Below are positions 1 to 64,000 of a stretch of DNA of 64,000 nt, piece by piece. This DNA comes from Flammeovirga kamogawensis (GTDB taxonomy: Bacteria; Bacteroidota; Bacteroidia; Cytophagales; Flammeovirgaceae), in the NCBI RefSeq assembly GCF_018736065.1, contig NZ_CP076128.1, positions 4,403,001 to 4,467,000 on the forward strand, in the 5' to 3' direction. A model generated the notes under the pieces. The model saw only the letters and a list, made by a program, of their open reading frames with translations. It did not search any database and was not told the DNA's origin. Each line of letters starts with the position of its first letter. The stretch's first letter is position 1. A program made the translations under genes and the position numbers.

Positions 1-122
1 AAAAATAAGAAAAATAAGATTAATTTGCCATTTGTATTCATAATGTATGTATTTAAAGTTTTTGATATTACAAAGGTATCGCATCACTCTACTTTTAATA
101 CAGTCATATGAAAATGCAAAAA

Positions 123-136
123 CTGATTTATATCAG
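123..136. promoter_or_regulatory. FNR/CRP-type palindrome upstream of the Crp/Fnr gene
   Basis: A perfect inverted repeat, CTGAT-TTAT-ATCAG, ends 20 bases before the ATG of the Crp/Fnr-family gene. The architecture of two five-base half sites with a four-base spacer is that of an FNR box (consensus TTGAT-N4-ATCAA), with C for T in the outer position on both sides. Its place in the leader of a regulator gene of that family suggests autoregulation. That is inference; no binding is shown. Confidence 0.45.
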
Positions 137-156
137 AAATTAGAGTAAAGGAACGT

Positions 157-864
157 ATGAAATTAAAAAGACCTGATTGCGAAACTTGTCCGGTAAGAAC
201 ACTTTCTATTTTTGAATGTGTAGATAAAGTACATCTTTCAGAAATTAGTAGAACTAAAGGGTTTTCTGCTTATAAAAAAGGAGAAGTAATTTTTAGAGAG
301 GGGCAACCTGCACTAGGTATTTATATTTTACATAGCGGAAGCGTTAAAATAACAAAGACCGGGGTTATGGGAAGAGAGCAAATTGTAACTTTTGCTAAAG
401 TAGGAGAGATTATGGGGTATCAACCTATGTTCCTTGAAGAAGAATATGATATTTCTGCTGTTACCTTAGAGTCTTCTACAATTTGTTTTATTCATCGAGA
501 TAAAATTTTTAAACTAATTGAAGAGGATAAAGATTTTGCCTATAAATTTATTAAAACTGCTTTAGAGACCACAAAAAAAGTGACTGAAATTGTTTCTTCA
601 CTTTCTCAAAAAACAGTGAGAAGTAGAGTAGCTGAATCTATTTTAATTATAAATCAAGAGTTTGGAGAAGATGATAATGGCTTTATACAAACGTCTTTAA
701 GTAGAGAGGACTTGTCTGCAATGATTGGAACTTCGTCTGAGTCTTACATTCGAACATTGAAGGAGTTTAAAGACGATGGGTTAATTTCTACAAAAGGGAA
801 ATTAATTAAAATAGAAAAACTAGGAGAATTAACACAAATTGCAGAGATATACAATTACCTTTAA
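157..864 (+). CDS. Crp/Fnr family transcriptional regulator, FNR-like cysteines
   Basis: A 235-residue regulator with an N-terminal cyclic-nucleotide-binding-type beta roll (about residues 25-140, including the KKGEVIFREGQ segment), a dimerisation helix (about 120-165) and a C-terminal winged helix-turn-helix (about 165-230; SREDLSAMIGTSSESYIR is the recognition region). Cysteines at 8, 11, 21 and 110 resemble the C-x2-C-x5-C plus one internal cysteine arrangement that holds the oxygen-sensitive 4Fe-4S cluster in E. coli FNR, although the second gap is longer. It could instead be a Bacteroidota Crp/Fnr protein using these cysteines for nitrosative or redox sensing. A palindromic site lies just upstream. 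The family call is firm; the signal is inferred. Confidence 0.9.
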   Translation: MKLKRPDCETCPVRTLSIFECVDKVHLSEISRTKGFSAYKKGEVIFREGQPALGIYILHSGSVKITKTGVMGREQIVTFAKVGEIMGYQPMFLEEEYDISAVTLESSTICFIHRDKIFKLIEEDKDFAYKFIKTALETTKKVTEIVSSLSQKTVRSRVAESILIINQEFGEDDNGFIQTSLSREDLSAMIGTSSESYIRTLKEFKDDGLISTKGKLIKIEKLGELTQIAEIYNYL

Positions 865-1000
865 GCTAGTAGAAATATCATAAATAATTAAAAATCAATA
901 TGTTTTGTTTTTAATATTTCTAAATTTTTTTATCGAATTGATCTAATCTAGTGTTTAGTATTAAGTATACTGTACTTACTAAAACGATTAACTATATTTT

Positions 1001-2938
1001 ATGTCTAATTTTTATTCAAAATACCTTTTAACTTTTTGTTTCATCCTATTATCACAATTTGTGTTTGCTCAAAATTGGATGAAAGAAGGGTATGCATTTA
1101 TTCAACAAGGAGAAGTTGACAAAGCTATTAATGCTTTTTCTAAAGAAATAGATTTTGACTTATTAAACGATGCCGCATATTTAGAAAGGGCTCGTATGTA
1201 TATTCAAAAGAATGATCTAGACGCTGCATTGTCAGATATTGATCAAGCACTTGTAATTAATGCAGTTAAACCATTAGGCTATTATTTAAAAGGATATATC
1301 TATTTAAATAAAAATGATAATAAAGAAGCTATCAGATGGTTTACTGAAGCTATTAATCAAGATAATGAATACATTACTGCTTATGTTTTTAGAGCAGAGG
1401 CGGAGAGTAACCTTAATCAATTAGATAAAGCTCTTACGGACTATACTAAAGTTATACAGTTGGCTCCTACTGCAGCTATGTATTACCACCGAAGAGGTGT
1501 GATTTATAAACAAACTCGAAACTATAATCTTGCTTTATTAGATTTTAAAAAGGCACTCGAAATAGACGGTAGAATTATTGATGCATATATTGATCAGGCT
1601 GAAATTTTTACTCATACGCAACAATATGATTCTGCTTTGGTAATGATTAATAAAGGTTTTGAATTAGAACAAGATAACATTAAACTATTAAGTTTAGCTG
1701 GAGATTGTTACAAACAAACATTAAAATTTGATTTAGCAATGGCTGCATACGATAGAGCAATTTTGTATAACCCTAGTTATGCATATGCTTATTGTAGACG
1801 TGGCGAGTTGTATGCTAAGATGAATAAAGTAAACGAAGCAAGAACAGACTTTAATACTGCAATTCAGTATGCACCTAATTACGGTTACGCTTTTTACAAT
1901 AGAGGCGTACTTAGTGCTAAAGAGAAAAAGTATGTTGCTTCAATTGAGGATTATGATAGTGCTCTGGTACATTTTCCTAATTATTACGCTGCGTTAATTG
2001 AAAAAGGTAAGTCTGAATTGGCACTTACCAAAATTGATAACTCTATTGCTACTTTACAAAAAGCAATACGTTTAGATGAAAGTAAATCTTACAGTTATGC
2101 TTTACTAGGAAATGCATATTTAGGAAAGTCGGTATATGATTCTGCAATTGTAGCCTTTACAAAAGCTATAGAAATTTCTCCAAATTATGCTTATGCTTAT
2201 CAACAGAGAGGTTATATTTATAAATTGACTAAAGCATATGATTTAGCTTTGGAAGATTTAAATACATCAATTTCTTTATCGTCTAATAATGCAAAAGTAT
2301 TTTCTTATAGAGGAGATGTATTTTTAGAAAAGCATGAAGAAAACCTAGCAATTAATGATTACAATAAAGCATTGAAATTATTTCCTCAGTTTACATATGT
2401 ATTACATCAAAGAGCATGGACGCATATAAAATTGCATGATTATGAAGATGCCTTAGAAGATTTTTCTCAACTTAATAAGTTAGGTAAATCAAAGTATGTT
2501 GACATGTATGGTGAAGCTGTTGCTTTAATGGAATTAGGTAAATTATCTAGATCAAATGAAATTTTAGAAAAAGCAGTTGAATTGTATCCTAAATATTCTT
2601 CGGCCAAAGTACTCTTAGGGTATAATTATGCTGTTTTAGGTAAAGATAATTTGGCTTCTGATCAAGTAGAGAATATAGAAGCATCAGGTAAGAATGCTAA
2701 AGAGATTATTGGGGTAAAAGGAATAATTGCTTACAACAATAAAGAATACAAAAAGGCACTTAAATATTTTAATTCAGCACTTAAAAAATCTCCTGATAAT
2801 AAAACTGTGATATATTACAGGAGTTTGACTTTTGATAAACTAGGTAAGCCTTCTAAATCTTCTATTGATAGAAGTCGAGCATTAGCATTGGGATATACAG
2901 CTCAGCAAGATTATACAACTAAAAAAGTGTTGAAATAA
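1001..2938 (+). CDS. Secreted tetratricopeptide-repeat protein
   Basis: A 645-residue protein with a signal peptide (hydrophobic stretch ending near residue 24 at FVFAQ) followed by a nearly continuous array of about 17 TPR units of roughly 34 residues. Many keep the pattern A-x-x-x-R/A-G-x-x-Y...A-x-x-D-x-x-A-x-x-x-x-P. It is predicted to be periplasmic or surface associated and to act as a protein-protein interaction scaffold; no catalytic domain is visible. It follows the Crp/Fnr gene in the same direction but 136 bases away. It ends three bases before the stop of the convergent L,D-transpeptidase-like gene, with no terminator between them. No specific function can be assigned. Confidence 0.8.
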   Translation: MSNFYSKYLLTFCFILLSQFVFAQNWMKEGYAFIQQGEVDKAINAFSKEIDFDLLNDAAYLERARMYIQKNDLDAALSDIDQALVINAVKPLGYYLKGYIYLNKNDNKEAIRWFTEAINQDNEYITAYVFRAEAESNLNQLDKALTDYTKVIQLAPTAAMYYHRRGVIYKQTRNYNLALLDFKKALEIDGRIIDAYIDQAEIFTHTQQYDSALVMINKGFELEQDNIKLLSLAGDCYKQTLKFDLAMAAYDRAILYNPSYAYAYCRRGELYAKMNKVNEARTDFNTAIQYAPNYGYAFYNRGVLSAKEKKYVASIEDYDSALVHFPNYYAALIEKGKSELALTKIDNSIATLQKAIRLDESKSYSYALLGNAYLGKSVYDSAIVAFTKAIEISPNYAYAYQQRGYIYKLTKAYDLALEDLNTSISLSSNNAKVFSYRGDVFLEKHEENLAINDYNKALKLFPQFTYVLHQRAWTHIKLHDYEDALEDFSQLNKLGKSKYVDMYGEAVALMELGKLSRSNEILEKAVELYPKYSSAKVLLGYNYAVLGKDNLASDQVENIEASGKNAKEIIGVKGIIAYNNKEYKKALKYFNSALKKSPDNKTVIYYRSLTFDKLGKPSKSSIDRSRALALGYTAQQDYTTKKVLK

Positions 2939-2941
2939 TCA

Positions 2942-3733
2942 TTATTCATTAGAAGTATATATAGGCTGTATTTTTTTTGGTGCAATACAAGAATACGTCG
3001 AGAATAACTCAGTAGTATTCTCTGGTAAAGTAGATAAGTCTGAATCTGATTTATCTACTTTATTTGTATAGATAAACATTACACTTCCGCCTTTTATATA
3101 ATTAATAACTTTTTTATGGTCTTTGTAGGATACAGCTGGACAGCCAAAGCTCCTACCTGTATAACCATTGTTATTAATAAAATTTTGAGAAACATATTTT
3201 GCAGGATGAAGAACAATTGCTCTTTCTCTTGCCTTATGATTTATATTCTCTTCTAATCCATCTAATTTAAGCGATAGACCATACTTACCTGTATAAGTTT
3301 CGGCGGCTTTATAGAAGCCTAAACTACTCTGCCTAGAGTTTATAGTATTACTGAATCTGTTTGCATAGAGCATTCCAGAGTTAACCCCATGAGCAACATA
3401 GGTATTTAGTAATAAACAAGATTTTTCTATATCTATAATATAAAGCCGCTTTTGATTAGACGGCTGACTAAAGTCAATGATACTTAAAACTTTTTTATTC
3501 TGAATTTTTCCTTCATTTAAAAGATTTAAATATCCAGTAATACCTTCTTTAAATGCATCATAAGATAAACCTTTAGCTTCAAGGTGTGCATTATTATAAA
3601 AGGTTAGTACAAGATTTTCAGATTCTGTCTTTAAAATGTTATTAGCAGACTCGGGGTTGCCTGCAAATACATTTACAAATAAGAACGGAAATAAAAATTG
3701 CAGTTTTAAAAGTTTAAATTTTATTAGGTTCAT
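2942..3733 (-). CDS. Murein L,D-transpeptidase-like catalytic domain protein (YkuD-related)
   Basis: A 263-residue exported protein: signal peptide to about residue 24, then a domain of the murein L,D-transpeptidase catalytic family found widely in Bacteroidota. The expected catalytic pair is present as His176 (in IVLHPA) and Cys198 (in GRSFGCPAVS), and the Ser-Gly-Met and SSLGFY segments typical of the family precede them. It probably acts in the periplasm on peptidoglycan peptides by forming or trimming 3-3 cross-links or by attaching proteins; which of these is unknown. A promoter-like pair lies at 3779-3809. The gene is convergent with the TPR protein. Confidence 0.8.
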   Translation of the reverse strand: MNLIKFKLLKLQFLFPFLFVNVFAGNPESANNILKTESENLVLTFYNNAHLEAKGLSYDAFKEGITGYLNLLNEGKIQNKKVLSIIDFSQPSNQKRLYIIDIEKSCLLLNTYVAHGVNSGMLYANRFSNTINSRQSSLGFYKAAETYTGKYGLSLKLDGLEENINHKARERAIVLHPAKYVSQNFINNNGYTGRSFGCPAVSYKDHKKVINYIKGGSVMFIYTNKVDKSDSDLSTLPENTTELFSTYSCIAPKKIQPIYTSNE

Positions 3734-3778
3734 TTATAAAATCGTAAATTGTAGCGTGTTATTTGCATTGCAAATTTA

Positions 3779-3809
3779 CAAAAATACTGTAATTTAAGAA
3801 CACATTAAA
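3779..3809 (-). promoter_or_regulatory. Bacteroidota-type promoter for the L,D-transpeptidase-like gene
   Basis: On the minus strand the sequence reads TTTA, 19 bases, then TATTTTTG, matching the Bacteroidota -33/-7 consensus TTTG-N19-TAnnTTTG with one mismatch. A second -7-like element (TAAATTTG) overlaps it at 3771-3778. The predicted start lies about 40 bases before the ATG at 3733. Confidence 0.5.
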
Positions 3810-3882
3810 TGACTTATTTTATTGAAACCCATTGAAAATCAATATTATTAGCAATTTTTGTGTAATTTTTGAAAAACAATTA

Positions 3883-3913
3883 TTTGCAAATTGACGAGAC
3901 TTTCTGCTTTTTG
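3883..3913 (+). promoter_or_regulatory. Possible promoter for the membrane protein at 3946
   Basis: TTTG at 3883-3886, a 19-base spacer and GCTTTTTG at 3906-3913. The -33 box, spacing and TTTG of the -7 box match the Bacteroidota consensus, but the TA of the -7 box is replaced by GC, so the call is weak. Confidence 0.3.
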
Positions 3914-3945
3914 CACTACTTATAGAGTAACCTCAAAATCACTAC

Positions 3946-4422
3946 ATGTTTGATTTAATTACAAAATACTTATCTCTACTTTCAATAAGCGCTGTTAAAT
4001 TTTTGTTTGGGCCTATATTGGGCTTTTCAACAGGATTATCAATAATTGAAACCATCATTATTACCGTTCTAGGAATGATGCTAACAGTTGTTGTGCTTAC
4101 CTATGCAGGTACACCTGCCAGAAAGAAATTGATGATGTGGTTAAATAGAGGCAAGAAGAGGAAACTTTTTACAAAGAAGAACAGAATGATAGTGAGGCTA
4201 TGGCAAGAATACGGCATGAAAGGAGTCGCATTTTTTACACCAATATTTTTTGGTCCTCCTATTGGAATGTTAATAGCTCTTTCATTTGGTGAAAAAAAAG
4301 AGAGAATAATATCATATATGTTTATAAGTGCCGTATTTTGGGGTATAATTATGAACGTTGCCATATATTATTTTGGAGAATATATGGGATGGGTACAAGA
4401 TAGCGGAGTAACTGTGAAATAG
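3946..4422 (+). CDS. Small integral membrane protein of unknown function
   Basis: A 158-residue protein with about four hydrophobic segments (near residues 10-30, 33-53, 92-112 and 122-145) and a strongly basic cytoplasmic loop (residues 58-80, rich in Lys and Arg). The FFGPPIG and FGEKKER stretches in the second half resemble small-multidrug-export-like or DedA-like membrane proteins of Bacteroidota, but I cannot assign a family with confidence. It sits 34 bases upstream of a methyltransferase gene in the same direction and probably shares its transcript, which ends at the terminator at 5253-5294. Confidence 0.7.
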   Translation: MFDLITKYLSLLSISAVKFLFGPILGFSTGLSIIETIIITVLGMMLTVVVLTYAGTPARKKLMMWLNRGKKRKLFTKKNRMIVRLWQEYGMKGVAFFTPIFFGPPIGMLIALSFGEKKERIISYMFISAVFWGIIMNVAIYYFGEYMGWVQDSGVTVK

Positions 4423-4456
4423 CAGGCTCTTAAAACAACTAGGTTTTAGTGATTAT

Positions 4457-5254
4457 ATGGCATTTGATTTCCATCAGGATAAAAAAACATACTTCAATTT
4501 TCAAAAAGAGAATGCAAATAAATATGTAATTCCTTTTATAGAAAAGTCAATTAAAATAGATGCATCACTACGTGTTCTAGAAATAGGATGTGGAGAAGGA
4601 GGTGTATTACAAGCATTTTTAGAGAAAGGTTGCTATGGAATGGGGATAGAATTAAGTCTTCCAAGAGTAGAACTAGCCAATCAATTTTTAGAAGAGCATA
4701 TCAAAAAAGGTAAAGCTCAGATAATAGGAAAAAATGTTTATGATATTGATGTAGACAAAGAATTAGGAGAAAAGTTTGACCTAATTATTTTGAAAGATGT
4801 AATTGAGCATATTCCTAATCAAGAAAAAATAATACATCATTTTAGAAACTTCTTAAAACCTAAAGGGAAAATATTTTTTGGTTTTCCACCTTGGCAAATG
4901 CCTTTTGGAGGACATCAGCAAATATGTTCATCAAAAGTTTTATCAAAACTTCCTTATTTCCATTTACTTCCAAAATCTGTTTACAGATGGATTTTAAAAA
5001 ATGGAGATGTAAGTGAGGGACATGTTAGAGAGTTATTAGAAATAAAAGATACAGGAATTTCTTTAGAACGCTTTGAGCGTATATGTAAAAAGGAGCACTT
5101 CGATATAATAGAGAAAACACTCTATTTTATTAATCCAATTTACGAATACAAATTTGGATTAAAACCTAGAACAAAAATTCCAATTTTAGGAGATATTCCT
5201 TGGGTTAGAAATTTTGTAACAACAGCAGGGTTTTACCTTGTAGAAATGAATTAA
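4457..5254 (+). CDS. Class I SAM-dependent methyltransferase
   Basis: A 265-residue Rossmann-fold methyltransferase. Motif I is at residues 41-49 (LEIGCGEGG), followed by the acidic end of strand 2 (GIELS) and a motif IV-like LIILKDVIEHIP stretch typical of the Methyltransf_11/23 group. The substrate is unknown. The C-terminal third holds conserved-looking aromatic and proline segments (FINPIYEYKFGLKP) that may make a substrate lid. It probably forms a two-gene unit with the membrane protein 34 bases upstream, and a strong hairpin follows two bases after the stop region. Confidence 0.8.
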   Translation: MAFDFHQDKKTYFNFQKENANKYVIPFIEKSIKIDASLRVLEIGCGEGGVLQAFLEKGCYGMGIELSLPRVELANQFLEEHIKKGKAQIIGKNVYDIDVDKELGEKFDLIILKDVIEHIPNQEKIIHHFRNFLKPKGKIFFGFPPWQMPFGGHQQICSSKVLSKLPYFHLLPKSVYRWILKNGDVSEGHVRELLEIKDTGISLERFERICKKEHFDIIEKTLYFINPIYEYKFGLKPRTKIPILGDIPWVRNFVTTAGFYLVEMN

Positions 5255-5294
5255 AAAAAGAGCCTTGATTTATCACAAATCAAGGCTCTTTTTT
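5253..5294. terminator. Bidirectional intrinsic terminator
   Basis: A 12-bp perfect stem (GAGCCTTGATTT with its complement, loop ATCAC) is flanked by seven A on the left and six T on the right. It serves both the methyltransferase (rightward) and the lipoprotein gene ending at 5314 (leftward). Confidence 0.9.
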
Positions 5295-5313
5295 AGATTG
5301 AAATCTAATGTAT

Positions 5314-5778
5314 TTATTCAGTATCAATCATTGCTGCTGCTTCAATTGTAATCTCTTCAGATACAATTACACTTGCACTTCCTTCTTCAAGGTAGTCATA
5401 AGAAGCAATAACTTTGTAAGCACCAAGAACATCAATTTTAACATCTGCAGATAAGACAGCTTGAACTGGGATATTTGCAGACTTTGGAACTTTACCTTCT
5501 AGTGTAAACTCTAAAACTTCACCGTTATCTACATTGGTAAAAGCTAACTTAGCATTTTGTAGATAACCACTTGGAGAATTTACGAAAGTTTGGAATGTTG
5601 TGGCTTCACCTAAAGTGATATAATCACCATCTTCAAAATTTGTGATTTCAATAGACGCTACATCTGGTGTTGGTTCAGTGTCGTCTTCTTTGTTACAGCT
5701 TGCAATAACCAATGCAGATACAGAGATGATTGCGAAACGAACCATAAGGTTGTAGATGGCTTTAGTAGTAATTTTCAT
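5314..5778 (-). CDS. Putative lipoprotein, unknown function
   Basis: A 154-residue exported protein with a type II signal peptide: basic N terminus, hydrophobic core and a lipobox ending VIASC, followed by acidic residues (NKEDDTEPTPD) as usual for surface-destined Bacteroidota lipoproteins. The mature part is predicted to be beta-rich (alternating hydrophobic residues, FTNVDNGEVLEFTL) and may be an immunoglobulin-like domain. No enzymatic motif is seen. It is transcribed on its own towards the shared terminator at 5253-5294; an AraC-family gene reading the same way ends 111 bases upstream of its start. Confidence 0.7.
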   Translation of the reverse strand: MKITTKAIYNLMVRFAIISVSALVIASCNKEDDTEPTPDVASIEITNFEDGDYITLGEATTFQTFVNSPSGYLQNAKLAFTNVDNGEVLEFTLEGKVPKSANIPVQAVLSADVKIDVLGAYKVIASYDYLEEGSASVIVSEEITIEAAAMIDTE

Positions 5779-5889
5779 TTTTCTTCTTTTTCAGTATGGT
5801 AATTTGTTTTCTTATTATCCAAAACGCCAATGAAAAAGAAATGATTTTACTATTTAGTCGAATAACTTACCATTTTAGTCGATCAAATA

Positions 5890-6903
5890 TTAATGAGATT
5901 GAATTTTCTTAGAATTCCTTAATTCAGAAGGAGTGTAGTCATAAAACCTCTTAAAAGCCGTAGTAAACTTAGATAGGTGACTGTAACCAACTTCTTTTGC
6001 GATCTTCCCAATAGGTTTTTCTGTATATCTAAGTGCTCTATGTGCGTCAAGCATTCTATGGTTTGTTACAAATTTAAATATTGGCTGACCAAAGATTTGT
6101 TTAAAATCTTCTTTCAATTTTGTTTCTCCAATTTTAAATTTATCAGAAAGCATTGCAATTGTTGGAATGTTTGCATAATCACTCAATAGGTAATCCTTAA
6201 TGTTAAAGTAAATATCGAATGCTTCTTTAGAAATAACCTTTTCAGGTGTTTTTCTTCTTTTATTTTTTTCAATTAATTGAGAAACAAGTTTACCCATTAA
6301 CTCCATGCCTTTACCAAATACAATTGCCTGACGACCTAGCGTTAATTTCTGTGCAGCAAATAACTCTTCAGTCATGTCTTCTATTTCGGGGTTTGTTTCT
6401 TCGTAATAAACTTTATTTTTTAGTTGGTTTAAAAAGTCAGAAAATGAAGTGCTATTTTGTGCCTCCATAATTTCTTTTAAAGTTTCATGCTCTACTCTAA
6501 TACCAACCCATTTAATATCTTCTGCTTTTTTAAAATCAATAATTATAGAATGACTACTCTTATAAAGCATGATGCTATATTGAGCATTACCATTCGAAAG
6601 TTCTGTTTCTTGATCCGTATCAGAATCGATTAAAAACCTAGAATTCTTTTTTAGAATAGTAATAAAAAGGCTAGATTTTTCTGCTTTAATACCCGTTGAA
6701 ACTTGTACATTGTCTTGAAGAAAAACTTGGTTTACACTAATATTTATAGCAGGAATTAAGCTGAAGTATTCAAGATTAATATCGCCTATTTTTGTTTTCC
6801 CAATTAATCTATTATCAATTAATTGCCCTCCAATATCTTTTTGAAGCTTGATGTATGATTTTTTTAAACTGCTTGCGTCTAGTACTATCGTTTTATTATT
6901 CAT
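5890..6903 (-). CDS. AraC family transcriptional regulator
   Basis: A 337-residue protein with a C-terminal AraC/XylS DNA-binding domain (about residues 235-330) holding two helix-turn-helix motifs. The second reads IGKIAKEVGYSHLSKFTTAFKRFYDYTPSELR, a close match to the family signature (quoted here as IGKIAKEVGY then SKFTTAFKRF). The N-terminal 200 residues are a divergent sensing domain. The ATG follows the TAG stop of trmN6 with no spacer, so the two are translationally coupled. The target genes are unknown; the downstream lipoprotein gene is a possible one. Confidence 0.9.
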   Translation of the reverse strand: MNNKTIVLDASSLKKSYIKLQKDIGGQLIDNRLIGKTKIGDINLEYFSLIPAINISVNQVFLQDNVQVSTGIKAEKSSLFITILKKNSRFLIDSDTDQETELSNGNAQYSIMLYKSSHSIIIDFKKAEDIKWVGIRVEHETLKEIMEAQNSTSFSDFLNQLKNKVYYEETNPEIEDMTEELFAAQKLTLGRQAIVFGKGMELMGKLVSQLIEKNKRRKTPEKVISKEAFDIYFNIKDYLLSDYANIPTIAMLSDKFKIGETKLKEDFKQIFGQPIFKFVTNHRMLDAHRALRYTEKPIGKIAKEVGYSHLSKFTTAFKRFYDYTPSELRNSKKIQSH

Positions 6904-7623
6904 CTATAGAAAAGGATGGAAATCTTTTGTGATTGAAATATATTGCTCGGAAAAATTATTACTATTATTCTCCTTTAGATATAGTTTAGAAACGATATTT
7001 CTTGTTGCCAAGTTTTGATATATAAACTCTAGCATAACTCTTTTAACAGGCTTTTTGATATTATGTGCAATCTCGCAATGTTTGGCAATATGAAAACTAT
7101 ACTGAGTTGCAATTTTATAAATATCTTCTACTTGATCGAATGGGTAAATTAAAATAAGCTTACCACCCTTAGTTAAAACTTTAGACGAAGAACTAAATAA
7201 ACTTTCTAATGTAAGATGATCTGAATGTCTAGCCTTTGTTCTTTCTTCTGTATTTGCTTTATAAGAGTCTTTAAAAAAGGGAGGGTTTGAAACAACAGCA
7301 TCTACTTTTGTATCAAGGATTAATTCAGAAAAATCAATATGCTTAACGGATAGACGTTCTTTCCAAGGGGAGTTTTTGAAATTCTCTTCGGCTTGTTCAC
7401 TTGCTCCCAAATCAATATCAATTCCAATAATTTTAAGCTCAGAATAACGTTGGGCGCACATCAAAGAAATTAAACCTGAACCTGTTCCAATATCAAGCAT
7501 AGTTGTACAATCTGATAAATCAGCCCATGCACCCAATAACATTCCATCAGTGCCAATTTTCATAGCACATTTTTCTTGTCCTATTTCAAATTGCTTAAAT
7601 TTAAAGGTTTTGTATTTACTCAT
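6904..7623 (-). CDS. trmN6: tRNA1(Val) (adenine(37)-N6)-methyltransferase
   Basis: A 239-residue methyltransferase with the SAM motif DIGTGSGL at 44-51, the acidic GIDID of strand 2, and the NPPFF motif at 113-117 diagnostic of N6-adenine methyltransferases. The opening FKFKQFEIGQEKCAMKIGTD matches the YfiC/TrmN6 family, which methylates A37 of tRNA-Val. Length is normal. Its stop codon abuts the ATG of the AraC-type regulator, an unusual partner for a tRNA enzyme. It is divergent from manA. Confidence 0.85.
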   Translation of the reverse strand: MSKYKTFKFKQFEIGQEKCAMKIGTDGMLLGAWADLSDCTTMLDIGTGSGLISLMCAQRYSELKIIGIDIDLGASEQAEENFKNSPWKERLSVKHIDFSELILDTKVDAVVSNPPFFKDSYKANTEERTKARHSDHLTLESLFSSSSKVLTKGGKLILIYPFDQVEDIYKIATQYSFHIAKHCEIAHNIKKPVKRVMLEFIYQNLATRNIVSKLYLKENNSNNFSEQYISITKDFHPFL

Positions 7624-7681
7624 ATGGGTTAAAAATAATAGATATATAGGAATGTTTAGAGTATAGCATCTTATTTATTTC

Positions 7682-7689
7682 TATTTTTG
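7682..7689 (+). promoter_or_regulatory. -7 element upstream of manA
   Basis: TATTTTTG matches the Bacteroidota -7 consensus TAnnTTTG, 43 bases before the manA ATG. No good -33 TTTG is found 19 bases upstream, so this is a partial match. Confidence 0.35.
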
Positions 7690-7732
7690 CGTTGAAATTA
7701 AGTTACTATTTTTATCGAACAACAACTAAGCG

Positions 7733-8938
7733 ATGTTAACTACTAAATTATTTCCATTAAAAGGGAAAGTACAAAATTATGCATGGGGTGGAGATTCATT
7801 TATTCCACAAATGATTGGTATAGAGAAAGAAGATAAACCTTATGCTGAATACTGGATGGGTGCTCACGATAACGCTCCTGCTCAAGTAGGGGAAGATCAG
7901 CAGCTAAATACAATGATTAAGAATGATCCTTCTGGTACAATCGGAAGCTTCATTAATGATAAATTTGGTCGATTACCTTTCTTATTTAAAGTATTAGATG
8001 TAAAAGATGTTTTATCTATTCAAGTTCATCCAACAAAAATAGAAGCAGAGAAAGGTTTTGCTAGAGAAAACGCAGAAGGGATTCCTGTAACTGCTTCTCA
8101 TAGAAATTACAAGGATGACAACCATAAACCAGAAATTATGGTTGCTTTAAGTGAGTTCTGGTTACTGCATGGTTTCTTACCTAAAGCTAAATTAGTAGAA
8201 GTTCTGAAATCGGTTCCGGAGTTTAATTATTTATTACCTGTTTTTGAAGAAGAGGGTTTCTTTGGATTATATAAAACGGTAATGGAGTATTCTGCAGAAG
8301 AAGTAAATACAAGATTGAAGCCGTTAGTAGATCGTGTAATGCCTCTTTATAATGCAGGTAAACTAGATAAAGCTTCTCCAGATTATTGGACAGCTAAATC
8401 TGTAGCTTTACAAGAAGATGGTGCTGATTTAGATAAAGGAATTTACTCTATCTATTTCTTTAATATTGTACGTGCTGATATTGGCGATGCAATTTTCCAA
8501 GATGCAGGTTTACCACATGCATACATGGAAGGTCAGAATATGGAATTAATGGCAAATTCTGACAATGTTCTTAGAGGTGGTCTTACGCCAAAACACATTG
8601 ATGTACCTGAACTTCTAAAGCATGTAACTTTTGAAGAAACTCACCCAAATATTATGAAAGGTGAGTTACAAGAAGATGGTTTAGAAAGAATTTATAAAAG
8701 TCCTGCTCCCGATTTTGAATTAAGCAGAATTGCTGTTTCTAAAGGAGACGTTTATATATCTGTAGCTAAAACTGCTCAGATTATTATTGTGTCTGAAGGA
8801 GAAGCAACTGTTGAAGAAGGAGCTACTACAGTAACTATTAAAAGGGGTGAAGTAGTTGTATTACTAGTTGATGCAAACTACAAAATCACTACTTCTACAT
8901 CAGCGGTTTTATTTAAAGCCACTGCACCAGTAGAATAA
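7733..8938 (+). CDS. manA: Mannose-6-phosphate isomerase, class I
   Basis: A 401-residue type I phosphomannose isomerase interconverting mannose-6-phosphate and fructose-6-phosphate in the cytosol. The N terminus (KGKVQNYAWGGDSFIP), the metal-ligand segment LSIQVHPTK and the late GLPHAYMEGQNMELMANSDN block are typical of the family, as is the C-terminal cupin-like half. Length is full. It is transcribed alone, with its own hairpin terminator. In this lineage it likely feeds GDP-mannose for envelope polysaccharides. Confidence 0.93.
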   Translation: MLTTKLFPLKGKVQNYAWGGDSFIPQMIGIEKEDKPYAEYWMGAHDNAPAQVGEDQQLNTMIKNDPSGTIGSFINDKFGRLPFLFKVLDVKDVLSIQVHPTKIEAEKGFARENAEGIPVTASHRNYKDDNHKPEIMVALSEFWLLHGFLPKAKLVEVLKSVPEFNYLLPVFEEEGFFGLYKTVMEYSAEEVNTRLKPLVDRVMPLYNAGKLDKASPDYWTAKSVALQEDGADLDKGIYSIYFFNIVRADIGDAIFQDAGLPHAYMEGQNMELMANSDNVLRGGLTPKHIDVPELLKHVTFEETHPNIMKGELQEDGLERIYKSPAPDFELSRIAVSKGDVYISVAKTAQIIIVSEGEATVEEGATTVTIKRGEVVVLLVDANYKITTSTSAVLFKATAPVE

Positions 8939-8963
8939 TATTTATATTAAATATATACATTAT

Positions 8964-9000
8964 AAGCCTTTACAGTTTTAGAATTGTAGAGGCTTTTTTT
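8964..9000 (+). terminator. Intrinsic terminator after manA
   Basis: A 10-bp stem (AAGCCTTTAC with GTAGAGGCTT, one T-G wobble) is followed by seven T. It lies 25 bases after the manA stop. Confidence 0.8.
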
Positions 9001-9066
9001 GTAGATAGGTATTTTATATATTCAGTATGATGATGTTTCTATTGTTTACCCATAATTATCAACGCT

Positions 9067-9507
9067 ATGTATTGCCTTTGCTACACCAGTAAAAAAACTG
9101 CTTCTTTTGATATAAATGAACTGAAAGAGATTCTCATTAAAAGTAGAATCAATAACGAAAAGAAAGACATTACTGGTATTCTCTTACTTATTGATGATTT
9201 GTTTATTCAAATTCTAGAAGGAGAGAAAAAAGATTTGGAACAACTTTATGATGTAATTAAAGTGGATGACCGCCATGATTATATTCAAAAAATATTTTCT
9301 GGTGAAATTGAATCTAGAAACTTTCTAACTTGGTCTATGGGATTCCAGCAGGTGACTTGGGAGGATTTAGAGGAATTAGGTATGGAAAGACAACATGATA
9401 AGAGTTTATCGTTGTCAGAGTATTTTAGACATAAAAGTCATTACTTAATTGAAGTAATTAAGGAATTTAATAAATCATCAGAATTGAAATTAAATTTACC
9501 AAAATAA
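9067..9507 (+). CDS. BLUF-domain blue-light sensor protein
   Basis: A 146-residue protein consisting of one BLUF domain (about residues 1-95) and a short helical C-terminal extension. The flavin-switch residues are all present: Tyr6 (LCYTS), Asn30 (SRINN), Gln48 (FIQILEG), Trp89 and Met91 (WSMGF). Their spacing equals that of AppA (Tyr21, Asn45, Gln63, Trp104, Met106). It is therefore expected to bind FAD and respond to blue light. There is no EAL, GGDEF or DNA-binding output domain, so it must act through a partner protein. It stands alone between manA and the convergent lolA-ftsK pair. Confidence 0.93.
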   Translation: MYCLCYTSKKTASFDINELKEILIKSRINNEKKDITGILLLIDDLFIQILEGEKKDLEQLYDVIKVDDRHDYIQKIFSGEIESRNFLTWSMGFQQVTWEDLEELGMERQHDKSLSLSEYFRHKSHYLIEVIKEFNKSSELKLNLPK

Positions 9508-9548
9508 AAAAACGCCTTGATCTCAAATTGAAATCAAGGCGTTTTTTT
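9506..9548. terminator. Bidirectional intrinsic terminator
   Basis: The stem ACGCCTTGAT/ATCAAGGCGT is flanked by A7 and T7, between the BLUF gene and the convergent lolA-like gene. It is functional in both directions by structure. Confidence 0.9.
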
Positions 9549-9564
9549 AAAATGAAGTTTCTAA

Positions 9565-10224
9565 TTATCTTAAATCAACAACTTCAGCATCTGGATATTT
9601 AGCAGTATCGAAAACAAATTCACTATCACTAACAGAAACATTTTGTTTAAAATTAGTGATTGAGTTTTCGTATCTCATCAAGTTTCCTTTTTCAAAGATT
9701 ACAAATTTAACCAAAGCATGTGTCTTTGGATTAATATGCATTCTAATTTTAAAGAAATTGACTTCTAAACTTTTATCAGGCGAAAGGTCAATGATATCAT
9801 TTCCTTTTGCATCTTTTTCGATATATAAATATTTAAAATTCTTTTCATAGATAGAATAGATTTGAGCTGGAGAGCTTAAAACATCAGTGTCTTCAGCATC
9901 TGCTTCTTCTAATGTTACTTCCTCCATTTCTTGATCATAACGTGATACTGTTTTAGTATCATTATAAATCGTCTGACCATCTAATTGCAATTGGTATTTA
10001 TTACCGCTTACAATTGCTTTCATCTGTATATCTCCAATGGTACCATCTGTAGTACTTATTGCTTCTTGATTGATATCAGCACTAAAAGAGTTTAATCCTT
10101 TATAAAAGGTACTCATTTGGTCGAGTATCTTTTCTGCTTTTTCATCTTGTTGGGCAAATAAATTACCTATTGATAAAACTAAAATGAAAAGGAATGATAA
10201 TATATTTTTGTTGCTTTTAATCAT
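9565..10224 (-). CDS. lolA: LolA-like outer-membrane lipoprotein carrier protein
   Basis: A 219-residue periplasmic protein: signal peptide to about residue 24 (GNLFAQ), then the LolA-type half-barrel, beginning with a helix (ILDQMSTFYKGLNSFSADINQE) and continuing with alternating beta strands. LolA shuttles lipoproteins from the inner to the outer membrane. It lies 72 bases downstream of ftsK in the same direction, a linkage I recall as common in Bacteroidota. The family is divergent, so the assignment rests on fold pattern, length, signal peptide and context. Confidence 0.8.
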   Translation of the reverse strand: MIKSNKNILSFLFILVLSIGNLFAQQDEKAEKILDQMSTFYKGLNSFSADINQEAISTTDGTIGDIQMKAIVSGNKYQLQLDGQTIYNDTKTVSRYDQEMEEVTLEEADAEDTDVLSSPAQIYSIYEKNFKYLYIEKDAKGNDIIDLSPDKSLEVNFFKIRMHINPKTHALVKFVIFEKGNLMRYENSITNFKQNVSVSDSEFVFDTAKYPDAEVVDLR

Positions 10225-10296
10225 AATTTATTAACTAGTTTATAGTAGTTCAAGTGTATTTTACGAGACTTACTATATAAAAAGTTTCATTAAAGG

Positions 10297-13251
10297 TTAT
10301 AAAGTATTTAATACAACCTCTAACTCCATCTCTGTTTTTACATTTACTTGTCTAGCTTTACTACCCTCAAACGGACCTACAATTCCTGCAGCTTCGAGCT
10401 GATCTATAATACGGCCAGCACGGTTATAACCTAAACTTAATTTACGCTGAATTAATGATGTACTACCTTGTTGATGACGCACAAGTAATCTGGCAGCTTC
10501 TTCAAATAGATCGTCTCTATCGTCAACACTACCACCTCCTCCGCCTTTAGAGGCAGGTTGTTCTTCTTCAAACTCAGGTAACATATAAGCAGTAGAAAAA
10601 CCAGTTTGATCTGCAATGAAATCACAAAGTTTTTCTACTTCATCTGTATCAATAAATGCACATTGAAGACGAGTAAGGTCATTACCTGTCGATAATAACA
10701 TATCACCCATACCAATTAATTGATCAGCTCCACCTGCATCTAAAATTGTTCTAGAATCTATTTTAGATGTTACTCTAAATGATAAACGAGCAGGGAAATT
10801 GGCTTTAATCATACCTGTAATAACATCTACTGAAGGACGTTGAGTAGCTACAACTAAATGAATACCAATCGCACGAGCTAATTGTGCTAAACGGGCAATT
10901 GGTCCTTCTATCTCTTTACCAGCTGTCATCATTAAATCAGCAAGTTCATCAATAACAAGAACAATATATGGTAAGAAACGATGTCCCTTTTTAGGGTTTA
11001 ATCTTCTACTACAGAATTTAGCGTTGTATTCTTTAATATTTCGCACTCCTGCAGATTTTAATAAAGAATATCTCATATCCATTTCTGTACAAAGAGAGTT
11101 CAGAATATGGATGGCTTTTTTAGTATCTGTAATAATCGCTTCTTCGGCATCTGGTAAACTAGCTAAGAAGTGACGTTCAATTTTATTGAAAAGTGATAAT
11201 TCAACCTTTTTTGGGTCAATCATCACAAACTTTAATTCTGACGGGTGCTTTCTATAAAGTAAAGAACTAAGCAATACGTTAATACCAACCGACTTACCTT
11301 GACCTGTTGCACCAGCCATTAATAAGTGAGGCATTTTTGCAAGATCTGCAACAAATACTTCGTTAGAAATTGTTCTACCAAAAGCAACAGGTAGGTCCAT
11401 TTTAGCTTTTGCAAACTTCTCAGTTGCCAAAACAGAAGACATAGAAACCATTTCTCTATTGTTGTTTGGTACTTCAATACCAATCGTTCCACGTCCAGGA
11501 ATAGGAGCAATAATACGTATACCTAAAGCAGCTAAGCTTAAAGCAATATCATCTTCTAGATTACGTATTTTTGAAATCTTAATACCAACTTCAGGAACAA
11601 TTTCATAAAGAGTAACAGTAGGACCAATTGTAGCACTAATAGAAGCGATACCAATTTTAAAGTGTCTTAATGTATTTACAATTTTCTCTTTGTTTGCCTC
11701 TAATTCCTCTTTAGTTACTTTAGCTTTACTCTCAACAGGAGGGTGCAAAAGGTCTAAATCGGGATATTTATAATAACTAAGATCAAGCTTTGGATCATAT
11801 TCGTCCATATCTTCGATATTGACAAGTTCATCCGGTTCGTCTTCTATATTCTTTAACACATTTAGATCTGCTTTGTCCACATTCTCTGTTGTAGAGACAT
11901 CAGATAGTTCGTGTGGGTTTTCTACTTTCTCTTTTTTCTTAGGAGGAGTAGGAGGATCTAATTCTATTGTTTCTGATTTTGTTGGTTCTTCTTCAATTTC
12001 AATAATTGGAGGAGTATTCGGAGTTACTTTTTTCTGTTGAGAAGAAGGGTTCGGAGTAGGAGACTCTTTCTTTTCTTCTTTCACAGGAGGCATCTCAGAA
12101 CTTGTATCAGTAGATTGGTGCTTAGAGTAGTTTTGTGTTGGAGGTATCTGATTTGCTCCGTTACCACCTACTTGAACATGCTCAACTTGAATATTTACAT
12201 CAACAGAAATAGGGTCAACTTTAATAGGTTGTTGAGGAACACTTTCTGTTACAATTGGAGTTTCTGGCTCAACTACAGATGGAGGTTGTGTGGCATGAGG
12301 AACGAGACCGGTATCTTGTGTAGTAATGTCTTCTTCAACTTCACTATGGATATCAGTAAGTTCTTCTTCTGTTACGGTTTCACTAGTAAGTGTTGATGCT
12401 TCAATAGCAGTTTCCTCTTCAATAGTATTTTCTAATTCTTCATTTTCCTCAAGTTCTTCTTCCTCAGCATTAGAATCTTTAGGAAGTGTATTTTCTTCCT
12501 CTTCAGATGTAGAGTTTATTATAGAGTTAGTTGAATATCTATTTTTAGTGACTTTACCAATTACTTTTGATACGGCATTGAATTTAACAATATATACACC
12601 ATGAATAAGTACAGCTAAGATGAGGAAAATAACAGTTCCCCAACCTATAAGACTATACAAACCATCAGCTACAGTTAGACCTATTTTACCACATAAGAAT
12701 CCTAAAATATTAGGAGTGTCTTTTATTACTACATAATATCCAAGCAATACACTTGTCCAAAGCATGTAAAAAAGGCAAATGTAACCTAGTTTTCTAAACT
12801 TAATAAGTTTCCCATTTCCTTGAGTAAATAATTCATACCCTGCAGAGAATAGCATAGGAATGAGAAGAATAGAACCAAGACCAAACATGTTATAAACTAA
12901 AAGGTGAGACAAAGACGCACCTAAAAGTCCTAACCAGTTTTGAACTTCTTTTCCAGATGAAATAAGATTCGTTATTCCACCTACATTTTCAATAATACTC
13001 TGATCGGCTTTCCCTGTAAATACAAAAGAAAGCAATGCTAAACAGGTATAAACAGAAAGAAAAATTAGAGATAAACCAATACTAGTTTGAAGTCGTGGGT
13101 CTTTCAGTTTGTTATTATCGAAACTCATCTTAGGCACTTTTAATCGTACAGGCCTTTCCGTTTCTTCAGCGTGGGGAGTAGCTGAAGATTGTGGTACCGA
13201 TGAGGGTTTATATATATTTTTTCGTACGTTCTTTTTAGGTTCTGAAGCCAT
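10297..13251 (-). CDS. ftsK: DNA translocase FtsK
   Basis: A 984-residue FtsK/SpoIIIE translocase. It has four N-terminal membrane segments (about residues 58-230), a long acidic and proline-rich linker (about 240-490), the alpha/beta RecA-like motor with Walker A GATGQGKSVG at about 645-654 and Walker B near VLVIDELADLM, and the C-terminal gamma winged helix (about 915-984; GSTSLIQRKLSLGYNRAGRI) that reads KOPS-like sites. It pumps chromosome ends apart at the division septum and supports dimer resolution. The order in this strand is ftsK then lolA. The Glu/Thr-rich linker creates long spurious open frames on the other strand. Confidence 0.95.
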   Translation of the reverse strand: MASEPKKNVRKNIYKPSSVPQSSATPHAEETERPVRLKVPKMSFDNNKLKDPRLQTSIGLSLIFLSVYTCLALLSFVFTGKADQSIIENVGGITNLISSGKEVQNWLGLLGASLSHLLVYNMFGLGSILLIPMLFSAGYELFTQGNGKLIKFRKLGYICLFYMLWTSVLLGYYVVIKDTPNILGFLCGKIGLTVADGLYSLIGWGTVIFLILAVLIHGVYIVKFNAVSKVIGKVTKNRYSTNSIINSTSEEEENTLPKDSNAEEEELEENEELENTIEEETAIEASTLTSETVTEEELTDIHSEVEEDITTQDTGLVPHATQPPSVVEPETPIVTESVPQQPIKVDPISVDVNIQVEHVQVGGNGANQIPPTQNYSKHQSTDTSSEMPPVKEEKKESPTPNPSSQQKKVTPNTPPIIEIEEEPTKSETIELDPPTPPKKKEKVENPHELSDVSTTENVDKADLNVLKNIEDEPDELVNIEDMDEYDPKLDLSYYKYPDLDLLHPPVESKAKVTKEELEANKEKIVNTLRHFKIGIASISATIGPTVTLYEIVPEVGIKISKIRNLEDDIALSLAALGIRIIAPIPGRGTIGIEVPNNNREMVSMSSVLATEKFAKAKMDLPVAFGRTISNEVFVADLAKMPHLLMAGATGQGKSVGINVLLSSLLYRKHPSELKFVMIDPKKVELSLFNKIERHFLASLPDAEEAIITDTKKAIHILNSLCTEMDMRYSLLKSAGVRNIKEYNAKFCSRRLNPKKGHRFLPYIVLVIDELADLMMTAGKEIEGPIARLAQLARAIGIHLVVATQRPSVDVITGMIKANFPARLSFRVTSKIDSRTILDAGGADQLIGMGDMLLSTGNDLTRLQCAFIDTDEVEKLCDFIADQTGFSTAYMLPEFEEEQPASKGGGGGSVDDRDDLFEEAARLLVRHQQGSTSLIQRKLSLGYNRAGRIIDQLEAAGIVGPFEGSKARQVNVKTEMELEVVLNTL

Positions 13252-13357
13252 ATTTTATTTTACTTGAGGCTGACAGTTTAAAAAATTTATTTTTGGCTTT
13301 TTAAACCAATCCAAAATTAAAATAATTTAATGTCAATTGGAATTATATTTTACTTGA

Positions 13358-14827
13358 TTAAGACTTTAATTGATGAATTACATTCATTTTTAAGTTATAA
13401 AGAGTACTTTCCAGTCCTACAGGATATTCATGTGGATGGTAAAATCTTTTTATACTGTCGTCAAGCTGAGATAATTCCTTTACTGTTTTAAGTTGAATAC
13501 TATGAATAGATGGTGAATTATAGACCAATTTACCATTTTCGAAGATAGGAATAAGTAAATCTTCATAATTTTTTGATTTATCTATTTTCTTAGATCGAAT
13601 TCCATTATTAGGATCAATAAGTATAGGATTACTACTGATTTCATCTTCTTGGTTAAAAATCATATCAGCATTAAATTTGCCATTAGAGTTTTTAAACCTC
13701 CTGACTTGTAAAATCCCTGGTGTAGAAATTTTATTTATCTGTTCTGATAATTTCACTTTGTATTGCCATTCTTCCTTTTCATTTTGAATAGCACTTAATT
13801 TATACACACCTCCAAGTGCAGGTTGATCATAAGAAGTTACCAACTTTGTTCCTACACCCCAAACATTTATTTTTGCATTTTGTTCAATCTTCAAACTATT
13901 GATTAAATACTCGTCTAAATCATTACTTGCTACAATAGATGCTTGCGTAAAACCAGCAGCATCAAGTAATTTACGTGCTTCTATACTTAAATAAGATAAG
14001 TCACCAGAGTCTAAGCGAATACCATTCATTGTATATCCTTTTTCCTTTAAAGAATTACCTACAATAATAGCTTTTTTTACACCTTCAAGGGTATTATAAG
14101 TATCTACAAGAAAAATACAATTACTAGGCATTACATCAGCATATGCTTTAAATGCTTGTAGTTCATCATCATAAGACATAATCCAACTATGTGCATGAGT
14201 GCCTTTAACGGGTATGTCTAAAAGTTTGGCAGCTAATACATTAGATGTTGCATTAAAACCACCAATATACGCTGCTCTAGTAGCAGAAATACCACCGTCA
14301 ATTCCTTGTGCTCTTCTTAAACCAAATTCTAATAATTGATCATCTTTAGCTGCAATTCTTAACCTTGCAGCTTTTGTAGCAATTAATGTTTGGAAATTGA
14401 TGATATTAAGAAGAGCTGTTTCTATTAATTGGCATTGAAGTAAACTTCCTTTTACTCTAATAAAAGGTTCGTTCGGAAAAATTATTGTTCCTTCTTCAAT
14501 TGCATGAATTGTAAGATCAAATTTTAAGTTTCTTAGGTACTCTAAAAAATCAGCCTCAAATAATGGTTTGCCTTCTGCGTCTGTAATAGTACCAAGATAT
14601 TCAATATCATCATCAGCAAAAGAAAAGTTATTTAAAAAATCGATAACATAGGCTAAACCAGCATTTAAAGCAAAACCACCTTTAAAAGGAGATTTTCTAA
14701 AATAACCATGAAAAACAGCCTTTTTTTCAGCAAAACCTTTCTTCCAATAGCCATAAGCCATTGTAATTTGGTAAAGATCTGTGAGTAATGTTAAAGAAGT
14801 TCTATATAAGTCTTGTGAAATATTCAT
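13358..14827 (-). CDS. pncB: Nicotinate phosphoribosyltransferase
   Basis: A 489-residue enzyme of NAD salvage, converting nicotinate and PRPP to nicotinate mononucleotide with ATP. Family hallmarks are the opening LLTDLYQITMAYGYWK, the FGLRRAQG segment, GTHAHSWIM, the DSGDLSYLS PRPP/phosphate region and GVGTKLVTSYDQPALGGVYK. Length matches the longer Firmicutes/Bacteroidota type. It is followed by ftsK in the same direction with a 106-base gap that shows no terminator. The gene is transcribed divergently from the membrane GAF protein. Confidence 0.93.
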   Translation of the reverse strand: MNISQDLYRTSLTLLTDLYQITMAYGYWKKGFAEKKAVFHGYFRKSPFKGGFALNAGLAYVIDFLNNFSFADDDIEYLGTITDAEGKPLFEADFLEYLRNLKFDLTIHAIEEGTIIFPNEPFIRVKGSLLQCQLIETALLNIINFQTLIATKAARLRIAAKDDQLLEFGLRRAQGIDGGISATRAAYIGGFNATSNVLAAKLLDIPVKGTHAHSWIMSYDDELQAFKAYADVMPSNCIFLVDTYNTLEGVKKAIIVGNSLKEKGYTMNGIRLDSGDLSYLSIEARKLLDAAGFTQASIVASNDLDEYLINSLKIEQNAKINVWGVGTKLVTSYDQPALGGVYKLSAIQNEKEEWQYKVKLSEQINKISTPGILQVRRFKNSNGKFNADMIFNQEDEISSNPILIDPNNGIRSKKIDKSKNYEDLLIPIFENGKLVYNSPSIHSIQLKTVKELSQLDDSIKRFYHPHEYPVGLESTLYNLKMNVIHQLKS

Positions 14828-14971
14828 TTATAGCATGATTTTTTATACTATGAAAATTGAATTTACGTTTCTTTTTTGAGTGATAAAATTTCTTAAGAGA
14901 TTAAACGGCACTAATTAAGCATCAAAATGTCTTTTTAAAGGCAAAAAATATAAAGGTTTAGCATTGTAAAA

Positions 14972-16339
14972 ATGAATATTTTTCAACAAATTTTTAATAT
15001 AGGAATAGATAAAAATGTATTTGGAATCACTAGAGAAAAAGTGATTACAACAAATCAGTTTGCATTTTATCTCACAATATTTCAGGTCTTTTATTTGATC
15101 TTGGCTATCATTAAAGTTCCTGTATTAATCCAATGGCCACTAATGGGTATTTTGGGTAACCTAGCAGTATTAGCACTTAATCATCTTCGCTTATATAGTT
15201 TATCGAGGATATTAATGAGTACTATTCCAATGGCTGTTGTGGTAATTTACAATTCTTACCTTACACCATTCGATGCTGCACCAAGAGTATCAGGATACAT
15301 AATTGCCGTTGTACATCTATTAATACCTTTTTTAATTTTTGATGTAAAAGAAAGATATTATCAGTGGACGCTATTTTTTCTATTAGGAGCGGTAGTACTG
15401 AGTATGTTTCATTTATCAGATCTTCTAGTAGATCCACTCGTAGATTATGATAAAATGTATGCTCCAAAATCTAAAAGAGGAGTTATAATTGGTATAATTG
15501 GTTTTGCTGTTTTACTGTATTTAATGCAGAAAGAACGTATGCGTTACCGTTTAGAAAGTGAAAGGTTAACAGCTGAAAGTTTAAAAAGAAATCAACTTTT
15601 AGAAGCTTCAGAGAAAGGATTAAGAGATGCATTAGATAAGGTTAAACTTACTAAAGTACAAGATGAAAATAGAACATGGAATACTCAGAAAATATCAGAA
15701 TTTAATGATTTAACACGTTCAGTCGAAAATTTAGAAGATCTTATTGACCAGTCTGTTAGCTTTTTAGCAAGAGAATTAAACCTCAATCAAGTAGCTATTT
15801 ACTCTAAAGTAGAGGATAAAGAAAGAGGAGATTACCTTAGAAGACAGTCTGTTTTTGCTTACGATAGAAAAAAATATCTCAATGCAAATAAAATAGAGCA
15901 AGGTGAAGGATTAATTGGACAATGTTTTATTGAACGTAAGCCAATTATTTTAGAAGAAGTACCAAGAGGATATTTAAATATAAGCTCTGGGTTAGGTGAT
16001 TCTACAGCCTCGTTTGTTGCTATTTACCCATTACTAGCTTACGATAAAATTGAAGGAGTTATTGAAGTTGCTAGTTTTAATGTTTTGTCAGATTATAAAT
16101 TACAGTTCTTAAAAAGAGTTTGTGAAAGTCTTGCAATTACCATATTAAACAAGCTAGCATCAGAAAAATTAAAGGTATTATTACAAACTTCTCAAGAGCA
16201 AGCAGAACAAATGAGAGCTCAAGAAGAAGAAATGCGTCAGAATTTAGAAGAGATGCAGGCTACTCAAGAAGAATTAAATAGAAAAGAACTTGATTATTTG
16301 AATGAAATTGAACGCTTAAAGATGTTGAGTAACGATTAA
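14972..16339 (+). CDS. Membrane-anchored GAF-domain sensor protein without output domain
   Basis: A 455-residue protein with about six N-terminal transmembrane helices (residues 28-185), a coiled-coil connector (about 190-245), a GAF domain (about 250-395, with GEGLIGQCF and the VIEVASF strand) and a C-terminal Gln/Glu-rich coiled coil (about 400-450; MRAQEEEMRQNLEEMQATQE). It resembles sensory proteins abundant in Cytophagales in which such coils connect to kinase or phosphatase domains, but here the protein ends after the coil. It may work by oligomerising with a separate partner. The ligand is unknown. Confidence 0.8.
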   Translation: MNIFQQIFNIGIDKNVFGITREKVITTNQFAFYLTIFQVFYLILAIIKVPVLIQWPLMGILGNLAVLALNHLRLYSLSRILMSTIPMAVVVIYNSYLTPFDAAPRVSGYIIAVVHLLIPFLIFDVKERYYQWTLFFLLGAVVLSMFHLSDLLVDPLVDYDKMYAPKSKRGVIIGIIGFAVLLYLMQKERMRYRLESERLTAESLKRNQLLEASEKGLRDALDKVKLTKVQDENRTWNTQKISEFNDLTRSVENLEDLIDQSVSFLARELNLNQVAIYSKVEDKERGDYLRRQSVFAYDRKKYLNANKIEQGEGLIGQCFIERKPIILEEVPRGYLNISSGLGDSTASFVAIYPLLAYDKIEGVIEVASFNVLSDYKLQFLKRVCESLAITILNKLASEKLKVLLQTSQEQAEQMRAQEEEMRQNLEEMQATQEELNRKELDYLNEIERLKMLSND

Positions 16340-16393
16340 AAAAGCCTTTTTTGATATAATTTAAGCAGTTTTTGAAAATAAAAAGCTATTACT

Positions 16394-16424
16394 CTTGTAA
16401 ATTGGTAGAGTTTATATACTTTTG
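16394..16424 (+). promoter_or_regulatory. Bacteroidota-type promoter
   Basis: CTTG, a 19-base spacer and TACTTTTG match TTTG-N19-TAnnTTTG with a single mismatch. The expected start is near 16431, giving a leader of about 67 bases for the gene at 16498. Confidence 0.6.
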
Positions 16425-16497
16425 TGTATGGCAATTATAAATCAGTTATATTTATAAGGTCATCAAAATTAAATGTCCACATCAAATTTTTAGTCCA

Positions 16498-17004
16498 ATG
16501 AGTTATAATTTTTACAAAGAAACAAGCGTACCGGTAGGTGAAAAATTAAGAAATAATCCAATAGGAGTTGTTTACGGTTTTGAAGCATATGCAGCAGGTG
16601 AAACGAAAATGTCAATGTTTTCTGATGACCAAAAAGAGCAGCTAAATGTTATTTGTGATAGAATTTTAATGAATTTGGCAGCTAACCCTGATAGAATCTA
16701 TAGAATTTCTTTAGAGGGTAGAGGACAGGCTTCTGGAGAGGCAGATAACCGCAATCTTAAACTAGCTAGTTTGAGAGGTAAATATATGCGTGATGTAGCA
16801 TATAAATACATATTGTCTTATGAAAAAGAGGGGCAAACAATTGCATCTTTTATTTTGTCAGGACAATTAACATTAAGAGTAATTGATATTAAGCCATTCT
16901 ATGATATTGAAAAAGGAAGAATATTATGGGCAGATGGTAAAGCTGGAGATCGTAAATTCCAAAGATCGAAAGTGAATGTATATTATGAGACAAAATTGAA
17001 ATAG
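16498..17004 (+). CDS. Conserved-looking protein with a possible OmpA-like motif, unknown function
   Basis: A 168-residue protein with no signal peptide or membrane segment. The segment at about residues 65-100 (IYRISLEGRG then NRNLKLASLRGKYMRDV) echoes the OmpA C-terminal peptidoglycan-binding pattern (a beta strand ending in a G-H/R-T/G turn, then N-x-x-L-S-x-x-R-A-x-x-V), but the family's conserved Asp is not obvious and the protein appears cytoplasmic. I do not recognise a named family. It has its own promoter and terminator, so it is a single-gene unit. Confidence 0.7.
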   Translation: MSYNFYKETSVPVGEKLRNNPIGVVYGFEAYAAGETKMSMFSDDQKEQLNVICDRILMNLAANPDRIYRISLEGRGQASGEADNRNLKLASLRGKYMRDVAYKYILSYEKEGQTIASFILSGQLTLRVIDIKPFYDIEKGRILWADGKAGDRKFQRSKVNVYYETKLK

Positions 17005-17030
17005 TGCAAAACTGGACATTTTGGACTCAT

Positions 17031-17066
17031 TAAAAAGGCTACTTCGGAAACGAGGTAGCCTTTTTT
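17031..17066. terminator. Bidirectional intrinsic terminator
   Basis: The stem GGCTACTTCG/CGAGGTAGCC (one wobble) closes a GAAA tetraloop, with A5 on the left and T6 on the right. It serves the gene ending at 17004 and the convergent one ending at 17071. Confidence 0.88.
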
Positions 17067-17070
17067 ATAT

Positions 17071-17484
17071 TTATGAACTCATGTGATAATCTATTCCATT
17101 CCATAAAACGGAAAGCCCTCCAGCATATTCAGTTATAGAAACACTTTGTGCTTTTTCTCCTTTTTTATAAAATGTTACTACACTTGGAGTTTCTTGATTT
17201 GTTATAGGATAGAAGTCTTTTAAAACTTCCTCGTGGAATGAACCACTTTTATCTTTAAAAGATAAGATTAGTTCTCCAGAATTTTTACGGTAAGTAACGT
17301 GTACTTTAACTTCTGAAGTATGCCCAAACTCAACAATAAAGAGCTGAATTTTATCTTCAAATTTACCACCTTGATTTACAAAGCTACTAAGTAGTGGATA
17401 TGGCTCTTCTGCATTTTGCCCTAAAACTAATGGTGAGATAAAGAGAAAAAGTAAGGTTACTAGATTTTTAAGTTGATGTTTCAT
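17071..17484 (-). CDS. Exported protein of unknown function
   Basis: A 137-residue protein with a clear signal peptide (hydrophobic core then LVLGQ near residue 23). The mature part of about 114 residues is beta-rich with no recognised motif. It has no cysteine at the cleavage point, so it is periplasmic or secreted rather than a lipoprotein. It is a single gene with its own terminator. Function not recognised. Confidence 0.65.
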   Translation of the reverse strand: MKHQLKNLVTLLFLFISPLVLGQNAEEPYPLLSSFVNQGGKFEDKIQLFIVEFGHTSEVKVHVTYRKNSGELILSFKDKSGSFHEEVLKDFYPITNQETPSVVTFYKKGEKAQSVSITEYAGGLSVLWNGIDYHMSS

Positions 17485-17686
17485 AAGGGGTTAATAATCT
17501 TTTGAGTAAGTGCTAATTGTACAAGAAACAATACTATAACAAGAATTAAAACTGAATCGTCGGTGTTTATTTATTAAATGATGCTATTTCTTTTTTATGT
17601 GCTAAGTAAAATAATATTTTATAATCTTTATCTTCTTATTAAATTGGAGCACTCAATTTTTTATATAACAAACTTTTCAATCTACA

Positions 17687-18265
17687 ATGAGTAAGAGCAA
17701 AGAATATTCTGGAGCACATAGGTTGCTACATTGGCTTATAGCATTTAGCATGTTATTTATGCTACTCACAATTTTTTTACGCCTTAATTGGATGAATAAA
17801 TATGTGATGAGTGATATCCTAACTGAGCAGCTTACTAAAATAGGTGTAGCAATAACAGAAAAGCAATCTGTAAAAATTGCAAAAGTAATAAGAGGAAATA
17901 TGTTTGAATGGCATATTTATGTAGGCTATTTATTAATTGGCTTGTATTCATTACGTTTAGCATTAAATGCGAAGATGCACGGGTTAAAGTTTTCTAACTT
18001 AACATCTTCTTCAATTCCAGCAAAAGAGAAATTTCAATCATGGGTATATACTATTTTCTATGTTTGCGTAGGAGGATCTCTAATAACAGGTACTTGTATT
18101 GTAAATGATATAGGACCCCATAAATTATTAGAAGATATCCATAAATTATCTCTTTACTATTTAGTTACTTTTGTAGTGTTACACTTTGCAGGAATTGTAA
18201 TTGGAGAGTTTACAGATAAGCCGAATAGTGTTTCGGAAATGATACACGGAAAACAAGAGGATTAA
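17687..18265 (+). CDS. Cytochrome b561-like di-haem membrane protein
   Basis: A 192-residue protein with four transmembrane helices. His residues lie where this family binds two b-type haems: HRLLHW near residue 10-15, FEWHIYVGYLLIG near 86, and two histidines in the last helices (HKLSLYYLVTFVVLHFAG). This is the cytochrome b561/Ni-hydrogenase cytochrome b fold, used to pass electrons between the quinone pool and periplasmic or cytosolic partners. No dedicated oxidoreductase partner is adjacent, so its electron donor and acceptor are unknown. Confidence 0.82.
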   Translation: MSKSKEYSGAHRLLHWLIAFSMLFMLLTIFLRLNWMNKYVMSDILTEQLTKIGVAITEKQSVKIAKVIRGNMFEWHIYVGYLLIGLYSLRLALNAKMHGLKFSNLTSSSIPAKEKFQSWVYTIFYVCVGGSLITGTCIVNDIGPHKLLEDIHKLSLYYLVTFVVLHFAGIVIGEFTDKPNSVSEMIHGKQED

Positions 18266-18367
18266 TATTTTAGTTAATATTTTTAGACCATTAAATATTT
18301 TATATTAATAATGGTAAAAAGGTAATATTAATCATATATATTCGCGGTAGACTTAAACTTTATTATT

Positions 18368-18526
18368 ATGCAAGGAGAAGGATTAATTTTTAAGATTCTG
18401 TTCATTGTAACATTGAGTGCAGTATTTCCAATGGTAGGATACTATTTGGACTACCGTCACAAACGTAAAATGTATCACCTTACTAAGCGCCATTTAAAGG
18501 ACTTAGAAAAGGCAGACAAGAAATAA
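18368..18526 (+). CDS. 52-residue single-pass membrane protein
   Basis: A small open frame, ATG at 18368 to TAA at 18526. The sequence opens MQGEGLIFKILFIVTL, has one hydrophobic helix (about residues 6-26) and then a strongly basic, His/Lys/Arg-rich tail (YRHKRKMYHLTKRH) ending in charged helix. The coding case rests on a TATATTCG -7-like element at 18337-18344, a membrane-protein-like composition, and an intrinsic terminator that starts five bases after the stop. Positive-inside rules put the tail in the cytoplasm. It may be a small regulatory or respiratory accessory subunit given the cytochrome b561 gene 102 bases upstream, but this is inference. Confidence 0.7.
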   Translation: MQGEGLIFKILFIVTLSAVFPMVGYYLDYRHKRKMYHLTKRHLKDLEKADKK

Positions 18527-18530
18527 ATGA

Positions 18531-18565
18531 AAAACCTCTTTTGAGAAATCGAAAGAGGTTTTTTT
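18531..18565 (+). terminator. Intrinsic terminator after the 52-residue gene
   Basis: The stem AAAACCTCTTT/AAAGAGGTTTT has a 10-base loop and a following T-run, five bases after the small gene's stop codon. Confidence 0.88.
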
Positions 18566-18623
18566 ATTTTGTCAACATCCAAAAAAAAGCTACTTTTAAC
18601 TAACAATTAAACTACCCATTTTC

Positions 18624-19874
18624 ATGAAAATGCTTCACACAGCCGATTGGCACATTGGCAAAAAACTATATGATTTTTCTTTAAATGAAGATTTTAGACG
18701 ATTCATTGATTGGCTTAACTCAACTATAAGAACTCAAAATATTGATGTATTATTAATAGCAGGAGATATTTTTGATACCGCCTATCCTTCCACTTCTAGT
18801 CAAGAGATTTATTTTGATAGCTTAGCCAAACTAAGAAGTGATAACCCGACCTTACAAATTATCATTACAGATGGTAATCATGATAGTACCTCAGCTTTAA
18901 ATGCAGCAAAAATATATTTAAAAAGAGACAACATTTCTGTAGTAAGTGGCCTGACTGATACTGTTGATGATGAAATTATTTACGTAAAAAATACTACTGG
19001 AGCAATAGAAGCTGTTGTTGCAGCCGTACCGTTTTTAAGAGATAGAGATATTAGAAAAGTAGTTGATAATACAGGCATTGACGATAGGTATGCAGCAATA
19101 AAAGAAGGAATAAAAAAGCATTATGATGAAGTTGCAAATAGAATAGCAGCTTTAGAGCTTAATAAGCCAGTTATTGCAATGGGGCATTTGTATACACATG
19201 GTGTTTCTTCAGACCCAGACAGTGAACGTGAAATCCAAATGGGACATCAAGCAGGGGTTGAAGGAAATATTTTTTCTGAGGTATTTGATTATGTTGCCTT
19301 AGGGCATATTCATATGGCACAAACCGTAAAAGGTAATGTACCTATTTATTATTCTGGCTCTCCAATTCCATTATCTTTTTCAGAACGAAAATACAAGCAT
19401 ACTGTAAGACTAATTAATATTGATACAGAAGTATCTTCTTCAGCCATAGAAATTCCAAAGTTTAGAATCTTAAAAAAGATTGTAGGAAGTTTAGAAGAAG
19501 TAAAAGAGAAAATAGTAGTACTAAATGTTTCTTCCGATCAATTGACTTGTTTAGTCGAACTTGAAATAGTTGAACCAACTTATAATCCATTACTACAAGG
19601 TGAAATTGAGGCATTTAAAGCAGAATTTAATACTCGAAATAAAGAGACTAATACCTTAATTATTAAATCACGATTCTCTTTTGATAAATCTGTTGAAGGA
19701 GCAGATGAACTTTATGACGAAACAGTAGATATTTCTGAGTTAACTCCATTAGATATTTTTACAAGAAGAATAGATGATGAAAGAACTGTACAATTAGAGA
19801 CAGATTTTAAAAGTCAGCTAATAGATGCTTTTAAACAATTAACAGAAGAGGTAGAAATTAAAGAGGGAGAATAG
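18624..19874 (+). CDS. sbcD: Nuclease SbcCD subunit D
   Basis: A 416-residue Mre11-type phosphoesterase. The metal-binding motifs are in order: HTADWHIG near residue 5-12, AGDIFDTAYPS, DGNHDS and the late GHIHMAQ. SbcD supplies the Mn-dependent nuclease of the SbcCD complex, which opens hairpins and processes protein-blocked DNA ends. The stop is two bases before the sbcC start, so they are one operon. Confidence 0.96.
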   Translation: MKMLHTADWHIGKKLYDFSLNEDFRRFIDWLNSTIRTQNIDVLLIAGDIFDTAYPSTSSQEIYFDSLAKLRSDNPTLQIIITDGNHDSTSALNAAKIYLKRDNISVVSGLTDTVDDEIIYVKNTTGAIEAVVAAVPFLRDRDIRKVVDNTGIDDRYAAIKEGIKKHYDEVANRIAALELNKPVIAMGHLYTHGVSSDPDSEREIQMGHQAGVEGNIFSEVFDYVALGHIHMAQTVKGNVPIYYSGSPIPLSFSERKYKHTVRLINIDTEVSSSAIEIPKFRILKKIVGSLEEVKEKIVVLNVSSDQLTCLVELEIVEPTYNPLLQGEIEAFKAEFNTRNKETNTLIIKSRFSFDKSVEGADELYDETVDISELTPLDIFTRRIDDERTVQLETDFKSQLIDAFKQLTEEVEIKEGE

Positions 19875-19876
19875 AG

Positions 19877-22800
19877 ATGAAATTACTAAAGCTATATATC
19901 AAAAATATCAATTCGTTAAGAGGAGAGAATACTATAAATTATCAAGACGATGAATTACGTGATGCAGGATTAATTGCTATTGTTGGTAAAACAGGAGCCG
20001 GGAAATCTACCATTATGGATGCAATCACTTTGGCGTTATTTAATAGAGTACCAAGAGTAAATCCTAAAAATAAAATATCAAAAAACTTTCTTTTGCAATC
20101 AGGGTCAATGTTAACCAGAGGAGAAAAAGAAGGAATAATAGAGCTAGATTATCAGATTACAAGAAAAGGTAAAATAGAGAAATATAGAGCAAAGTGGATG
20201 ATTTCCACAAATAAGCAAGGTAAAAATGCAGGAGAGATTAAAGACTATGACATGGATGTTATTGATTTAAACTCTTTGACTGTACTTAATCAGAAAAAAA
20301 CGGAATGTCCTACCATAAATGAAGAATTAATTGGTTTAAACTTCGATCAATTTGTGAAATCGGTAATGCTTTCTCAAGGAGAGTTTGCCCGTTTGCTAAA
20401 GGCAAACAAAAAAGAAAGAAGTGATTTATTGGAAAAAATTACACGCTCTTTTGATTTCAGAAAGCTCAGTATTTTAGCATTCGAAAAACATAAAACGATA
20501 AATGCTATCGATAGAAAATTGCTTGATAGGATTGATAGTTTAAAACCTTTATCTGAAGAACAATTAGCAGATGCTAAAAGGCTAGAGAAAGAGTATACTA
20601 ACCAATTACTTCTAGTACAGAAAAAACGGATTACACTTGATAAAGGGCTTGAAATAAAAAAGGAGTTAGAACGCTTGGTTACTGATATTCGAAGTAAGCA
20701 AATTAAGATCAATGCTATTGAAGAGGAACTTCAATCAAAAGAGATGGATAAAAAGGCAATTAAAGAACATGAGTTAGTTGTGCCTATTATCCCTCTTCAT
20801 CAATCATGGGTTTATGCTAATGAAAAGTTAGAAGAATTAACTACAAAAAAGGTAACTCTAGATAATCAAATAGCATTAGATAGCGTAACATTGTCTACAG
20901 AAGAAGAACGCTATTCTATCTTTTTGGACGAATTAGAAAAACTGATTATACAGATTAAAAATGAAGAGAGTACTTGGCTAAAAGTAGATCAGTTAGATCA
21001 AGATATAATAGTAGAAGAAGAAAGTTTAAAGTCAATAAAAAAAGCCTTTGAAAGTGTAAATACCGAAATATTAGAAGCGGAAAAGAATGAAAGTGAGGCA
21101 AAAGATTTTATAAGAAAATATAAAGAGGAACAAGAGAATTTATTAGACTGGTCTGATCAAAATAAAGTATTAAGTACTTTACAAGATCATCTTCCGTTAA
21201 TCAAGTCATCTAAAAAGCAACTTATAGAGAAAAAAGCAGCTTTTGATAAACAATTGTCTCAGCATACAGAAGAAACACGCAAAAGATTAAAAGGTAAAGA
21301 CCTCTTAGAAAGTTTGTCTGTTATTAAGGGATGGACAGTGGCAAGTCAACAACAGATTGATTCTATGAAGAATAACCATTCTAGTTCTGACATGAGTAAT
21401 GAATTGTTATCTGAACGGATTGACAAGTTTGAACATGCACACCAATCTCTTGTTAAAATAGACCAATTTGAAGCAGAGCAAAAACAATGTATTCTAGATT
21501 TAGAAACAATAGTCAAAGCGTTAGAAGAAAAAGAAGTTGAAGTTGGTCAGGCAAAAAAACAAGAGCAATACTTAAATGTATCTTTAAATGAGTTTATTGT
21601 AAAATTAGAACGCTTGCATTTTGAAGTGTCTGAAAATGTAGTTACGCTTAGGAGTTTATTGAAAGAGAATGAACCTTGTGTTGTCTGTGGAGCATTAGAG
21701 CATCCTGTTTCTAAACAAGAAGACTATTCTACTTTAGCTTTTTCTGAGTTTGAAAAGACGAAGAAAGAGAAAGAGGACACCTTACTGTTACTTGAAAATG
21801 CTCAAAAGAAGAGAGTACAATTTGAAAAGGAATTACTAACGCTTCAATTGAAAAAAGTAGCGTTAAATGATACATCAAATGGATTAATTGAAAAGCTTAA
21901 AGAGGAGAAATTAAGCATTGAGAAAGTAATTATAGCTTTATCTATTAAAGGTGTCTCAACAGAAAAAGTGTCAGCTCAACTTCTTCAATTAAAAGAAGAA
22001 ATGAAGAATAGACATGCTATTCAAACAAAAGAGCAATTACTTGGTAGTTTGTTAGAGATTCAGAAATTAGGTGAAGAGTATGAGCACGAATGGGAAAACT
22101 ATAAAGCACTTTTTATTCCTTATTTAGCATTTACAGAAAATACACTAGATATAACTTTATTAGAAAAGCAGCAGCTGGAGTGGAATGAGACTATAAATAG
22201 ACTAAATCAGTTACCTTCTTTATTAGAAAAACAACAGGAAAGTCAACAATACATAAAGACTATAATTACTACAAAGGAGAAAGAAAAAACACAACTGCAA
22301 ACTCAAGTGACTACTAGTAGTTCGACAATTACAGCTCTTAAAGAGAAAAGGCAATTGTTATTTGGAACTAAAATAGTAGCAAACGAAAGACAAGTATTTT
22401 TAAATACGAAAGATTTAAAGAGTAAAGAAGTAGATCAGATAAAAAACAGTATAAGTGGTTTACAGAGTAAACTTCAGGTAAATACATCTAGTTTAAAGAC
22501 AACTGAAGTTGAAGTTTTAGCTCAAAAAGAAAAGCAAATTGTTACTAGAAATACATTCTTGAAAGCTCTAGAAGGTAAATCTTTAAAAGAAGAAGATTTC
22601 TTATCTATGAAGATGGAAGAAACTACTTACTTAACCACTAAAGAGTTAATTGAATCTTTAGAAAAGAGACTTACAATAGCTATTACAGAAAAGAAAGCAA
22701 CGAATGAAGAAAAAGAAAGAGTTGAAAAAAAGGATGAATTTAAAGAAGAAACGAAAGAACAATTAGTAGAAAAAATTGAAGAGGTTGATGAGTTAATTAA

Positions 22801-23419
22801 GGATATAACAGGCAAACTAGATATTCAAAAAGCAAGTTTAAGTATTGAAGAAAATAATAAGAAGCAATTAATTGAAGTAAAGAAAGAACGTAAAGCTTTA
22901 GCTTCTGAATTGTTGTTGTGGAAAACAATGAATACATTAATAGGTTCTGAAAAAGGAGATAAATTTAATGTGTTTGCTCAAAGTATTGTACTTAGAAAAT
23001 TACTTCATTTTGCTAATATTCACTTAGAGAAATTTACAGATAGGTATTTATTTTCTACTTCGAATATAAGCGAATTAGAAGACCTTTTTATTGTGGATAA
23101 ATATGCAGGTAACCAGCAAAGAACGGTTACTTCTGCAAGTGGTGGAGAGACATTTTTATTAAGTTTATCACTTTCTTTAGGATTGGCAGATATGGCAAGT
23201 AATAATACCAAAGTAGAGAGTCTTTTTATAGACGAAGGTTTTGGAACTTTAGATGAAGATACACTTGACCAAGCAATTAGTGCTTTAGAAAAATTAAATG
23301 ATTTAGGAGGAAAGACGATCTCTATTATATCCCATGTAACAGCTATAAAAGACCGAATTCCTGCAAAAATTCAATTAGTACCATTAGGTAGTGGAAATAG
23401 TAAAATAGAAGTAGGTTAA
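19877..23419 (+). CDS. sbcC: Nuclease SbcCD subunit C (Rad50-like ATPase)
   Basis: A 1180-residue SMC-type ATPase. Walker A (VGKTGAGKST) lies at about 36-45, there are two very long coiled coils, a zinc hook CVVCG at about residues 601-605, and a C-terminal lobe with the ABC signature SASGGETF and Walker B SLFIDEGFGTLD. It tethers DNA ends and gates the SbcD nuclease. Length is within the family range. The gene is convergent with the hemolysin III gene with only three bases between stops and no terminator. Confidence 0.96.
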   Translation: MKLLKLYIKNINSLRGENTINYQDDELRDAGLIAIVGKTGAGKSTIMDAITLALFNRVPRVNPKNKISKNFLLQSGSMLTRGEKEGIIELDYQITRKGKIEKYRAKWMISTNKQGKNAGEIKDYDMDVIDLNSLTVLNQKKTECPTINEELIGLNFDQFVKSVMLSQGEFARLLKANKKERSDLLEKITRSFDFRKLSILAFEKHKTINAIDRKLLDRIDSLKPLSEEQLADAKRLEKEYTNQLLLVQKKRITLDKGLEIKKELERLVTDIRSKQIKINAIEEELQSKEMDKKAIKEHELVVPIIPLHQSWVYANEKLEELTTKKVTLDNQIALDSVTLSTEEERYSIFLDELEKLIIQIKNEESTWLKVDQLDQDIIVEEESLKSIKKAFESVNTEILEAEKNESEAKDFIRKYKEEQENLLDWSDQNKVLSTLQDHLPLIKSSKKQLIEKKAAFDKQLSQHTEETRKRLKGKDLLESLSVIKGWTVASQQQIDSMKNNHSSSDMSNELLSERIDKFEHAHQSLVKIDQFEAEQKQCILDLETIVKALEEKEVEVGQAKKQEQYLNVSLNEFIVKLERLHFEVSENVVTLRSLLKENEPCVVCGALEHPVSKQEDYSTLAFSEFEKTKKEKEDTLLLLENAQKKRVQFEKELLTLQLKKVALNDTSNGLIEKLKEEKLSIEKVIIALSIKGVSTEKVSAQLLQLKEEMKNRHAIQTKEQLLGSLLEIQKLGEEYEHEWENYKALFIPYLAFTENTLDITLLEKQQLEWNETINRLNQLPSLLEKQQESQQYIKTIITTKEKEKTQLQTQVTTSSSTITALKEKRQLLFGTKIVANERQVFLNTKDLKSKEVDQIKNSISGLQSKLQVNTSSLKTTEVEVLAQKEKQIVTRNTFLKALEGKSLKEEDFLSMKMEETTYLTTKELIESLEKRLTIAITEKKATNEEKERVEKKDEFKEETKEQLVEKIEEVDELIKDITGKLDIQKASLSIEENNKKQLIEVKKERKALASELLLWKTMNTLIGSEKGDKFNVFAQSIVLRKLLHFANIHLEKFTDRYLFSTSNISELEDLFIVDKYAGNQQRTVTSASGGETFLLSLSLSLGLADMASNNTKVESLFIDEGFGTLDEDTLDQAISALEKLNDLGGKTISIISHVTAIKDRIPAKIQLVPLGSGNSKIEVG

Positions 23420-23422
23420 GGT

Positions 23423-24121
23423 TTAAAATACATAATAATAAAAACCATAGAAGATACAGCCAGCACCTGCCATAACAAATAAATGCCATATTGCATGGTT
23501 GTATCTTAAGCTTCTCCATAAATAAAATGGTACGCCTAACGTATAGAATAAACCACCTGCAATAATCCAATATATTCCATCACCTACAGCACTCATCATT
23601 TCGGGCAATAGTAGAATACCTACCCAACCTGTTCCAACATATAGAGCAACAGAAATCCATTGGTATTTGTCTGCAACGATAAGTTTAAAAATAGTACCTA
23701 ATATAGCAACAATCCAGATGGCTATAAATAATTCAGTACCACCTTGGTTAGCTATTTTTAATAGTGCCATAGGAGTGTATGTACCTGCTATTAGCCAATA
23801 AATTGCAGAATGATCTAAGATCACAAATGTTTTTGTGTAGGCATCATCTGTGTGTATATGCAATAAAGTAGAACATGTAAAAAGTATAATCATGCTGCCA
23901 CCATAGAGCATTGCACTGATAATATATTTCGGATCGGCAATATCAATTTTATTAAGAATTAACCAAAGTGCAAAAACACTTGCCACAGCAGCTACGCCAT
24001 GAGTAAAGCTATTAATAACTTCTTCTTCTGGGGTATCTCTAGGTATTTCTAATTCATCTGCAGTAGATGGTCCATTTATTTTAGTGTCACTAATAGTAGA
24101 TGTATAAGATAGTTTTTTCAT
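23423..24121 (-). CDS. Hemolysin III / PAQR family membrane protein
   Basis: A 232-residue protein with seven transmembrane helices. The PAQR signature is present: EVINSFTHGVAAVAS before helix 1, the STLLHIH motif with its Ser and His, ILDHSAIYWLIAGTYTPM, and HAIWHLFVMAGA near the C terminus. The conserved Ser, Asp and three His suggest a metal-dependent hydrolase, ceramidase-like in eukaryotic relatives. The bacterial role is unclear, and the hemolysin name is historical. Single gene, divergent from hutG over a 267-base region. Confidence 0.88.
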   Translation of the reverse strand: MKKLSYTSTISDTKINGPSTADELEIPRDTPEEEVINSFTHGVAAVASVFALWLILNKIDIADPKYIISAMLYGGSMIILFTCSTLLHIHTDDAYTKTFVILDHSAIYWLIAGTYTPMALLKIANQGGTELFIAIWIVAILGTIFKLIVADKYQWISVALYVGTGWVGILLLPEMMSAVGDGIYWIIAGGLFYTLGVPFYLWRSLRYNHAIWHLFVMAGAGCIFYGFYYYVF

Positions 24122-24388
24122 GGGATAGTGATATTAAGTATCGAGATAAGGTTTATAGTAGCGTATCAAGTAAAGACAATTTATTATAAGACAAACAAGT
24201 CATAGGTGTGGTCAATAATTAGGTAAGAAAAGTAGTATTGATAGCAATTAAATGGCTGTCGGTGGTGAAAATCATATAATAAGATACGTTTTTTTTCGGT
24301 CATTGTCAACCTTTTTACTAATTTGTCTTCAACCATAAAATACTATTTTACATCTTTAAATTAAATCTTGAAATAGTACCATATAACC

Positions 24389-25378
24389 ATGATTAATAAA
24401 ACATATTTAGCCACGGATCCTAGCATTTGGACAGGCCGTATAGATGGCGATACCTACGACGTATATAGATGGCATCAGAAAATTGAAGTTATAGATTGGA
24501 GTGAAGAAGAAATTCCAAATTTAAAAGAAGGTGAAACAGGGATTGCAATCTTGGGTTTCATGTGTCAGGAAGGAGTAAAAAGAAATGGCGGACGATTAGG
24601 TGCAGTAGATGGTCCTTATGAGTTACGTAAAGCATCGGCAAATTTGCCAGTACACTTTCCTGAAACTGTAAAAATGATTGATCTTGGTAATATTCAATGT
24701 TACAACGAAGATCTTGAAGAAGCACAAAAAGATTTAGGTGAAGCGATTGCTAAAATATTACTTAAAGGTTACCGCCCTCTAGTTTGGGGAGGGGGACATG
24801 AGATTGCTTATGGTCATTATCTAGGTGTTAAAACATTTATGGATAAAGTACACCCTGGTAAGAGATTAGGTATTGTGAATTTCGATGCTCATTTCGATTT
24901 GAGAGAGCCAAATCCATTGCCAAGTTCAGGTACTCCATTTTATCAGATTGCTCAAGATCAAAAAGCTGCAAATGCTTCTTTTAATTATCTTGTAATGGGT
25001 ATTCAGAAGAATAGTAATACCCAAAAACTTTATGATACAGCTACAGAACTCGGCGTTAGGTATATCTCTGGTAGACGTTTTTCAGAATCGGATAAAGTTG
25101 CAGCTACGCATAAATTGAGTGCGTTTTTAGACTCAGTAGATTACATTTATCAGACAACATGTATGGATGTATTTGCAGCTCATTTTGCACCGGGTGTTAG
25201 TGCCTCTGCTTATAATGGTATTGAGCCTAACCCTATTTTTATGCGTTTGTTTAAAAAAATATATAAAAGTGGAAAAGTGATATCTTCTGATATTGCAGAA
25301 TTAAACCCACGTTTTGATATTGATAAAAGGACGGCAAAGCTAGCAGCGGCGTTGTCTTTCGAAATAGTAAAATCTTAA
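24389..25378 (+). CDS. hutG: Formimidoylglutamase (arginase family)
   Basis: A 329-residue ureohydrolase. The manganese-binding motifs are WGGGHEIAYGHY, NFDAHFDLR and TCMDVFAAHFAPGVSAS. The overall sequence, including the GRLGAVDGP start segment, fits formimidoylglutamase, which hydrolyses N-formimidoyl-L-glutamate to glutamate and formamide in histidine breakdown. The other hut genes are not adjacent, so an arginase- or agmatinase-like activity cannot be excluded. It ends at a hairpin just before ung. Confidence 0.85.
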   Translation: MINKTYLATDPSIWTGRIDGDTYDVYRWHQKIEVIDWSEEEIPNLKEGETGIAILGFMCQEGVKRNGGRLGAVDGPYELRKASANLPVHFPETVKMIDLGNIQCYNEDLEEAQKDLGEAIAKILLKGYRPLVWGGGHEIAYGHYLGVKTFMDKVHPGKRLGIVNFDAHFDLREPNPLPSSGTPFYQIAQDQKAANASFNYLVMGIQKNSNTQKLYDTATELGVRYISGRRFSESDKVAATHKLSAFLDSVDYIYQTTCMDVFAAHFAPGVSASAYNGIEPNPIFMRLFKKIYKSGKVISSDIAELNPRFDIDKRTAKLAAALSFEIVKS

Positions 25379-25384
25379 TTTAAA

Positions 25385-25426
25385 AAAGCAGTTGATAATT
25401 CATTTTATCAGTTGCTTTATTTTTTT
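25385..25426 (+). terminator. Intrinsic terminator between hutG and ung
   Basis: The stem AAAGCAGTTGATAA/TTATCAGTTGCTTT (two wobbles) is followed by a T-rich tail ending two bases before the ung ATG. It terminates hutG and occupies the ung ribosome-binding region. Confidence 0.75.
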
Positions 25427-25428
25427 GT

Positions 25429-26091
25429 ATGATAGCACCACTTGATAAATCTTGGGAATTAAAACTCCAAGAAGAATTTAAAAAACCATATTTTGAATCG
25501 CTCTCTGATTTTGTAATCTCAGAATATGCTAACAAACAAATCTTTCCTCCTCAAGAAAAGATTTTTAATGCGTTTAACCACTGTTCTTTTGACGATATAA
25601 AAGTGGTTATTATTGGTCAGGATCCTTATCATGGAGATGGACAAGCTAATGGGCTCTGTTTTTCTGTAGCAGATGGTATTAAGCAACCTCCTTCCTTAGT
25701 CAATATCTTTAAAGAAATAGAAGGAGATTTAGGTGTTACAAGACCAACGTCTGGTAATTTAGAAAGATGGTCAGAACAAGGTGTTTTGCTTTTAAATGCA
25801 ACATTGACAGTAGAAGCACACAGTGCGGGTTCTCATCAAAAAAAAGGATGGGAGAAATTTACTGATGCAGTTATAAAAAAAATTGCTGAAGAGAAAGAAG
25901 GTGTTGTGTTTTTTCTTTGGGGAGCATATGCTCAGAAAAAAGGAAAAGTTATCGACCCGAAAAAACATTTGGTAGTACAATCAGTACACCCTTCTCCATT
26001 ATCTGCCCATAGAGGTTTTTTTGGTAACCATCAGTTTAGTAAGGCAAATGATTATCTTGCTTCTAAAGGGAAATCAATAATAAAGTGGTAG
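25429..26091 (+). CDS. ung: Uracil-DNA glycosylase, family 1
   Basis: A 220-residue base-excision-repair enzyme removing uracil from DNA. The water-activating motif GQDPYH is at 63-68 (Asp65), followed by ANGLCFSV, the LLLNATLTVE strand and the DNA-intercalating HPSPLSAHRGFFG loop. Length and N terminus (start at this ATG, matching the family) are normal. The upstream hairpin reaches to within two bases of the ATG, so its mRNA leader is unclear. Confidence 0.96.
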   Translation: MIAPLDKSWELKLQEEFKKPYFESLSDFVISEYANKQIFPPQEKIFNAFNHCSFDDIKVVIIGQDPYHGDGQANGLCFSVADGIKQPPSLVNIFKEIEGDLGVTRPTSGNLERWSEQGVLLLNATLTVEAHSAGSHQKKGWEKFTDAVIKKIAEEKEGVVFFLWGAYAQKKGKVIDPKKHLVVQSVHPSPLSAHRGFFGNHQFSKANDYLASKGKSIIKW

Positions 26092-26109
26092 TTTAGGTAC
26101 GAACAATTA

Positions 26110-26117
26110 TAATTTTG
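26110..26117 (+). promoter_or_regulatory. -7 element upstream of ftsX
   Basis: TAATTTTG matches the -7 consensus TAnnTTTG, 70 bases before the ftsX ATG. No -33 match is apparent. Confidence 0.35.
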
Positions 26118-26187
26118 ACGTTTCTTTGTTAGTGAGAAACATAACTTGAAATTTATCAAGAACTAATTTCGAAGCATAAAAATAAAA

Positions 26188-27054
26188 ATGAAGAAAAAAA
26201 TTGTAGGGAGTTACCCTTATGCCAATGTACTTTTTAGTATTTCAGCGGCTTTATTTATGATTGCTCTATTTAGCCTTTTTGCTGTAGGTACTAAGCGTTT
26301 AGCAAGTAAGCTATCAAGTGGTATAGAAATGCAGGTGATATTAGAAAAAGGGTTATCTACTTCTGCACATGAAGCTTTAGAAACAAAGCTGATAGAACTT
26401 CCTTTTGTATCTAACAACGAACCTCCTCAATACATAAGTAAAGAAACTGCAGCAGAGATTATGATTGAGAATACAGGAGAAGATTTTATTCGTTTCCTTG
26501 GTGACAATCCTTTAAGAGATGCTTATGCTGTTAGGGTTGATGTAAACCTTGATGATGAAGAAGCACTAGAAGATATAAAGACACAATTAGAAGTGTTAGA
26601 AGGAGTTTATGAGGTGATTTATACTAAGAATATTCTTCAAAATGTTAGAGGTAATATTAGAACTATAGGTATTGTTGTTATGATATTGGCATTAATATTC
26701 TTCACAACAGCGGTTATTCTAATCAATAATTCAATACGTTTAGCATTGTACTCACAAAGGTTTTTAATTCGCTCTATGCAATTAGTAGGAGCAACTCAGA
26801 TTTTTATTAAGCAACCTTTTTTAATACGTGGAGCAATTCAAGGTGCTATAGGTGGGGTAATTGCGTCGGTATTTTTATCAATTGTTGCATTTTCTGCAAT
26901 TACATCAATGCCAGAACTTATATACCTTATAGATTCCTCAGATATTATGTTAATCTGCATTTTAGCTGTATTTTTAGGAACTTTTGTAGTGGTATCTAGT
27001 GTATACCTTTCTATAAGTAAATATTTAAAATTAAAATTAGACGATCTTTATTAA
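26188..27054 (+). CDS. ftsX: Cell division protein FtsX (ABC-type permease)
   Basis: A 288-residue membrane protein with one N-terminal helix, a periplasmic domain of about 120 residues and three C-terminal helices, the FtsX topology. The ILINNSIRLALYSQRFLIRSMQLVGA stretch (quoted as SIRLALYSQRFLIRSMQLVG) is the conserved cytoplasmic coupling segment. With FtsE, FtsX controls peptidoglycan hydrolases at the septum. FtsE is not adjacent, as is usual in Bacteroidota. It is followed seven bases later by a SUI1-type gene. Confidence 0.9.
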   Translation: MKKKIVGSYPYANVLFSISAALFMIALFSLFAVGTKRLASKLSSGIEMQVILEKGLSTSAHEALETKLIELPFVSNNEPPQYISKETAAEIMIENTGEDFIRFLGDNPLRDAYAVRVDVNLDDEEALEDIKTQLEVLEGVYEVIYTKNILQNVRGNIRTIGIVVMILALIFFTTAVILINNSIRLALYSQRFLIRSMQLVGATQIFIKQPFLIRGAIQGAIGGVIASVFLSIVAFSAITSMPELIYLIDSSDIMLICILAVFLGTFVVVSSVYLSISKYLKLKLDDLY

Positions 27055-27061
27055 GAAGAAG

Positions 27062-27427
27062 ATGGGAAAGAATAAAAAAGATAGCGGAGGAGATTGGAAA
27101 GATAGATTAGGAGTAATGTTTAGTACTGATCCTGATTTTGAATACGATTATGATAAAGAAGAAGATGAGGATACATTACCAGCTAATAAGCAAGATTTAA
27201 GAGTAATGTTAGATAAGAAGAACCGTAGAGGAAAGTCTGCTACTTTAGTGACTGGTTTTGTGGGTTCTGATGATGATTTGAAAGATTTAGCAAAAACATT
27301 AAAATCTAAATGTGGTGTTGGTGGTAGTGCTAAAGACGGTGAAATAATAATCCAAGGAGATTTTAGAGATAAAGTAATGGAATTACTCAAAGCGGCTGGG
27401 TATAAAGCCAAAAAAGCTGGGGGTTAA
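27062..27427 (+). CDS. SUI1/YciH-family translation factor
   Basis: A 121-residue protein whose C-terminal two thirds is an eIF1/SUI1 fold: a strand-rich start (SATLVTGFVGSDDDLKDLAK), the conserved CGVGGSAKDGEIIIQGDF hairpin and the final helix with KAAGYKAK. Bacterial homologues bind the small ribosomal subunit and may check initiation fidelity. An acidic N-terminal tail (DFEYDYDKEEDED) precedes the fold. It is co-transcribed with ftsX and ends at the terminator at 27471. Confidence 0.9.
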   Translation: MGKNKKDSGGDWKDRLGVMFSTDPDFEYDYDKEEDEDTLPANKQDLRVMLDKKNRRGKSATLVTGFVGSDDDLKDLAKTLKSKCGVGGSAKDGEIIIQGDFRDKVMELLKAAGYKAKKAGG

Positions 27428-27470
27428 TCAAAAATCAATTGATAGTTATAACTGTTAATTATCCATTTTT

Positions 27471-27509
27471 AAAAGGACGTTACTCGTAAAAAGTAACGTC
27501 CTTTTATTT
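27471..27509. terminator. Bidirectional intrinsic terminator
   Basis: The 14-bp stem AAAAGGACGTTACT/AGTAACGTCCTTTT has a seven-base loop, between the SUI1 gene and the convergent photolyase gene. Confidence 0.88.
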
Positions 27510-28822
27510 TAAGCTTCAACAATAAGTGCCTTTTTATAAGTAGCAATTGCTTTTTCTCTAGCTTCTTTATGATCAACAATAGGAGCAATATAATTATCAG
27601 GATCAAAATTGGGGATCCATTTTTTTATGTATGTATAATCTTTATCAAACTTCTTCATCTGAGAAGTAGGGTTAAATACTCTAAAATAAGGTTGGGCATC
27701 TGTTCCTGTTCCAGCAGCCCATTGCCACCCTCCATTATTGGCGGCAAGGTCAAAATCATTCAGCTTTTCTGCAAAATAGGCTTCTCCCCATCTCCAATCA
27801 ATAAGCAGATGTTTACATAAAAAGCTGGCAACAATCATTCTCGCTCTATTATGCATATATCCTGTTGTATTTAATTCATGCATGGCTGCATCAACAATAG
27901 GGTAGCCTGTTTCACCTTTTTTCCAAGCATCAAATAAATGTTCATTATTCTCCCAAGGAACACGGTCGTATTTCCTGTTGTAATTTTCCGAAATAACATG
28001 AGGGAAATGATATAAGATCTGCATGTAAAAATCTCTCCAAATTATTTGATTGAAAAAGACTTCGTTTAAGCTACTTGTTTGTCGGAGTACAGACCGAACG
28101 CTTATTGTGCCAAACCGCAAATGAATACCTAAATGAGTTGTTCCTATAATTGCAGGGAAATCTCTTTGCGTATCATAATTACTAACTATTTCTTGATCTA
28201 TTTGTAAAGGAGGAATTTTTTGAGACGATGTTTTAAAATTCATCTCCTCTAAACTTATTAATGGAAGTGGTTCTGTTTGGTGATAATTTGATGTGTAAGT
28301 ACAATCAAAAGGAGCCAATACATTCTGATCGTTATTAAATTTAGCTTTCCATTTACGAGAATAAGGAGTGAAAACTACATACGGTAAACCATCGTCTTTT
28401 GTAACCTCATCTTTCTCATAAATACATTGATCTTTGTGTGTATAAAAACCAATAGCTTGTTCAGCTAATCTATTCTGGATTTCTAGATCTCTTTTTATAG
28501 CATACGGTTCATAATCGTGATTAGTATGAACTGCGTTTACATTATATTCTTTAATTATTTGTTCCCAAGCTTGTTTTGGGGTTGCATAAAACGTGAGAAG
28601 ACTACTGTTGTAACTCTCTAATTGGTTTTTAATTATTTCTAATTGCTGATGTATAAAAGTAACGCGAGTATCTTCTCTATTTTCTAATTCATCAACTATT
28701 TGAGGATCAAAAATAAAGAGAGGAAGCACATTTTTAGAGGTTTTTAATGCTTGATATAATGCATGATTATCAGTTAACCTTAAATCTCTTCTGAGCCATA
28801 CTATAGTTACTTCTTTTTTCAT
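27509..28822 (-). CDS. phrB: Deoxyribodipyrimidine photo-lyase (class I cryptochrome/photolyase family)
   Basis: A 437-residue flavoprotein. The N-terminal photolyase domain (VTIVWLRRDLRLTDNHALY) would bind an antenna cofactor. The C-terminal FAD domain carries TGYPIVDAAMHEL, MHNRARMIVASFL and NNGGWQWAAGTGTDAQPYFR, all signatures of class I CPD photolyases. It repairs UV-induced pyrimidine dimers with visible light. Length is slightly short of the E. coli enzyme but complete. Together with the BLUF sensor it suggests light exposure. Confidence 0.93.
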   Translation of the reverse strand: MKKEVTIVWLRRDLRLTDNHALYQALKTSKNVLPLFIFDPQIVDELENREDTRVTFIHQQLEIIKNQLESYNSSLLTFYATPKQAWEQIIKEYNVNAVHTNHDYEPYAIKRDLEIQNRLAEQAIGFYTHKDQCIYEKDEVTKDDGLPYVVFTPYSRKWKAKFNNDQNVLAPFDCTYTSNYHQTEPLPLISLEEMNFKTSSQKIPPLQIDQEIVSNYDTQRDFPAIIGTTHLGIHLRFGTISVRSVLRQTSSLNEVFFNQIIWRDFYMQILYHFPHVISENYNRKYDRVPWENNEHLFDAWKKGETGYPIVDAAMHELNTTGYMHNRARMIVASFLCKHLLIDWRWGEAYFAEKLNDFDLAANNGGWQWAAGTGTDAQPYFRVFNPTSQMKKFDKDYTYIKKWIPNFDPDNYIAPIVDHKEAREKAIATYKKALIVEA

Positions 28823-28954
28823 AATAATATATAGTGATTAAAGGGGGAATATATTTTTCTTTACTAACATGTCAATATTATAACTAATCAGGATAGTTCT
28901 TGTTTAATAATTTTTGTATTATGTGACGACTTACTCAAATTATTTTCTTTCAAA

Positions 28955-30550
28955 ATGAATAAATCGATAATTACAATTCTTTTATTTTCGATTACGAATT
29001 TATTATACGCTCAAGATCAGTACTTTTTAGTTACTTTTTCTGACAAATATGCTACTAGTCATTCATTGAGCGATCCAAGTACCTATCTTTCAGATGCATC
29101 AATAAATCGAAGAGAGCATTTTAATATTGCTATTGATTCGAGTGATTTACCTGTAGTTTCCTCCTATATTGATGCTGTAGAACAGACTGGTGCAACTATT
29201 TGGTACCCATCAAAGTGGTTTAATGCTGTAATTGTTTCTAATGCAGATTCTGTTGCTATAAGTGCGTTGCCTCATGTAAGTGGAGTATTAAATATGAGTG
29301 ATAAATCTATGGGTGGAATACAATCAGAAGATGTTGAAACTGCTTCTGATACAACTTCTTTTGGTGCTTCTAACCTACAAATAGAAATGTTAGGTATTGA
29401 TAAAATGCATGAACAAGGCTATAAAGGAGAGGGGATTCATATTGCTGTGCTTGATGCAGGTTTTTTTAATTACGATGTAAATAAGTTTTTTGTTGACCTT
29501 GATGTTGCAGATACTTTTGATTTTTATTCAAGAGATACCATTGTGAACGATGATCATAGACATGGTGCAAATGTATTGTCTACAATGGCAGCGAATATTG
29601 AAGGTGATTACGTTGGAGGTTCTCCAAATGCAACGTACTATTTATATAGAACAGAGAATGTGTCTTTTGAAAGCCGTATTGAGGAATTAATGTGGACAGT
29701 TGCTGCAGAAAGAGCAGATTCTCTTGGAGTGGATATAATCCAATCTTCTTTAGGGTATTATGATTTTGATGATGCTACACAAAATTACTCACATGATGAT
29801 CTTACAGGTGACTTTGCTTGGATATCTATGGCGGCAAACCATGCTTTTACGAAAGGTATAATGATTGTTTGTTCGGCAGGGAATGAAGGTGGAAACCCAT
29901 GGCAGAAAATTACGTTCCCCTCGGATTCTCCATTAGTACTTACCGTTGGCTCTGTGAATAGTAAAGGGACAAAAGCTTTTTCGAGCTCTGTCGGTCCTGC
30001 TGTAAATAATAGAATTAAGCCAGATGTAATGGCCCTTGGAGAAGGAGCTGCAATTATAAATACAAGTGGTATGATTTCTACATCTAATGGCACATCTTTT
30101 TCAGCTCCTCAAATGGCTAGTTTGTTAGCAGGTTTAATGCAAGCCTTACCAGATGTAATATCTCAAGAAGAGTATTTAAACCGTATTAAAGCGGCTGCAG
30201 ATAGATATTCAAGACCAGATACATTATATGGCTATGGTGTACCTGATTTTGAATCAGCTTTATTAGTAACGTCATTAAAAGAAAACGATCATTTATTTAA
30301 AAAAGTGAAGATTTTTCCAAACCCAACAAATGGAGAATATATTAACATTGAGCTGCCCTATAAATTAAGAAAAGAAGAGCTTGAAATAACTTGGTATACT
30401 TTAAGCGGACACCTTTTAAAGACAGAGGTAATAAAGGATGCAGATGAGATTAATAAAATCAGTATTCCATCAAAATTTACAAATCAATATATATTGCTTC
30501 GTTTATCAACATCTAGTTATTATAAAACTTTTAAAGTGAAAGTAAACTGA
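28955..30550 (+). CDS. Secreted S8 (subtilisin-like) serine protease with T9SS C-terminal domain
   Basis: A 531-residue exported protease: signal peptide to about residue 19, a propeptide-like region, then a peptidase S8 domain with the catalytic triad Asp167 (AVLDAGF), His203 (HRHGANV) and Ser381 (NGTSFSAPQ), plus oxyanion Asn310 (SAGNEG). The last 80 residues, starting VKIFPNPTNGEYINIELP, match the type A sorting domain that directs cargo through the type IX secretion system. It should be an extracellular or cell-surface protease. It precedes galE by 39 bases. Confidence 0.92.
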   Translation: MNKSIITILLFSITNLLYAQDQYFLVTFSDKYATSHSLSDPSTYLSDASINRREHFNIAIDSSDLPVVSSYIDAVEQTGATIWYPSKWFNAVIVSNADSVAISALPHVSGVLNMSDKSMGGIQSEDVETASDTTSFGASNLQIEMLGIDKMHEQGYKGEGIHIAVLDAGFFNYDVNKFFVDLDVADTFDFYSRDTIVNDDHRHGANVLSTMAANIEGDYVGGSPNATYYLYRTENVSFESRIEELMWTVAAERADSLGVDIIQSSLGYYDFDDATQNYSHDDLTGDFAWISMAANHAFTKGIMIVCSAGNEGGNPWQKITFPSDSPLVLTVGSVNSKGTKAFSSSVGPAVNNRIKPDVMALGEGAAIINTSGMISTSNGTSFSAPQMASLLAGLMQALPDVISQEEYLNRIKAAADRYSRPDTLYGYGVPDFESALLVTSLKENDHLFKKVKIFPNPTNGEYINIELPYKLRKEELEITWYTLSGHLLKTEVIKDADEINKISIPSKFTNQYILLRLSTSSYYKTFKVKVN

Positions 30551-30589
30551 TTAGCTTTGAGGAACTTATTATTGATTAAATAAATACCT

Positions 30590-31624
30590 ATGTCTCAAAA
30601 ACAAATATTAGTAACAGGTGGAACAGGTTATATCGGTTCTCACACTGTTGTAGAATTACAAAATCAAGGATATGATGTAGTTATCGTAGATGATTTATCT
30701 AATTCTGATAAAGAAGTAATAGATCGAATAGAGAAAATTTCGGGTATTCGTCCTCATTTCGAAGAGTTAAATTTAATTGATGCTGATGGTGTTAATCAGT
30801 TATTTAAAAAATATACAAAGCTAGCTGCTGTTATTCATTTTGCAGCATTTAAAGCAGTAGGTGAGTCTGTTAAAGAACCCCTAAAATATTATCAAAATAA
30901 TTTAGTCTCACTTATAAATTTACTGAATTGTATGAAAGCGTATGATGTACCCAATATGGTATTTTCATCATCTTGTACAGTTTATGGTCAGCCAGAAACA
31001 TTACCTGTTACAGAGAATGCACCAGTGCAACCAGCAGAGTCTCCTTATGGTAATACCAAACAAATTTGCGAAGAAATCTTAAGAGATACCGTAAAGGCTT
31101 ACCCTCAGTTAAAAGCAATAGCATTGCGTTATTTTAATCCTGTTGGAGCACATAAAACAGCGTTAATTGGAGAATTACCTAAAGGTGTCCCTCAAAATTT
31201 AGTGCCATTTATTACGCAAACGGCTTTTGGTTTAAGAGATCAATTGTCTGTTTTTGGTGATAATTATGATACAATAGATGGTTCAGCAGTAAGAGATTAC
31301 ATTCATGTTGTAGACCTTGCTAAAGCACATATTATTGCAGCTGAACGTTTATTGAACGGTATTAACGAAGAAAATTACGAGTACTTTAATTTAGGTACAG
31401 GTACCGGTAGTTCTGTGTTAGAAGTAATTAATGCTTTTGAAAAAGCAAATGGATTACCTGTAAACTATAAAATTGTAGATAGGAGAGAGGGTGATATTGA
31501 AAAAATATGGGCTGATACTACAATTGCCAATGAGGTACTTGGATGGAAAGCTGAAAGAGGACTAGACGAAATGATGAGTTCTGCTTGGGCTTGGGAAAAA
31601 AATATAAGAGAAGGAGATTGTTAG
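30590..31624 (+). CDS. galE: UDP-glucose 4-epimerase
   Basis: A 344-residue extended short-chain dehydrogenase. The NAD-binding GGTGYIGSH is near residues 10-18, with SSSCTVYG, the catalytic YGNTK and the DYIHVVDLAKAH segment typical of GalE. It interconverts UDP-glucose and UDP-galactose for cell-surface glycans. It lies 39 bases after the protease gene and ends at a strong terminator. Confidence 0.95.
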   Translation: MSQKQILVTGGTGYIGSHTVVELQNQGYDVVIVDDLSNSDKEVIDRIEKISGIRPHFEELNLIDADGVNQLFKKYTKLAAVIHFAAFKAVGESVKEPLKYYQNNLVSLINLLNCMKAYDVPNMVFSSSCTVYGQPETLPVTENAPVQPAESPYGNTKQICEEILRDTVKAYPQLKAIALRYFNPVGAHKTALIGELPKGVPQNLVPFITQTAFGLRDQLSVFGDNYDTIDGSAVRDYIHVVDLAKAHIIAAERLLNGINEENYEYFNLGTGTGSSVLEVINAFEKANGLPVNYKIVDRREGDIEKIWADTTIANEVLGWKAERGLDEMMSSAWAWEKNIREGDC

Positions 31625-31638
31625 TAAATCTTTAACGT

Positions 31639-31675
31639 AAAAAAGCCGACAAAATTAATTTTGTCGGCTTTTTTT
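31639..31675. terminator. Bidirectional intrinsic terminator
   Basis: A perfect 28-base palindrome (half site AAGCCGACAAAATT) is flanked by A-rich and T-rich tracts, between galE and the convergent yicC-like gene. Confidence 0.92.
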
Positions 31676-31688
31676 ATAGAAATGATAT

Positions 31689-32567
31689 TTACAGAATGTT
31701 TAAGTTCTGTTCTTTAATTTTTTCAAGCTCATCTTTCATGTTGACAACAACTTTTTGGATGTTGACATCATTTGCTTTTGAACCAATAGTATTAATTTCT
31801 CTACCAATTTCTTGAGAAATAAATCCTAATTTCTTACCATTTGATTTAGGCTGCTCAATAGTCTGAATGAAATATTTAAGGTGTTGTTCTAAACGAACTT
31901 TCTCCTCGTTAATATCTAATTTTTCAATATAAAAGATTAATTCCTGCTCAAATCTGCTCGGATCAAAATTTTCATTATTTTCAAACTCAGCAATCTGATT
32001 ATTTAATTTTTCGCGTAAACGTTCAATTCTTTGCGGATCAAACTCAATTACCTTTGCTAAGTATTCTGTAATATTCGTAATAGAACCTCTAATTGCTTTT
32101 TCTAATGCATCTCCTTCATGAGACCTGAATTCAATAGTTTTATCAATTGCTTTTTTAATGGCTTCTAAAACTACAGGCCAATCTTCTTTAATTACATCTT
32201 CATCGTTTTCTTTAGTATATACTTCAGGCATTTCCATCACTATATTTAAAAGATTATCTGTGTTTTCACCAAGGTCAGTTGCAACAGATTTAAGGTCAGA
32301 ATAATAACTTTTAATCACTTCTGTATTTAAAGAAGCTTTAAGGTTTTCATTTCTTTTTGATGTATAATTTAAAAGTAAAAGGATTTTACCTCTCTGTAAT
32401 TTAGAAGTTAATAAGTTTCTTAACTCAATTTCTTTATCAGAGAATGCAGATGACATTTTTATGTTGCAATCAGCATTTTTTGAGTTGAGTGTCTTAATTT
32501 CAATAGATACACTTAACTGATCATTTTCTATTCTTTCCTGGCCGAAGCCTGTCATCGATTGTATCAT
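31689..32567 (-). CDS. YicC/YloC family endoribonuclease
   Basis: A 292-residue protein opening MIQSMTGFGQ, the hallmark of the YicC family, with the C-terminal block GKKLGFISQEIGREINTIGSKAND that carries family-conserved Glu and Lys/Arg residues. E. coli YicC is a small-RNA-linked endoribonuclease. Full length, single gene. Confidence 0.93.
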   Translation of the reverse strand: MIQSMTGFGQERIENDQLSVSIEIKTLNSKNADCNIKMSSAFSDKEIELRNLLTSKLQRGKILLLLNYTSKRNENLKASLNTEVIKSYYSDLKSVATDLGENTDNLLNIVMEMPEVYTKENDEDVIKEDWPVVLEAIKKAIDKTIEFRSHEGDALEKAIRGSITNITEYLAKVIEFDPQRIERLREKLNNQIAEFENNENFDPSRFEQELIFYIEKLDINEEKVRLEQHLKYFIQTIEQPKSNGKKLGFISQEIGREINTIGSKANDVNIQKVVVNMKDELEKIKEQNLNIL

Positions 32568-32791
32568 TGATATGTATTTTTTTAGTTTAAATATTAGTGC
32601 GTAAATATAGCTTTATTATTTTTTGAATTACTTATTATTAAATTTTAATCTTAGAAATTGAATTTAGAATCAAGGAATAATTCTTTTAAAATGAAATTAG
32701 AAGTGAATTAAAATTAACGGTTTTAGAATAGAATAAATGAGATATAAATTTAAAAGTGTAAATTATAATTAACTGAAACAAGAAGATTAAA

Positions 32792-33634
32792 ATGAAAGAA
32801 TTTGAATATAATTGGACAACTAATGATAACATTGAAATATATGGAAAATGTTGGTTGCCAAAAACAGAAGAACCAAAAGCAATTGTATGTTTAATACATG
32901 GGTTTGGAGAGCATATTTTACGTTATAACCACGTAGCTAAATTTTTTAATGATAATGGTATTGGTTTTATAGGTTATGACCAAAGAGGACATGGACAAAC
33001 CAAAGGGAAGAGAGGTGTAGTGCCAAGTTATGCAGATGTTTTATATAATGTATCAGAATTTTTGGCTTTAGTAAATGATAAATTCCCCAACATTCCAATG
33101 TTTTTATATGGGCACAGTATGGGTGGGAATATTGCATTGTCATTTTTATTAAAAGAACAACCACTCAATCTTAAAGGAGCTATAATAACAAGTCCTTGGT
33201 TACGTCTAGCATCAGATCCACCTGCATGGCAAGAGCAAATTGGTAAGTTTATAGGGAGCATTATTAAAGGCTTTGTGATACCTTCTAAACTTAATCCACC
33301 AGATTTATCATCAGACTTATCAGTAGGAGAAGAATACGTTAAAGACCCTTTGGTACATAACAAGATATGTACAGCACTTTATTTTGGAGTGAAAGATGCG
33401 GGGGAGTGGAATATAAAGAATGCTGATAACTTAAAAACCCCTACATTATTAATGCATGGAACAGCAGATAATATCACTTCTGATAGTGCATCTAAGGAGT
33501 TTTCTGAAAATGCACCTGCATCATTAATTTCATTTAAAAAATGGAATAACTTGAGACATGAAATGCACAATGAGGTAACCAAGGAAGAGGTATTAAAGGA
33601 TATGCTAACTTTTATTGAAAAGGAATTAGCGTAA
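32792..33634 (+). CDS. Alpha/beta hydrolase, monoacylglycerol-lipase-like
   Basis: A 280-residue hydrolase with the family opening IVCLIHGFGEHILRY, GYDQRGHGQTKGKRG and nucleophile elbow GHSMGG (Ser109), a late Asp (HGTADNITS) and His (LRHEMHNE) completing the triad. This is the lysophospholipase/monoglyceride lipase (Hydrolase_4) group. There is no signal peptide, so it is cytosolic. Substrate is not determined. Confidence 0.88.
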   Translation: MKEFEYNWTTNDNIEIYGKCWLPKTEEPKAIVCLIHGFGEHILRYNHVAKFFNDNGIGFIGYDQRGHGQTKGKRGVVPSYADVLYNVSEFLALVNDKFPNIPMFLYGHSMGGNIALSFLLKEQPLNLKGAIITSPWLRLASDPPAWQEQIGKFIGSIIKGFVIPSKLNPPDLSSDLSVGEEYVKDPLVHNKICTALYFGVKDAGEWNIKNADNLKTPTLLMHGTADNITSDSASKEFSENAPASLISFKKWNNLRHEMHNEVTKEEVLKDMLTFIEKELA

Positions 33635-33640
33635 ACATAA

Positions 33641-33672
33641 AAAACTCCAGCAAGTAGTTACTGCTGGAGTTT
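33641..33672. terminator. Intrinsic terminator between convergent genes
   Basis: The stem AAACTCCAGCA/TGCTGGAGTTT has a nine-base loop. The U-tract is better in the leftward direction (six T), serving the transporter gene that ends at 33748; rightward it has only three T. Confidence 0.75.
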
Positions 33673-33747
33673 ATAAAAACACCGAGTTAAAATCCCTTGA
33701 ATTAATAACCCAGTGTTAAATGTAGATAGTTGTAGTAAAATATTATT

Positions 33748-35418
33748 TTATAGTCCTCCAATAATTTGAGCACAGATAATAATGGCAACTAATGCAAAAG
33801 GATATACTGTTGCATAAGCTACTTGTGGAGCGTCGCTCTCTGTCATATTATCCATTGCACTTAAACCAGGTGTAGATGTCATTCCACCAGTTAAAGCACC
33901 CATTAGAGAAAGGAAATTAACTTTAAATACAAAGTGGCCAACAATGGTAACTATTAGCATTGGGATTAATGTAATTAATGCTCCGATACCAAATAACTGG
34001 AAACCATATTCGCTAATTGTAGCAACTAGTTTTGTTCCTGCTCCAACTCCTACAGGAGTTAAAAACAACAATAAACCAAATTGGCGTAATAATGCATTTG
34101 CACTACTTGGTAAGTGCCATATCACAGGTCCTGTTTTCCCTAAACGAGATAAACCTAAGGCAGCCATTAATACACCACCAGTTAACCCTAATGAGAATGA
34201 TGAGCCACCAGGAAGAGGAACTTCTAGTTTACCTAAAAGAACACCTACAATAATACCAAGTGCAACAGGTAAGAAACTAGGAGTTTCTACCATCTTGATA
34301 CTATCACCAAATAACTCTGTCATACCAGCAACGTTACCTTTAGTACATGATACCAAAAGTTTATCGCCAAAGCGTAAACGAGTAGATGGTCTTGGAGAAA
34401 GCTCTAATCCTGCTCTTCTAACTCTTGTTACAGTAGCTAAGAAGTTGTTATGAAGGTCTAGTTCTCCTAATGTTTTACCAACAATATTTCTTGAAGAAAC
34501 AACAAACCAACGGATCTCGTGTAACCCAGAACGAGGGATCTTTGTTTCTGTAACTTCACCTAATAAAATTTCAACACGTTTTAAAGCGTCTGTAGTACCC
34601 ACAGCCTTTACTAAATCACCTTTATGTAAGATAGTTTCCTTGGTAGGTGGTTTACTTTCTGTATTTGGTTCCATCACTCGCGAAATGTTCGCTTTAGTCA
34701 TGAAACGAATGTTTAGTTCTCCAATTGTTTTCCCATCAATATTATCATTTGTAACAATGAAGTTCCTATTCATGAGTTCAGGAGTATCTGCCGTAGCTTC
34801 TTCCTCGTATCTTTTTTCGGCTTCTTCTACACTAATTCCAAATATTTTTGGAGCAAGTTTAACAAATAAGATAACACCAATTACACCAAATGGATAGGCA
34901 ATACCATAGCCAATTGATGCTAACGGAGATTGAGAACTTTCAATTGCTGCTGCTAGACCTGGAGTAGACGTTAACGCACCAGTTAGTAAACCAACGGCAA
35001 TCTTAAAGTCAATGTCAAAAATCCATCCGAGTAGGAATGTTACTATACCTCCAGATGCTACTGATAAAACAGCAAGTATTATCAATTTACTACCTTGCGA
35101 TTTGAATGCTTCGAAGAACGAAGGACCAGCTTGCATACCAATAGTAAAAATGAATAATAATAAACCAATTTTTTGAATTATAGCAGGAATAGCAAAGTCA
35201 TCGTAACCCAATGCATTCATTAGGTAACCATAAAACATAGCTACAAATATAACCGCAGATAATCCAAAGGAAACGCCTTTAACACTTACTTTACCAAGTA
35301 AAATACCAAAAGCTATAATTGCGAATAATGCTACATAATCTGTTTGTAGCAACTGTAGAAACATCTCCATAGAATGAAAGAATGTTATAAGTGTGAGATT
35401 AAAAATTTTACTATACAA
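33748..35418 (-). CDS. AspT/YidE-YbjL-type transporter with paired RCK_C domains
   Basis: A 556-residue membrane protein with two homologous blocks of five to six helices (about residues 25-190 and 380-555). The repeat signature GALTSTPGLAA in the first block and GGMTSTPGLSAMD in the second mark the aspartate:alanine exchanger family. Two TrkA-C (RCK_C) domains sit between them (about 210-295 and 300-375). Substrate is likely an organic anion or amino acid but is not shown. The true start may be Met17 or Met19 (35370 or 35364), as the first 16 residues lie outside the usual family N terminus. Confidence 0.88.
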   Translation of the reverse strand: MYSKIFNLTLITFFHSMEMFLQLLQTDYVALFAIIAFGILLGKVSVKGVSFGLSAVIFVAMFYGYLMNALGYDDFAIPAIIQKIGLLLFIFTIGMQAGPSFFEAFKSQGSKLIILAVLSVASGGIVTFLLGWIFDIDFKIAVGLLTGALTSTPGLAAAIESSQSPLASIGYGIAYPFGVIGVILFVKLAPKIFGISVEEAEKRYEEEATADTPELMNRNFIVTNDNIDGKTIGELNIRFMTKANISRVMEPNTESKPPTKETILHKGDLVKAVGTTDALKRVEILLGEVTETKIPRSGLHEIRWFVVSSRNIVGKTLGELDLHNNFLATVTRVRRAGLELSPRPSTRLRFGDKLLVSCTKGNVAGMTELFGDSIKMVETPSFLPVALGIIVGVLLGKLEVPLPGGSSFSLGLTGGVLMAALGLSRLGKTGPVIWHLPSSANALLRQFGLLLFLTPVGVGAGTKLVATISEYGFQLFGIGALITLIPMLIVTIVGHFVFKVNFLSLMGALTGGMTSTPGLSAMDNMTESDAPQVAYATVYPFALVAIIICAQIIGGL

Positions 35419-35562
35419 AAGTGCAATAAATCTTTTAGTTAGATGCTATTAATGTTCTCTAAAATAAGGTGACTTTATTCATCCTTTTTCTGTGAATTAT
35501 TGCTTTTATTTTATAAAGTGTTGATATAACAATATAAAATTCTTTGAAAATGGAATTTAATT

Positions 35563-35602
35563 AAAAAACCGATCTAATATTTATATATATTATGATCGGT
35601 TT
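35563..35602 (-). terminator. Intrinsic terminator after the universal stress protein gene
   Basis: The stem AAACCGATC/GATCGGTTT has an AT-rich loop that can also pair. In the leftward direction it is followed by a run of T. It ends the gene at 35669. Confidence 0.7.
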
Positions 35603-35668
35603 CTGTTTTATTAAAATAGTTCTTTGTATACTAAATATAAAAAGATGATTTCTAGAGAATACACTATT

Positions 35669-36598
35669 CTATATTCTATCAAAGAAGTTGAAAATATCTA
35701 ATGCTTTACCTTTGCTCTTATAAATAAGAATAGGTAAATTAATATCTGATGATAATAGTTTCTCTGCAGTACTACTTAAAACCATAGAAGCCATAAAAGT
35801 TCTACTTTTTGAACCTACTACAATAAGATCCGCACTTACCTTTTTAGCTGTTTTATAGATTGCATCAAATTTAGATTCATCTTCACCAATTAATATTGGT
35901 TCAGTTGTAATATCATGGTTAGAATTACCTGTTTGTGCAACAAAGTTATCTAATTTCTTTTCAGAGATTTCAGAAAGAATTTTTGCTACTTCATCGTAAG
36001 ATTTACCTGTTGATGAATAACCTTGAGGTACTCTAAAACAATTGATAGCAATTACTTTAGAATCTTTCACAAGCTTTGCTAACTCTTCTGTCTGTTCTAG
36101 TGCTTCTTTAGATGAATCTGAGAAGTTAAGAGGTAACAAAATATTTGGTGTAGTTCTGTCTTCTGGTAGAAGTTCTGGAGCAAATAATACTGAACAAGGA
36201 GCAAAGCTTGCAACTTTACGAGCTACTGATCCTGTTCTTTCACCAGAACTGTTTTTTCCAATAATTACAATATCAACTTGCTTTCTTTTTGACATTTTAA
36301 TGATTGTTTCGGCAGGGTCACCTTCTTCAATCATTAATTCGTAATTATAGCTATCAATATTTTTAATATACTTATGGATTAAGGTATCCATTGTTTTGCC
36401 AATAGACTCATCTAAGGGGCTCAACATATCAGGATATTTATCTGTAAGCTCTTGTGGTAAGTTTAAAGACTTTTGAACATGTATAAAGTATAATTTCTCT
36501 ACTTTACCCATTGCGATATGAGTACTTGCATGTTCTAATAATTTTTTATCTTTTTCAGACCCATCAAGGGCTACAAGTGTTCTTCTAAAAAGTGACAT
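35669..36598 (-). CDS. Tandem universal stress protein
   Basis: A 309-residue protein made of two Usp domains (about residues 4-147 and 150-297). The first opens RTLVALDGSEKDKKLLEHA and has an ATP-loop-like IGKNSSGERTGSVARKV. The second has VVGSKSRTFMASMVLSSTA, where the G-x2-G-x9-G-S/T motif is less complete. Such proteins support stress survival. No partner is adjacent; the gene has its own terminator. Confidence 0.88.
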   Translation of the reverse strand: MSLFRRTLVALDGSEKDKKLLEHASTHIAMGKVEKLYFIHVQKSLNLPQELTDKYPDMLSPLDESIGKTMDTLIHKYIKNIDSYNYELMIEEGDPAETIIKMSKRKQVDIVIIGKNSSGERTGSVARKVASFAPCSVLFAPELLPEDRTTPNILLPLNFSDSSKEALEQTEELAKLVKDSKVIAINCFRVPQGYSSTGKSYDEVAKILSEISEKKLDNFVAQTGNSNHDITTEPILIGEDESKFDAIYKTAKKVSADLIVVGSKSRTFMASMVLSSTAEKLLSSDINLPILIYKSKGKALDIFNFFDRI

Positions 36599-36807
36599 GG
36601 TATTTAATTTTTATTTTTAACGTGTTCTATATTGGAACTAGGAAATTTGTTGAAATAAATAAAGCAATAATTTAATAATAATCTTACTTATAATAACTAG
36701 TTATTATTGCCTTACTATTTATACAATTAAAATTGATAAATATTATTTACTTTCCAATGATCATGGTCAGTAATTTTAGAGTTTACCATTTCTTAATTTT
36801 TGGCATT

Positions 36808-36841
36808 AAAAAAGGTCATTGATTTAATCAACGACCTTTTT
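36808..36841 (-). terminator. Intrinsic terminator after the pseudo-caspase gene
   Basis: The stem AAAAAGGTC/GACCTTTTT extends through TTGAT/ATCAA with one mismatch. The leftward T-run comes from the six A at 36808-36813. It lies 23 bases past the stop. Confidence 0.8.
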
Positions 36842-36863
36842 AATAGTATTTATACAGCTTTTA

Positions 36864-39800
36864 TTATTCTAATTTCCCTAAACGCATCATTGCTGCTGCG
36901 TAGTAATTTCCTAGAGGATATTTACGGATATATGTTTTATAACCTTCTACCGTATCTATCTCTTGTGCTTTTTTCCAATCATCTTCTTCTTTTGCTTGAG
37001 AATCATTTTTTAAAGCACTAATATTTTCTTTTGCTTCTTTCCAATACGACTTACTTGTTGTACTATTTAAGTAATTAAAGTAAGCACCTAATGTGTTTTC
37101 TTCACAAGTACTTTTCCACAGAGCTTCTTCTTCTGCATCTATAGAAGGTGCAGTTGCTGTTAGTTCTTCCTTTACTTCAGGAATTGGAGTTGTTTCCTCT
37201 GCTACTACTTCTTCTTCTGTAATTTCTGTAGTAACGTCCTTTTCAAGGTTAAATTCAGTTTCTGTTTGTACTATAGTTTCAACTTGTACTTCATGACCGT
37301 TTGTATAGTCAGTAGTACTTTCTTCTACTAAATCAGGTAATGTAGAAGGAGTTTCTTCTTCAACTACTGTTTCTTCTATTATAGTGTCTTCAACTACAGG
37401 AGTAGAATTATCCTCAAAAGTTATCGTTTCTCCTTCGTCAGCATTCTGAATCGTATTAATTCTAGAATAAGCATCTGCAAGATATTCGTTTTCTTCAGTA
37501 CGGTTTAAGTACTCTTTGTAAGAATCTATAGTATTTAAACCACTAGCAATTCTCCAAAGATCACTTTCGTTCATACCATCAATAAAAACAAGAGCACTGT
37601 CTACAGCTGGAGTGTTAATTTCTTCTGCAGCAATAGGAGCAGGAGTTTCTTCAATAACGGGTTCAGGAGTAGTAACCTCTTCTATTACATTTACTACCTC
37701 TTCTTCTGCTACTACAGGTGTTTCTTCTGTAACAGAAGGAGTTTGAGTAATAACTTCAACAGGTTCTCCTTTGTCTAGTTTATTAATTCTAAAATAAGCT
37801 TCTGCAATTTGCTCGGCAGTTTTAGTAAAATTAATATAAGATAAGTAACCATCTTTAGTGTTCAGCTTTTCAGCTCTTAACCAAAGGTCATTTTCAGAAA
37901 GTTGCTCAAGGTCCTCTTCAGAAGTGCTAACATTATTTGTAGTTGATGTTGCTTCTTCTATTTCAGTGTCGAAAGTAGTTTGTACAATTTCGTCTTTAAC
38001 ATCAGATGTTACTTCTGTAAATTCTTGAGCAGACGATGTTATTTCTTGTGCTTCTTCTAAACTGAATGAATCTTCAGAGGTAATTATTTCTGATGGTGTT
38101 TCAAAAGAGATTTCACTCTCTTCTTCTTCCACTTCTCGTAAAGCTTCTTCTAAAACAGAGTCCATTTCAGAAACAACAGTCGAAGTTTCTTCTTTTTCGT
38201 CATCATCAAAATCAATTTCTTTATCGAGTTGCATTCGTTCCATATCAGTCCATAAAAGGTATTCTCCTTTTAGGCCTTTAGCTTCTTCAATCTTAGTAAG
38301 AACATCTTCAATAGGTTCCATTCTAAGATCCATAAGTAACGTAGGATCGATATCTATTTCTTCTTGCGGAATTTCTTTTCTTTCAACGACAACAGGAGCA
38401 GGAACAGCTTCTTCTTGTAATTTTTTAACTACTGTCTGTTTGTTGATTTGCTCAATTCTTTGTTTTGATTTCTCAACAAACTTTCCTTCAGGGAACATGT
38501 TTTGATAGAATTGATATCCTTCTACACTATTCCAAATTGCAGTTTTTTGCCAAATTGAAGTTTCTAACTCAAGAGTAACTTCTTCTTTAGCTTTTGGGAG
38601 TAATTCATTAGACAACTCAGTTTTTAACTTATCACGAAGTTGTTCTTCAATCTCAACTTCTTTTGTTTTTAACTGATCGTTTACTTTGTTAGAAAACTCA
38701 CCTTCAAATTCTTTTCTAAGTTCATCACGCACTTCTGCACGTAATTTTTCTTCTCTTGAAAGGAATTTTTCACATTCTTCTTTTCTTCTAAGAACAACAG
38801 CGTCTTGTTTAAAATCAAGAGCTTTATTGTAATGTTCTTTTGCTTCAATAAAATTATTATCGAAGTAGGCTTTATCTCCTAAATCAATTAAAGAAGTAAA
38901 TTTTAATTCACTATTACAGAAATCAACTTTATCTTGATACCCTTTATTAGATGTATCAAATTCTAATAATTGAGTGTAAGTATCTTTAGAAGATTCAAAA
39001 TTCTTATTTGTGTACTGTTCTTCAGCAATCTTTTCTAAAGAATTTACAATGCCTTTGTGTGCAGTATCTTCTTTCAGAATTTCGTAAGCAGCTTGATATC
39101 TATTTCTAGCAGCTTCAAAATGTTGATTATTGTACATCTGCTCTGCTTGTTGTAGTGTTTCTACAAAAGCAGCCATATTATTAAATTCTTCGTCATGTTC
39201 AAATAACTCAATACCTTCTTTTAAGAATGGTAATGCTTCGGCGTAATTTTTATCATCAAAGCATTTCTTAATCGAAGCTCTAAGTTTTTGAGCAATAGAA
39301 AAACGTTTATTGAAACAGATAGGGGCATCTGGAACATCGTTACTTACAAAAGATACATGTTGTAAAGAAGCATCGTTAGAGAAGTTATTCTTTATGTCTG
39401 CAATTGTAAGTACTTCTTTTTCTTCTTCAATACCTGTTTGTAATAAAGAAGTTAAGCCAGAAGCAATGGTTTTTTGAGAATCTGATTGTCCAAGTTCTGA
39501 AACAATATATGTTTTTACAGGTCCGAAAGGAACTAGATCTTCTATTGTTTTGATACTTAGTTTGTCAAAATCGCCAAAAGTTGGTGCAGAACGATACTCT
39601 GCATCTAATACTAGAAAGGCATTTTTAGCAGAAGATTCGTTGATAATGTCAACAACTTCTGTTAAAGGTATACCATTAATATGACATTGTTTTACAGTAG
39701 TATGCGGTGATGAAAGAATAAGTTTTCCTCTTCTTTCAATCAAATATCCTGAGTAGAATAAGATTAATGTATCTTCTGTGGTATTTGCAACCTCAGCAAT

Positions 39801-40013
39801 ACGCTCTTTAATCATAGTGTTCCCTTCGGAGTCCACTAAGGAGATAATATCCTTTTCATGCAGCCCAAGAATTTGAGCGTCAGTAAGTGTGTCTCTTAGC
39901 AAACTAATGTCTTTATAAACATGCTCACGTCTATAAAGATCATCGTCTTTTAGGAATGTACCTATACCTATTAGTATAGCTCTGGATTTTGATGGATCGA
40001 ACATCAACGGCAT
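36864..40013 (-). CDS. Caspase-fold (catalytically dead) / TPR / coiled-coil repeat protein
   Basis: A 1049-residue cytoplasmic protein. Residues 1-238 align by pattern with prokaryotic caspase-like (peptidase C14) domains: RAILIGIGTF, DTLILFYSG, NAFLVLDAEYR, a QSDSQKTIASGLTSLL stretch and a closing HVSFVSNDVPDAPI. The catalytic His, normally in YYSGHG, is Tyr90 here (FYSGYL). The catalytic Cys, normally in LDCC, is Ala138 (LDAEYR). Residues 240-420 are TPR-like helices and 415-480 a charged coiled coil. From 485 to the end there are five degenerate W-x-x-A...Y-x-x-Y repeats separated by Glu/Thr/Val-rich disordered linkers. It probably acts as a signalling scaffold or decoy; no partner is proven. 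Confidence 0.75.
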   Translation of the reverse strand: MPLMFDPSKSRAILIGIGTFLKDDDLYRREHVYKDISLLRDTLTDAQILGLHEKDIISLVDSEGNTMIKERIAEVANTTEDTLILFYSGYLIERRGKLILSSPHTTVKQCHINGIPLTEVVDIINESSAKNAFLVLDAEYRSAPTFGDFDKLSIKTIEDLVPFGPVKTYIVSELGQSDSQKTIASGLTSLLQTGIEEEKEVLTIADIKNNFSNDASLQHVSFVSNDVPDAPICFNKRFSIAQKLRASIKKCFDDKNYAEALPFLKEGIELFEHDEEFNNMAAFVETLQQAEQMYNNQHFEAARNRYQAAYEILKEDTAHKGIVNSLEKIAEEQYTNKNFESSKDTYTQLLEFDTSNKGYQDKVDFCNSELKFTSLIDLGDKAYFDNNFIEAKEHYNKALDFKQDAVVLRRKEECEKFLSREEKLRAEVRDELRKEFEGEFSNKVNDQLKTKEVEIEEQLRDKLKTELSNELLPKAKEEVTLELETSIWQKTAIWNSVEGYQFYQNMFPEGKFVEKSKQRIEQINKQTVVKKLQEEAVPAPVVVERKEIPQEEIDIDPTLLMDLRMEPIEDVLTKIEEAKGLKGEYLLWTDMERMQLDKEIDFDDDEKEETSTVVSEMDSVLEEALREVEEEESEISFETPSEIITSEDSFSLEEAQEITSSAQEFTEVTSDVKDEIVQTTFDTEIEEATSTTNNVSTSEEDLEQLSENDLWLRAEKLNTKDGYLSYINFTKTAEQIAEAYFRINKLDKGEPVEVITQTPSVTEETPVVAEEEVVNVIEEVTTPEPVIEETPAPIAAEEINTPAVDSALVFIDGMNESDLWRIASGLNTIDSYKEYLNRTEENEYLADAYSRINTIQNADEGETITFEDNSTPVVEDTIIEETVVEEETPSTLPDLVEESTTDYTNGHEVQVETIVQTETEFNLEKDVTTEITEEEVVAEETTPIPEVKEELTATAPSIDAEEEALWKSTCEENTLGAYFNYLNSTTSKSYWKEAKENISALKNDSQAKEEDDWKKAQEIDTVEGYKTYIRKYPLGNYYAAAMMRLGKLE

Positions 40014-40139
40014 ATCAAATAAACTAAATGAGTTCTAAATAAAAATAGTCTTGACCTATGTAGAGGGTACTACTTATCAAGCACTTCAAAAAAATAACGC
40101 AGGTTATTAACTTCTATTGTACAAGAAAGATGATAAATA

Positions 40140-40394
40140 TTATTCTTCCAAGTTGTTTTGATCAATTTCTTCGTTTTTTACTTCATTATCGTAATTTTTT
40201 CGAATAATATTAATCTCAGCAAGAAAATCGTCAGGGTATGGGCTGTACTGTTCTTCTTTAGAAAGTTTCTTTTTTTCTTCGTTGATTTTTTCATGATCAA
40301 CTTTTTCTTCGCTATCTAATTCATTTGCTTTGTCTTCTGCTTCCAAAGCATCCCAATCAATTTCTTGATTTTGATTTTCTTGATTCTTTTTCAT
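40140..40394 (-). CDS. Small acidic protein, unknown function
   Basis: An 84-residue, highly charged protein (Glu, Asp, Lys, Asn and Gln dominate; W14 is the only Trp) with a predicted disordered or helical character and no signal peptide. The middle holds a more conserved-looking EEQYSPYPDDFLAEINIIRK segment. It lies 126 bases upstream of the pseudo-caspase gene on the same strand, so the two may be expressed together. Coding potential rests on a clean open frame, position and codon use similar to its neighbours. Confidence 0.6.
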   Translation of the reverse strand: MKKNQENQNQEIDWDALEAEDKANELDSEEKVDHEKINEEKKKLSKEEQYSPYPDDFLAEINIIRKNYDNEVKNEEIDQNNLEE

Positions 40395-40772
40395 CTTAGT
40401 ATTTATCTTTTACTTGTACGTTATATTTTGAAGCAATTATTATTCCCTTTCATAAGTAACAAACTATAAAATTAAGTGTGTTTTTTACTACTTTTTGTGC
40501 GTTACTATTCTATTTTAACAGGATTGATAATTTTTGATTTTGAATGAAAAGCGAACTAATTGTGGTTTCTTTTTAAACAAAAAAGGGAATAAAATAATTG
40601 CACATTGTAGAAATTAAATGATTTAATTTTACAATGTGCAACACTACAAAAAAAATTGTAGAAATATAAACCTTAAAGAGGTTAGTTAACGTATTCGTGA
40701 TTTTTAAAATAGTAATTCTGAATAAGGCATTCACCTTAAAAATTCTATCATTATATCGCTACCACTAACTCC
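40395..40772. other. 378-base intergenic region with one long inverted repeat
   Basis: No convincing open frame or RNA gene. The only structure is the inverted repeat at 40598-40641. The short string TTGTAGAAAT occurs twice (40604 and 40655 regions). The rest is AT-rich and should hold the promoter of the small acidic gene. Confidence 0.6.
40598..40641 (-). terminator. Long inverted repeat, probable leftward terminator
   Basis: TTGCACATTGTA is repeated as its complement TACAATGTGCAA, and the inner ATTAAAT/ATTTAAT also pairs, giving a stem of about 20 bp with one bulge. On the minus strand a T-rich stretch follows (TTATTTTATT). It lies 130 bases past the stop of the gene at 40773, so it is late for a terminator but plausible. 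Confidence 0.5.
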
Positions 40773-42467
40773 TTATTTATGATCGCCTAAAATTTTCTCT
40801 AAAATCTTAAGTGTAATTGCATAAGTAGGGCGAACTCCTGTTAGTCCTAAACTACCATTTGCAAGTGTACTTCCTGTAATTAGAGGGTTGTCAGAAGCAT
40901 AATACGCGTATCTCACTTTTACGTCAGCACTTATATTATTTCTTATTTTAGAAGCTCCTTGAATTGCTTTCTGATAATGTGCTCCTTCCATTTCTAATCC
41001 CATTACACCCCAAGAAGAGTCTTTGAAGTATTTAAGAATATCTTTGTTTTGTAAAGATGTACCCAATACTGTAATCATTGGTCCACCTACACTTTTGATT
41101 TCTTTTAGATCAGCAAAGTCTTCTACTTTAAGGTCATTATTTACAGGGTAATTATCTGCTGTACCTTCAAAGATGTGTGCAGAAGGTATCATGATATCTC
41201 CTTTACCTCCTTTTAGAATACCGGCTTTACCCATTATAGAAACAGAACGAACATCTAATTCTATTTTATTGTCGCCATCTGTAAATGGTTTCAAGAGTTC
41301 GTCCATTGTTTCAAAAGCTTGTTCTCCAAATGCATAGTCCATTACAATAATAACAGGTGCATTATCTGGGTTTTTAAGCTTTTCAAACTTCACCTCTTTC
41401 GGTAGGTAAGAAGTAGGTATTTTAGCCATATCAAATAATTGGACTGAAATATTAGTTCCAGAGTCTTCATTTATTTGAATCATTCCTTTTTCCATAGCAT
41501 TATTAGAAATCTTATCTCTAAGATGCCCATTTTCGCTTTGGCTTACTTCTTCCATTATTGTACTGAAGTCTACTTTTGTAGTTTTCTTTCCTAGTGCATC
41601 TAAAGCAAAGAAAGAATTCATTACACTGTGTAGGTTCGAGCTAATAATATGAATAGGACGGTGTATTAATCCATTGTGTGCTAAAACACGCTTAATTTTA
41701 TCTGCCCATCTATCACCATACATGTGATGACCAATACGTTCTCTTAACGTAGGGCTGAAACTAATTACTCTAGCGTTATCTTCAAACTGCTCGTCCATAG
41801 CTAATTTACCTAACCAGTAAACAATATGGAAAAGACCGTTGTTTTTATCATTGTTCTGTAAGAATCTGTGATGAGCCGAACGTGTCTCATCGTAAGTTCT
41901 TCCTAAAAGTGTAGCTAAATAAGTAAAAGCAACCTCTTCGTTTTCTTTTGTAAGTGCTACTTTACCTGTTACAATTTCTTCTAGTTGTAACCATTCTCTT
42001 AATGATCTTCCTTTATCATCTTTAGCGTGATCTTTGATCTTTTTTGCTTCGATGTAAATAAAAGTAAGATGTGTTAATATATCGTAGATCTCACTTCTAC
42101 CTCTAGTAATTTCGATGAACATTTGTTCTTCGTCAATTCTGTAGCAATTTCTACGTCTAGCATGTGGTATGATTTTCTTAAAAGAAGATTTTTCATACCC
42201 TTCTTCTGAAGTGAGCTTTATAAATCTAGTTTCCTCAATTCCTTTTGGTAAACGATCAAAAACATAGACAAGTCCATTGAGATCGACCTTTTGAGTATCA
42301 GCTAGAGTTCCATAAATTTCAGGCTGTAAGATTAGTAAATCTTGCATGATAGCATTTCCTGATGCTCCACCTGGCTTGTAGTAACCTCTGATAAACAGAT
42401 GTCTCATTACTACGTACATTCTTTCAATTGCTGCTCTCGATGCCTGTGCTCTTGTTAATTCTCCCAT
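40773..42467 (-). CDS. Protein with C-terminal nucleoside-phosphorylase-like domain
   Basis: A 564-residue cytoplasmic protein. The last 200 residues show the signature layout of the PNP/UDP/MTAN phosphorylase fold: a MGKAGILKGGKGDIMIPS stretch (compare the G-x-A-G-x-L...GD-x-V-I-P of the family), then VMGLEMEGAHYQKA (the EMEGA purine/ribose motif) and a YYASDNPL strand near the end. The N-terminal 350 residues are helical, have no recognised domain and include many His and Arg (IPHARRRNCYR, GHHMYGDRWADKI). I recall proteins of this layout as an uncharacterised family in Bacteroidota but cannot name it safely. Activity is not shown. Confidence 0.75.
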   Translation of the reverse strand: MGELTRAQASRAAIERMYVVMRHLFIRGYYKPGGASGNAIMQDLLILQPEIYGTLADTQKVDLNGLVYVFDRLPKGIEETRFIKLTSEEGYEKSSFKKIIPHARRRNCYRIDEEQMFIEITRGRSEIYDILTHLTFIYIEAKKIKDHAKDDKGRSLREWLQLEEIVTGKVALTKENEEVAFTYLATLLGRTYDETRSAHHRFLQNNDKNNGLFHIVYWLGKLAMDEQFEDNARVISFSPTLRERIGHHMYGDRWADKIKRVLAHNGLIHRPIHIISSNLHSVMNSFFALDALGKKTTKVDFSTIMEEVSQSENGHLRDKISNNAMEKGMIQINEDSGTNISVQLFDMAKIPTSYLPKEVKFEKLKNPDNAPVIIVMDYAFGEQAFETMDELLKPFTDGDNKIELDVRSVSIMGKAGILKGGKGDIMIPSAHIFEGTADNYPVNNDLKVEDFADLKEIKSVGGPMITVLGTSLQNKDILKYFKDSSWGVMGLEMEGAHYQKAIQGASKIRNNISADVKVRYAYYASDNPLITGSTLANGSLGLTGVRPTYAITLKILEKILGDHK

Positions 42468-42573
42468 ATAAATGTGTTAAGTTGATATTTAATTTATGAT
42501 TACTATGTGTGTTATAATTATTTGTAGCAAGCTACTTATTATTTATGTCTATTTACTATTGATTAGCAGTGAA

Positions 42574-43335
42574 TTAACTGTTCTTTAATGTTAAAGAAAC
42601 AAGGTAATGGTTTAGTTCACCTACATGTAATAGCTCGATTTCGTATCCTGCTGTTACTGCATATTCTTCTAAAACAGGGTAGCTTACATAAAGCCAATCA
42701 AACTTATCGCCTTTGTATTCTTTAAACTCCATCCAATATTGAATCTGTCCATAATATTCAGCCGTTAAATCGATCAGGTAAGAACCATCTTCGTCTTCAA
42801 AAAGGTGAATAATATCTGATGAATCAAAAACTAATTTACCACCTGGTGTTAACCATTCTTTTGCTTTAACAAGAAATTCGGCTAAACCATTCAATGTACC
42901 TACTAATCCAATGCCATTCATCAACATTAATAATGTATCGAATTTAGGACCATCATAAGCATAGATATCACCAGAAATAACTTTTTTAACGCCTCTTTTA
43001 GCAATGGTATCTGTTGCGAAAGTAGAAATATCCATTGCGGTAACATCAACACCTCTTTTTTGTAGGGCTAAAGCATGAGATCCCGCACCGGCACCTACAT
43101 CTAATGTAGTACCTTTACAAGCATCTAAAGCCATTGTTTCTATAAGCGGCATGTCTTTTTCTTCTCTAAATAGAAGAGGAACAGGAATGTCGTCAGGTTC
43201 GCTAAAGTCGGAATAAACTTTAACGCAATAATCATCGTTATTATCTGCAAAAAAAGCTGCAATACCTGCACCCATTGCGTCTTTACTTTTATCTATTGTG
43301 TTTCCGTAGGTGGTCTTAGACATCTTTGAATTCAA
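42574..43335 (-). CDS. Class I SAM-dependent methyltransferase
   Basis: A 253-residue methyltransferase. Motif I is LDVGAGAGSHALAL at about residues 78-91, followed by VTAMDIS and a GDIYAYDGPKFDTLLMLMNGIG motif IV-like segment. The target is unknown. Met5 (43323) is an equally possible start. It lies 106 bases upstream of the phosphorylase-like gene on the same strand with no terminator between, so joint expression is possible. Confidence 0.82.
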   Translation of the reverse strand: MNSKMSKTTYGNTIDKSKDAMGAGIAAFFADNNDDYCVKVYSDFSEPDDIPVPLLFREEKDMPLIETMALDACKGTTLDVGAGAGSHALALQKRGVDVTAMDISTFATDTIAKRGVKKVISGDIYAYDGPKFDTLLMLMNGIGLVGTLNGLAEFLVKAKEWLTPGGKLVFDSSDIIHLFEDEDGSYLIDLTAEYYGQIQYWMEFKEYKGDKFDWLYVSYPVLEEYAVTAGYEIELLHVGELNHYLVSLTLKNS

Positions 43336-43425
43336 CTGTTAAAATACAAAAGTGTAAAATTTATGCAAATAACGATGAATTAAATTGATAATCAATAAAC
43401 TGGGGTTAATGAATGGTAATTCAGT

Positions 43426-43983
43426 TTAAAGTAAGGTGACTAAGCGGTAAAAATCGACTAAAGTAAGTCTGAAAGCGTTTCTTTCTTGTATAGTGGTAAG
43501 GAATGGTGTTCTACTGTCTCCAAAGGTAATTTCGTATTCAATATCTTCTTTATTTAGTAGATTGTAGACTTCTGTAGCAAACAAAAATTGATCGGGCATA
43601 CCACCTTGCTTGTATCTAATTTCACCAATTTGATTGGTATCTGTATTTTTCCAATGGACGGTGAAATGTTGGTAACCTTTAAAGAATTGGTTTGGAGCCA
43701 ACATAATAAATGCATTGTCTTTTGTAGGGATGCTTACAATGTGTAACTGTATGATGGCCTTTGTAGAATCTATTACAGATTTATCGTATCTATAAATTGT
43801 TGTTGTTTCTGAAGATTGTTTGTGTGGGATAATATCATAGTAAGTTGCACGTACATTGTTAAAGTACATTCTAGTTTGGTCAAAAGTGACAAACTTAGGA
43901 GCAAAAGGGTCAATTACAATATCTTTGTAAGGTTGACAGGCGAAGGTAAAAAGTAAAAGAGTTAGTGAAAGTATTCTTTTCAT
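43426..43983 (-). CDS. Putative lipoprotein, unknown function
   Basis: A 185-residue exported protein. The short signal peptide ends in a lipobox (FTFAC, Cys16). The mature domain is mixed alpha/beta with no recognised motif. It is followed by the methyltransferase gene 90 bases downstream in the same direction. Confidence 0.7.
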   Translation of the reverse strand: MKRILSLTLLLFTFACQPYKDIVIDPFAPKFVTFDQTRMYFNNVRATYYDIIPHKQSSETTTIYRYDKSVIDSTKAIIQLHIVSIPTKDNAFIMLAPNQFFKGYQHFTVHWKNTDTNQIGEIRYKQGGMPDQFLFATEVYNLLNKEDIEYEITFGDSRTPFLTTIQERNAFRLTLVDFYRLVTLL

Positions 43984-44104
43984 TAGTGAAAAAGTTAGAG
44001 CATTTGGATAAACAGGAAATAGCGTTTTATCACTATTTCCTGTTTGATATTACTAAAATAACTCTTTTGCTAATGAAATGTTATATCTCAATGAGATTAT
44101 TTTA

Positions 44105-45241
44105 TTATAATCTTTGCATTAATGTTGGAATGATAGCGTTTTTCCATTCTCTAAAATCACCATCAATAATGTGCTGTCTAGCTTCTCTAACTAACCATAA
44201 ATAGAAAGTTAAATTATGAACGCTGGCAACCATTCCTGCTAATGCTTCATTTGCTTTAAACATATGGCGTAAGTAACCTTTTGAGTAAAAAGTACTTACA
44301 TAACCTCCAAGCTCTTGATCTATTGGTGTAAAATCATCTTCCCACTTTTTATTTTTTAGGTTCATGATTCCTTGAGTAGTAAATACATGACCGTGGCGTG
44401 CTTGTCTAGTAGGCATTACACAGTCTAACATATCTACTCCTAATGCAATATTCTCTAAGATATTGGCAGGTGTACCTACACCCATTAAATACCTTGGTTT
44501 ATCTTCTGGAAGGATATCGCAGCAAAGTTCTGTAAACTCATACATCATTTCTGCTGGTTCTCCTACAGATAATCCGCCAATAGCATTTCCTTCACGTTCA
44601 AAACTTGCAATTTTTTCTGCAGATTGTGTACGTAAATCTTTGTAAGTACTACCCTGTACAATAGGGAATAATGCTTGGTGATGCCCGTATAATGGTACAG
44701 TTTCGTCTAAACGGTCTACACATCTTTGCAACCAACGGTGCGTTAAATGCATAGAATTTTTAGCATACGTATAATCTGATGGGTAAGGAGGACACTCATC
44801 AAAAGCCATAATAATATCTGCTCCAATAGAACGTTGGATATCCATTACTCTTTCTGGAGTGAAAAGGTGCTTAGAACCATCTATATGAGATCTAAACGTT
44901 ACACCTTCTTCCTTAATTTTTCTAGTTTGAGCTAAAGAAAAAACTTGGTATCCACCACTATCTGTTAAAATAGGACGGTCCCAACCGTTAAATTTATGTA
45001 GACCACCAGCTTTTTCAAGAATTTCTGTTCCTGGTCTTAAATAAAGGTGATACGTATTTCCAAGAATAATATCAGCATTGATATCTTCTTTTAATTCACG
45101 TTGATGAACTGCTTTAACCGTACCTGCAGTTCCCACAGGCATAAATATTGGTGTTTGAATTTCACCATGATCGGTTGTTATTTTTCCAGCACGCGCCTTT
45201 GTTTGAGGATCTTTGTGCTTTACTTCGAATTTTAAACCCAT
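44105..45241 (-). CDS. tgt: Queuine/preQ1 tRNA-guanine(34) transglycosylase
   Basis: A 378-residue enzyme exchanging G34 of GUN-anticodon tRNAs for preQ1. The TIM-barrel motifs are all present: PIFMPVGTAGTVKAV, ILGNTYHLYLRPG, LTDSGGYQVFSLA, FDECPPYPS, GGLSVGEP, MGVGTPANILE and DCVMPTRQARHG. I start at 45241 (MGLKFEVKH) because the family begins there; an upstream in-frame ATG at 45283 would add 14 foreign-looking residues. The C-x-C-x2-C zinc site of classical Tgt is missing: the matching stretch reads IDQELGGYVSTFYSKGYLRH, with only the later His (SVHNL) kept. Confidence 0.95.
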   Translation of the reverse strand: MGLKFEVKHKDPQTKARAGKITTDHGEIQTPIFMPVGTAGTVKAVHQRELKEDINADIILGNTYHLYLRPGTEILEKAGGLHKFNGWDRPILTDSGGYQVFSLAQTRKIKEEGVTFRSHIDGSKHLFTPERVMDIQRSIGADIIMAFDECPPYPSDYTYAKNSMHLTHRWLQRCVDRLDETVPLYGHHQALFPIVQGSTYKDLRTQSAEKIASFEREGNAIGGLSVGEPAEMMYEFTELCCDILPEDKPRYLMGVGTPANILENIALGVDMLDCVMPTRQARHGHVFTTQGIMNLKNKKWEDDFTPIDQELGGYVSTFYSKGYLRHMFKANEALAGMVASVHNLTFYLWLVREARQHIIDGDFREWKNAIIPTLMQRL

Positions 45242-45438
45242 AATTTCTGATTTCCATTTCTTTTGGAACACACCAAAATGCAAAGGTACATAATCAGTTT
45301 TAGATTATTGCGTTTAAAATTTGCCATTAAGAGACATTAAATTGTATAATTTTGAGTATTATTGGTGTGAAGTAGTGATTCTGGTGTATTTAGAATCTAC
45401 TATTTTAATAAAAAGGTAAATAATAGTTAATATTGATC

Positions 45439-45469
45439 TTTGATTTTTGAATGTGTTTCGTCAATTTTG
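45439..45469 (+). promoter_or_regulatory. Bacteroidota-type promoter
   Basis: TTTG at 45439-45442, exactly 19 bases, then CAATTTTG at 45462-45469: a match to TTTG-N19-TAnnTTTG with one mismatch. The expected start is near 45476, about 47 bases before the ATG at 45523. Confidence 0.6.
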
Positions 45470-45522
45470 CCGTTGCATAGTTTTAACTAAATACTAACTA
45501 AATATTAAATAGTCTCAATTAC

Positions 45523-46335
45523 ATGGAGATGTTTATTACTAGAAATTACTACAGATTGCTTCAAATCTTTTTTTTATTGTTGTCTGTATCTGCCACAAAA
45601 GCATTAGCTCAAGATGGAGAAATGGTTATCTCCGGTATTTATAAAGGTGCTAATCTTTATGTAGAAAACCCTATGTTGACTGATGGGTCTTTCTGTGTAA
45701 GTAAAGTTATTATCAATCACAGCGAAATGCAAAAATTGCCCAAGGCAAGTGCATTTGAAGTTGATATGGCACATTTAAAAAAAGGTCAAGAAATTAGTGT
45801 TATCATTTTTCACTCGAACGATTGTGTTCCAAGAATTTTGAATCCAAACGCAATTCGTGATAAAGGACATTTTCAATTTGTTGAACTAGACATTACTGAA
45901 GATGGTCTTGAATGGGAAACCAGTGGGGAAGCAGAAGAAGGAAACTTTGTTATTATGAGGTTTGAACACAATTCTTGGGTTGAAGAAGTGATTGTTCAAG
46001 GTTTAGGAACAAATAAACTGAATAAGTACAATTATAAAGTTTTACATCATTCTGGCGAGAACAAATACAAGTTAAAGTACCTTGAGGTAACAGGTAAAAT
46101 TTATAACTCTAGTGAGTTAATGCATACTTCTTCTAGCGAACAAGTGAAATTTTATCCTAATAGAGTTACTAAACTTTTATCTTTTACAAGACCTGTAAAA
46201 TATGAAATACTTGACCAATACGGTAAGGTGGTACTAAATGGAAACTCTAAAGAAGTAGATTGTGCCAGCTTAAATGGAGGCAAATACTATTTTGTAAATT
46301 ACGATAATAAAACAGAGCGTTTCTTTAAAAAGTAG
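45523..46335 (+). CDS. Secreted protein with T9SS-like C-terminal domain, unknown function
   Basis: A 270-residue exported protein: signal peptide to about residue 29 (TKALAQ), an N-terminal domain with IYKGANLYVENPMLTDGSFC, a pattern I have seen in uncharacterised Bacteroidota secreted proteins, and a last 65 residues that look like a type A T9SS sorting domain (VKFYPNRVTKLLSF ... YEILDQYGKVVLNG ... LNGGKYYFVNYDNK). It is probably anchored at or released from the cell surface. Function unknown. Confidence 0.7.
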   Translation: MEMFITRNYYRLLQIFFLLLSVSATKALAQDGEMVISGIYKGANLYVENPMLTDGSFCVSKVIINHSEMQKLPKASAFEVDMAHLKKGQEISVIIFHSNDCVPRILNPNAIRDKGHFQFVELDITEDGLEWETSGEAEEGNFVIMRFEHNSWVEEVIVQGLGTNKLNKYNYKVLHHSGENKYKLKYLEVTGKIYNSSELMHTSSSEQVKFYPNRVTKLLSFTRPVKYEILDQYGKVVLNGNSKEVDCASLNGGKYYFVNYDNKTERFFKK

Positions 46336-46353
46336 TACGCATTGTATTTTTAT

Positions 46354-46396
46354 AAAAAAGAGTAAGCACATTTTTAAATATGCTTACTCTTTTTTT
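46354..46396. terminator. Bidirectional intrinsic terminator
   Basis: The stem AAAGAGTAAGCA/TGCTTACTCTTT is flanked by A and T tracts, between the secreted protein gene and the convergent biotin carrier gene. Confidence 0.88.
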
Positions 46397-46435
46397 ATGG
46401 GATTACATTTGCAAAAACTAAAACGAAATAAGGTT

Positions 46436-46936
46436 TTATTCTTCTATTTCAATTAGAACTTGTCCTTTTTCTACTGAACTTCCTTCTGTGGCTGCAATAC
46501 TTTTAATTACACCTTTGATTGGTGCTTTAAGAATGTTCTCCATTTTCATTGCCTCAAGTATTATTAAATTATCCCCTTTTTCAACTTCACTTCCTTCCGA
46601 ACATAATAACTCTAATACTTTACCCGGCATTGGTGCTTTTACTATGTTTTCATGACTAACAGTGGCTGTACCCATACCTAACTGTTTTAGTAAATCATCT
46701 AGTTTTGTAGTTGCTTCAATCTCAATTTTTTTACCATTGATCTTTATACATGCATTTTTATAATTATTATCTGCTGTAATTATTTCTACATCAAACCTTT
46801 TATCATTATATATAGCAGTGTATACATTATTATGTGTGGGTTTTAATTTTAAATCAATAGTTTTGTTGTCGATTATTAAAGATTGTTTGTCTTTAATAAC
46901 AGAATGTTGATTGTTATTAATTGTGATATTTAACAT
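46436..46936 (-). CDS. Biotin carboxyl carrier protein (biotinyl domain)
   Basis: A 166-residue protein whose last 75 residues are a biotinyl domain with the lysine-bearing motif EAMKMEN and the flanking APMPGKV and GDNLIILEA strands. The first 90 residues form a small beta domain often seen in the biotin subunits of acyl-CoA carboxylases and decarboxylases. The carboxylase partners are not adjacent, so whether it serves propionyl-CoA or another carboxylase is open. Confidence 0.88.
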   Translation of the reverse strand: MLNITINNNQHSVIKDKQSLIIDNKTIDLKLKPTHNNVYTAIYNDKRFDVEIITADNNYKNACIKINGKKIEIEATTKLDDLLKQLGMGTATVSHENIVKAPMPGKVLELLCSEGSEVEKGDNLIILEAMKMENILKAPIKGVIKSIAATEGSSVEKGQVLIEIEE

Positions 46937-47067
46937 AGTGATGTGTTATAAGTTGATCAAAGAATTAATCAATTTTTTAAATATGTTTATTGTTGTTTAT
47001 GTGGTGTATTAGATAATTTGATTCTAATTACAACCAAGTTAAAAAATCTACACTTAAAATTATACTA

Positions 47068-47826
47068 ATGCGATATTTAAAGTTAGGTGTTTCTGTGATG
47101 TTATTTTTTATGACATTTACTACTACTTACGCACAGGAAAATTCACCAACCCAAAATGACCAAGGAAGTTCGAGTCAAACTTCTACGGAATATCAACAAA
47201 ATCAATCTCAGCCTCAGCAAGAAGTTGTAACAGGTTCTACAAAAAAAGCAATGGAATGGGGCTTTTTTGGCGGTCCAATTTGGTCTATTCCAAGTGGTAA
47301 TGCACCTCAGTTAAATACAAATATTAATTATGCTAATACAAGAATTAAAGCAAGAACTGGCGTGAATCTTGGCTTTAAATTTAACTTCTTTATCTCACAA
47401 GATCTATCGTTAGAATTTGATGTAATGTACAATGCGCTAGGTCAGAAAACGCAATTTTCTGGTTACTACCATGAGTTAGGTTATTCTGATGAATCTGTAA
47501 ATTATACTGATGTTCTAAATTACTTTACTTTCCCTGTATTAGTAAACTATTATTTAAGTGATAATATCTACCTTAAAGGAGGGCTTTATGGAGCAGCTTT
47601 GGCTAGTGCACACAGAAGAGAAGGAAGTTTTACAGGAGACTACCAAGATACTGACAACCTATACAAAGGTGGTGATTTTGGTTTTACTGCTGGTATTGGT
47701 GCAGCAATGAATCATTTCTTTTTAGAATGGAGATACTCTAGAGGATTTATTGATATAACTTTTGAAGATGACAAGTTTTACAATCAAAACTTTCAGTTGT
47801 TAGTTGGTTTTAAATTTAAGGGATAA
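47068..47826 (+). CDS. Outer-membrane beta-barrel protein (porin-like family)
   Basis: A 252-residue exported protein: signal peptide to about residue 22 (TTYAQ), a Gln/Ser-rich linker (about 23-52), then amphipathic strands with glycine and aromatic pattern ending in a strand with a terminal aromatic region (FQLLVGFKFKG), as in the outer-membrane beta-barrel families of Bacteroidota. Its stop overlaps the start of the next gene by one base (TAATG), so the two are translationally coupled. Confidence 0.82.
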   Translation: MRYLKLGVSVMLFFMTFTTTYAQENSPTQNDQGSSSQTSTEYQQNQSQPQQEVVTGSTKKAMEWGFFGGPIWSIPSGNAPQLNTNINYANTRIKARTGVNLGFKFNFFISQDLSLEFDVMYNALGQKTQFSGYYHELGYSDESVNYTDVLNYFTFPVLVNYYLSDNIYLKGGLYGAALASAHRREGSFTGDYQDTDNLYKGGDFGFTAGIGAAMNHFFLEWRYSRGFIDITFEDDKFYNQNFQLLVGFKFKG

Positions 47827-48323
47827 TGAAAACAAGACATTTATATATATTCATAGGTTTTCTTCTTGCATTAGCAAGTTGTGGATCTGAAATTGATGGA
47901 GACTCGGGTGATAATGGATTGCCAGAAAAGGGTAATTTTATTTATAATTCTGATGTAGTGTATTATGATAAGCCAGGTGGAGATGAAGTACATCAAGAAT
48001 CTTTTCAGGGTTATATGGTCTATGATGGTAATAAAAAGAGTTTAGCTTTTAAACCTTATGATGGCTCTGATTGGCAAATTACACTTCAGAATAGTTTACA
48101 GTTAGGTACAGATTCTGTTGCGTGGCAAATTGATAATCAGATAGTTTCTCTTGGAGGTGAAGATTTTACATTAGAAGGCTTAGATGTTTTTTCTATTAAT
48201 GGCCAGGAATACCACTTATTAAAAACACAAGATTCTATCTTTGTAAAATACAGATCTTACTTATTGGATAACGCAAGTCCAGTAAATTATACAACAGCAA
48301 GTGTAAAAGGAGAGGAGTTTTAA
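47826..48323 (+). CDS. Putative lipoprotein, unknown function
   Basis: A 165-residue lipoprotein (lipobox LALASC, Cys19, then GSEIDGDSGD). The mature part is beta-rich. The ATG overlaps the stop of the upstream barrel gene, suggesting they act together, perhaps as barrel and surface lid. Its last four bases overlap the end of the convergent murF-alr gene. Confidence 0.75.
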   Translation: MKTRHLYIFIGFLLALASCGSEIDGDSGDNGLPEKGNFIYNSDVVYYDKPGGDEVHQESFQGYMVYDGNKKSLAFKPYDGSDWQITLQNSLQLGTDSVAWQIDNQIVSLGGEDFTLEGLDVFSINGQEYHLLKTQDSIFVKYRSYLLDNASPVNYTTASVKGEEF

Positions 48324-50761
48324 CCCTCCATATAATATACTCTCTTAACTCTTTGACTAATTGAGGTAAGAATTTCATAAGGAATTGTATTAATTTCTTT
48401 AGCAATGGTAGATATAGAACGGTTTCTTCCGAAGATGATAACTTCATCACCAACCTCGGCAGGGATATCCGTAATGTCTACCATTGACATATCCATACAA
48501 ACATTACCAATTATAGGAGCCAAGTATCCATTAATAATAACCTTACCTGTACCGTTGCTTAAACGTCTGTCAAAGCCGTCTGCATAACCAATACCTATTG
48601 TAGCAATTTTCCTTTGTCCTTTAACTACACCTTTTCTACTATAACCAACAGTATCGCCGGTATTCATTTGTTTAATTTGAGCAATTACGGTTTTTAAAGT
48701 GGCAACGGTATGTAAATCTTCTTGTTTCATTCCATTTACTTCTATGCCATGTAAACCAATACCTAAACGAACCATATCCATTTGTGCATCTGGGTACCTT
48801 ACAATTCCTGCAGAATTTAGGCAATGTTTAATCACTGTATACCCAATGTTTTTTTCTAAAAGGGCTGTTGTTTTTTTAAACGATTCAATCTGCCCTTTAC
48901 TGTATAAATCATGAATATTTTCGTCTGCACCTGCCAAATGTGTAAAAGCTCCTGTTACTTTAACCTTGTTTTTCAACCTGTCTAAAACTCGGAATAAATA
49001 AGGAAGTTCTTCTTCTGTAAATCCTAAACGATGCATTCCAGTATCAAAGTTAAGCTGAATTTTAAATGCCGTTTCTGTATCTTCTTCTTCCAAGTAATGC
49101 TCCAAAGCGTCAAGCATTTCAATACTGTAAATTTCAGGCTCTAGTTGGTGCATTCGCATTGTTTCGAAAGAATCTGGAGAAGGAGTAAGTACCATAATTG
49201 GTGTTCGAATACCATTTTCTCTTAATTCAACGCCCTCATCTGCAAAAGCAACGCCCAAATAATCTACAAGGTTATATTGTAAAGTATTGGCAAGTTCAGT
49301 TTTTCCACTTCCATACCCTAATGCTTTTACCATAACCATTATTTTGGTAGTACTGTGTAGTAAAGAACGGTAAAACATTAGGTTGTGAGTTACAGCATCT
49401 AAGTTAATTTCTAGTTGGGTGCTGTGTATTTTTTTCTGAAGAAGTGCTGCTACTTTTTCAAACTCAAATTGTCTGGCACCTTTTAATAATATGAGTTCTT
49501 TAGAAAAAGTGATAGACTTATTTTTTATAGCTTTTCTGAAAGTGTTGGTATCAGTAAAAAACGAAGTATTTAATCCTTTAAATATTTCTTGATGTGCTTG
49601 TAATTGCTTTCCTACACCAATAAAACGTGTAATTTCATATTCATTACACAACTCATGTACTTTTTTATAAAGTGCATTTTTATCAGTATCACCTTGTAGT
49701 AGATCTGATAATATAAGTGTTCTTGATTTATGTTCTTGGTTTTGAGCAAGGAAACTTAAAGCAATCTGAAGCCCTCCTAAATCATTGTTGTAAAAATCGT
49801 TTATTAACGTAGTTTGTTGTATTCCTTCTTTTTTTTCAAGACGCATAGGGATGCTTTTTAGTTTACCAATACGGTTATTGATTTCACTAAATTTATAGCC
49901 CAAATGTACCATCATCGTTGCACAGTGCATTGCATTTTCAAAAGATGCGGCATCTGTAAAAGGAATATGTAACGTATAATCGGTGTTTCTGTAAACTACG
50001 TTAACTGTGTAATTTTCTGTATTTTTTATGCTGATTGATGCAGTCTGATCGTAACCCCAAGTAACACATGTGCAAGACTTAGTTTGCATTTCTGCATCAA
50101 TTAGTTGGTGGTCTTTACAGTAAATCACATAATCGCAGTGATTAATAAGCGAGCCTTTCTCTTTTACCTTTTGTTCTAAGGATGTAAAATGTTTATCGTG
50201 TGCAGAACCAATATTAGTAAAAAGCCCAATAGTTGGCTGAATAATAGAAGCAAGATGTTGCATTTCGTTTGGTTTGGAGATTCCTGCTTCAAAAATTCCT
50301 AAATCATGTTTTTCGTTTATTTGCCAAACAGATAATGGAACCCCAATTTGAGAGTTATAGCTTTTTGGACTTTTAACTACATTTCTATCTATTTCTAAAA
50401 TAGAATACAACCACTCTTTTACAATCGTTTTGGCATTAGACCCAGTAATACTTATTACGGGTAAATTGGGATATTGTAAACGATGGTATTGTGTAAGTTT
50501 CTGTAGTGTATCTAGTGTATTTAGGCAATATATAAATTCAGCATTTTTGTATTTATAGCCTTCGTCAAAATCACTAGTAACAACAAATTTCCGCACTCCT
50601 TTTTTGTATAATTCTTCTATAAAACTCTGTCCGTCTCTTTTTATGCCTTTTAAAGCGAAAAAAATTGTTTGACTTGGAGCTGTTAATAACCTACTATCAA
50701 TCAGTAAATATTTTGCTTTCCAGAAAGGGGAGGAAAAGTCTATAGAATTCGAATTATTCAT
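48320..50761 (-). CDS. murF-alr: Bifunctional UDP-MurNAc-tripeptide--D-Ala-D-Ala ligase / alanine racemase
   Basis: An 813-residue fusion. Residues 1-445 are MurF (ATP loop TGSNAKT at 106-112, NIGSAHDKHF). Residues 447-813 are a PLP alanine racemase (cofactor Lys479 in MVMVKALGYGSG, MHRLGF, RLGIGLHG, the IGIGYADGFDRR catalytic tyrosine region and GNVCMDMSMVD). One protein thus makes D-Ala and adds D-Ala-D-Ala to the peptidoglycan precursor. The ATP loop has Ala where many Mur ligases have Gly. The fusion is a known Bacteroidota trait. Confidence 0.95.
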   Translation of the reverse strand: MNNSNSIDFSSPFWKAKYLLIDSRLLTAPSQTIFFALKGIKRDGQSFIEELYKKGVRKFVVTSDFDEGYKYKNAEFIYCLNTLDTLQKLTQYHRLQYPNLPVISITGSNAKTIVKEWLYSILEIDRNVVKSPKSYNSQIGVPLSVWQINEKHDLGIFEAGISKPNEMQHLASIIQPTIGLFTNIGSAHDKHFTSLEQKVKEKGSLINHCDYVIYCKDHQLIDAEMQTKSCTCVTWGYDQTASISIKNTENYTVNVVYRNTDYTLHIPFTDAASFENAMHCATMMVHLGYKFSEINNRIGKLKSIPMRLEKKEGIQQTTLINDFYNNDLGGLQIALSFLAQNQEHKSRTLILSDLLQGDTDKNALYKKVHELCNEYEITRFIGVGKQLQAHQEIFKGLNTSFFTDTNTFRKAIKNKSITFSKELILLKGARQFEFEKVAALLQKKIHSTQLEINLDAVTHNLMFYRSLLHSTTKIMVMVKALGYGSGKTELANTLQYNLVDYLGVAFADEGVELRENGIRTPIMVLTPSPDSFETMRMHQLEPEIYSIEMLDALEHYLEEEDTETAFKIQLNFDTGMHRLGFTEEELPYLFRVLDRLKNKVKVTGAFTHLAGADENIHDLYSKGQIESFKKTTALLEKNIGYTVIKHCLNSAGIVRYPDAQMDMVRLGIGLHGIEVNGMKQEDLHTVATLKTVIAQIKQMNTGDTVGYSRKGVVKGQRKIATIGIGYADGFDRRLSNGTGKVIINGYLAPIIGNVCMDMSMVDITDIPAEVGDEVIIFGRNRSISTIAKEINTIPYEILTSISQRVKRVYYMEG

Positions 50762-50784
50762 ATAAATTTTTAAGGGATTGAATA

Positions 50785-50814
50785 CAAAGTTATACGAATA
50801 TCTGAAATGATAAA
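50785..50814 (-). promoter_or_regulatory. Promoter of murF-alr
   Basis: On the minus strand TTTA, 18 bases, then TAACTTTG (50792-50785), a perfect -7 element; the expected start lies about 17 bases before the ATG at 50761. Confidence 0.55.
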
Positions 50815-50881
50815 GTTAATGTCTATTGATTTATGAATTGTTTGATTTCTGCTGATTGAGTGTTTTGGAAGTGTGGGAAAC

Positions 50882-50910
50882 AAAAAAGGGAAAGCGTTTC
50901 CACTTTCCCT
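50882..50910 (-). terminator. Orphan hairpin with leftward U-tract
   Basis: The stem AGGGAAAG/CTTTCCCT has an eight-base loop. The six A on the left make a U-tract for leftward transcription; rightward there is none. No coding gene ends here. Confidence 0.55.
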
Positions 50911-50974
50911 GCTCTGTTAATGTTATATTTTAATTTGGCATGTTTACGTGACATTCGTATTAGAATAAATAAGT

Positions 50975-51015
50975 AAAAAGGTAGGAGTGCACTTGTATTC
51001 CTGCCTTTGTTTTTT
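50975..51015. terminator. Orphan bidirectional terminator
   Basis: The stem AAAGGTAGGAGT/ATTCCTGCCTTT (two wobbles) has an eight-base loop, a T-run on the right and A5 on the left. No coding gene is upstream in either direction within the gap. Confidence 0.65.
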
Positions 51016-51187
51016 AGTAAAATATGGTTGAATCACACTTTGTGAAATTTTGATTTTAGTGGAAAAAGTGGTTTAATTAACTTGTTCATTTTGTGTGATT
51101 TATAATTAAATACTATGAATATTGGTAGTTATGGATAATAATGGTTAATCTAATGTGTTTACTTACAACAAATCCAAAAAACACTCG

Positions 51188-51195
51188 TAATTTTG
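51188..51195 (+). promoter_or_regulatory. -7 element upstream of the MATE gene
   Basis: TAATTTTG matches TAnnTTTG. It would start transcription near 51202, giving a leader of about 63 bases. Confidence 0.4.
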
Positions 51196-51232
51196 TAGAC
51201 CGATCAATTATTATCTCCTCAAGAATTGTTTG

Positions 51233-51263
51233 TTTGATTGGTTTACAAGTAAGCATAATTTTG
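51233..51263 (+). promoter_or_regulatory. Perfect consensus promoter abutting the MATE start codon
   Basis: TTTG, exactly 19 bases, then TAATTTTG, a full match to the Bacteroidota promoter consensus. It ends one base before the ATG at 51265, so transcription would begin at or after that codon. Confidence 0.5.
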
Positions 51264-51264
51264 A

Positions 51265-52653
51265 ATGAAAAGTATTCTACAAAAATATTCATATCACTAT
51301 AAAGATACATTGAAGTTGGCACTTCCTGTTGTTATATCACAGGCAGGGCAAAACCTAACAAATATTATAGACAACGTAATGGTGGGCCATTACAATACAG
51401 TTTCTTTAGCAGCGGCAGGGTTTGCTAATAGTCTGTTTGCTATTTTCCTAGTTTTTGGAATTGGCTTTGCTGTAGGCGTTACTCCGTTAGTTGGAAAAGC
51501 CTATGGTAGAAAAGATTATGTTGAAATGAGAAGTCTTTTTAAGCACAGTATGTTCTTAAATGGAACTTTTGTTTTTGTTCTCCTAATAATTCTTTTTGGT
51601 CTTTCTAGACTAATGGGGTATATGGGGCAAACAGAAGAAGTAGTAGAAGCATCGCGTACTTATTTTATGATCAATGCTTTTTCTCTTGTTCCAATGATGG
51701 TGTTTTTTACCGCTAAGCAATTTGCAGAAGGTGTAAAGAGTACTAAAGTTGCCATGTATTTTACGTTACTGTCTAATATTATCAACTTTGTTATCAACTA
51801 TGTACTTATTTATGGTAAATATGGTGCACCAGAATTAGGTTTAGTAGGTGCTGGAATCGGTACATTTGTGGCCCGTTTAGTTGGTGGTGTAGGCATGATG
51901 TTCTACGTTGTAAACAATAAACAATTTCATAAATATATAAGTGGTTTTATGGCTGTAAACATTCATAAAGAAAAGCTTATAGCACAGATGAAAATTAGTT
52001 TACCAATTGGCTTCCAGGCACTAATGGAAGTAGGTGCATTTGCTGTAGGAGCAATGATTGTAGGTACAGTTGGTACACAACCAATGGCTGCACACCAAAT
52101 TGTTATGAGCATGATATCGCTTACATTTATGATGGTAAGTGGTGTAGCTTCTGCCGTTTCTGTTAGAGTAAGTAATTACTTTGGTCAGGATAATTGGGAG
52201 GAAGCCAGAACTGCAGGGTTTACAGGACTCCAATTTGCATTAGCAGCCATGTCTATTTCTGCCATTAGTTTTGCTGTATTTAATAACTTTTTACCGTCTT
52301 TATTTACAGATGATCAAGAAGTAATTCAGTATGCTGCTTCTATGTTAATTTTTGCTGCTTTATTCCAACTTTCTGATGGAGCACAAGTGATTATGACAGG
52401 AGCTTTAAGAGGAATAACTGACGTAAAAGTCCCTACTTTTATTTGCTTTATATCGTATTGGGTGGTTTCACTACCTTTAGGGTACTACCTAACTACATAT
52501 ACAGATTTAAGCTTTTTAGGAGTATGGATAGGTTTATCAACAGGTCTAACATTGTCTGCTATTTTATTGTTTATTAGATTTACAAGTAGAACAAAACATG
52601 AGATTGAAAGAAGATCAGTTGCTCATGCAGAAATGAAACCTGTAACCGCCTAA
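51265..52653 (+). CDS. MATE family efflux transporter
   Basis: A 462-residue protein with twelve transmembrane helices in two bundles. Family features include LPVVISQAGQNLTNIIDNVMVGHY in helix 1 (quoted as LPVVISQAGQNLTNIIDN), the GAPELGLVGAGIGT segment, and the second-half GVASAVSVRVSNYFGQ. It exports cationic drugs or metabolites with Na+ or H+. The next Met would remove helix 1, so ATG at 51265 or a nearby non-ATG codon is the start. It is three bases upstream of the 5-formyl-THF cyclo-ligase gene. Confidence 0.9.
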   Translation: MKSILQKYSYHYKDTLKLALPVVISQAGQNLTNIIDNVMVGHYNTVSLAAAGFANSLFAIFLVFGIGFAVGVTPLVGKAYGRKDYVEMRSLFKHSMFLNGTFVFVLLIILFGLSRLMGYMGQTEEVVEASRTYFMINAFSLVPMMVFFTAKQFAEGVKSTKVAMYFTLLSNIINFVINYVLIYGKYGAPELGLVGAGIGTFVARLVGGVGMMFYVVNNKQFHKYISGFMAVNIHKEKLIAQMKISLPIGFQALMEVGAFAVGAMIVGTVGTQPMAAHQIVMSMISLTFMMVSGVASAVSVRVSNYFGQDNWEEARTAGFTGLQFALAAMSISAISFAVFNNFLPSLFTDDQEVIQYAASMLIFAALFQLSDGAQVIMTGALRGITDVKVPTFICFISYWVVSLPLGYYLTTYTDLSFLGVWIGLSTGLTLSAILLFIRFTSRTKHEIERRSVAHAEMKPVTA

Positions 52654-52656
52654 CTT

Positions 52657-53202
52657 TTGATAGCGTTAAAGAAAAAATTACGAAAAGAAATAATTGCTAA
52701 AAGAAATCAACTTACGCCTAGTGAAGTACTTTTAGCCGAAGAATATATTGCAGCAGCATTCTGGGATCAAGTACCCCAAGGTGCTGCTGTTTTACATACT
52801 TACCTACCCATAAATAAAGAGGCATCTACTTATAAAATAATAAAGAAAGCTTTGGCATTGGGGTGGAAAGTTGTAGTGCCTAAAACGTTGCCTAATAGAG
52901 AGTTAAAGCATTTAATACTTCATAGTGTAGAACATTTAAGAGAAGAACGTTTTGGTACATTAATACCAGCTATAGAAGAAGAGTACACAGGAGATTTTGA
53001 TCATGTACTCGTTCCGGGAGTGGCTTTTTCTTCTAATTTAGGACGCATGGGGTACGGTGGCGGCTACTATGACACCTTCTTATCAACAAAAAAAAATACA
53101 AAGAAATGGGGTATTGGATATTCGTTCCAAATGAATGAAAATTTACCTTTAGAAGAACACGATGTGAAGATGGATGCATTAATAATAGCTCCTGTAAACT
53201 AA
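52657..53202 (+). CDS. 5-formyltetrahydrofolate cyclo-ligase
   Basis: A 181-residue enzyme converting 5-formyl-THF to 5,10-methenyl-THF with ATP. The family motifs are the basic start (KKKLRKEIIAKRNQL), TYLPINKEAST and GRMGYGGGYYDTFL. No ATG is available at the conserved N terminus; the frame starts with TTG three bases after the MATE stop. The two genes are one transcript. Confidence 0.92.
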   Translation: MIALKKKLRKEIIAKRNQLTPSEVLLAEEYIAAAFWDQVPQGAAVLHTYLPINKEASTYKIIKKALALGWKVVVPKTLPNRELKHLILHSVEHLREERFGTLIPAIEEEYTGDFDHVLVPGVAFSSNLGRMGYGGGYYDTFLSTKKNTKKWGIGYSFQMNENLPLEEHDVKMDALIIAPVN

Positions 53203-53224
53203 TCTTGAACTTTATTTTAATGAT

Positions 53225-53238
53225 TTGATTTTAATCAA
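53225..53238. promoter_or_regulatory. Perfect FNR-type box
   Basis: TTGAT-TTTA-ATCAA equals the FNR consensus TTGAT-N4-ATCAA. Its centre lies about 40.5 bases before the start predicted from the -7-like TAGTTTTA at 53258-53265, the spacing used for class II FNR activation. Chance occurrence in an AT-rich window is possible. Confidence 0.4.
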
Positions 53239-53271
53239 TTTATATGAATAATAATGATAGTTTTACATAAG

Positions 53272-53367
53272 ACATTTTTACTGAGGCACGCTATTTATAC
53301 CCTCAATCATTTTTAAATAAAGTAATGATAATCGAATAAACCGCGATTGTTATTGCTTTATTTTTTT
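53272..53367 (+). ncRNA. Candidate small RNA (hypothetical)
   Basis: Predicted only from its ends: an FNR-like site and -7-like element upstream, and an intrinsic terminator at its 3' end. The alternative is that the hairpin simply ends the fau-like transcript, 114 bases after its stop. No family is recognised. Confidence 0.25.
53316..53367 (+). terminator. Strong intrinsic terminator
   Basis: A 19-bp stem (AATAAAGTAATGATAATCG with its partner CGATTGTTATTGCTTTATT, three wobbles) and a nine-base loop are followed by a T-run. Confidence 0.8.
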
Positions 53368-53492
53368 GCCAAAAATCAATTCAATTCAACTTTCGGTAAC
53401 ATTATTTGCTACTTCTTATCATCTATTCCTTTTATTTTAAGATTGATCTCTATTTTTTTATAAAAAATTACGGAAAGGAGGCACGAAAACCG

Positions 53493-53500
53493 TATTTTTG
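53493..53500 (+). promoter_or_regulatory. -7 element upstream of the TamB gene
   Basis: TATTTTTG matches TAnnTTTG; the expected start near 53507 gives a leader of about 67 bases. No -33 match. Confidence 0.4.
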
Positions 53501-53573
53501 AAGGCTATCACATTAGTAGTTTTATCATAGATAAGATTTATGGTTTATTACTTACAATAAGCACAACAAACTT

Positions 53574-56500
53574 TTGGGGAAGAAAAAACAAAAAAAAGTA
53601 CTTACAAATTGGCAGAAGCTAAAAAGACGCTTTCTATTAAGAAAGGGACTTAGGTTTGTACGTATTTGGTTTTTCAGATTCATTGCATTGCTTATATTTT
53701 TGTGGTTAAACGTAATGAGTTTTTCACAAATACCACAAATCCAATCGGTTTTAATAGACAACCTAACAACGGCAATTACCGAAAAAACAAAACACCCAAC
53801 TACTATTAAAAGTGTTGATATTGATTGGTTTGATACATGGACCTTGAATAAGGTGCAAATTTTAGATTTAGATAGCATTCCATTAATTGAAGTAGGCACA
53901 GTTAAACTAGATTTCTCTTTTATTAAGCTCATCTATAACGATGATAATTACATTCATGTAGAAGAGACCACACTTCAAGATGTTAATGTAGAAATGACCA
54001 TGGATTCTGGGGTTGACTCTATGAACAACATGACGAAATGGATTCAGTATTTATCTGGAGATCCAAGGGGGATTCATCGTTTTGAGCATAAAGAACCAGG
54101 AAATATTCACTTAGAATTTGATAAAGTCTACTTACGTAATGCTCGTTATTTTTTATTAAATAGCACAGTTCCTCATAGAGAAAAAGGTCGTTTTGATGTA
54201 AATGATATGGAATTTTTAGATATCAATGCAGATGTATCTCACTTAAAAATTGTGAGAGATACTATTGCTATGGATATCAAAAATTTAAGTGCGTTAGAGC
54301 GTAGAAGTAAACTAAAAATTGAAGACTTAGATAGTTACCTCGGCATATCCTCTACAGGGTTAACATTAAGTAATTTAAAAGGAGATATCGGTTCTAGTAG
54401 TGTAAGAGGTTTAATTGACCTCCAATACGATGATTATTCTGATTACAACGATTTCTACCATTGTGTAGTAATGAATGTAGACCTTAAAAAGTCCGTTTTA
54501 CATACCGATGACCTGTCTAACTTTTTTGTATACTTTGATTCTATTCACGATTACATAGCCGGAGATGTTAAACTAAAAGGCAAAGTAAATAGCTTTAAAT
54601 TACAAGATACCAATCTGAGATTTGGAGGAGGAAGTAGAGTGAGAGGAGATTTTGTGTTTGATAAGGTAATGGCAGACGAACGCACTTGGATGAACTTGGC
54701 ATTTGAACCGTCTTATTATTATGTACAAGATCTTTTACCCTATATACCAGAATTTACACAAGAATATATAAGTATGTTTGGTAGTGTATCTTTAGATGGA
54801 GATTTTCAAGGTACTTTAGACGATTTTGAATTAGATGCAATTGTAGATTCTGAACATGGAAAGTTAAATCCAATAATGGATATTTCTATGAAGGAGGAAG
54901 AATATAAAGGCTATTTAAAAATAGATAGCTTAGATTTAAATGGTGTTTTTGGCTATAAATGGTTAGGTGAGCTAGACTTTGAAGGAGATATTGATGGTAA
55001 AGGTTTTACTATTGATAAAATGAAATTGAAAGTAAATGCTAACGTCAACCGTTTAGGTATAAATGGATATACATACAGAAATATAGCCCTAGATAGTACG
55101 TACATTAAGGAGAAATATTTTAAAGGAGGACTGTTGGTAAACGATCCTAATTTAAAGTTTTTCTATCGAGGTCTTTTTGATTTTAATGATAGTACTTTCG
55201 ATTTTAAAGCAGGCATAAATGTCCCGAACTTCAAAAAAATAAACCTTGCAGACAAAGATGTTGGCTTAATAACGAATATAGAAGCCTCTTTTGATAAAGT
55301 TATTGACACAGGAATTTCTGGAGGAGTTAATTTTTACGGAACTAAAGTTTTTAATAAAGAGAAAGAACTTAATATAGAACGCTTAATGGCGGTTACCAAA
55401 GTGATGGGGAACGGACTTAGGTTACTAAATATTGAATCTGATTTTCTTGAATTTAATATGGCAGGGTTCTTTAATGTTTCTAACTTAAGTAGAGATTTAT
55501 CCGAACTGTATTCAGAATCTAAGCTATCAATTCTTGGTAGTGAAAAAGAGAAAGAAAGCTATTACGCTAAGAAAGAACGTAAAGTAGAGAAAAAAGGAAT
55601 TTTAAATTATTCTGTTGATGCTGAACTGACAATTATTAATGTAAATGATCTGTTCTCCATTTTTACAGATAGTATTAATATCGCCAATAAATCAAAAGTA
55701 ATTTTTGAAGCTGATTTTGGAAGGCGACAAGGTGTAGATGCAAAATTACGTAGTGATCATATTTCATTTTATGGAGTAGAGTTAGACTCTAATCAATTAA
55801 ATTATTTTACAGAGAAAAACCATTTAGAGCAGAGCTTTAATACTTCTATTAATGTAATGTCTAAACATCAAAATGTTAATGGCGTAGCGTCAAAAGATTT
55901 CTCTTTCGATGCGTTTTCTTTAGAAGATAAAATCATATTTGATACAAAAACCAATTTTTATGAGCTTAGCACTGCACTTAATCTAAAAGGTGATATAGGT
56001 ATTGAGCGTGATAGCATGATTTTTAGGTTGCCTCAATCAGAAATTTATTGGGAAGGCGAAACTTGGACAACAGCCTCAAATTTACCATCTAAAGTTGTAA
56101 TTTATCCAGATGGTGTTCGTTTTCAAGATTTTAACCTTACCAATGCAGCAGACGGATTTGTCTTCCTAAACGGTCGTGTTCAAAAAGATATTGAAGAACC
56201 TCTTCATCTAAAAGCAAATAGCTTAGACTTAACTTATTTCGAGAAGTATTACGAACAAGAAATTAAAGGTACTGTTGATAGTTTAGATGTTTTTATAGAA
56301 GATGTTTTTACAGACCCTAGAGTATATGGCCATGTAGATGTTGATAGTTTAGATATTGATAATTATTACTTGGGTGATGTAAATGGGCAGTCTTCATGGA
56401 CAAAAGAGGCATTGAATGTGAACCTTCAGATTTTAGATAGTGCCAAACAAAAATTTCATCTAATAGGAGGGTATTATCCTCAAAAAATTGGTAATGAACT

Positions 56501-58289
56501 AGATTTAAAACTAGAAGTAAATGACTTACCAATTGGTATTTTTCAGCCTTTTATTGATGAGGTTGTAGAAAAATTAGAAGGTGATGTAACAGGTTGGATA
56601 AAGATCTCAGGTACAAAAGATAAACCAAAACTTTGGGGTAATGTATTCGCACAAGAGGGCATTATTCAATTGGTATACCTAAATGTGGAGTATAAATTTG
56701 GAGATATAGGTTCTTTAGCAAAAATTCAGGTTCGGCCAGATAAAATTGTTACAAGCGATTTAAAAGTAATGGATGAATATGGGCATTTTGCTTTTATTAA
56801 TGGCGGGGTAAAGTATCAAGAGGGCTTTAAAGATTTACTAATAGATTTAGGTGTTGATTTTGACGACTTCTTTATAATGAAGAAAGAGGAGAAAGGTAAT
56901 GATCTTTTTTATGGAACTGCATTTGGTACTGGTGATATAAAAATTACAGGACCTTTTGATGATATTGCTATTGATGTAAATGCAACAACCAATAAGCGAA
57001 CAAAGATATATATACCATTAAATGCCATTGATTATAATGAGACAGACCCATATATTGTTTATGTAAAAAGTGATTCTTTAAAGAAAGTAGAAGCACAAAA
57101 AGAACATAAAGAAGAAGAACTGTCAACAGGAATTCAGCAAGCCAATTTCCAGGTAAATATGAACTTAGATATTACTCCTGATGCGTATTGCGAAATGATT
57201 TTTGATAAGAAATCAGGCGATATTATTCGAGGAAATGGCCTTGGGAAATTGCAAATGAAAATTGATAAGAACAGAGATTTTGAGATGTTTGGTAATGTTG
57301 AAATCGTAAAAGGAGCTTACAATTTTACAATGCGAGTTGCAGAGTTTAACCTAGTGGATAAAAAGTTTGTAATTAATAAAGGTTCAACACTCCAATGGAA
57401 TGGTGATCCATTTGCAGCACAGATGGATATTGTTGCTAAATACGAACAAAGAGTAAGTTTATTACCTTTAATTGATATTCAAGATAGTACGGTAAGGAGT
57501 GCTCCAGAAATTACAAAAAGGTATCCTGTAGATGTAGACCTTATGATTAAAGGGCAGTTATCTGCACCTGAACTTGGTTTTGATATCGATATTCATGATT
57601 ACCCAGCAACGGTAGTGACAGAGTCTGGCCCAATTTCTTTAGAAAGTTATGTAGCAGGTTTTGAAGAAAGAATACACAGAGATGAACAAGAATTAAATAG
57701 ACAGGTTTTTGGACTAATTGTATTAAGACAATTATTGGCCAACGATTCTTATGATGGATTTGGGCAAACGGCCTCCAGTAGTGTAAGTGAATTATTGACC
57801 AACCAATTAAGCTATATTCTCTCCCAAGTGAATGAAAACTTTGAGGTAGATTTAGACATGAGTGGTTTGGATAGAGAGGCATTACAAAACTTACAAATGA
57901 GGTTGTCTTACACTTTTGCACAAGGTAAAGTAAGGGTAACAAGAGATGGCGGTTTTACTGATAGTCAGAATCAAACTACGGCAGCCTCTGTATTAGGAGA
58001 TTGGACCGTAGAAGTTGTTTTATCACAAGATGGAGCGTTAAGAGCAAAATTTTATCAAAAATACCGACAAGATGTTTATATCACTTCAACCAACCAGGAT
58101 AATACATCTTTAACAGGAGCGAGTGTTATGCATACCAAAAGTTTTGATAGTTTTAAACAAATTACTTCTCCGTCAACAACAAAAGACTTAACAGAAAAGC
58201 CTAAAGGATATAGAAAACACCTCAGACAAAAAAGGCGAGAAGAAAAGAAAAAGAAGAAACAGAATAGACATGAAAACAATCCAAAGTAG
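53574..58289 (+). CDS. TamB-like translocation/assembly module protein
   Basis: A 1571-residue inner-membrane-anchored protein: very basic N terminus, one signal-anchor helix (about residues 31-50), a long periplasmic beta-helical region (AsmA/TamB type, repeated short strands with D-x-D-x-L patterns) and a C-terminal TamB/DUF490 domain (about 1140-1510; LTNQLSYILSQV, LQMRLSYTFAQGKVRVTRD). The tail is Lys-rich. TamB-type proteins bridge the periplasm and carry lipids or help outer-membrane assembly. The start is TTG: the next Met (VMSFS) would remove the anchor. It overlaps hemF by 20 bases. Confidence 0.9.
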   Translation: MGKKKQKKVLTNWQKLKRRFLLRKGLRFVRIWFFRFIALLIFLWLNVMSFSQIPQIQSVLIDNLTTAITEKTKHPTTIKSVDIDWFDTWTLNKVQILDLDSIPLIEVGTVKLDFSFIKLIYNDDNYIHVEETTLQDVNVEMTMDSGVDSMNNMTKWIQYLSGDPRGIHRFEHKEPGNIHLEFDKVYLRNARYFLLNSTVPHREKGRFDVNDMEFLDINADVSHLKIVRDTIAMDIKNLSALERRSKLKIEDLDSYLGISSTGLTLSNLKGDIGSSSVRGLIDLQYDDYSDYNDFYHCVVMNVDLKKSVLHTDDLSNFFVYFDSIHDYIAGDVKLKGKVNSFKLQDTNLRFGGGSRVRGDFVFDKVMADERTWMNLAFEPSYYYVQDLLPYIPEFTQEYISMFGSVSLDGDFQGTLDDFELDAIVDSEHGKLNPIMDISMKEEEYKGYLKIDSLDLNGVFGYKWLGELDFEGDIDGKGFTIDKMKLKVNANVNRLGINGYTYRNIALDSTYIKEKYFKGGLLVNDPNLKFFYRGLFDFNDSTFDFKAGINVPNFKKINLADKDVGLITNIEASFDKVIDTGISGGVNFYGTKVFNKEKELNIERLMAVTKVMGNGLRLLNIESDFLEFNMAGFFNVSNLSRDLSELYSESKLSILGSEKEKESYYAKKERKVEKKGILNYSVDAELTIINVNDLFSIFTDSINIANKSKVIFEADFGRRQGVDAKLRSDHISFYGVELDSNQLNYFTEKNHLEQSFNTSINVMSKHQNVNGVASKDFSFDAFSLEDKIIFDTKTNFYELSTALNLKGDIGIERDSMIFRLPQSEIYWEGETWTTASNLPSKVVIYPDGVRFQDFNLTNAADGFVFLNGRVQKDIEEPLHLKANSLDLTYFEKYYEQEIKGTVDSLDVFIEDVFTDPRVYGHVDVDSLDIDNYYLGDVNGQSSWTKEALNVNLQILDSAKQKFHLIGGYYPQKIGNELDLKLEVNDLPIGIFQPFIDEVVEKLEGDVTGWIKISGTKDKPKLWGNVFAQEGIIQLVYLNVEYKFGDIGSLAKIQVRPDKIVTSDLKVMDEYGHFAFINGGVKYQEGFKDLLIDLGVDFDDFFIMKKEEKGNDLFYGTAFGTGDIKITGPFDDIAIDVNATTNKRTKIYIPLNAIDYNETDPYIVYVKSDSLKKVEAQKEHKEEELSTGIQQANFQVNMNLDITPDAYCEMIFDKKSGDIIRGNGLGKLQMKIDKNRDFEMFGNVEIVKGAYNFTMRVAEFNLVDKKFVINKGSTLQWNGDPFAAQMDIVAKYEQRVSLLPLIDIQDSTVRSAPEITKRYPVDVDLMIKGQLSAPELGFDIDIHDYPATVVTESGPISLESYVAGFEERIHRDEQELNRQVFGLIVLRQLLANDSYDGFGQTASSSVSELLTNQLSYILSQVNENFEVDLDMSGLDREALQNLQMRLSYTFAQGKVRVTRDGGFTDSQNQTTAASVLGDWTVEVVLSQDGALRAKFYQKYRQDVYITSTNQDNTSLTGASVMHTKSFDSFKQITSPSTTKDLTEKPKGYRKHLRQKRREEKKKKKQNRHENNPK

Positions 58290-59178
58290 CGAAATTATAG
58301 CATGGTTTAAAGGCCTGCAAAACGATATATGTAGAGATTTAGAGTTAATTGATGGAAAAGCTAAATTTCAGGAAGATTTATGGGAACGCCCTGGTGGTGG
58401 TGGCGGAAGAACTCGTGTTATTAAAGGTGGAAAAGTTATAGAAAAAGGTGGTGTAAACTTTTCTTTAGTAGAAGGGCAGTTAAGCGAACCTATGTCTAAA
58501 GCATTAAAAGTAAATGCAGCGGATACCTTTAAGGCAACTGGTGTTTCTATTGTGCTTCACCCTAAGAGTCCGATGGTGCCAATAATCCATATGAACGTTC
58601 GTTATTTTGAGTTATCTAGTGGAGAATATTGGTTTGGTGGAGGAATAGACCTTACACCACATTATGTTGATAAAGAAGCTGCAAAATTATTTCATAGCCA
58701 TTTATTTGATGCGTGCGAAAATTCTAAATTTGGTTATTACGAACGTTTTAAAAAATGGGCCGATGATTATTTCTTTATCCCTCATAGAGAAGAAACTAGA
58801 GGAATTGGTGGTATCTTTTTTGACCGTCTGCATCATGAAAAAGAAGGTTTAAATCCAGACCAATTATGGCATTTTGTTCAAGATGTTGGAGAATCTTTTA
58901 TCCCGGCATATAAAGAACAAGTGCTTAGAGCTAAAGATAAAGACTTTGGAAAGCAAGAGTTATTATGGCAACGCCTAAGAAGAGGCCGTTATGCAGAATT
59001 TAATCTTGTGTGGGATAGAGGAACAAAGTTTGGTTTGGAAAGTAATGGTAGAACAGAATCAATTTTAATGAGTTTACCACCCGAAGCAAATTGGGAATAC
59101 GACCATCAGGTAAAAGAAGGTTCTAAAGAAGAAGAAACATTATCTCTTCTTAAAAAAGGAATTAATTGGTTAGGATAA
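58270..59178 (+). CDS. hemF: Oxygen-dependent coproporphyrinogen III oxidase
   Basis: A 302-residue haem-biosynthesis enzyme oxidising coproporphyrinogen III to protoporphyrinogen IX with O2. The family signature HMNVRYFE ... WFGGGIDLTPHYV and the R-G-IGGIFFD segment are present; the late RRGRYAEFNLVWDRGTKFGL matches too. Its ATG lies inside the end of the tamB-like gene (20-base overlap), so translation is coupled. Ends at a long perfect hairpin. An FNR-type site lies about 5 kb upstream, before tamB. Confidence 0.96.
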   Translation: MKTIQSSEIIAWFKGLQNDICRDLELIDGKAKFQEDLWERPGGGGGRTRVIKGGKVIEKGGVNFSLVEGQLSEPMSKALKVNAADTFKATGVSIVLHPKSPMVPIIHMNVRYFELSSGEYWFGGGIDLTPHYVDKEAAKLFHSHLFDACENSKFGYYERFKKWADDYFFIPHREETRGIGGIFFDRLHHEKEGLNPDQLWHFVQDVGESFIPAYKEQVLRAKDKDFGKQELLWQRLRRGRYAEFNLVWDRGTKFGLESNGRTESILMSLPPEANWEYDHQVKEGSKEEETLSLLKKGINWLG

Positions 59179-59205
59179 TTTAGTACCTAACTAAATCAAA
59201 ATATT

Positions 59206-59249
59206 AGGCTTTATAATGTATTATGTAATACATTATAAAGCCTTTTTTT
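59206..59249 (+). terminator. Intrinsic terminator after hemF
   Basis: An 18-bp perfect inverted repeat (AGGCTTTATAATGTATTA and its complement) with a minimal loop is followed by a T-run. Confidence 0.9.
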
Positions 59250-59251
59250 AT

Positions 59252-59284
59252 AAAAAAAGGTCCTATGAAATAAATCATAAGACC
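59252..59284 (-). terminator. Intrinsic terminator after the small lipoprotein gene
   Basis: The stem GGTCCTATGA/TCATAAGACC (one mismatch) has a seven-A tract on the left giving a U-tract leftward, 50 bases past the stop at 59334. Confidence 0.75.
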
Positions 59285-59333
59285 ATAGAAGTATAGTATG
59301 TAGTTGTTATATAGTTTTCTTGATTTTTATCAT

Positions 59334-59528
59334 TTATGCAGATGGCGTGTAATCATAACCAGGATCAACAGGAACAGGGTTTTCTGGAGTTTCATCTGGA
59401 AGTTCATTGTCTGGAACTCCTTCAATAGGGTGAACAGGAACTATTGGTTCAATTGTATCATTTGATTTGTTACAAGAGATTGTGAATAAAGACGTTAATG
59501 TGAAAATAGTAATTAAAATTCTTTTCAT
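59334..59528 (-). CDS. Small proline-rich lipoprotein
   Basis: A 64-residue protein: signal peptide with lipobox FTISC (Cys19), then a Pro/Glu/Asp-rich stretch (IEPIVPVHPIEG ... DETPENPVPVDPG) without predicted structure. It has its own terminator, which supports it as a real gene. It resembles the short acidic linkers of Bacteroidota surface lipoproteins; function unknown. Confidence 0.65.
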   Translation of the reverse strand: MKRILITIFTLTSLFTISCNKSNDTIEPIVPVHPIEGVPDNELPDETPENPVPVDPGYDYTPSA

Positions 59529-59628
59529 TGCAGTTGATTTTAAAAGTTTTTATATAGCTTTTTAAACGCTCTACTTTTACAAATTGATTACCTTTTTTAG
59601 ATCAAGAAATTCCGAAAAAGTACCAAAA

Positions 59629-60264
59629 TTATTTTTTTTCAACTAAAACAGAAAAGATCATTTTCTTATACGTTGTAGCAGTTGCTTTTATTCTAAAATT
59701 ATTGGTGGTAATGAGTTCAACGTAATTATATAAAGTGGTATTTTGAAGATTAGCGGTTACTTTAAAAAAAGTAATCATACTCCAATGAAGAAATTTATGT
59801 AAGTATTTTAATGGTTTTTTACGTGCTATTCGGAAATCTGATATGAGCCATAACCCTCTTTTATTTAATAGAGATGGAGTGGTTGAAATGAATGTTTTTA
59901 AAGCTTTTTCCTGTAGTACGTCTAAAAAGAAGTTTGTGATAATTAAATCAAATTGCCCATAGTTTTTAGCAACTTCATAACTATCGGTAACATAAGTTAT
60001 TGGTGCAGAAACAATATGTTTTTTTGAAAGCTCCATCATTTTAGGAGACATCTCAATATAAACAATCTCTGAAGGCTGTAACCTTTTATCAATTTCTAGA
60101 AGTAATTTACCAGTACCACCCCCTATAAAAAGGATACGCCTACCTAGGCTTATTTTATCAAAATGTATGCTTTGAATGGACGTTATTGATTTGCCAAAAA
60201 CAAGATAGGCGAGTGCATCATAAATAAACGCTACTCCATCAAATCTATCTTTTTTCATAAACAT
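59629..60264 (-). CDS. SAM-dependent methyltransferase paired with a UbiA-like protein
   Basis: A 211-residue class I methyltransferase: motif I FIGGGTGKLLLEI (about residues 51-63), an acidic YIEMS, then LIITNFFLDVLQ. The opening RFDGVAFIYDALAYLVFG resembles UbiE/COQ5-like quinone methyltransferases. The start overlaps the end of the UbiA-like gene by ten bases, so the two are translationally coupled and probably act on the same lipid. Confidence 0.8.
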   Translation of the reverse strand: MFMKKDRFDGVAFIYDALAYLVFGKSITSIQSIHFDKISLGRRILFIGGGTGKLLLEIDKRLQPSEIVYIEMSPKMMELSKKHIVSAPITYVTDSYEVAKNYGQFDLIITNFFLDVLQEKALKTFISTTPSLLNKRGLWLISDFRIARKKPLKYLHKFLHWSMITFFKVTANLQNTTLYNYVELITTNNFRIKATATTYKKMIFSVLVEKK

Positions 60265-61094
60265 AAATAGAGTAGTGGAAAGAGGAAAACAAAGTCGCCA
60301 AAGATTCTAAAATAATCATCTTTAGAAAAAAAATCAGCCTTAAGGTAAATAATAATTAGGCATATTCCCATAAGTAACAACACATTTATAGCTAGTAAAA
60401 GAGGGGTGTTCCAAAAGAGGTAATAACAGAGGGAAATCATACCAAAGAATAAAATAATTAAAGTATTTATTCTCCATTTAATGTATTTGTAACCCAGTTT
60501 TCTAGCAGCAGACAATAAATTATCCTTAGTATCTGATTCATAATCAAATAAGGCAAATTCTAATAAATTAATGGCTGCTAGTATAAAAAAGGTGAAGGTA
60601 AAGAGATAATATTGAGGTGTTAGGGTTTCGCTTAAGCTAAAAACAGGTAAAGCAACACCACAACTGTATATTAAGGCTACTGTAAACTCTTTAAAAGTAG
60701 AGAACGGTAGCGATTGTAAGTTGATAATTAGTAAGTAAATGCCTACTAAAACTCCAAGAATGACTCCATGATAGAAGATTATTTTAGGAACATAAAAGAA
60801 AGTGAGGACTAAACCAATAAGGATTAGTAGTGCACAAAGGCTACTTAAAGTTTTTTTATAACGCTGATGGAAGGCATGTCTAAATGTATGCGCAGTATGT
60901 TGTATGGAATGTGCATCTAATAGATGATCTAATGTGTAGATTACCCAAACGGCAATTCCTAAAGCAAAATATACATTGGTTGGAATAATAGTATTATTGA
61001 TTTTAGCTAAAAACATACAACAAAAAATAGCCCCAATAGCAACATCGAGGCTTAACGCTTGTATATGATTATAAAGATATTTTATCCAACCCAT
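60255..61094 (-). CDS. UbiA-like prenyltransferase-fold membrane protein
   Basis: A 279-residue protein with eight to nine transmembrane helices. Two acidic motifs sit where UbiA enzymes bind prenyl diphosphate through Mg: YTLDHLLDAHS (compare N-D-x-x-D-x-x-x-D) after helix 2, and LFDYESDTKDNLLSAARKLG (compare D-x-x-x-D) after helix 6. The first motif is divergent. It lies eight bases after porD and overlaps a methyltransferase. Likely a prenyl- or lipid-transferring enzyme of unknown substrate, or an inactive relative. Confidence 0.65.
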   Translation of the reverse strand: MGWIKYLYNHIQALSLDVAIGAIFCCMFLAKINNTIIPTNVYFALGIAVWVIYTLDHLLDAHSIQHTAHTFRHAFHQRYKKTLSSLCALLILIGLVLTFFYVPKIIFYHGVILGVLVGIYLLIINLQSLPFSTFKEFTVALIYSCGVALPVFSLSETLTPQYYLFTFTFFILAAINLLEFALFDYESDTKDNLLSAARKLGYKYIKWRINTLIILFFGMISLCYYLFWNTPLLLAINVLLLMGICLIIIYLKADFFSKDDYFRIFGDFVFLFPLLYLCL

Positions 61095-61102
61095 TAGATG
61101 GT

Positions 61103-62008
61103 TTACTGCGTTTTTAAGAGTTTTTTATAAATTCCAGCATGGGCAGGGTCTAGCTCTAAAAGTATTCTACCTACCTGATCTGCCTGCTCTGTAGTTGCTT
61201 TTGAGAATAGATTGGCAATTTCAGCACCTTTAGATGCCAAAAACACATCCATAGTTACAGAAATTGGAATACTCTTTTTTACCGCTTTAAGATCGTTCAG
61301 CCCTTTTATTATGTTATCTCTTGCTTCATCAGGTCTTTCGTCAAAAATATCTAAACCTTGACGATGATAGGCATAAAGAAACAATCTGAAATTCTCGAAT
61401 TGAGGATCCATAAAATCTTTAGCAAGGTAAAAACGGTCTCTCTTGTCGCCAAAGGCAGACCAACCAGCTCTTCCATTTTGTTCTGCAAGGTTGGCAATTT
61501 CTAACGCTTTTTCGTAGTAAATAGAACCACCTTTAGGACTAAAAGAATCATAATCCATTCCTAAAGTAATGTAAGAGTAGAAGCTTAATAAAGCAACAAT
61601 TTCAGAAGTGTACGCTCCTCTTGTATATACTAAACGGTCAGAATTATTGTAGGTAAACTGCCATTTAGAATCAAGAAAATTAAGCATTGGTGTTTCAAAA
61701 GAAGAGTTGTATATCGGTCGGATACTTTGTATCTGAACATCTGCAGTATAACTCTGTGAAGAAACATCTGAAGCATTTCCTAGCGTAACCATAATGTTAA
61801 GTTTAATTTTCTCAACATCTTCAAAACGGTCATCTCCCCATTCTTGATTGGTCATAAATTGCTGCATGGCATTTTGCATTTCAGTAAAAACTTGCGTTTC
61901 ATTGGTCTGAACACGTTCGCCATTAATAGTAATTGTTGCTTGGAACTCTTGTGCATTTACAAGGTGTCCAAGTAATATCAAGAATGTAAGTGTTAGTATT
62001 TGCTTCAT
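61103..62008 (-). CDS. porD: Type IX secretion system protein PorD (DUF4835 family)
   Basis: A 301-residue exported protein: signal peptide to about residue 19 (HLVNAQ), then the DUF4835 pattern EFQATITINGERVQTNE near the start, IQSIRPIYNSSFETP and LSFYSYITLGMDYDSFS in the middle. PorD is an accessory periplasmic component of the type IX secretion system. It lies 67 bases after coaBC in the same strand, the usual Bacteroidota arrangement. Confidence 0.9.
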   Translation of the reverse strand: MKQILTLTFLILLGHLVNAQEFQATITINGERVQTNETQVFTEMQNAMQQFMTNQEWGDDRFEDVEKIKLNIMVTLGNASDVSSQSYTADVQIQSIRPIYNSSFETPMLNFLDSKWQFTYNNSDRLVYTRGAYTSEIVALLSFYSYITLGMDYDSFSPKGGSIYYEKALEIANLAEQNGRAGWSAFGDKRDRFYLAKDFMDPQFENFRLFLYAYHRQGLDIFDERPDEARDNIIKGLNDLKAVKKSIPISVTMDVFLASKGAEIANLFSKATTEQADQVGRILLELDPAHAGIYKKLLKTQ

Positions 62009-62075
62009 TATAATCTATTTGAAACTTCTATTACCAATCAATATACAACCTTTTGATTAGGCAACGAAATATCAT

Positions 62076-63284
62076 TTATTTTTTCCTTAGTATGATTTCT
62101 TTGACGATATGTTCGGCAACTTCAACTTTAGAAAGCAGAGGAAGTTCTTTTGTTTTATCAGCCGAAACAATCACTACTTTATTAGTGTCATGTCCAAAGC
62201 CAGCACCTTTTTCTTTTAAGCTATTTAAAACAACAAAGTCAACATTTTTCTTAGTCAGTTTACCTTTAGCATTGGCTAATTCATTGTCAGTTTCTAAAGC
62301 AAATCCAACAGTAATTTGATGTTCTTTTTTACGTTCACCCATTGTTTTTGCAATATCGATGGTACGTTTCATTTTAATATCTAAATCACCGTCTTTCTTC
62401 TTGATTTTAGAATCTGAATAATTTAAAGGAGTATAGTCTGCAACAGCGGCAGTAAAAATACAAATATCAGCAGTATCAAAAATACTATCTACAGCTTTAT
62501 ACATGTCTTCTGCAGAAGCTACAGGAATGATATTAATATTGTTTGATGCACAAACTTGAACAGGTCCTGAAATAATAGTGACTTCTGCACCTTGTTGTGC
62601 TAATTCTTCTGCAATAGCATAGCCCATTTTACCAGTAGACCCATTTGTAATAAAACGAACAGGGTCAATTTTTTCTTTGGTAGGACCAGCTGTGATAATT
62701 GCTTTTTTACCAGAAAGAGGTAGTTCTTTTTTAGGAGAGAAAAACGAGGTAACAGCGTCTAGTATATGTTCTGGTTCCGCCATTCTACCTTTTCCTACAA
62801 GTCCACTTGCTAACTCACCTTCTTCCGCATCAACAATTAAATGCCCGTAAGAAGTAAGTATATTTATATTTCTAGTAGTTGAAGGGTGCACAAACATATC
62901 TAAATCCATAGCAGGAGCAATCATTACAGGGCATCTTGCAGAAAGATAGGTAGCCATTAAAAGATTATCGCATAAACCATTGGCCATTTTTGCCATAGTA
63001 TTAGCAGTTGCAGGAGCAATAATCATTAAATCTGCCCATAAGCCAAGTTTTACATGGCTGTTCCATTCTCCCGTTTCTTCGTTAGCATATTGCGTTAAAA
63101 CAGGGTTTTCTGATAATGTTGATAATGTAACAGGAGTAATGAATTGCTTTGCAGCTTCCGTCATAATAACCTGAACTTCTGCTTTTTGCTTTTTAAATAA
63201 TCTGACAAGTAAAGCAATTTTGTATGCTGCAATACCGCCAGTCACTCCAATTAGTATTTTTTTTCCCTTTAGAATTGAGTCCAT
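62076..63284 (-). CDS. coaBC: Bifunctional phosphopantothenoylcysteine decarboxylase/phosphopantothenate--cysteine ligase
   Basis: A 402-residue fusion of CoaC (residues 1-185: GVTGGIAAYK, the catalytic EWNSHVKLG His, and APAMDLDMF) and CoaB (190-400: ITAGPTKEKIDPVRFITNGSTGKMG quoted as TAGPTKEKIDPVRFITN, and AAVADYTP, KIKKKDGDL). It makes 4'-phosphopantetheine in coenzyme A synthesis. It lies downstream of rpoZ, with a hairpin between, and upstream of porD. Confidence 0.96.
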   Translation of the reverse strand: MDSILKGKKILIGVTGGIAAYKIALLVRLFKKQKAEVQVIMTEAAKQFITPVTLSTLSENPVLTQYANEETGEWNSHVKLGLWADLMIIAPATANTMAKMANGLCDNLLMATYLSARCPVMIAPAMDLDMFVHPSTTRNINILTSYGHLIVDAEEGELASGLVGKGRMAEPEHILDAVTSFFSPKKELPLSGKKAIITAGPTKEKIDPVRFITNGSTGKMGYAIAEELAQQGAEVTIISGPVQVCASNNINIIPVASAEDMYKAVDSIFDTADICIFTAAVADYTPLNYSDSKIKKKDGDLDIKMKRTIDIAKTMGERKKEHQITVGFALETDNELANAKGKLTKKNVDFVVLNSLKEKGAGFGHDTNKVVIVSADKTKELPLLSKVEVAEHIVKEIILRKK

Positions 63285-63320
63285 TTGTTTGTACTTCGTT
63301 ATTTCGAAGAGTAAATGTAA

Positions 63321-63364
63321 AAAAAAAGAACTTCCCGATCTACATTGTAGTCATGGAAGTTCTT
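63321..63364 (-). terminator. Hairpin between rpoZ and coaBC
   Basis: The outer stem AAGAACTTCC/GGAAGTTCTT and inner CTACA/TGTAG stack into a long hairpin. On the minus strand it is followed by about nine T, so it is a full intrinsic terminator or attenuator placed inside the presumed operon. Confidence 0.8.
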
Positions 63365-63390
63365 AAATCAAAATAGAATGTAAATTTCTC

Positions 63391-63696
63391 TTAGAAATTG
63401 TCATCTACCTTTGTAAAAAAGATCTTATCCTCGATCAACTCCTCTATTGCTAAAGATGTTGCTTTAGGCATACGCTCGTAAAAACGAGAAATCTCGATTT
63501 GCTCGCGGTTTTCTTGAACTTCTTCAAGATTATCCACTGTAGTAGCAAATTCAGACAATTTAGCATTCAACTCATCTTTTAAACGAGAAGAAATCTGTCT
63601 AGAACGTTTTCCAGCAATAACGATTGACTCATAGATGTTATGTGTATCTTTTGTCAAATCTGTTAAATCGCGAGTTACTATTGATGCTTTAGGCAT
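63391..63696 (-). CDS. rpoZ: RNA polymerase omega (Rpb6-like) subunit
   Basis: A 101-residue protein with the omega/Rpb6 core NIYESIVIAGKRSRQISSRL and a C-terminal helix before a short acidic tail (IEELIEDKIFFTKVDDNF). This small polymerase subunit helps assemble the beta' subunit. In Bacteroidota it precedes coaBC, as here. Confidence 0.9.
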   Translation of the reverse strand: MPKASIVTRDLTDLTKDTHNIYESIVIAGKRSRQISSRLKDELNAKLSEFATTVDNLEEVQENREQIEISRFYERMPKATSLAIEELIEDKIFFTKVDDNF

Positions 63697-64000
63697 TGAT
63701 ATATATAATTAATAATCGAATACTTCTTACAAGTTTGCTAATTTATTGCATTTTTTTTTTAATGCCAAAAAAATAGAACATAAAGTCGTAATCCTCGGTA
63801 AGTTATCTAAGGTTAGCTAAATAAACGTGATTGGTAGAGGAGTTACTAGCTCATTATTAACACTTATGATAAGTAATTAAAACTATTTTAAACATTGATG
63901 AAACCAAAGTATGTTATTAAGTGCAGACACTTTTTTTAGAAAATTGAATCTAAAATTTGGATTTAATGCATTATTGAATTACTATTGTAGTGTAATAGTT
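63697..64000. other. 304-base right-hand flank without a gene
   Basis: AT-rich sequence with a run of eleven T near 63750 and no convincing open frame, RNA gene or promoter match. It should contain the leader and promoter of rpoZ. Confidence 0.5.

Follow-up and report, generated by a model that had tools for sequence, protein, structure and literature searches.

A conserved caspase-fold protein of Flammeovirga kamogawensis that lacks the catalytic dyad: a probable scaffold

The pseudocaspase gene and its parts

The window, that is, the whole stretch of 64,000 nucleotides of Flammeovirga kamogawensis DNA analysed here, carries on its minus strand (36864..40013) a gene with an ATG start, which encodes a pseudocaspase of 1049 aa, a probable scaffold, and was delimited from the ORF listing and the orthologues. 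By-eye inspection revealed no signal peptide and the protein is probably cytoplasmic. All the parts described below are on the same strand. Profile comparison, alignment and NCBIfam define a caspase-fold domain without a His-Cys dyad at residues 1-240 (39294..40013). A TPR-like helical region follows (residues 241-415, 38769..39293), recognised from the full-length model and from TPR matches which lie under the cut-off of Pfam. Next comes a charged helix (residues 416-484, 38562..38768) within a longer helix predicted at residues 405-494, and this long helix may be a coiled coil.

The C-terminal part consists of five W-repeat modules on acidic linkers. Unit 1 (residues 485-527, 38433..38561) was located with a repeat profile, and units 2 (706-746, 37776..37898), 3 (815-857, 37443..37571) and 4 (962-1004, 37002..37130) with the profile and the model together. 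Unit 2 is the weakest, being not significant alone (i-Evalue 2.8 with the profile of an intact relative), while unit 5 (1009-1049, 36867..36989), poorly modelled in the full-length prediction, shows 86-95% identity within the genus. The units are present in 20/20 orthologues with a profile built from an intact relative alone, in a scan where some own paralogues end early at the locus boundary, and the same repeats are found in the intact relative L062. In the own genome the W-repeat profile retrieved nothing besides the window protein at E 0.1. Between units 1 and 2 and flanked by variable linkers, there is a linear motif, LLMDLRMEPIEDVL... (residues 556-590, 38244..38348), with 77-83% identity within the genus. 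The respective identities are 72% for the caspase domain, 68-95% for the W units, 55-65% for the TPR region, 48-58% for the long helix and 18-44% for the linkers. In the full-length model, pLDDT ranges from 56 to 92 in the TPR region, is mostly about 70-85 in W units 1-4 and mostly below 50 in the linkers. The parts of a scaffold named in the sequence-only reading (TPRs, a helix resembling a coiled coil and repeats) are all there.

Caspase homology and origin of the clade

Residues 1-240 are genuinely homologous to caspases, although at the level of sequence this is cryptic. The window protein has no Pfam C14 match at E values up to 10, and at E ≤ 1 the model matches 4 of 15 orthologue domains (best 5.4e-11) and misses the other 11. 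On the other hand, the NCBIfam model caspase_w_EACC1 (NF047832) matches at E 2.6e-21 over model positions 1-202 of 211, with a score of 76.1 bits, under the cut-off of 140. When profiles were compared in hhalign, the one built from 15 orthologues aligned over 205 columns (98.4%) with the one built from the genome's own 12 Pfam-C14 caspases. The caspase-like N-terminus first read from the letters is borne out by these two results. The AlphaFold model of the domain is weak (pLDDT 45.7). A PDB fold search with this weak model gave nothing at E ≤ 0.001; MALT1 occupied ranks 1-20, caspases stood lower with unrelated folds interspersed, and the query-normalised TM-scores among the best 50 matches were 0.40 or less. 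Sequence searches of solved structures returned chance-level matches alone and no caspase.

Orthologues, single copy per genome, were found in 13 of the 18 genomes of the own family and in 8 of the 13 from a second family. The two families can evidently do without the gene, since in 10/31 genomes it was not found. The trees were based on 20 orthologues (G104 was dropped as a near copy), nine intact relatives and the 12 own caspases, on which they were rooted by assumption; at most six candidates per genome were scored, and the near copies L037, L038, L041, L043, L087, L088, L091 and L092 were also dropped. With the dyad columns removed, the 20 orthologues form one clade (99/97) adjoining intact caspases of the EACC1-associated type, and the same clade is recovered (98/98) when seven clade-specific columns are removed as well. 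The branching order among the adjoining intact relatives is weak (81/77). A single change between intact and dead is needed on the tree, and the changes of dyad state total eleven, that loss included. In an AU control, an arbitrary mixed group of dead rows and four intact rows was rejected (p 1.3e-8). The phylogeny indicates that the intact dyad was lost once, before the sampled members diverged.

The score on NF047832 was rejected as proof of EACC1 type in the Flammeovirga copies, since it is not discriminating: among the matches listed, other caspases of the own genome reach 89.6 bits and those of the family 101.1, against 79.1 for the window gene in the same scan. The own genome has 18 matches, nine of which were detailed (the window gene, six C14 loci and two new loci). 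For the EACC1-type origin, the argument is carried by the tree and by the g47 orthologues, three of the eight in f4, which score 127-135 bits (best 134.7) near the cut-off of 140; the remaining five f4 orthologues score 73-84 bits.

Dyad positions, fixed residues and selection

Tyr90 (39744..39746) occupies the position of the catalytic His, as the sequence-only reading had it. The counterpart of the Cys is Glu139 (39597..39599) and not Ala138, as had been proposed, because the D-x-C motif places LDAEYR against FDSCHSG. This position is Glu or Asp in 9/9 Flammeovirga genomes. An intact His plus Cys is missing from all 21 orthologues. The Cys is lost in 20/20, whereas the His is lost in 17/20 and kept in three; hence the idea that both losses came at once is not supported. 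The two former dyad positions have drifted to ten letter pairs among the 20 orthologues, with Tyr/Asp in the near copy G104 outside the trees, and the letters found there are not conserved among homologues.

While the dyad drifted, Asp137 (39603..39605), the Asp of D-x-C, remained the same in 20/20 dead and 21/21 intact rows; we take it as the Asp of the S1 pocket. Five residues are invariant (20/20) in the dead clade alone, that is, Lys22 (39948..39950), Glu70 (39804..39806), Arg94 (39732..39734), Asn113 and Glu126 (39636..39638). Asn113 shares the clade motif QxHxNGI (39675..39683) with His111, present in 19/20. By caspase topology, on which these positions rest as the domain model is poor, Lys22 would follow strand 1, Arg94 would follow the former His strand, His111 and Asn113 would precede helix 3 and Asp137 would end the former Cys strand. 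The clade-specific residues could have a structural role, such as salt bridges, instead of forming a binding site.

A different active site made of these residues, and thus a new enzyme, is very improbable. It would agree with five newly invariant residues and a retained Asp137 beside a drifting dyad, as well as with His111, but positions conserved in at least 17 of the 20 dead rows include neither Cys nor Ser, and the charged residues would be equally consistent with binding or with a role in the stability of the fold. A hidden dyad elsewhere in the domain was rejected: Cys110, beside His111, is replaced by Ser in L045, and even six Flammeovirga sequences share no other Cys of the domain.

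Intact paralogues do exist in the same genome, as His and Cys are kept in 14/14 of those read, including all 12 C14 loci. Weaker matches (e.g., G093, G121:C389, G193:C8:679588, G118:C1:1914282, G120 and G004:C1:6219713) and L074 were left out of the dyad reading. The near copies L037, L038, L041 and L043 have His plus Cys.

Against the closest relative, the caspase domain has dN 0.0045 and dS 0.303 (dN/dS about 0.015), compared with a dN/dS of 0.106 in the first acidic linker. As judged from these substitutions, purifying selection on the domain is strong. A decayed gene was rejected as an explanation, given the stop-free frame, this ratio and the orthologues in 21 genomes. With one loss on the tree and the fold conserved, the view of a dead caspase kept under selection holds.

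Neighbourhood, probable role and known systems

Within the genus, synteny is fixed in 8/8 loci examined (one with extra ORFs) and the genes around are of housekeeping type. Outside the genus, no conserved neighbour was found besides an upstream protein of 84 aa, also found without the pseudocaspase gene; it was rejected as an obligate partner, being present in 4/4 genomes of the genera g5 and g7 where searches had yielded no pseudocaspase. No neighbouring intact caspase was seen. PADLOC gave no match for the pseudocaspase protein, and among nine neighbours one, a methyltransferase, matched methyltransferase models (best mad2, E 2.9e-9).

An EACC1-like ORF was not found in any of 3001 frames near 20 of the 21 orthologues (G034 was outside the search). 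Both controls were recovered, yet both had contributed to the four-sequence profile, which missed the L040 candidate. Pfam EACC1 is absent in 31/31 genomes of the two families; this is a weak test, as the EACC1-like genes in G003 and G004 escape it too. Among seven intact EACC1-type loci examined, the 5′ gene matches Pfam EACC1 in two and is EACC1-like in two more. An alpha/beta-hydrolase gene is located directly upstream of the orthologue at L050 and L052, and three genes off in the window.

These data bear on whether the protein still acts in a conflict or cell-death pathway as a sensor, decoy or pro-death factor, which we consider quite unlikely. The link suggested earlier is partly favoured, since the closest intact relatives have the scores of EACC1-type caspases, which were described in conflict systems, and four of their seven loci have an EACC1 or EACC1-like 5′ gene. 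Furthermore, an alpha/beta-hydrolase also stands beside VMAP-system caspases (PMC7159879), and SyOC of Synechocystis, a pseudo-orthocaspase, may act pro-death in oxidative stress (PMC7889975). On the contrary, the L050 and L052 hydrolases share no similarity cluster, L051 (from the genus of L050) has another upstream gene, and the single copy, the fixed synteny, the empty EACC1 searches (the genome-wide one being weak) and the PADLOC result leave the idea of a present conflict-system decoy or sensor with little support.

A regulator like cFLIP, in which the dead domain pairs with an intact caspase of the same cell and inhibits it or aids its activation, is unlikely. Such a partner would always be available, as Pfam C14 finds one or more loci above its cut-off in each of the 31 genomes, and 12, all intact, in the own genome. 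However, this co-occurrence is uninformative, since 10/10 genomes in which no dead gene was found have C14 as well. The dead domain did not arise by recent copying from one of the 12 own caspases, as these form a separate clade (100/99); no intact caspase was seen next to it and the W repeats were not found elsewhere in the genome.

The protein is best read, with a probability of about 0.6, as an adaptor or scaffold without catalytic function that derives from an EACC1-type caspase. Protease activity is predicted to be absent. Since the domain has stayed under tight conservation long after losing its dyad, the protein probably serves to hold its partners together rather than to cut them. The caspase domain may now bind a protein or peptide, and the old cleft is the likely surface, because by topology Lys22, Arg94, His111, Asn113 and Asp137 lie at the sheet edge which formerly held the active site; the TPR solenoid behind it perhaps contributes. 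The 90-residue helix would serve for oligomerisation, and the W-repeat modules, strung on flexible acidic linkers, would offer several docking sites, so that partners could be gathered into one complex. More tentatively, this scaffold may be a domesticated conflict-system caspase, which lost its dyad and the EACC1 membrane partner before the sampled members of the two families diverged. The edge of the active site (Lys22, Arg94, His111 and Asn113, with Asp137 kept) would have been rebuilt as a conserved ligand-binding site, in what is possibly now a housekeeping assembly platform, Raptor-like in design.

The Pfam models Raptor_N, HEAT and WD40 have no match in the window protein, and Raptor_N is weakly matched in 2/15 orthologues (best E 0.0014). 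To our knowledge, the TOR pathway does not occur in bacteria. Raptor of mTORC1, in which arginines help a cleft to bind substrate motifs, is comparable in plan by analogy only (PMC6325617). As in cFLIP, an inactive caspase domain is kept by selection (PMC8195603).

The neighbouring lineage in the tree, the EACC1-associated caspases, is a conflict-system branch and constitutes System 4 of Kaur et al. 2020 (PMC7159879; NCBIfam NF047832), and its proposed auto-proteolysis requires an intact peptidase dyad. The window protein differs in that it has no intact dyad, no 5′ EACC1 gene was found and its NF047832 score is under 140 bits. In cFLIP, a close caspase relative is regulated through death-effector domains, and neither such regulation nor such domains were found for the window protein.

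Literature searches listed no publication on this pseudocaspase family. The kind is not wholly undescribed, as the sequence-only reading had hoped, since bacterial pseudo-orthocaspases, TPR-bearing ones included, have been published (Klemencic et al. 2019, PMC6426788). According to the portions of that census used here, they likewise have a p20-type domain with replaced dyad residues, Tyr for His being common, and they retain the Asp of the specificity pocket; the pairs YA and HA occur in both, and some FS-type members of Rhizobiales carry C-terminal TPRs as well. The pairs YE, YD, TH, DS and VP, the long helix and the W repeats are found here and are not among the features given in those portions. 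The census used its own p20 HMM from the Pfam C14 seed (E < 1e-4), whereas here the whole C14 model was applied; it reported pseudo-orthocaspases as few in Bacteroidetes (10 of 1078) and mostly from Alphaproteobacteria and Cyanobacteria (PMC6426788). A C14-seeded census could miss such domains. The present pseudocaspase, old and conserved outside those two groups, can be traced to an origin beside conflict-system caspases, has a before-and-after record of residues lost and fixed, and makes the role of a dead caspase domain in bacteria testable through a small set of residues and a search for partners. With its p20 homology and substituted dyad it agrees with the broad definition of the pseudo-orthocaspases, and the family is a further variety of these already known bacterial proteins.

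Caspase fold and loss of the dyad

The pseudocaspase gene extends over positions 36864-40013 (- strand), the same coordinates as in the sequence-only reading, and its product has 1049 aa. A Pfam scan of the protein gave TPRs only, below the cut-off, and its PDB sequence searches returned no caspase. Residues 10-209 match the NCBIfam model caspase_w_EACC1 (E 2.6e-21, 76.1 bits; cut-off 140), and the profile-profile alignment of 15 orthologous domains against this genome's 12 Pfam-C14 caspases gave 98.4% over 205 columns. Pfam C14 itself matches four of these 15 domains (best 5.4e-11). The AlphaFold model of the domain, for which six close sequences were the input, is weak (pLDDT 45.7, pTM 0.48). 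In the Foldseek search with this model, MALT1 occupied ranks 1-20; caspase-7, CED-3 and caspase-1 followed further down, with unrelated folds interspersed. The best E was 1.8e-3 and query-normalised TM-scores were at most 0.40 among the 50 matches listed. On the combined evidence the caspase fold is safe, but the detail of the predicted model is not.

The sequence-only reading had located the loss of the dyad at Tyr90 and Ala138. Alignments place Tyr90 at the position of the His of GHG, as proposed; Ala138 is one residue off, and the counterpart of the catalytic Cys in the alignments is Glu139, because this Cys belongs to D-x-C. All nine Flammeovirga genomes have Tyr at the His position and Glu or Asp at the Cys position. 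Among the 20 orthologues of the tree, Cys is found at its position in none, His in three (loci L024, L025 and L029) and both together in none. The same reading had suggested a search for an intact paralogue in the genome; all 12 C14 loci carry His and Cys, and two further caspases found with the NCBIfam model NF047832 are likewise intact. This Flammeovirga is rich in caspase homologues, with NF047832 matching 18 places (E at most 1e-10) and Pfam C14 12. The same genome has, at L108:1852-4229 on contig C2, an intact caspase gene with, by eye, a putative TM segment; it overlaps by one base a neighbour whose product, by eye, resembles a macro-domain protein.

The dyad positions underwent 11 state changes in total, the loss included. 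Asp137, two residues ahead of the Cys position, does not vary in either the dead (20/20) or the intact (21/21) rows, and may be the equivalent of Asp211, reported as a pocket residue of TbMC2 (PMC6426788). At the other pocket position (Asp35), Asp is confined to the genus within the dead clade, and Asn is present in the nine near intact rows. Lys22, Glu70, Arg94, Asn113 and Glu126 are found in 20/20 dead rows and are unconserved in the intact ones, Glu126 being shared with two of the 12 caspases of the same genome; His111 (19/20) and Gln109 (18/20) are nearly as constant in the dead clade. Against the nearest relative, the caspase domain showed dN 0.0045 and dS 0.303 (ratio 0.015), and the first acidic linker dN 0.087 and dS 0.824 (ratio 0.106); domain dS in the remaining comparisons (2.5-4.2) is saturated. 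The pattern after the dyad loss is repurposing, not decay.

Probable origin beside EACC1-type caspases and distribution

The tree of 41 domains was constructed with the dyad columns taken out and rooted with the genome's own 12 caspases. All 20 dead rows group in a single clade (99/97), with one change between intact and dead, and the clade persists when seven clade-specific columns are also taken out (98/98). Together with nine intact rows they compose one branch, with the genome's own caspases outside (100/99). All four scanned of these nine exceed the EACC1-type cut-off (149-163 bits), as does the L083 locus (169.5 bits); five of the 12 own paralogues, scanned with the same model, scored 44-88.5 bits. 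At two of seven intact loci inspected (L036 and L094) the 5' gene is Pfam EACC1, and a near copy in genome G080 also matches. Two further loci have an EACC1-like 5' gene, which scores 15.4 bits at L062, below cut-off, and has no Pfam hit at L083; the L062 and L083 pair matches the L036 and L094 pair at 83.5%. At L040 a 5' ORF of similar size did not match the EACC1 profile, and no EACC1-like 5' gene was seen at L089 and L090. Around the 20 dead orthologues, none of 3001 frames was EACC1-like, with L036 and L062, themselves profile members, recovered. The dead family therefore most likely derived from the conflict-type (EACC1) branch, without the partner gene.

Pairs of EACC1 or EACC1-like genes with intact caspases were located in this Bacteroidota order at L036:1011-3315, L094:370-2688, L062:5468-8574 and L083:364-2738. 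The EACC1 system is described as common in actinobacteria, with sporadic occurrence in proteobacteria (PMC7159879).

At the orthologue level (at least 235 bits, one per genome), the gene is present in 13 of 18 genomes of its own family, with the genus complete at 9/9, and a second family, f4, has it in 8 of 13; it was not found in 10 of these 31. Across the order, 390 genomes were searched and 33 gave a match at E 1e-6; orthologue level was reached in 21 of these, and the next match had 117.5 bits. In 395 genomes of the phylum, matches were found only in the Flammeovirga genome itself, plus one of 34.8 bits. This distribution is compatible with descent plus losses.

C-terminal architecture and gene neighbourhood

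The full-length predicted model (pTM 0.25) shows TPR-like helices at residues 241-415 (pLDDT 56-92), a single long helix at 405-494, five W-repeat units of about 40 residues as short helix bundles (pLDDT mostly about 70-85 in units 1-4, 41-68 in unit 5), and linkers mostly below 50. Within the genus, identity is 72% in the caspase domain, 68-95% in the W units and 77-83% in motif 556-590, with 55-65% in the TPR region, 48-58% in the long helix and 18-44% in the linkers. The protein is a series of conserved beads along a variable acidic string.

Four of the five units of the protein, all except unit 2, are individually significant. A profile of eight W units taken from L093, an intact relative that is the same gene as L062, detects such units in all 20 dead orthologues; at E 1 it detects none in the 12 own paralogues or in five further intact relatives. 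A W-repeat profile that includes the pseudocaspase's own units matched no other gene of its genome. The intact EACC1-type caspase at L062:5854-8574 has 12 W repeats of the kind found in the dead family; part of these 12 also matches BamD/YfiO family models.

The gene order of the genus is tgt, a small gene whose start is lipoprotein-like, a methyltransferase, DUF6909 (40773-42467, - strand, in fixed synteny), an 84-aa protein, the pseudocaspase, usp and an AspT-type permease, kept in 8/8 loci inspected, one with additional ORFs. The small acidic 84-aa protein (40140-40394, - strand, 126 bases upstream of the pseudocaspase) has no Pfam family in a Pfam scan. Its gene adjoins the pseudocaspase in all nine genus genomes and in G193, being the sole recurring neighbour beyond the genus, and occurs without it in 4/4 genomes of genera g5 and g7. 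Ten neighbours scanned at seven other loci included recA, BrkB, an ABC transporter and an exonuclease-like gene.

Reading of the family and known systems

At two loci (L050:8012-12192 and L052:5758-9460) an alpha/beta-hydrolase gene lies directly upstream of the orthologue, which recalls the caspase-hydrolase pairing of VMAP conflict systems, where such genes are reported to adjoin caspases (PMC7159879). L050 and L051 belong to one genus, and the hydrolase does not recur upstream in L051; at L063, the third locus of that genus, the upstream gene falls in no shared similarity cluster with it. PADLOC gave no match for the pseudocaspase; in nine neighbours the sole match was the methyltransferase (mad2 at E 2.9e-9, with three other methyltransferase models matching less strongly).

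The analysis bears out the pseudocaspase of the sequence-only reading as real and under selection. It is best explained as a putative scaffold, non-catalytic, whose binding edge would have been rebuilt; less likely are the regulation of caspases, a part in conflict, and a novel enzymatic activity. No description of the family, its dyad series, its EACC1-side origin or its architecture was found in the searches, which covered open-licence PubMed Central papers. The kind of protein is already known, from the pseudo-orthocaspases.
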